IMG/VR virus record: IMGVR_UViG_3300042454_000181
Span: 1-20,193 of that record
Direction: 5' to 3' (one strand)
From: a virus
DNA: 20,193 nt
The notes below the pieces were generated by a model. It saw nothing but the letters and a program-made list of their open reading frames with translations, was not told where the DNA came from and searched no databases. How positions within the stretch are numbered: position 1 is the stretch's first letter; each line of letters begins with the position of its first letter. Shown here piece by piece: positions 1-20,193 of this stretch. Both the position numbers and the translations under genes were made by a program.

Positions 1-3000
1 GCTGAGCTTGTTCAGCTTAGTCTTCGCAAGCGCCTTGAATTGGTTCACTCCCGTGAAATTCAGGGGATGCGTGAACTGATGGCCAGTATGCGCTACTTGG
101 TTGGCCAGCGTGAAGCCTTGCTTGAAATTGATCCATCGGGTCAAATCAGAGAAGGCATTGTAAAAGAGCTTCAGGGGCTAGTCGAAACCTTCAACAAGAA
201 GACGGCTCGCTTGAATGAGGCGGTTCAGGCCAACCTCAATTCCCATCTTGATCGACTTGGTTTGCCTCCTCGTTCTGGGGTGAAGCCACTGTCGATTGTC
301 TTTGGTGACATGAACACGGTCACTGATGCCGAGCTGAATCAAATTGCTCGTCGTCTTTCTCCTAAGCAAATCGTTAGTCAGGCTAATAGTGATCAGCTAC
401 TTCTCAATTCTCTCTTTGATTGGTCTGGTAGAGAGTTCAAGGCCGGTTTGGCGGAAATCACTGGGATTTCGGTGAACAAAAGGGTGAAGAAGGACACCTC
501 TGAAAACAAGAGAGCCAACTTGGAGGCACTTCGCCGCTTCATGCAAAACGTCGAAGGCAAGTCCAAGCAGGAGGTCTTTAACCTTATTGATTTGATGACT
601 CCTGACATTGAAGAGGGAGCCTCAAACCGCCTTGATCAAGTGCTTCAGATGCTGGTTCTTAGCACGGCTGAAGGACAAGCCTTGATTGACGAGCGCACCA
701 GCACCGAAGCCGAAGTGAAAGCAAAGCTTGATGCTCAAAACGACATCCTTGAAGCAACGCGTGAGAACAACCGGATTAGGCGCGAGCGTGATTTGCTGTT
801 CAACAAGCAAGAGGACACGTTCTACGTTGGTCGCTATCGCCACGTAAGCAATCAGCTTGGCCCTGATAGAAAACCTCTAGCCGTGCAGGTTGGTGTGGAG
901 CTTGTTGCTGAAGGGATGGCTTTTGATCCGAAGAAGAAGCTTAGTAGGCAGGCTCAAAATGAACGCGACCAGCAAGTTGCAGATTGGGGTAACGATCTTT
1001 CCCGTCGTCGCAAGTTCTACATTGAGAAGGAAGCATTGCGCCGAGTGCTTAAACGTCACAGCCAAGACCGCGTTGATCAGCACTACAAGAAGCTAAGAGG
1101 GCAGTTGGACAACTTCAACACCTTTGATCCTAGCCGCATGATCAACGAGGCCATGGATCGTGTTCGCATTGAAGACGCGGTGATCAAGAGCCGCTTTGAT
1201 CGGGCTGTAAGCGACAAGGAGAAGGCTGCTGCACGAGGTGTCTCGCAAGAGGCCTTGATGATGATGCTAGAGCACCAGAAGGGCTTCTACACGGCACCTA
1301 TTGTAGACCTTAAGAACAAGACCGCAGACGAGCTTCGCCAAATGCGGGTTGAAGACCGAAAGGTTCGACGAGCCAAGTGGCAGCTTAATCCAAGGAATAT
1401 TGAAGACCGTCGTCGCCTAACTGGCACGCTAGTCAATGACGGAACCCCTGTGGTTCTAATGGCCGTAAATGCACGCGAGCGTCTTCTTCGTGCATTCCCA
1501 AAGACCGTCACCCCTCAGAACGTCAATCGGCAGGTCAATGACATCGTCCTTCGGGCTTTGGCTGACCACGATGGTAGTGGGGTGTTCATGCAGCAGACAA
1601 TGTCTGTAGACACCAAAACCCCATTTGCCTCTCAAGACTTCAACATCACCCAAGGCCAAACACTAAATGCCAAGGAAGCAGGCAAGGTGTTTTCTGCTCA
1701 CTTCGTTAAGAACCTTGGTAAGTGGCTTGATCTGACAAGGGGCGGAAAAGTCAACCTTTCTGGAACCAACTCCAAGAAATCGATTGAGTTCTTCTCTTCC
1801 TTGGTTGAGCAGCTAGCTCAGGTTTACAGCAACCAAGGTTTGCGTGATCGAAAGGGACGACTCAATCCCACCGGGGAAAAGGTTAAGGCTCTTCTAGAGA
1901 AAATCGATAACGGCAGGTTCATCGATAACAACAGGGCCATTCAAGACCTCAACCTCATTGGTGTCTACGCTGAGGCGTTTGCCGAACTGGAAGCAACCAG
2001 CATCATGAAGAAGCTGGTGTCTGGCTTGTCCATCCATGATGACTTTGCCTCCTTGACGATGATGAAAGCGTTCCATCATCAGGACGCACGAGTTCGGATG
2101 CGCTTCATCAAGGACCACGTTGCTCGCGAGACAGCCGTTCACCTTCAGGCTTTCCTTGAGAAGGGCTTTGATAATGGGCGTAGTGGCCGTGAGGGTGGTC
2201 ACACTGCCCGCGAAGCAGCTCGCTCAATCATTGCCAACGAGGCCAAGAAGCTTAAAGGAAATGCTCTTGATCAGACCATTGGCTATGTTCTGGCTCAGCT
2301 TGAAGGTTTGTCTGACAACAATGGCATGGGTTTGTCTCAGGCTCTTGGTGCTTGGATCAAAGACTTCTCCAATAGCTACAATGACCTGCTGCAACTGGAA
2401 GATGCTCAGAAGGCTCGCTGGGGAGGAAAGACTGGCCTAGCCAAGCGGTTCCTTTGGGCTAACCACATCGAGCTAATTCGTGACATCCCATTGGCTAGCC
2501 GAATCATTCAGATTATGAAGGAGTCGGGGGCGACCAGTCAGTACATGGCTGTAACCTACGCAGTGAAACCAGCTCAGCAATTCAATCGAGACGAGAATGC
2601 TCGGGATGTGATTGAGGCCCTGCGTAAGGCTTTGCTGAAATCAGCCTCCAATGAGAAAGCTGTAAAAGATTACGCTGACGTAATCCACAAAACCTTGAGC
2701 GACACCTACAACGCTACCACCTTGACCTTGGCTCTAATGTCAAAACCTCAAGGTGACGAAACCACTGGCGAGACTGACGAAGAAGGCAAGCCGTCCTCTT
2801 GGAAGAACCGGAGCATCGAACCTTCCCGTCGAACTTACACCTCGGTTCCAATGCGGATGGCTTACGCTGCCAATCCCAATTCCAAGAAGCCTCGTAAGGT
2901 AAAGGAAGGAAAGTGGATTCCAGATCCAGCCGACACCGTCTCAATCACTGACAGTGCTTTCTTTGGTGGTGCAGGTAAGCGTGAAGAGAACCGGAAGAAG

Positions 3001-4791
3001 GCTTCTGTGTTCCGTCCATTGGCTATTAACGGACTAGCTGCCCCATTGGCTGTTCTGGATGACTCTCTTTACCGGCTTAACGTAGCGCCAAACTACGAAA
3101 TTCTGCGTCGATTGACTGGCAAGGTGATGACTCAAAGCGGTATTCCCAAGGTTGGGGACTCCATGATGATCAACTCCGCTACCCGCAACGCCGAAAACGA
3201 AGAAGAGGACTATACCGAAGAATGGAACATTGCGATGGCTGCTATTGCCACTGAAATTGAAAACAACATTTTCAACGACGGACGAATCGGCGTGGTTAAC
3301 ACTGGCTTCTCTGAAACGATGACCTTCCTTGCTTCCACTTACGTGGTTCGAGCATTGTCTTCTGCTCAGCAGATTTGGAATCAGGTGCTTCCTCCAGTGG
3401 CTTTGTTTGTAACCAAAAAGTTGCTAACTGGTCAGTTCCAAGAAGCTTCTGACTTCCTCAAGATTTTGAGCCAGTCGATTAGTTCGCTAGTTACCCGAGA
3501 TTCATTCCGAGCAGATCTTAACGATTTCACTAAGCGCGTTTCTCCTTTCATTCACTTCCGTGGTGTTGACGGTCAAGACGTTGCTCGAAATGAACTTCGT
3601 TCTCAGCTTCGTTACGTTGATCCAAAAGCAAATCAGCTAATTGGAAGAAGCAAGCAGCTGTCCGGTAAGTTTGTTAAAGAGTATGAAAACCTAGGGGAAA
3701 AAGCACTAAACTATCTCATCGGCTCTGGTGAGCGATTGGTGTCTCGCGCAATCTTTGCGGCTGAACTCATGAGTGAGATTCGCCGTCGCAACGAAGGAGT
3801 TGGTCCCAAAACCGTTGAGGAATTGTTCGATCTCAAGGAAGATCAGATTCCTGTGGTTGCCAATGAGATGGCTCGAATCAAGGTGAGTGACATGATGGGT
3901 CAGTCCGATCAAAGCAAGAAGTCCCTGCTCTTCCAGAGCCAGTCTGATAGCCCTGTGTGGTCTTCTTTGCTCAAGTCGCTTGTTCGATTCAGTAACCACA
4001 CTGCGACCACCTCATCGAACATGACAGCATTCCTTCCCGGTTTGCTTGTTAAGGATGAAAACAATCGCACTCGTCAAGAAGCTGTGGAAAACATCATTGG
4101 AACCATTGGCCAGAACGTGGTCTTCCACTTTGCTAAAGTTCACACGCTAGTGCCAATGCTGTTTTATGTGTTCTACTTGGCAGGTGGCGACGATGATGAT
4201 GAAGCCGCTCGGAAGGCACAGCTAGTTGCCGATGACTGGTTGTCTTCTGAAGGTGATAGTGACCTTGTGGGCTTCGGAAAGGACTTGGCGTTTGGTAGCC
4301 AGAAGCAGTTGTTCAGCGACAAGAAAACTGCTGATGCTGCTCAGGCTTCCGCAATGGCCATGCTGACTTCCAAGGTGGGCATTGAGCTTGCCTCTGGAGT
4401 TCCTGTTCTTGGTGTGATGGCTGGATACTCTCCAATTAGCTCCATCCTAGCCCGCAACTTCGTCAACCCAGCTTCTGAGGAATTGGCAAGTGCTGTAACA
4501 GGAGTTGAAGTGGCCAACGCTTGGTATGAAAAGACCCGGGTTGGAGTGCAGGAGTATAGCGGTGGAGGCATTGAGAACATGGCTGACATCACTGCTCCAA
4601 GTTCGGTGCTTTACGACATGATGGCTGCACCCAAGCTGGCGTATGATGCTTACCCCACTGCGAACAGCTTTGACATTAGCCTCTACCTGATGTCTGAGCT
4701 ATTCTCTCCTGCTAGAGACTATCGCTCGGCACGCCGCAAGGAAATGCGCGAGGCAGCAAAGAAGGAAGAAAAGAAGAATAGAAACAACTGA
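1..4791 (+). CDS. Giant phage virion-type protein, 5' end outside window (probable internal/ejected protein)
   Basis: The frame is open from base 1 and 1596 residues are visible, so the TTG at 40 is probably internal and the true start lies upstream. The N-terminal third is charged and helical with coiled-coil-like stretches (around 650-800 and 950-1200 nt). A charged, low-complexity linker follows near 2750-2930 nt. The C-terminal third alternates helical and hydrophobic segments: ALSSAQQIWNQVLPP near 3350 nt, LVPMLFYVFYLAGG near 4150 nt followed by four Asp, and SGVPVLGVMAGYSPISS near 4400 nt. It ends in a very basic tail. No enzyme motif was seen. Size, hydrophobic C-terminal patches and being the only rightward gene resemble giant internal virion or polyvalent (LPD-containing) proteins that travel with phage DNA; this is inference. 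It ends 4 bp before a convergent gene, with no clear terminator between. Confidence 0.75.
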   Translation, partial: AELVQLSLRKRLELVHSREIQGMRELMASMRYLVGQREALLEIDPSGQIREGIVKELQGLVETFNKKTARLNEAVQANLNSHLDRLGLPPRSGVKPLSIVFGDMNTVTDAELNQIARRLSPKQIVSQANSDQLLLNSLFDWSGREFKAGLAEITGISVNKRVKKDTSENKRANLEALRRFMQNVEGKSKQEVFNLIDLMTPDIEEGASNRLDQVLQMLVLSTAEGQALIDERTSTEAEVKAKLDAQNDILEATRENNRIRRERDLLFNKQEDTFYVGRYRHVSNQLGPDRKPLAVQVGVELVAEGMAFDPKKKLSRQAQNERDQQVADWGNDLSRRRKFYIEKEALRRVLKRHSQDRVDQHYKKLRGQLDNFNTFDPSRMINEAMDRVRIEDAVIKSRFDRAVSDKEKAAARGVSQEALMMMLEHQKGFYTAPIVDLKNKTADELRQMRVEDRKVRRAKWQLNPRNIEDRRRLTGTLVNDGTPVVLMAVNARERLLRAFPKTVTPQNVNRQVNDIVLRALADHDGSGVFMQQTMSVDTKTPFASQDFNITQGQTLNAKEAGKVFSAHFVKNLGKWLDLTRGGKVNLSGTNSKKSIEFFSSLVEQLAQVYSNQGLRDRKGRLNPTGEKVKALLEKIDNGRFIDNNRAIQDLNLIGVYAEAFAELEATSIMKKLVSGLSIHDDFASLTMMKAFHHQDARVRMRFIKDHVARETAVHLQAFLEKGFDNGRSGREGGHTAREAARSIIANEAKKLKGNALDQTIGYVLAQLEGLSDNNGMGLSQALGAWIKDFSNSYNDLLQLEDAQKARWGGKTGLAKRFLWANHIELIRDIPLASRIIQIMKESGATSQYMAVTYAVKPAQQFNRDENARDVIEALRKALLKSASNEKAVKDYADVIHKTLSDTYNATTLTLALMSKPQGDETTGETDEEGKPSSWKNRSIEPSRRTYTSVPMRMAYAANPNSKKPRKVKEGKWIPDPADTVSITDSAFFGGAGKREENRKKASVFRPLAINGLAAPLAVLDDSLYRLNVAPNYEILRRLTGKVMTQSGIPKVGDSMMINSATRNAENEEEDYTEEWNIAMAAIATEIENNIFNDGRIGVVNTGFSETMTFLASTYVVRALSSAQQIWNQVLPPVALFVTKKLLTGQFQEASDFLKILSQSISSLVTRDSFRADLNDFTKRVSPFIHFRGVDGQDVARNELRSQLRYVDPKANQLIGRSKQLSGKFVKEYENLGEKALNYLIGSGERLVSRAIFAAELMSEIRRRNEGVGPKTVEELFDLKEDQIPVVANEMARIKVSDMMGQSDQSKKSLLFQSQSDSPVWSSLLKSLVRFSNHTATTSSNMTAFLPGLLVKDENNRTRQEAVENIIGTIGQNVVFHFAKVHTLVPMLFYVFYLAGGDDDDEAARKAQLVADDWLSSEGDSDLVGFGKDLAFGSQKQLFSDKKTADAAQASAMAMLTSKVGIELASGVPVLGVMAGYSPISSILARNFVNPASEELASAVTGVEVANAWYEKTRVGVQEYSGGGIENMADITAPSSVLYDMMAAPKLAYDAYPTANSFDISLYLMSELFSPARDYRSARRKEMREAAKKEEKKNRNN
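374..386. promoter_or_regulatory. Partial copy of the TTAG..CTAA palindrome inside the giant gene
   Basis: The 13 bases TTAGTCAGGCTAA are identical to the core of the intergenic site at 6688-6702. This copy is coding (Val-Ser-Gln-Ala-Asn), so it may be chance; it is listed because a 13-base match to an intergenic motif is unlikely in 20 kb. Confidence 0.2.
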
Positions 4792-4795
4792 CTTC

Positions 4796-5185
4796 TCAAA
4801 ACTCAGGCTCTTGAGGAAACGCTGGTAACTGAGAAGTTGGTTGCCAGCGTTCTTCTGCGTCTGGGATTCTTCTCATTTTGAATTTTTCTTTCTCACGCTT
4901 GGATAACCAAGAAGGAACAATCAATTCACCCAGTAGGCTTCTTTTGGTTCCGTGAGAAGGACAGGAAAAAACAGCAATTTCATTTTCAATTGTAATCTTC
5001 CTTTTCATAATTCTCCAAAGAATGTTGAGTCCTCTCCATGTTGGATAGCATTCACGAAGAATTCGGTCATAATACTTTTCAGCGCTCTTCAAAGACCTGA
5101 ACTCTTTCGTTACGGCGTCATTCCAAGGCCCCCCATCTAGTGATGCTTGGATGTGATACTTGGTTGTAGATTTTACTTTATTCAT
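4796..5185 (-). CDS. Hypothetical protein, 129 aa
   Basis: Not recognised. It is a soluble, strongly basic protein (many Lys and Arg), with a Tyr/Trp-rich first half and a Pro/Gln-rich tail ending PQEPEF. No cysteine cluster, membrane segment or nuclease motif is visible. ATG start at 5185; the upstream leader is A/T-rich (a run of T, then GACCTC) with no Shine-Dalgarno site. It converges on the giant gene with a 4-bp gap, so it is the last gene of the leftward block here. It is followed upstream, after 64 bp, by the 210-aa gene. Confidence 0.7.
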   Translation of the reverse strand: MNKVKSTTKYHIQASLDGGPWNDAVTKEFRSLKSAEKYYDRILRECYPTWRGLNILWRIMKRKITIENEIAVFSCPSHGTKRSLLGELIVPSWLSKREKEKFKMRRIPDAEERWQPTSQLPAFPQEPEF

Positions 5186-5249
5186 GAGGTCAAAAAAATA
5201 GACAGATGGACGAATCCAACTGCCTACTTTATGGTTGTTTGATTAAGAC

Positions 5250-5882
5250 TCAATAAGCCCACTTTGCGTCACCCAAGATTTCATCAGAGTCTGCCCACCA
5301 TTCGTCCCATTGAGCATTGGTAGCTACATCCCAATCAGGAATGGCAGCAGCGGCTTCTTTCTTTGTAAGTGACATTGGAAGCCACTTGATTCGGTTGTTC
5401 GGGTAAATGGCAATTTGTCCATTCTCAAGGCGAAGCACGTTGCCTTCTTTGTGTTCTTCCAAAAGCTCTGCGTCACCAATGTCCATAATCCCTTGGGCTT
5501 GACCTTCCGGGACGTAATCAATGGTAAACCAGTAATGCCCTCCAATTGGCGGCATTCCCTTTCCTAGGTTAACAAGAACAGGAACGTCAGTGAGTTGGTC
5601 TTTACGCCAAATCTCGATTGATCCTGAAAGGCACTCCCACATTTGAACCTTGTGAAGAGGAAGTTCTTTATGGTCGTCTTCAGGTTCAAACCAGTAGATG
5701 CACTGGGGTGGGATTTTGTCGAAGCAGGCAGCGTATTTCTCAACCCACACTTGAAAGCATAGAGGGCGATTGCGCATGGCTCTGACAGAAACAAGCCAAG
5801 CAGGCTCATAGCAATCAGATGGTCCTCCAAAGGCATCACAACGAACAAAGACTTTTGTCTTGGGGCAATTTGCGTTTCTCAT
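5250..5882 (-). CDS. Hypothetical phage protein, 210 aa
   Basis: Not recognised. It is a globular, aromatic-rich protein with Cys at 6, 15 and 24 and others near 42, 53 and 61, none in a tidy CxxC pair. A GGHYWFTIDYVPEG stretch lies mid-protein. The C-terminus is Trp/Asp-rich (DWDVATNAQWDEWWADSDE) and acidic. ATG start at 5882. The start codon abuts an inverted repeat (TGACA/TGTCA at 5882-5900) whose loop reads CCCTCCTAA on the coding strand, so the leader resembles an anti-SD rather than an SD. Two copies of a 12-bp palindrome flank the start (see 5849-5930). Confidence 0.75.
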   Translation of the reverse strand: MRNANCPKTKVFVRCDAFGGPSDCYEPAWLVSVRAMRNRPLCFQVWVEKYAACFDKIPPQCIYWFEPEDDHKELPLHKVQMWECLSGSIEIWRKDQLTDVPVLVNLGKGMPPIGGHYWFTIDYVPEGQAQGIMDIGDAELLEEHKEGNVLRLENGQIAIYPNNRIKWLPMSLTKKEAAAAIPDWDVATNAQWDEWWADSDEILGDAKWAY

Positions 5883-5930
5883 GACATTAGGAGGGTGTCA
5901 TTTGCAATTGGCCTCGCAAGACTTTTGTCT
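5849..5930. repeat. Two copies of palindrome AGACTTTTGTCT, 70 bp apart
   Basis: AGACTTTTGTCT occurs at 5849-5860 and 5919-5930, both preceded by A. The first is inside the start of the 210-aa gene; the second overlaps the stop codon of the 100-aa gene, so the pair flanks the start at 5882. Each is a 4-bp inverted repeat around TTTT. An operator pair is possible; no binding protein is known. Confidence 0.35.
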
Positions 5931-6231
5931 ACTGCCGTCCAATGATTGAGGTCATGTGCCAAGCACCGAGGCATTCAGGGCATTGGTAAGCTCTTAGTCG
6001 CCCCGTGTTAGCGCCCTTCTTCATCCTCAAGCTAATTGCTTGCCTAGCTCTGCTCTCACTGCTGTAGCTCACCTTGCCACATGGGCCTCGAACTGCAATT
6101 TTAAGCTCAACCGTCCCTCCATCAGCGTCTAAACGGTCACGGGCATCCTGCATTGATTCTGGTGCGCTTTCACCTGAAGCTCCAAGAAGCTCAAGCAATC
6201 GATCACTGTCTGCCTTGTTTTTCCGCTTCAC
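5929..6231 (-). CDS. Small zinc-ribbon-like phage protein, 100 aa
   Basis: The C-terminal half has the layout of a small zinc-binding family often seen in phages: a Cys-Gly-Lys (C51), a Tyr-x-Ser-x-x-x-Ala helix region, then YQCPECLGAWHMTS (C84, C87, H92). I expect Zn2+ bound by C51, C84, C87 and H92. The role is unknown; nucleic-acid binding or a structural fold are both possible. The start is uncertain: the longest frame begins with GTG at 6231, overlapping the end of the 149-aa gene by 29 nt; Met27 is the next ATG. The N-terminal 40 residues are acidic and look disordered. Confidence 0.75.
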   Translation of the reverse strand: MKRKNKADSDRLLELLGASGESAPESMQDARDRLDADGGTVELKIAVRGPCGKVSYSSESRARQAISLRMKKGANTGRLRAYQCPECLGAWHMTSIIGRQ

Positions 6232-6652
6232 GCTTTAGCATTTCGATGAGTTTGACAGCTCGGTCGGTCCTTTGGGTTAGGACAGCAACGTCTTCTGGAA
6301 CAAAGCTGATCTTTCGCTTTGCTCGCTGGTAGATGAATCGGGTGCCTTGCCAAAGGTCGTCAACCACTTTGGAAGCGTAGAGGAAATCAAATGGTTCCTC
6401 AATGCCGGGAACTGAAGGGGTCACCATGGGCTTTTCAGATGCTTCTGGCCCCTTGACCAAGGATTCAGACATTGGCTCGTCCTTGCTGCTTTCTGCGTTA
6501 ATCCAATCAGGCTCCCATTCTTGCTCTTCTTCAATTTTGGTTGCAATTTGAACAGGCACACCAAATTCAGTAATTGGACCCGGAGAAGGATCGAGCACAT
6601 CATCAAATTGAACTTTGGCTTTCTTGGTTGTTTTCCTAGCTGTTTTTTTCAT
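6203..6652 (-). CDS. Hypothetical protein with basic N-terminus and acidic middle, 149 aa
   Basis: Not recognised. Residues 1-13 are almost all Lys, Thr and Arg. Residues 15-85 are acidic, proline-rich and probably disordered. Residues 88-149 look helical (DFLYASKVVDDLWQG, then RTDRAVKLIEMLKREAEKQ) and may form a coiled coil. The basic/acidic polarity suggests a nucleic-acid- or protein-binding accessory factor, but no function can be assigned. ATG at 6652 follows an A-rich leader (CTTAAACAAAAC) without an SD. A palindrome-like site lies 36 bp upstream (6688-6702). Confidence 0.75.
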   Translation of the reverse strand: MKKTARKTTKKAKVQFDDVLDPSPGPITEFGVPVQIATKIEEEQEWEPDWINAESSKDEPMSESLVKGPEASEKPMVTPSVPGIEEPFDFLYASKVVDDLWQGTRFIYQRAKRKISFVPEDVAVLTQRTDRAVKLIEMLKREAEKQGRQ

Positions 6653-6687
6653 GTTTTGTTTAAGAGGTTTTGCAACTTGATTGAAGA

Positions 6688-6702
6688 TTTAGTCAGGCTA
6701 AG
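6688..6702. promoter_or_regulatory. Palindromic intergenic site, copy 1 (TTTAGTCAGGCTAAG)
   Basis: This imperfect palindrome matches the sites at 12054-12068 and 19851-19865. It overlaps the stop codon of the HNH gene at 6698 and lies 36 bp upstream of the ATG at 6652. All three copies sit in the short gap before a leftward gene, so an operator or promoter element is plausible. Confidence 0.35.
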
Positions 6703-7186
6703 GCTCAAGGGCTTTCAGTGCGTAAAGCGGCGGATGCTGGCATTTCATCACCAGCTTCAAGGCGTCTGCCATGGATAGAACTTTCGAGTTCCTCCCGGTC
6801 CATAGCAAACCCACGGAAGTGGCCCATGCCGGGTTATCGTGAACCCGTTGATGACAGGCGGTGTGGAGCATGAACGTGAAGCAGAAGGCGTTTTTCCGTC
6901 TTCCTGCCGGATGGTGGCGCTCCATGATGTTTTTGTCGGAAGGTAGTCCGCAGGCTGCGCAAAAGACATAATCAGGTATTAGGTTCCAAGTCTCGCCGTA
7001 GCGCTTCAGCAAATCCTTTCGGGTGGATGACAATGGTGGGCGCTTACGACGCGTTACAGATGCCTTCTTGACCTCAAGAACAGGCTCCTCAGATTCAATT
7101 GGCGGGGTTGCTGCCGAATTGAGCAAATCCGTCAATGCCGCGTTCCACGACTTCCGCTTTGGCTTCGTTGATTGCTTTTTCTTCAT
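6698..7186 (-). CDS. HNH endonuclease, 162 aa
   Basis: The second half carries an HNH/beta-beta-alpha-metal signature: C76-x-x-C79 (FCAACG), E89-R-H91-H92-P, then LHTACHQRVH with C111, H112 and H116, followed by DNP and an Ala/Trp stretch. This predicts a divalent-metal-dependent DNA nuclease with a structural zinc; in phages such proteins are homing or packaging-associated nucleases. Residues 1-60 are Lys/Arg-rich and probably disordered. The ATG at 7186 lies inside the upstream gene, overlapping it by 92 nt in another frame; TTG codons at residues 18 and 21 are alternatives, but no later Met precedes the domain. The other HNH gene (16813-17298) overlaps its neighbour in the same way. Confidence 0.85.
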   Translation of the reverse strand: MKKKQSTKPKRKSWNAALTDLLNSAATPPIESEEPVLEVKKASVTRRKRPPLSSTRKDLLKRYGETWNLIPDYVFCAACGLPSDKNIMERHHPAGRRKNAFCFTFMLHTACHQRVHDNPAWATSVGLLWTGRNSKVLSMADALKLVMKCQHPPLYALKALEP

Positions 7187-7391
7187 TGAGGAAATTGTCT
7201 AGAGCTTGATCTTGGAGTCGCTGAGAATGCTGAAGAGCCCTCATTTCATGTCCTTTGGGACCGGCTTGACAGACTCTCGCCATTACCAGTGACATTGCAG
7301 CAAGGATGGTTTCGTAGTCAGGGTTTTCACGGAACAAAGGTCCAATGGCTGTGGTGATTTCCTCGCAGAGTTTGTGGGTGGCGCTTTTCAT
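7095..7391 (-). CDS. Hypothetical protein, 98 aa
   Basis: Not recognised. It is a mostly helical soluble protein; the middle has a Met/Ala-rich helix and the C-terminal half a long charged helix (SQRLQDQALDNFLNEEKAINEAK). I chose the ATG at 7391, not a farther-upstream ATG at 7436, because 7391 makes an ATGA overlap with the stop of the preceding gene, like its neighbours, and because the extra residues would only re-read the A-rich leader. Its last 92 nt are also read in another frame as the N-terminus of the HNH gene. Confidence 0.7.
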   Translation of the reverse strand: MKSATHKLCEEITTAIGPLFRENPDYETILAAMSLVMARVCQAGPKGHEMRALQHSQRLQDQALDNFLNEEKAINEAKAEVVERGIDGFAQFGSNPAN

Positions 7392-7657
7392 TGTTTGGTT
7401 TTGGTTTGTTTTTTTGTTTTGATGTAATCTGTCCAAGATCCTTTTTCATATTGAACAAAAGGCAAATCAAGGAACATAAGGGCAAAGTCCAAAAGAGCTT
7501 GGGATCTCTCCACTTTGGCTGCGTAATACTCTCTTGGAGTAGATTCCCATGCTAGTTGTTTTTCATCATCATAGCTATGGAATCGGTATCCATTTCCAAA
7601 TCGGTATAAGCATCCGATCTTTTCTTTTGCGTGAGCAATAGCTTTAGTTTTTGTCAT
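7388..7657 (-). CDS. Hypothetical protein, 89 aa, with Lys/Thr/Gln tail
   Basis: Not recognised. It begins with a basic helix, then an aromatic-rich region (CLYRFGNGYRFHSYDDEKQ) and an amphipathic helix with DFALMFLDLPFVQYE. The last ten residues (KTKKQTKTKQ) are encoded by the A-rich, SD-less sequence that also forms the leader of the next gene, so the tail may be a by-product of that leader. ATG at 7657 overlaps the preceding stop as ATGA, and its own stop overlaps the next start the same way. Confidence 0.7.
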   Translation of the reverse strand: MTKTKAIAHAKEKIGCLYRFGNGYRFHSYDDEKQLAWESTPREYYAAKVERSQALLDFALMFLDLPFVQYEKGSWTDYIKTKKQTKTKQ

Positions 7658-7998
7658 GGTCGATCAATTGGGGTGAATGGTTGCCAAAGCTCAAGCCAAG
7701 CCTGCTTTCCCTCCAAAGGAAAAACAACAACCTGCTCATCAGGAAAAAAGAAAAACGGAATTAGGCGTGCCACTTCAGATGGCTTTGGAGCCAGCTTGTA
7801 AGAGCCATGACCGGCGTGATGGTGAATGCTCACCCTAATCTTGTTCCATCTTTCTAGACGCGTTACATGACAAATGGCGGTGCGCTTTAGGTCATGACGG
7901 CTATGACCTAGCGGGATGTCATAGGTTTCAGGGCTGTCAGGGCCAGCACCTTTGCCTCGTTTTCTTTCATGGCATTTGTAATGGCTTGCCGGTCTCAT
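7654..7998 (-). CDS. Hypothetical protein, 114 aa
   Basis: Not recognised. His- and Arg-rich in the first half (including HHHAGHG mid-protein), with a hydrophobic LIPFFFFPDEQVVVFPL segment near the C-terminus that looks like a buried beta strand pair rather than a membrane helix. Met at 7998 is preferred over the ATG at 8022 because it forms an ATGA overlap with the stop of the DUF3310 gene. It sits in a chain of five overlapping genes running from the winged-helix gene to the 98-aa gene. Confidence 0.65.
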   Translation of the reverse strand: MRPASHYKCHERKRGKGAGPDSPETYDIPLGHSRHDLKRTAICHVTRLERWNKIRVSIHHHAGHGSYKLAPKPSEVARLIPFFFFPDEQVVVFPLEGKQAWLELWQPFTPIDRP

Positions 7999-8204
7999 TT
8001 TGTGAGCCTGTTCAAATACCATTGAGCTTTCTTTAGGTCTTCATCGCCACCCTTGTTCTTTTCACGCCAAGAATACTTCAAGGCATTGCCTTTGCAAAAG
8101 CCTCGGAATTCTTCAGTGGTCAAGGCTGACTCAATTGCATCAATGCACTCAATGCCTCCAGCCGTGTAATGAGGAGGCTGGTTTACCATGTCTACGTCTT
8201 TCAT
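7995..8204 (-). CDS. DUF3310 protein (phage T7 gp1.7-like domain), 69 aa
   Basis: The whole protein matches the DUF3310 pattern: VNQPPHYTAGGIECIDAIES, an EEFRGFCKGNALKY core, then WREKNKGGDEDLKKAQWYLNRL at the end. The domain is widespread in phages and is part of the T7 gp1.7 nucleotide kinase; the stand-alone form has no proven activity, so a role in nucleotide metabolism is inferred from family context and from the MazG gene two genes upstream. ATG at 8204 overlaps the stop of the winged-helix gene as ATGA, implying translational coupling. Confidence 0.9.
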   Translation of the reverse strand: MKDVDMVNQPPHYTAGGIECIDAIESALTTEEFRGFCKGNALKYSWREKNKGGDEDLKKAQWYLNRLTK

Positions 8205-8446
8205 TGCTTTACGGAAAAGTAACGGGCTTCTCTATGTTTTGCTCCACCAATTGGATGACTTCGATCTGAAGCTATGTATTTTTTTTCACGAAGACGAATG
8301 GTGGCCCTTCGCACAGTTGCTTCTGACACCCCCGTAATTGTTTCCATTTCGGAGCGTGACAAATTGGGTCGAGTTTGAAGAGCTACCAATATTACATAGT
8401 CCAAAAGAGTGAACCCTTCCTTGATAGCAGTTTTGAAGTCAATCAT
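8201..8446 (-). CDS. Small winged-helix DNA-binding protein, 81 aa
   Basis: Residues 14-60 read as a winged helix: a first helix (LLDYVILVALQTRP), LSRSEMETITGVSEATVRRATIRL as helix-turn-helix, then a wing with KKYIASDRS. The protein is therefore a likely small transcriptional regulator, and could be the ligand of one of the palindromic sites in the window; this link is speculative. A longer frame to 8611 overlaps the MazG gene and is rejected. The chosen ATG at 8446 lies 4 bp after the MazG stop, with GGAGG about 15 nt upstream, inside the end of that gene. Confidence 0.75.
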   Translation of the reverse strand: MIDFKTAIKEGFTLLDYVILVALQTRPNLSRSEMETITGVSEATVRRATIRLREKKYIASDRSHPIGGAKHREARYFSVKQ

Positions 8447-8450
8447 TCGA

Positions 8451-8861
8451 TTAGAACTTTTTTCCTCCCATTGCAGCCCTAACTTCTGGTTTGTGATCAT
8501 CGCGGTTGGCATTGAAAACAAGCTTTTCAGAAACAGCTCCACCAATGTCAAGATGCATAGCTCCAGCAAGATCAAGAATTCGAATGAGGGCATCAGCAAG
8601 CTCAACCTCAACCATCTTCCTATGAGGTAGCTTGTCGTCCATTAGGTCTTTTCGGACACCTTCAGTGGCTTCAGCAATTTCAGTAACAATTAGCAGAAGC
8701 TTTGTATTGATTTCTGCTACTGGAACAATTGGGCACAAAATTCCCTGCCACCATCCAGCCTCAGAAGCCAAGTCGTGACAGGCATCTCTAATGTTGTTGA
8801 TAGACTTGGCTATCCCAAATTGGACTTCAGGAAGGAACAAGGTTTCTTTTGCAGTTTTCAT
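8451..8861 (-). CDS. MazG-like nucleoside triphosphate pyrophosphohydrolase, 136 aa
   Basis: The all-alpha NTP-PPase signature is present: E61-IAE64-ATE67 followed by ELAD with E87 and D90, the acidic residues that bind Mg2+ in the ExxE(12-28)ExxD motif. The family hydrolyses (d)NTPs to (d)NMP and pyrophosphate; phage members are proposed to clean or rebalance the nucleotide pool. The domain is about 90 residues with a helical N-terminal extension holding a Trp pair. ATG at 8861 has a non-SD leader (ACAAACCATAATC). It sits 12 bp downstream of the primase-helicase, as part of a DNA replication and nucleotide operon. Confidence 0.8.
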   Translation of the reverse strand: MKTAKETLFLPEVQFGIAKSINNIRDACHDLASEAGWWQGILCPIVPVAEINTKLLLIVTEIAEATEGVRKDLMDDKLPHRKMVEVELADALIRILDLAGAMHLDIGGAVSEKLVFNANRDDHKPEVRAAMGGKKF

Positions 8862-8873
8862 GATTATGGTTTG

Positions 8874-10736
8874 TTAAAATTGCATGAACTCTTCGATTTC
8901 TTCGAAGGCCCAAGGCTTTTCGCTATACATTGGCAAAGGCTCTCCTGACTTTGGCATGAACCTTTTGCACTCTTTGTGGAAAAAGAACGAGGCCAGTGGC
9001 CATTCGCCAGTTGCTCGTTGCTTACGGACAATAATCTTGCCGCATGGGGTGGAGTCAAAGAAATCATCAATCTCTTGAGGAGAAAAGTTTGAGTTTTCCA
9101 TTTCCCCGATGCGTTCTGCTTTTGCCCCATCACGCCACACTGTGATGATGTTGTGAGGCATATCGCCCCACTCTGAAGCACCACGGATTTCTGCCATGCC
9201 GGGTGGCTTAGCAGTGCTTTCTGGTGGCTTGCGTGGGTGAGCGACAATGTGCAAGTGAACTGGATACTTGGCAACAAACACCCGAAGTCCGTCAATGGCG
9301 TCTGCTTGAGCCGTATTGTCACCACGGTCGATGTTCATGGTCATCACGTTATCGATGACGAAAGTATCGATGCCGTAGCGTTTGTGAGCATGAGTGAACG
9401 TGGAAATGAGATGCTTGGGGTCAGCACGCTCCATTGACTTATACATGAACACCAGACCAGCTAGGTGATCAAAGGCCAAGTCAAACTCCTTGGTGTAAGG
9501 CAGATTAGGGTAGGCTGTAAACTGAGTCAGAATTTGAGCAAAGGTCATTTCTGGTTGCTGCTCAAACGATGCGACACAACTTTGCTTTCCCTTGGCTGCA
9601 AGGCTTGCAATTTGATTGGCCACTGCCGTTGATTTGCCGTGACCAGAGAAACCAAACCACAATGTGATTTCGTGTTTACGGAAGGTCAAATTGAAGTTGG
9701 GCAAGAAGAAGCCATCTCCTTCTGTCAAGTGGTCACCCCTCATGCAGGAACGAGTGCCTTCACGCATTAAAGATGGATCAATGATTTCCGCAATGGGTTC
9801 CCTAATTGTATTGTCGATTAGCTTCCTGACCTCGTCGCCTCGCCCAGAACGAAGCATATCGTTGGCATCCTTGAGAGGAAGCTTCACCGCCATGCAACGC
9901 TCGTTGCCAAGTCGTGGCAGCGCTGTTTTGCTCGCTTTCTCCCCTTCTTCGTCAGAGTCAAACAAGAGGACGATGTCGTCGAAGTGCGACAAGTAGTGAT
10001 AGTCGAGCGTGATCCAATTCATGTTGCAGGCACCCATGGGAATGGACACTGCAGGAATGCCGATTTCGTAGAGAGCCAAAGCATCCCACTCACCTTCGGT
10101 AATCACCAACTGACTCACCTTCTCAGGATCACAAACATCCTTGCCAAACAAACACTGAATACCATCAGGACTAACCCAAGTGGACTTCTTGCCTTCTGGA
10201 GTCAGATTGTGACCCCAATGCTTGGTCATCCCAATTTGACCGAATGCATCGTAGTAAGGAAAGATTAGTCCATCACGAGTGTCGGAGCAAACTCCGTAAG
10301 CACGCAATGTGGCTTCGCTAATACCACGCTTCTTGGCATACTCAATTGATTTACCACTTAGTGGCCTCATCTCACTTGCAAGTTTACCCGGATCTTTTGC
10401 CCGTGCTTGTGCGCCAAAGCTTTGAATTGGCTGTACGTTGCAAAATTGAGCAAGCCACTGAATGCCATCACGCAATGTAATGCCCTTGACGAGTGAAACT
10501 AGCTTCCACGGGCGACCTTTGACTTCTGGGTCGGCAAAGTCTTGGAACCATCCCGGATTGGTGCTACGGGTGCTGATCATCATCGAGCTACCTTTACGGC
10601 CATCAATACCCCCAATCTTGTAGGCCGAAGCCTCTTTTTTGGCTTCCGGAAACAACGACATTACGAAGTCGTCGATTCGTCCTGATAGAGCACTCTTGAT
10701 TTGCTCTAGGTCGTAAAAATTTGATTCTTGAGACAT
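8874..10736 (-). CDS. Primase-helicase (TOPRIM plus DnaB-like ATPase, Twinkle/T7 gp4 type), 620 aa
   Basis: It unwinds DNA at the phage fork and may prime it. TOPRIM: LVITEGEWDALALYE (E214) and IVLLFDSDEEGEKA (D260, D262). RecA/DnaB-type motor: Walker A GFSGHGKST (362-370), Walker B IDTFVIDN (456-463), a His motif at HIVAHPRKP (497-504), then ASEWGDMPHN and an arginine-finger-like IIVRKQRATGEW (568-579). Residues 1-110 have the size of a primase N-terminal domain but lack the usual CxxC/CHC2 zinc ribbon, so it resembles gp4B or Twinkle and de novo priming is doubtful. ATG at 10736, 5 bp after the upstream stop, without an SD. Confidence 0.93.
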   Translation of the reverse strand: MSQESNFYDLEQIKSALSGRIDDFVMSLFPEAKKEASAYKIGGIDGRKGSSMMISTRSTNPGWFQDFADPEVKGRPWKLVSLVKGITLRDGIQWLAQFCNVQPIQSFGAQARAKDPGKLASEMRPLSGKSIEYAKKRGISEATLRAYGVCSDTRDGLIFPYYDAFGQIGMTKHWGHNLTPEGKKSTWVSPDGIQCLFGKDVCDPEKVSQLVITEGEWDALALYEIGIPAVSIPMGACNMNWITLDYHYLSHFDDIVLLFDSDEEGEKASKTALPRLGNERCMAVKLPLKDANDMLRSGRGDEVRKLIDNTIREPIAEIIDPSLMREGTRSCMRGDHLTEGDGFFLPNFNLTFRKHEITLWFGFSGHGKSTAVANQIASLAAKGKQSCVASFEQQPEMTFAQILTQFTAYPNLPYTKEFDLAFDHLAGLVFMYKSMERADPKHLISTFTHAHKRYGIDTFVIDNVMTMNIDRGDNTAQADAIDGLRVFVAKYPVHLHIVAHPRKPPESTAKPPGMAEIRGASEWGDMPHNIITVWRDGAKAERIGEMENSNFSPQEIDDFFDSTPCGKIIVRKQRATGEWPLASFFFHKECKRFMPKSGEPLPMYSEKPWAFEEIEEFMQF

Positions 10737-10741
10737 TAAAT

Positions 10742-11110
10742 TCAGTCTTGATTGCTCATCACTTCCTCGTTGATTTTCTCGATGATCTTGCGGACCAAGG
10801 GGTCACCTGTCAGCGAACTGTGACACGAAATCACTGACGCAAACAGATTGACCCCATTGGCTGTAGCCACAGGCAAGGCTCCAACAAAATACTTCACGGC
10901 ATTATCCATCAAATCCATCATCTTTTGCTCAGAAGCTTTTTGCCATTTCTGGTTTAGCTCTTTACTTCGAGGATCTTGAATGATTGCCAATGACATTTCC
11001 ATTTGCAACGACCCCAAGAGATTAAGGATGTTCCTTATTTCCTTAACGGAATCAGCAAATTGCTCTGGATTTTCCAGTTCTGGATCTGGCCAATGGTCAG
11101 GCTTTTCCAC
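10742..11110 (-). CDS. Hypothetical protein, 122 aa, in replication operon
   Basis: Not recognised. Helical, with a Met-rich segment (QMEMSLAIIQDP, then SEQKMMDLMDNAVKYF) and a Leu/Val/Ala-rich middle. The start is a GTG at 11110 that overlaps the preceding gene by 14 nt; no ATG gives a longer product, and Met38 would remove a third of it. It lies between the 315-aa gene and the primase-helicase and is probably co-expressed with both. Confidence 0.7.
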   Translation of the reverse strand: MEKPDHWPDPELENPEQFADSVKEIRNILNLLGSLQMEMSLAIIQDPRSKELNQKWQKASEQKMMDLMDNAVKYFVGALPVATANGVNLFASVISCHSSLTGDPLVRKIIEKINEEVMSNQD

Positions 11111-12044
11111 TTTTAGCTTTTTTCGGTGTTTTGATTTCGATTGGCTCTCCGTTGTCTTTGCGCACAGTGTCGTTCTTGAGGTCGATTACAATTCGTCCAG
11201 TGGGAATTGAAGAAGCAGTTCCTTTAATCTTTACCCACTCGTTTTCATTCAAGACAAGGTAAGTCACTTTGTTCTGCTTGTAGGCAAGAATGAGGTCTTC
11301 AGCTTGTCCCTTGGAGCGGATGTTTTTGATCACCTCGTCATCGCCCATAATCTTGACGATGGAAGAAAGGTCGCGAACTTGCTTGGCTCCCAACTCGTAA
11401 GTTTCAGCCTTGCTCAGGATGAGGTCTTTGGAACTCTCGTCAATCTTCTGGAACAAGGCTTCCTTGTGGTGAGAGAACGACAGTTTGTAACGCTTTCCTT
11501 TGTAAGTGTCGTAAACCTTCTCAGCAGTCCAGATGGTATTGTAGCTGGCAGTGTCCAAGTCAGCCACTTGTGATGGATCGAAATCCTCACCAAACAGTGC
11601 TCTCAAGTTGCTCGTAATGGACCCCAGCATCCACGAGGAGCGATCATCAATAACATCCCCAAGAGTGCGTAGCTTGATGACGCTTGAGACCACCTGATAG
11701 GCTCTAGTAAGCTCAGGAGGATTGTTTGGATTGATGGTGCAAATCCCATCAGAAGTGATTAGGAACGAGTCGTCTCCGCTCATTGCGTTCATCAATCCGA
11801 ACGCTGCATTGTCTACTACGCTATCAGTCTGAGCTGGCTCTACCTCAAAGCTGAGATTGAGAGCAAAGTCATCAATTTGAGAGTGCAAATGCTCTTCGTA
11901 ATTGGCGAACAAAGGACTTCCTTTTAGCCTAACTTGAGCAATTACTTCTTTTACTACCTGCTCTGGAAGCTGGTATTCTTCTGCAAAAACTGAAGCGTCA
12001 GCATCAGTAACGATTGATCCATTATGGAATAGTGGTTTGTTCAT
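11097..12044 (-). CDS. Hypothetical protein, 315 aa, in replication operon
   Basis: Not recognised. It is an acidic alpha/beta-looking protein. The C-terminal 60 residues become basic and beta-rich (WVKIKGTASSIPTGRIVIDL), ending in a Lys-rich tail (KTPKKAKSGKA) suited to nucleic-acid contact. No Walker, TOPRIM, nuclease or polymerase motif was seen. Being immediately upstream of the primase-helicase suggests a replication or recombination accessory role, inferred from position only. ATG at 12044, 10 bp from a perfect 7-bp palindrome (12054-12068), with no SD. Confidence 0.75.
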   Translation of the reverse strand: MNKPLFHNGSIVTDADASVFAEEYQLPEQVVKEVIAQVRLKGSPLFANYEEHLHSQIDDFALNLSFEVEPAQTDSVVDNAAFGLMNAMSGDDSFLITSDGICTINPNNPPELTRAYQVVSSVIKLRTLGDVIDDRSSWMLGSITSNLRALFGEDFDPSQVADLDTASYNTIWTAEKVYDTYKGKRYKLSFSHHKEALFQKIDESSKDLILSKAETYELGAKQVRDLSSIVKIMGDDEVIKNIRSKGQAEDLILAYKQNKVTYLVLNENEWVKIKGTASSIPTGRIVIDLKNDTVRKDNGEPIEIKTPKKAKSGKA

Positions 12045-12053
12045 GGTTGAAAT

Positions 12054-12068
12054 TTTAGCCTGGCTAAA
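12054..12068. promoter_or_regulatory. Palindromic intergenic site, copy 2 (TTTAGCCTGGCTAAA)
   Basis: Perfect 7-bp arms TTTAGCC and GGCTAAA around one base. It lies in the 32-bp gap between the 183-aa and 315-aa genes, ending 10 bp before the ATG, so binding there could block translation or transcription of the replication operon. As RNA it could also form a 6-bp hairpin with a 3-nt loop. Confidence 0.45.
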
Positions 12069-12076
12069 TAATTGAG

Positions 12077-12628
12077 CTAGTCAAGCGGCTTCTGCGACTC
12101 GATCCACTGCTCGTGTTCTTCGTTGTCGATCTGGTCCAAATCACGCTTTCTCCAGTCGTTTGGCCCGTCGTCAGAGTAAATCCGGACAGCAAGTGGGTCA
12201 GCTAGGATGGCTTTGACTTGCTCAAGCTTAGTTTTGGCGTTGATCTCGGCGTTAGTCGGTGACGGATTGTAACCGACTGGCGTTTCGCGAATCCGATCAA
12301 ACTCCGCGCCGTCAGGAATCGCGATGTCGCCTCGGATCATCGCGAGTTCCACTTCTTCGGGGTCTTCGATCATCGCCGTAAGTCGCCCTAGCTCGCTGAC
12401 CAAATCGGCCACGCGCCCCGGCAGGCTTTCCGGCGTGTGAGCCGGGATGTAGCCAACCGGCAGCGCCTTTAGAGTGGCATCGATGATTACCCTCGCGTCG
12501 TTCCGCTCGCGCCGCACTCGGAAAACCTCTAGCTGGTAATGATTACTGTCTTGGCGCTCTTGCTCAAGGTCGCGCTCCAGCTTCGCGAGTCGGTCAACAA
12601 GGTGGATTAATTGCTCTTCAGGTGTCAT
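12077..12628 (-). CDS. Hypothetical coiled-coil protein, 183 aa
   Basis: Not recognised. Residues 5-50 are a heptad-like, Glu/Arg/Leu-rich coiled coil; the middle and C-terminal parts are acidic and probably partly disordered, with a VGYNPSPTNAEIN turn region. ATG at 12628 has a strong SD (GGAGGAGG, about 6 nt upstream), unlike the A-rich leaders of the genes outside this cassette. It overlaps the preceding 97-aa gene by 11 nt. G+C content is visibly higher than in the genes to its left, suggesting a different origin. Confidence 0.75.
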   Translation of the reverse strand: MTPEEQLIHLVDRLAKLERDLEQERQDSNHYQLEVFRVRRERNDARVIIDATLKALPVGYIPAHTPESLPGRVADLVSELGRLTAMIEDPEEVELAMIRGDIAIPDGAEFDRIRETPVGYNPSPTNAEINAKTKLEQVKAILADPLAVRIYSDDGPNDWRKRDLDQIDNEEHEQWIESQKPLD

Positions 12629-12911
12629 TGCGGGCCTCCTCCCACGCGGCGAGGGCTCTCAATAATTCCCCGCCATTGGCAAACAAGCTTTTAACATTCC
12701 CAATTGCTCCCGCCAGCCTGTCCGCCAGCTCCCGCTCGTCCTCCAGCCATTTACCCATAAGCTTTATCGCTTCGTGGTTGGCGGATAGCTGTTCCTCCAG
12801 CTCCTCCAGCCGGTCGGAGGCTTGATTAGCAACAAGGGCAGGGCGACCAAATAAGATTCCGTCCGCGATTCTGTCGAGTTCGGCTGCTAGTTCTTTGGTT
12901 TCGGTGTTCAT
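12618..12911 (-). CDS. Hypothetical helical protein, 97 aa
   Basis: Not recognised. Almost entirely charged and helical (LEELEEQLSANHEAIKL, WLEDERELADRLAGAI), ending LRALAAWEEARNDT; a coiled-coil or scaffold-like small protein. The true start is taken as ATG 12911, which forms an ATGA overlap with the stop of the zinc-ribbon nuclease gene; the frame upstream of it, to 13028, only re-reads that gene. Its codons are G+C-rich like the cassette. Confidence 0.65.
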   Translation of the reverse strand: MNTETKELAAELDRIADGILFGRPALVANQASDRLEELEEQLSANHEAIKLMGKWLEDERELADRLAGAIGNVKSLFANGGELLRALAAWEEARNDT

Positions 12912-13807
12912 GGTGTTGATTCGTTTACTTTGATCTCTGGAAATCTCTTTAGAGCGGCAAACTCTCCACTGCAAAATTGCACGGCTTCTTCGTTGGTATA
13001 AATCAAATAGACAGGGCCACCTCTCCAATCATCGGCCCAAATCTTTTGCAGTTTGTTCAATCCTTTTTTCCCATATGAAGTCTTGGGATTTTTGATGTCA
13101 AACAAGTGCCACCCTCCGTTGATCCATGCAATCCCATCAGGAATTCCTTGACCAGCAGAGCTTAAATCTCTAGCAGGGACCAATCCTGATATAATGCCAA
13201 AAATTTCCTTATGGTTCGCGTCTTTTTTTGCTCCGTAATGCATGACTGCTAATTTAGATGCTGCTCCAGCTCTAACCGGACCACCGCTTGCCACAAAGCA
13301 ATCCTTGCTGCAAAACTGTTTTTTGCTGCTTGGCGGGTGCCGAAATTGCTTGCCGCATTTATGGCAATCACTGAAGAACTTTGCGCGGGGCCGCGGTTTG
13401 TAATTACTGAAAACCAAGCCTAGAGTTTGCTGCCTAAATCGCAAAGGAGTCGATCTGTTAAATTTTCGCTGGTCGAGCTTTGCGTTTTTGGCCTTGGTGT
13501 TTCCTTCGCGCTTAGAATCTGAATAGCACTTTGCGGAGCAATACTTTCTTGTTTTGTTGTAGCTATCAAACGTCGCAGCGCACTTTTGGCAAGTTTTTAC
13601 GGAAGCTGCGCGGAAGTTTGGGTTTTTGGCTCCTATCAAATCAGACTTGTATGCGTTAGCCATGCAGGCATATGAGCAATACTTTTGTCGTTTTTGATGC
13701 GCAGTAGCTTTTTCCGTCTTGCCGCATTCCTGGCAAGACCACTGATTGATAGCCGCGACGATCTCGTCTTGCGACCCGTCCTTGCCGTGGAATGTGGTCT
13801 TGCTCAT
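12908..13807 (-). CDS. Nuclease with three zinc ribbons fused to a PD-(D/E)XK-like domain, 299 aa
   Basis: Three successive CxxC...CxxxC modules occupy the N-terminal half: C25/C28/C44/C48, C73/C76/C90/C94 and C148/C151/C166/C170, each with a basic linker, as in treble-clef or HNH-associated zinc fingers. The C-terminal part (about 195-285) reads like a VRR-NUC/PD-(D/E)XK nuclease: an upstream basic helix, GIPD (P223-D224), WHLFDIKNP (D237-x-K239) and then a helix with KLQKIW. I infer a DNA nuclease targeted by its zinc ribbons. It is A+T-richer than its neighbours, joined to both by ATGA overlaps, and looks like a recent insertion in the G+C-richer cassette. Confidence 0.8.
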   Translation of the reverse strand: MSKTTFHGKDGSQDEIVAAINQWSCQECGKTEKATAHQKRQKYCSYACMANAYKSDLIGAKNPNFRAASVKTCQKCAATFDSYNKTRKYCSAKCYSDSKREGNTKAKNAKLDQRKFNRSTPLRFRQQTLGLVFSNYKPRPRAKFFSDCHKCGKQFRHPPSSKKQFCSKDCFVASGGPVRAGAASKLAVMHYGAKKDANHKEIFGIISGLVPARDLSSAGQGIPDGIAWINGGWHLFDIKNPKTSYGKKGLNKLQKIWADDWRGGPVYLIYTNEEAVQFCSGEFAALKRFPEIKVNESTP

Positions 13808-13998
13808 TTTCTCGCGAGGTCGGGTGCGAATTGCGTTTGTAGTCCCTCAAAGACTCGGCGGTCTTGAACGCTCAACCACTGGCCGGAAGCGTCGAGGTGG
13901 ACGCCCTCCGCGATGCCAGAGACAAGCGCAAGCTCGATCCCGCTAAGTCGCCTGCTACAATAGTCGCGAAGGATGGCGGCGATTTCGGGGTCACTCAT
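13804..13998 (-). CDS. Hypothetical protein, 64 aa
   Basis: Not recognised. It is a small soluble protein (PEIAAILRDYCSRRLSG at the N-terminus, then a mixed region). ATG at 13998 has a perfect-looking SD (AAAGGAGG, about 6 nt upstream) and overlaps the preceding gene by 8 nt; the stop overlaps the nuclease start as ATGA. Short, but start signal, coupling and cassette codon use support it. Confidence 0.6.
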   Translation of the reverse strand: MSDPEIAAILRDYCSRRLSGIELALVSGIAEGVHLDASGQWLSVQDRRVFEGLQTQFAPDLARK

Positions 13999-14293
13999 CG
14001 CGTCCTCCTTTCACGGCGGCGATGGCCGCTTGCAGTTCAGAAATTTGATGCCTTCCGCTGCACTTGCATGTTTCCTCGCATCGGAGATTCCCGTCCAACG
14101 CAGACACTGCGCGATTGGCAATCTCCAGCAACTCGTCGCGCTGGCGCTCTAGTCGGCGGGCAAATGCCGCTTCTACAACGTCGGTTTCGCCCCATGCCGC
14201 ATAATCCGTCTCCGGTGTTGCCCTCGGCTCGCTCGCGTGGTCGTCTCGAGCCTCGGATGCCGGGTCGCGGCATGGGTCTTCGGGGGTTCTCAT
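13991..14293 (-). CDS. Hypothetical protein with TPETD/FARRLERQRDE pattern, 100 aa
   Basis: Residues 26-55 read TPETDYAAW... then VVEAAFARRLERQRDELLE, a layout I have seen in small phage proteins of Verrucomicrobiota and Planctomycetota genomes; this is memory, not a search. The first 25 residues are charged and disordered. C72, C76 and C78 with H82 near the C-terminus could bind a metal. SD AAAGGAGG sits about 5 nt before the ATG at 14293, which overlaps the preceding stop as ATGA. Confidence 0.65.
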   Translation of the reverse strand: MRTPEDPCRDPASEARDDHASEPRATPETDYAAWGETDVVEAAFARRLERQRDELLEIANRAVSALDGNLRCEETCKCSGRHQISELQAAIAAVKGGRDE

Positions 14294-14556
14294 GCGCCCT
14301 CCTTTCTGGCGGCGAGCATAAGGTCAGCCCATTCGTAACAAGATCGAGCGACTTCTTGTCCAGTTATTGAACTGCCAATGATTTCCGCGCAGGAAAGCTG
14401 TCCCTTCAAAGCTGCCGCCGCGAAATGATCACGCATAGTCATCTGCTCACCGCGAAAACTAGCAACGTGCTGCCGGAATTCTTTGGTTTCGACAAGTTCC
14501 AGATAACCGCCAATCTCTGCGTCGGTCGCGCCGTCAATGTCGTTTAGTGTTCTCAT
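14290..14556 (-). CDS. Hypothetical protein, 88 aa
   Basis: Not recognised. Helical, acidic at the N-terminus (NDIDGATDAEIGGYLELVET), then an amphipathic part ending YEWADLMLAARKEGA. The ATG at 14556 is preferred over the GTG at 14568 because it makes an ATGA overlap with the previous stop. It is followed by ATGA coupling to the 100-aa gene. G+C-rich cassette member. Confidence 0.65.
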   Translation of the reverse strand: MRTLNDIDGATDAEIGGYLELVETKEFRQHVASFRGEQMTMRDHFAAAALKGQLSCAEIIGSSITGQEVARSCYEWADLMLAARKEGA

Positions 14557-14822
14557 GCTTCGTTCCACAAGGGGATTGAGAGTTTCTTTGCGAGGTTGAC
14601 GATAGCCTCGTCCTCGGTGTCGCCACCGGCTTCGGCAATCTCCGTTTTTGTCTGCTTACCGCCTTGGAATGCCCAATAGCGGAAGAGTCGGTTTCCGGTG
14701 ATCTCGCAGCAATCGCCGGGTTCGTGGTCAATGCCGTTGTCGATGGTGTCGATTTGATGGTGCCGCAACCACTGCAAGCGCGGTGATGGGCTTTCGGGGA
14801 TGTCAAATAGGGTGTCGGTCAT
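14553..14822 (-). CDS. Hypothetical protein, 89 aa
   Basis: Not recognised. Short acidic protein: DIPESPSPRLQWLRHHQIDT, then a Gly/Asp-rich centre with a Cys pair (DCCEI) and a helical end with DEAIVNLAKKL. ATG at 14822 has AAAGGA about 9 nt upstream and overlaps the preceding stop as ATGA. G+C-rich cassette member. Confidence 0.65.
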   Translation of the reverse strand: MTDTLFDIPESPSPRLQWLRHHQIDTIDNGIDHEPGDCCEITGNRLFRYWAFQGGKQTKTEIAEAGGDTEDEAIVNLAKKLSIPLWNEA

Positions 14823-15211
14823 GGTGTGTTCCTTTCAATTTTGGCTAGTGGTTGGTCAGATGTCTTGTGCGGCTGGTCGTAGTTGACTCCGTAAAAATCC
14901 GGCTTTGTCTTGCCTTGATCCTCCAGCCAGTCCCAAGCGAGGCGATGACGGAAAACCGCGTGCAAATCCCAAGCTTCCTTGTGGCGATCCTTGGCGCGGC
15001 GGATTCCTACGTTGGCGTCACAATGGATGCGAAGCTGGCGTCGGATATCGTCCATCATCGCGTGATATTCGGACCAATCCACCGGCTCTCTGAACGGCAG
15101 TTCGTCGAATGCCATTTCGATCTGGCAAATTCCAAGGCGAGCGGTAATTTCGCACGCCATGGATAACGTGGCTAGTTGTTCTTGGGTTACGTTGATGGTG
15201 TAGGTTCTCAT
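14819..15211 (-). CDS. Hypothetical protein, 130 aa
   Basis: Not recognised. The N-terminus (MRTYTINVTQEQLATLSMACEITARL) resembles the start of small phage helical proteins; the middle is aromatic and acidic (WSEYHAMMDDIRRQL), the end charged. No SD is seen before the ATG at 15211. It is the first gene of the G+C-rich cassette; its codons (GCG, CGC and the like) differ from the DUF932 gene just upstream, so a mosaic junction lies between 15211 and 15323. Confidence 0.7.
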   Translation of the reverse strand: MRTYTINVTQEQLATLSMACEITARLGICQIEMAFDELPFREPVDWSEYHAMMDDIRRQLRIHCDANVGIRRAKDRHKEAWDLHAVFRHRLAWDWLEDQGKTKPDFYGVNYDQPHKTSDQPLAKIERNTP

Positions 15212-15223
15212 AGTGTTAGCGCG

Positions 15224-15307
15224 TTAACTGAGTGATAATCGTTGCAAGTTCGCCAGCGGACAGCGTTGCCCCAGCTTGGGGAATCCTTGGAATTCAGGTT
15301 GGTTCAT
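15224..15307 (-). pseudogene. 27-aa truncated HTH/excisionase-like reading frame
   Basis: ATG 15307 to TAA 15224 encodes 27 residues including GFPKLGQRCPLANLQRLSLS, which resembles the start of small excisionase-type HTH proteins of the 'PKxGxRCPxxGLSRxTL' kind, but stops where the recognition helix would continue. The leader ends in AAACCAAAATC, like the A-rich leaders elsewhere. It lies at the junction with the G+C-rich cassette, so it is most likely a remnant; a translated micropeptide cannot be excluded. Confidence 0.35.
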
Positions 15308-15322
15308 GATTTTGGTTTGTAA

Positions 15323-16303
15323 TTACTTAGCCAGCATTGCTTCTCCAGCTTTGACAAATTTGTCCCAATCACGCTCAAAGCCTTCCATTACGAAGCGCTT
15401 GACCTGTGCGCCAGAACCAAATTCTGAAGAGTAAAGTTGATTACCAGACTCTCGTGAAGACTCGTGGCTGTAAAACTCGGTGATGCCCATAGCAGCATCC
15501 AATCGGGTTCGACCAGAGTTGCCCTTACCACCGTCAAACAATTCCACAATGCGTGCAGTGCGCTGCTTGATTGGATTGGAAAGCTCCTTGGCGTTGCGCG
15601 TCTCCACTCCAACAACCCATGCGCGAGCTTCATCACGTGAGCATGGCTCCTTATCGGCGGTTTCCATGAGATACTGGAAGTAAGCAGAGGTGCCTGCAAA
15701 AGTATCCAGAGCATCAATGACCTTCTGGATGTTGCCATCAAGGTTGCCTGAGTGACGAGCCTTGCCGACCACTTTACCTACCTGCAAATTAGCAAGGAAA
15801 GTGTTGAGGCAAACCGTGACAATGGAAGAGTAGACCGCCGTGATTGAGCAGCTTTTGTCAAAGCTATCAAGTAAGGTGATGTAGTCTTTGATTTCCCGAT
15901 CTCCAATCCGGAAACCGTCAGTTACTTTAATCGAAGCAAAGACCTTGCCGCGATTGTCGGTAGTGCCAGCAGAAATGACGGTGTAAGGAGTTTCTCCAAG
16001 TCCTTTCTCAAGGATGTTCCAGAAGCCTGCAATGGAGCTTGGGCTGTAGCTAGGAGCAAATGGATCACCAACTGGAAGGAAGTCATCAGTGGCAATTAGA
16101 CGACGCCAATTAGGGTCTTCTACAATTTTGTCAGCAGTGCCTCCAAATGGATCATTGGATGGAACCCGATAGCAAAGAGGAGTGGAAACAACCTCAAACG
16201 GGGTTGAGTTTTCCTTAGTCACTTCAGGAACGATGTTGGTGAGGCGATGCCAAGCGTTTTCGAGTCCGCTTTGAATGTCGCGATTAGTGAGTCCGTGGGC
16301 CAT
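15323..16303 (-). CDS. DUF932 phage/plasmid-like protein, 326 aa
   Basis: The C-terminal half has the DUF932 layout: a cluster with V-C165-LNTFLANLQ, then ARHSGNL with His184 and NIQKVIDALD. The family is common on phages and plasmids, with no established biochemical role. The N-terminal half has beta-rich, Gly/Pro-turn stretches. The start is ATG 16303 (an in-frame ATG at 16399 would read through the preceding gene's leader and end); AAAGG lies about 9 nt upstream within an A-rich leader. The previous gene's stop is 25 bp away. It precedes the truncated HTH frame and the G+C-rich cassette. Confidence 0.85.
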   Translation of the reverse strand: MAHGLTNRDIQSGLENAWHRLTNIVPEVTKENSTPFEVVSTPLCYRVPSNDPFGGTADKIVEDPNWRRLIATDDFLPVGDPFAPSYSPSSIAGFWNILEKGLGETPYTVISAGTTDNRGKVFASIKVTDGFRIGDREIKDYITLLDSFDKSCSITAVYSSIVTVCLNTFLANLQVGKVVGKARHSGNLDGNIQKVIDALDTFAGTSAYFQYLMETADKEPCSRDEARAWVVGVETRNAKELSNPIKQRTARIVELFDGGKGNSGRTRLDAAMGITEFYSHESSRESGNQLYSSEFGSGAQVKRFVMEGFERDWDKFVKAGEAMLAK

Positions 16304-16328
16304 ATGTGTTGCCTTTCTTGTTTTTGGT

Positions 16329-16619
16329 TTAGAGAAGCCGTGGATTGTTCCAAGGCTGAGAGAGAATGAGTTTCTGAAGTTCAGCAACTTGAGTTTCAAG
16401 TTTTGCCAAACGCAGAATTATGTCCTGATCTGCTTTTTGCTGGTTGTTCTTCCAGCTGAGGTCTTGGCGCATATTGCTGTAAATGTTTTCCGAGATTCGG
16501 AATCCAGCTTCATTAGCAATTCTGACACCTTCGCTAACTGTTTTGCTTTCCAGTTCTTCGCGATTGGTTTGCATCCATTGCATCACTTTGAATGCGTCGG
16601 TTCTATTCAGTCTAATCAT
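16329..16619 (-). CDS. Hypothetical protein with C-terminal coiled coil, 96 aa
   Basis: Not recognised. Residues 1-50 form an alpha-helical, possibly DNA-binding region (AFKVMQWMQTNREELE, SEGVRIANEAGF). Residues 60-85 are a heptad-like coiled coil (ILRLAKLETQVAELQKLIL), suggesting a homodimer. ATG at 16619 follows an A-rich leader (ACCAAAACAAAAAC) and no SD. It sits between the tRNA and the DUF932 gene; the mix of helix and coil would fit a small regulator. Confidence 0.7.
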   Translation of the reverse strand: MIRLNRTDAFKVMQWMQTNREELESKTVSEGVRIANEAGFRISENIYSNMRQDLSWKNNQQKADQDIILRLAKLETQVAELQKLILSQPWNNPRLL

Positions 16620-16675
16620 GTTTTTGTTTTGGTGATTTGCTTTTTACGGAAGCTACCGAAATCTCAAGCGCGAAG

Positions 16676-16749
16676 CGCTCCCTGATGGACTCGAACCACC
16701 AACCGTCGAAGTAGAAGTTCGAAGCTCTATCCAATTGAGCTAAGGGAGC
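16676..16749 (-). tRNA. tRNA-Arg (anticodon UCU)
   Basis: Full cloverleaf, 74 nt: acceptor GCTCCCT/AGGGAGC; D arm GCTC...GAGC with GG in the loop; anticodon stem TCGAA/TTCGA with loop CTTCTAC (anticodon TCT, decoding AGA); 5-nt variable loop; T arm GGTGG/CCATC with loop TTCGAGT. The discriminator is G and no CCA is encoded. Just past the 3' end, AGCGC-TTC-GCGCT could form a hairpin that includes the last acceptor bases, possibly a processing or termination signal. Confidence 0.92.
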
Positions 16750-16756
16750 AAAATGA

Positions 16757-16814
16757 GAACCCGGTTACCTATCGCCACCCTCACCCCGAAGTTAGGCAAC
16801 CAGTAACCGGGTTC
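16757..16814 (-). other. Long hairpin between HNH gene and tRNA-Arg
   Basis: Perfect 12-bp inverted repeat GAACCCGGTTAC / GTAACCGGGTTC (16757-16768 and 16803-16814). On the minus strand the interior extends with TTGCC/GGCGA, separated from the main stem by a TGG/TAG internal loop, leaving an 18-nt apical loop. The 3' arm overlaps the stop codon of the HNH gene. There is no T-run, so intrinsic termination is unlikely; an RNA-processing or protective hairpin before the tRNA is more plausible. Confidence 0.7.
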
Positions 16815-17298
16815 AAAGCTTTCGTGCTGCACGCTCATCGTCACCGACTTTAGCGTGGCACTCGTGACATAAAATCTGATACCCATCAGCTTCAATGTAG
16901 AGGCGCTGAATCACTTCATTCCAGTCGTAACCAAGGAAGTGATCGCCATCTGCCCAATTGTGTTGAAGGGGAATGACTGAATTGATGTGGTCAGCATGAA
17001 CACCGCTTTGTGGAAATTGACGTTGGCAATGTTCGCACTGATGCAGCTTGCACTGGCGACCTGTTGCTGGGTTGATGCCGTAACCAATAAAGGCTTTCTT
17101 GAGGGCTTGGTGACGCTGAGGCCATTGGGCGCGACGAAGGGCTGACATCACGAAGCTACGCATTCTTGCTAGGCTCCATTCTCCACCATTGAATGGGCGT
17201 TCAATCCCGCTCCGGGGCTTTGACTTTTTCTTTGCGAAGCGCTTGGACTTTTTCGTGCTGGAACCCAGAACCTTTTTTCGTCGGGATGGCATCGGCAT
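16813..17298 (-). CDS. HNH endonuclease, 161 aa
   Basis: Residues 83-160 carry a classic HNH fold: C88-x-x-C91, VH101-ADH104-I, WNEVIQRL, then LC144-HECH148 and an ERAARK end. Upstream, GGEWSLARMRSFVMSALRRAQWP is the helical region many phage HNH proteins share. It predicts a metal-dependent DNA nuclease, either homing or packaging-linked. Residues 1-30 are extremely Lys/Arg-rich. The first ATG (17298) lies 98 nt inside the upstream gene, in another frame; ATG at residue 3 is equally possible. The stop is in the arm of the long hairpin that precedes the tRNA. Confidence 0.88.
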   Translation of the reverse strand: MPMPSRRKKVLGSSTKKSKRFAKKKSKPRSGIERPFNGGEWSLARMRSFVMSALRRAQWPQRHQALKKAFIGYGINPATGRQCKLHQCEHCQRQFPQSGVHADHINSVIPLQHNWADGDHFLGYDWNEVIQRLYIEADGYQILCHECHAKVGDDERAARKL

Positions 17299-17539
17299 TA
17301 AACTTGTTGAGCTTTTCAGTGATAGTTTGCAAGTTTTTTGCAGTTAGCGGAGTGGTTGGCAAAATCGCCAGCGGGTAAAAAAACCACTCTTTCAACTCCT
17401 CATCAAACCTGAACTCCCCAAGCTTTGAACCAACCATCCAAACAACATCGGTAAAGCCAATGGCTTGCACTGTTGTTTCTGCAAGCTTGCCGTTAATCCA
17501 TTCAACAGCTCGGTAAGTGAATATAGTAATAGGGTTCAT
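17201..17539 (-). CDS. Hypothetical protein, 112 aa
   Basis: Not recognised. It is beta-rich at the N-terminus (ITIFTYRAVEWINGKLAETT), then aromatic (FDEELKEWFFYPLAILP), then a basic helical tail (HEKVQALRKEKVKAPERD). ATG 17539 is preferred: the frame extends 45 codons further up, but only into the structured RNA region and without similarity. Its leader is made partly from the last copy of the linker repeat (17547-17560), with no SD. The last 98 nt are shared in another frame with the HNH N-terminus. Confidence 0.65.
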   Translation of the reverse strand: MNPITIFTYRAVEWINGKLAETTVQAIGFTDVVWMVGSKLGEFRFDEELKEWFFYPLAILPTTPLTAKNLQTITEKLNKFNADAIPTKKGSGFQHEKVQALRKEKVKAPERD

Positions 17540-17546
17540 GGTGTTG

Positions 17547-18289
17547 TTTTGGAAAAGGTGCGACCCGCTCGGGACTAAACCCGACATTTGTGCCTTCCCC
17601 ATCAGCTTTTCAAACCACCCGGATTTCTCCGGCAGGCGGTGCATGTTGGAAGACCCTCCGGACAAGGGCCGCATTTGGAAAGAGGTGAAAAGGGGAAGGA
17701 CTTATTTGGTTGGCCGGTCGAATGAACGTCTTCTTCGCGTCGGACTTACGGATATGCCTTCACCCTTTTTATTTTGGAAAAGGTTTTTGCCGCCGCGTGA
17801 GTGGTCCGGTTATCCCGGATTCCTTACGTGCTCTCACGCGCTTCCCGCTGGCTGTAGCACTGCCTCAGCGGTCGGCTAGCACAAGCACGGCAAAGTCTGG
17901 AAAGTGGTTGGGATCGGGATTTGACTCCCGCTAGAGGCTTCTGTGATCAACTAGAACGCAACTGTTTTATCCCGTTTGGAAAATGGTGGCCGGGGATCCT
18001 CGGCATTATGCCCTGGTTTCAGTCAACAGACAGACTGGTGAGAGCCAGGTTCAGCCGCCGACCATTTTGGAAAGAGTGAGAAAGGCCGGTCTTACCCCGG
18101 CTCTAGGCTGATCATGCCCACGATCTACAACACTTGTCTGAGTTTCAAGCCGCCGCTTTACTATTTGCGTCGGGACTCAACGAACGCGTGATTCGTTGAC
18201 CTCACCCGATAAACTGACTCAAACCTCATGTTGCGACTTTGCTACGTGTCTAAGAAATTCCACGCCGCTTTCTCATTTGGAAAATGGTG
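17547..18289. repeat. Seven copies of a linker motif TTTGGAAA(A/G)..GGTG between RNA modules
   Basis: Copies begin at about 17547, 17673, 17771, 17894, 17974, 18064 and 18274, with spacings of 126, 98, 123, 80, 90 and 210 bp. On the minus strand the usual form is ACC, then one or two bases, then TTTCCAAA. The 4th copy has TTTCCAGA and the 6th reads CACTCTTTCCAAA. The segments between are each closed by a helix, so the repeats are linkers of a modular RNA rather than CRISPR repeats (spacing is irregular). Confidence 0.7.
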
Positions 18290-18437
18290 ACCTGTCCGGA
18301 TCGGCATTGTGAACTCAACTGGCTCTTGAATGGCGTACGGCCAGTAATCAGAGGAGTTTAGTGGTGGGTTTTCAGCCGCAGATCATTGGGTCCGGTTACC
18401 GTATCCGTAGCCAGCTTGACGCTACTGGCGGTTTCAT

Positions 18438-18477
18438 GTCTAGGTCCATCATCCCTTGCGGTCTAGGTCCATCATCC
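18438..18477. repeat. Perfect 17-bp tandem direct repeat, 23-bp period
   Basis: GTCTAGGTCCATCATCC is found at 18438-18454 and again at 18461-18477. It lies inside the structured RNA region, in the largest module, so it may be a recent duplication of an RNA segment or a pair of protein-binding sites. Confidence 0.85.
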
Positions 18478-18911
18478 ATGCTTAAGGCAGCGTCTTTCCG
18501 CTGTGTCACTGCACCTGTTTTGTCAGGAGGTAGTCAGCTTCTCCTTATGTGGCGGGAGGATTCGAACCTCCGGACGTTGATACGTTGCAGCACGCATCCC
18601 CGTTCTATCTGCATCAACCTTAGACCTTCCTCGGTCACAACCACAGTCCAACCCCCGGTCAGGTCGCTCACCTTGCACATGACAGGAGTCAAAGACCCCA
18701 CCGCTACGCTGGCGATCCTGTGCATACGTTTTAGTGACGGGTGCCCTCACTGCGGAGGCTGGAGTGTAATCTTGGTCTTTCCCAAGCGTCACCGATTTCC
18801 GCACTACTGGTGATGGTTCACCGCGTTTACCTAAATGCGTTTAGGGGCCGTTCCTTCTGTCTCGTTGCGGCCAAGCGCTTCCAGAACGAATTCTGGGGAC
18901 AACGCTAAAAA

Positions 18912-19232
18912 TCAATCCAACTTCTTGTCTTCAGTTCTCCAAACTCTAATCAAGGAACCGTCAATGCGAGCAACGAAGTTCGCACTTGGATTGTATTTCC
19001 TGACGTAGTTTCGTGCGCTAAGCACAACCGAGGACAGCTGGCGTTTGATGTGGTCAGCTTTGTGAAGAGTTGGAAACGAGAACGATTGACCCGGCTCCAG
19101 CTTTTCAAATGGATAGACCATTCTGTTTTCCTGAGGTTTTTCAGGAATTGGAATGCCGCTTTCAATCTCGATTTTGTTCCTGTCAATTCGAGTGATTACA
19201 GGAATTGAAGGTTTGCGTTCTTTGGTTTTCAT
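18912..19232 (-). CDS. Small conserved-looking phage protein, 106 aa
   Basis: Not named. The core YPFEKLEPGQSFSFPTLHKAD followed by a helical SSVVLSARNYVRKYNPSANF and a final RVWRTEDKK is a layout seen in many small phage proteins (YPF..L..G.SF..P ... RVWR). No enzymatic residues were recognised. The start ATG 19232 is 7 bp after the SSB-like gene's stop (a weak TAGG sits just upstream), so the two are probably co-expressed. The structured RNA region begins right after its stop. Confidence 0.75.
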   Translation of the reverse strand: MKTKERKPSIPVITRIDRNKIEIESGIPIPEKPQENRMVYPFEKLEPGQSFSFPTLHKADHIKRQLSSVVLSARNYVRKYNPSANFVARIDGSLIRVWRTEDKKLD

Positions 19233-19239
19233 AGCCTAC

Positions 19240-19785
19240 TTAGAAAGGAGCTGGTTCTGGAGCCTCTTCAGACTCTGGAGTTTCTCCGGTTTCGGAGTAA
19301 TGAGCGTAAACCTTGGCAAGCTGAAGAACCAAGGATTGAGCCGAGAACACGTCACCTCCAACACCCATCGACGTGACCAGTGCGGTAGCGTGAGTAAGGC
19401 TGTTTTGACGAATGATGGTCGAGTCCTTTGCCGTTACGTCAGCAGTGCCACTATGAGAAGCAGGAGCAGCTTGAGCAACCTGAGATGGGTCTCCACCTAC
19501 CACAGCCAAGCCGTTCTCTCCTGAGAGCTGTGGAGTGCCCTTGTAGTCACCACGCTTGAGCGGGCCTTGGATGGTGATGGTTTGACCGTCCTGAATAGGA
19601 AGCGATGCTGCTGCTCCCCACAAAGACACCGCAATTTGACCACTGCTGTCAGACAGGGTGACGTTGCGCATCATTTTGCCATTGGCAAGGGCTTTGGCTG
19701 GCCACTTGGCCTGAACCTTGACGTTTTCGAGGGACATCACCTGTCCACCGACAGGAGTGCTAATTGCTTGGAATACCGTAGGCAT
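19240..19785 (-). CDS. SSB-like OB-fold single-stranded DNA-binding protein, 181 aa
   Basis: The first half (about 15-98) looks like an OB-fold: alternating beta strands with KVQAKWPAKA, NVTLSDSSGQIAVSLWG and QTITIQGPLKRGDYKG. A low-complexity Gly/Ala/Ser/Thr linker follows, with a helix near 130-155. The C-terminus is acidic and ends in Phe (ETPESEEAPEPAPF), as in bacterial SSB tails that recruit repair and replication partners. It should coat phage single-stranded DNA during replication and recombination. ATG at 19785 has an A-rich leader (ACAAAACAAAAAG), no SD; a palindromic site lies 66 bp upstream at 19851-19865. Neighbours: nuclease end and a YPF protein. Confidence 0.72.
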   Translation of the reverse strand: MPTVFQAISTPVGGQVMSLENVKVQAKWPAKALANGKMMRNVTLSDSSGQIAVSLWGAAASLPIQDGQTITIQGPLKRGDYKGTPQLSGENGLAVVGGDPSQVAQAAPASHSGTADVTAKDSTIIRQNSLTHATALVTSMGVGGDVFSAQSLVLQLAKVYAHYSETGETPESEEAPEPAPF

Positions 19786-19850
19786 CTTTTTGTTTTGTTG
19801 TAGTGCTTCCTTTGCTCCGGAAGTTTGGAGATGTTTGCTGCTTCTTTGGA

Positions 19851-19865
19851 TTTAGCTAGGCTAAA
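19851..19865. promoter_or_regulatory. Palindromic intergenic site, copy 3 (TTTAGCTAGGCTAAA)
   Basis: Same family as 6688-6702 and 12054-12068: TTTAGC and GCTAAA arms around TAG. It follows the stop of the 67-aa gene by 2 bp and is 66 bp upstream of the SSB-like gene's ATG. Candidate operator for the replication genes. Confidence 0.4.
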
Positions 19866-19867
19866 AT

Positions 19868-20071
19868 TCACTGAACAACGTCAGAAATCCGAAGGACTAT
19901 TTTATCGATGAGAAACGAACAGGCGTAACGTGGCTTCATCAAATCGAACAATTGCCTTGCGTTTTCAATGCTTCCGCACTGGACGTAAAGATCACTCTTG
20001 AGAGCCATTAAGTCTTGAGGATCAACCTTCAAGTTCTCTAAGACGTTCTTAATGTCAGCAGGCAAATTCAT
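19868..20071 (-). CDS. Hypothetical protein, 67 aa
   Basis: Not recognised. Helical soluble protein (NLPADIKNVLENLKVDPQ, then LMALKSDLYV and ARQLFDLMKPRYACSF). ATG 20071 overlaps the stop of the upstream nuclease-like gene as ATGA, implying translational coupling. It is followed, after 82 bp that contain the palindromic site at 19851-19865, by the SSB-like gene, so a small recombination or replication accessory role is possible, by position only. Confidence 0.65.
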   Translation of the reverse strand: MNLPADIKNVLENLKVDPQDLMALKSDLYVQCGSIENARQLFDLMKPRYACSFLIDKIVLRISDVVQ

Positions 20072-20193
20072 TCTTCGAAGTTTTGAGCTTCAGATTCTTT
20101 CTTGAATTGGGGGCAGTGAGTATGGAATCCACAGAAGTATTTGCAGAAGGTCTTTTCTCCTTTTCGGACTTGAATGACCTGACCTGCTTTTTT
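20068..20193 (-). CDS. C-terminal end of a RecB/Cas4-like nuclease (partial)
   Basis: Only the last 41 residues are in the window; the 5' part is beyond the right edge. They read QVIQVRKGEKTFCKYFCGFH then THCPQF, giving C-x3-C-x5-C, the form of the C-terminal Fe-S or zinc cluster in many RecB-family/Cas4-like PD-(D/E)XK exonucleases. The catalytic residues are off the edge, so the family call is tentative. The stop overlaps the next start as ATGA. Confidence 0.5.
   Translation of the reverse strand, partial: KKAGQVIQVRKGEKTFCKYFCGFHTHCPQFKKESEAQNFEE

Follow-up and report, generated by a model that had tools for sequence, protein, structure and literature searches.

RNA C and RNA D of phage T4 are small stable RNAs encoded inside the phage tRNA cluster, and their function is unknown. 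The pRNA of phi29, another small RNA of phage origin, has closed ends, forms multimers by loop contacts and is tied to the packaging motor in phi29-like phages. ROOL is a phage or prophage RNA found near tRNA genes and multimerises through kissing loops. GOLLD is phage encoded, structured and often located near tRNA genes, and forms a homo-oligomer whose symmetric kissing loops show palindromic covariation (PMC12286853). Few natural RNAs carry sequence evidence of self-pairing; the best known of them, namely GOLLD, ROOL, OLE and phi29 pRNA, are single RNAs.

The window analysed here is the linear IMG/VR record IMGVR_UViG_3300042454_000181 (20,193 bases), in which positions 17548 to 18905 are a predicted phage RNA locus that lies on the minus strand, in the same direction as the neighbouring genes (Table 1). 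The locus resembles GOLLD in being phage encoded, structured and close to a tRNA gene, and shares the last feature and its phage origin with ROOL. GOLLD, however, is one RNA, often of over 800 nt, and ROOL is also one RNA, whereas the window appears to hold a core and a row of separate cassettes of 70 to 200 nt. Unlike that of GOLLD, its presumed contact site is a 7-nt bulge that carries a palindrome of six letters. The palindromes of one unit class (class A), as read from the sequences, point towards a homo-oligomer. T4 RNA C and RNA D are similar by description, as small RNAs of a phage RNA-gene array, but they sit among real tRNAs, while no unit here is a tRNA. The phi29 pRNA pairs two different loops, in contrast to the self-complementary bulge and several unit types of this locus.

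Rfam 15 covariance models at the gathering score gave no match to GOLLD, ROOL or OLE in the window and found the tRNA-Arg alone. There was also no Rfam match in the window to tmRNA, group I and II introns or HEARO, and no tmRNA by ARAGORN; permissive Rfam filters gave a single chance match to a plant miRNA (E 0.55). These searches cover the known classes that an earlier note on this DNA had listed for comparison. Neither ARAGORN nor the Rfam tRNA model found tRNAs among the units here, or in those related arrays that were scanned. The locus consists of structured, possibly homo-oligomeric phage RNAs of unknown classes, outside GOLLD and ROOL.

Table 1. Predicted RNA features and neighbouring genes in the window, and copies of the GTPase-associated-centre cassette in cultured phages (contig:positions)
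Feature	Positions	Strand	Structure or remarks
OB-fold gene	19240-19785	minus	
DUF7303 gene	18912-19232	minus	
Core 5' domain	18771-18882	minus	Three covarying hairpins, the first at 18846-18872 (GGCCG...CGGCC), and first copy of GAAAGA-loop hairpin (18771-18786)
Insert in core	18514-18770	minus	About 260 nt; splits core domains in the window
Core 3' domain	18387-18513	minus	Hairpins P1 (18488-18503, loop GAAAGA), P2, P3 (18410-18429, loop TAGCGTCAAG) and P4 (18391-18409, loop ATACGGTAA)
Unit A1 (class A)	18285-18385	minus	Stem TGATCTG/CAGGTCA; second stem CGGC/GCCG; bulge A-TCCGGA; 3' end ACCA
Unit B	18075-18275	minus	Closing stem TGAGAAAG/CTTTCTCA (shuffle p 0.0025); hairpin GCCGG-GGTAAGA-CCGGC beside its 3' strand
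Unit A2 (class A)	17984-18064	minus	Stem TGGTCGG/CCGGCCA; bulge A-GGATCC; 3' end ACCA
Unit D	17905-17974	minus	70 nt; scan-found stem CGGGAT/ATCCCG (p 0.04); 3' end ACCA
Unit E	17782-17895	minus	Stem TTTGCCGT/GCGGCAAA (p 0.0075)
Unit F	17683-17772	minus	Scan-found stem GGGTGAAGG/TTTTCACCT (p 0.003)
Unit G	17557-17673	minus	Stem TGCGGCCC/GGGTCGCA; hairpin 17567-17587 (ATGTCGGGTTTAGTCCCGAGC)
Linkers (T/C)TTTCCA(A/G)A	18276-18284, 18066-18074, 17975-17983, 17896-17904, 17773-17781, 17674-17682, 17548-17556	minus	Seven, between units and after the last
Small gene	17201-17539	minus	
HNH gene	16813-17298	minus	
tRNA-Arg	16675-16749	minus	Rfam and ARAGORN
DUF932 gene	15323-16399	minus	
GTPase-centre copy, pf16	L223:2490-2690		
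GTPase-centre copy, UNO-G1W1	L224:2490-2690		
GTPase-centre copy, Aeromonas 4_4572	L225:2480-2790		
GTPase-centre copy, XacN1	L226:2990-3235		
GTPase-centre copy, GAP32	L227:2485-2750		
GTPase-centre copies, others	among L184-L221		

The earlier note had read 17547 to 18905 as one candidate giant non-coding RNA with dense structure, lying about 0.8 kb from a tRNA-Arg. Its extent is about right, with the DUF7303 gene ending at 18912 on one side and the small gene beginning at about 17539 on the other, and the tRNA was recovered at that distance. No Pfam or PHROG family matched any ORF within 17548 to 18905, and neither a conserved coding frame nor a known protein family was found there. Between the window and its nearest relative, L089 (IMGVR_UViG_3300034107_001363), the longest plus-strand ORF (18361 to 18813) shows 6, 5 and 1 substitutions at codon positions 1, 2 and 3, respectively, which is the reverse of a coding pattern and bears out the claim that there is no credible gene. 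The frame is open in L089 too, because both 15-nt gaps are in frame.

An excess of structure on the minus strand is real, yet modest and uneven: folding gave z = -2.8 on the minus strand versus +0.3 on the plus strand at 18387 to 18905, and -1.8 versus -1.05 at 17557 to 18386. Across the full 1.45 kb, the two strands are equally foldable (-493.4 versus -493.2 kcal/mol), and a list of stems from a single sequence is therefore weak evidence. Proof that the predicted RNA is structured is comparative, rather than from folding energy. Compensatory changes occur in the core and in class A units, in agreement with the earlier proposal of a structured minus-strand RNA that codes for no protein; their absence would have counted against that proposal, which therefore passed one of its own tests. 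Promoter and terminator scans of the stretch gave no signal above chance.

The core RNA, predicted at approximately 18387 to 18882, has two domains interrupted by an insert. The 5' domain of the window was aligned with those of contigs L009, L014, L136 and L150 (five sequences in all); 97.3% of pair cells were standard, and the covariation score was 0.533 versus 0.179 in shuffled alignments (reached by 0 of 500). The 3' domain is common to ten contigs, with conserved loops on variable stems in three of its four hairpins. In the ten-sequence alignment (A3), 95.5% of pair cells were standard and 11 of 20 pairs had changed on both sides; this covariation was reached by 0 of 500 shuffles, and slid controls were far lower. 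Covariance model R1 of the core, built from sequences including the window itself, matches the window at 114 bits, with covarying P1 to P4 and the loops GAAAGA, TAGCGTCAAG and ATACGGTAA all present. A shorter version of the insert is kept in L089, and the insert is absent from L009 and L014. It contains a tRNA-like stretch (18547 to 18645) with, by sequence reading, a canonical T arm (18555 to 18571; GGAGGTTCGAATCCTCC), and neither ARAGORN nor Rfam called it a tRNA.

Model R1 also detected additional core copies, not accompanied by the array, between other genes of related phages. More divergent copies lie at L136:8554-8652, L153:9165-9259 (minus), L176:1248-1349, L009:4258-4366 and 4733-4860, L014:5297-5416 and L178:767-856. 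A further copy (L137:8452-8564, minus) is found in a contig of a different kind (L137/L138), between terminase-like and portal-like genes. Inside P2 of the window, a 17-nt tandem duplication (GGATGATGGACCTAGAC, minus strand; 18438-18454 and 18461-18477) is absent from L089. Ribosomal origin of the core was rejected, its resemblance to 23S positions 2031 to 2056 being lost in other cores.

On the minus strand, the core is followed at its 3' side by what appear to be seven units in tandem, separated by the linker (T/C)TTTCCA(A/G)A. A stem of 6 to 9 bp lies close to the ends of all seven, with shuffle p values of 0.0025 to 0.053 each, which are optimistic because the linkers were noticed before the test. 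The helix joining 18268-18275 and 18077-18084, listed in the earlier note, has 8 of 8 pairs; this helix closes unit B and is invariant in L089. Class G units recur in L143, L177, L178, L179 and L015, and in L015 a linker of the same kind separates other units and also precedes the class G unit. The folds of units D, E and F rest on one sequence, since relatives are absent from the data. Unit G resembles helix 36 of 16S rRNA (AAATGTYGGGTTNAGTCCCG), with a score reached by 4 of 300 shuffles; derivation from helix 36 was nevertheless rejected because unit G of L143 carries a GAAA loop instead. A further recurrent unit type of about 62 nt (GAGCATG...CATGCTC-ACC) is near-identical in L143 (1540-1605), L177, L178 and L179.

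Class A comprises A1 and A2 in the window and relatives in L089, L150, L139 and L136. The closing and second stems covary, in a pair count that leaves out the pieces between stems, and between their 3' strands lies a 7-nt bulge whose last six letters are TCCGGA (A1 and the L089 copy), GGATCC (A2), TCATGA (L150) or GCTAGC (L136). The L139 copy has the palindrome GCGCGC two positions earlier than the others. Model R2 of the class, which cannot encode a palindrome, later found two copies that had not been used in building it: one in L004 (GACGTC) and L236, the second class A copy of the L136 contig (TCATGA again). A six-letter palindrome, mostly a different one, is therefore present in all seven copies on which the evidence is based (A1 and L089 counted once), at the same offset in six. 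A random six-mer is palindromic with a chance of 1/64, and the background in the array is 13/1354. Both A units of the window have the features of the class: a 7-bp stem, a CGGC/GCCG-like second stem, a palindromic bulge and a 3' ACC. For OLE and GOLLD, the replacement of one palindrome by another was taken to indicate symmetric kissing (PMC12286853). Given this precedent and the retention of a palindrome under change, homodimerisation through the bulge is the best reading of class A and quite likely. The palindromes of A1 and A2 differ, and each would therefore pair only with its own kind.

Related contigs were retrieved through the primase, DNA motifs and OB-fold protein of the window; L089 was retrieved with the bait ATTTGGAAAATGGTG, whose matches were mostly due to chance. 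The RNA directly follows the OB-fold gene in L014, L009, L143, L177, L178 and L179, and a DUF7303 gene lies between the two in the window and L089. In L172, gene order is similar, but the core RNA is absent. Alignment of L089 gave 88% identity over 18065-18672, followed by a jump to the downstream gene: the L089 array ends after unit B, so that only the core and the first two units are present. Units A2, D, E, F and G are absent as a block, with a linker at both junctions, which argues that whole units come and go. Searches of cultured phage records with the window's stretch gave no match, and those with pieces of related arrays gave short chance-like matches and the separate GTPase-centre motif (below) only. 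A pattern search of 85,462 genomes of bacteria and archaea gave 15 matches, all chance-like in appearance.

The modular arrangement bears directly on whether the core and units fold and act as a single long, ornate RNA, comparable to the conserved 3' and less conserved 5' parts of GOLLD. Core and array are contiguous on one strand, the core has excess folding on that strand, and GOLLD too has conserved and variable regions and often lies near tRNA genes (PMC12286853). However, every unit has its own end stem, L089 lacks whole units, core copies elsewhere between genes have no array, and the short intergenic region of L004 that holds a class A unit has just the one, with no core match in that contig. 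Furthermore, the long-range helix proposed between 18655-18665 and 18289-18299 has 10 of 11 pairs in the window but is broken (A-C) in L089, where the same T-to-C change meets a compensating one in the local class A stem (TGATCTG/CAGGTCA to TGGTCTG/CAGGCCA). A single long RNA is consequently unlikely, and of the giant RNA described earlier, the structured, non-coding character stands and the single molecule does not. The units might instead be leaders or processing signals acting in cis on downstream genes, as all copies have the same orientation as the genes beside them, the core copies at L136:8554 and in L153 end right before an ATG, and the class A unit of L004 ends at one. This is improbable: downstream genes differ among relatives, seven units in a row would be odd for a single leader and palindromic homodimer sites are unusual in leaders.

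Acceptor-like stems and T-arm-like hairpins, with ACC or ACCA 3' ends after a 7-bp stem, could also be remnants or variants of a decayed or strongly unusual tRNA array, given the T arm in the core insert and the real tRNA gene 0.8 kb away. The negative tRNA searches and unit lengths of 70 to 201 nt make this very improbable, and class A units and the core are not decayed tRNAs because they have conserved non-tRNA motifs and covarying stems. As for unannotated small proteins, ORFs of 74 to 150 amino acids exist and the 18361-18813 frame is open in L089, but the lack of family matches, the anti-coding substitutions in that frame and RNA covariation in the same bases leave them hardly any probability.

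The favoured reading is a row of small RNAs with a conserved core and seven exchangeable units, of which class A dimerises by its palindrome; as a whole, this is somewhat probable. Its anatomy (non-coding, structured and modular, with a palindrome kept under change) is highly probable. A transcript from the minus strand would probably be cut into separate RNAs at the A/U-rich linkers. Each unit would fold separately, with a closing stem close to its ends. Units come and go whole, much as genes do in the tRNA arrays of phages. Class A RNAs would each dimerise with their own twin via the six-letter palindrome, and the RNAs may act during infection, perhaps on translation. Swappable cassettes with one class whose contact changes and is always palindromic would be a simple test system for phage RNA homodimers.

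In L178 and L139/L141, the same locus holds a different cassette, which resembles the GTPase-associated centre of 23S rRNA. It contains a letter-for-letter helix 43 (GTTGGCTTAGAAGCAGCCAT; score reached by 0 of 300 shuffles), a helix-44-like strand approximately 110 to 260 nt further on (GGCGTAACAGCACAC in L178, AGCGTAGTAGCACAT in L139) and a closing stem. The cassette is widespread. Across 28 distinct copies collected, a variable insert of about 80 to 350 nt separates the helix 43 and helix 44 strands, and the seven-pair closing stem covaries and is 94.9% paired, versus 53.6% with partners permuted. A tRNA gene lies within 1.2 kb of about 20 of the 28 (count from the listing). Five copies are in cultured phages (Table 1), whose records have little or no annotation at that place. 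The mimic belongs to no Rfam family, two copies scoring only weakly against archaeal LSU rRNA, and no description was found in the open-access literature searched.

The mimic is, like the units of the window, closed by a stem, and its ACGGTAA motif is also present in core P4. It is not matched by R1, save for a weak match beside the L178 copy. The core as a cut-down GTPase-centre RNA was rejected, as that idea rests on the short ACGGTAA motif only and the R1 search was unsupportive. A helix-43-like motif (GGCTTAGAAGCAGCC, up to 3 mismatches allowed) had no match in the window, and the mimic therefore bears on the locus rather than on the units of the window. For the whole locus, the best guess is action on host translation because two relatives carry the mimic there; such a role is a tentative suggestion and a weak one. 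With similarly low probability, interchangeable cassettes, some finding their own twin by a private palindrome and others copying a ribosome part, may together form an RNA toolkit to disturb, shield or re-program host translation. A role in translation becomes testable through the positional link to a mimic that cultured phages also carry.

The GTPase-centre copy of UNO-G1W1 overlaps a small hypothetical CDS encoded on the other strand. Paenibacillus phage Pd_22F also matched the helix 43 motif and was rejected as a mimic, its match being a true 23S rRNA gene. The Pd_22F record contains complete 23S and 5S rRNA genes (L228:1273-4378), which suggests host DNA in the assembly.
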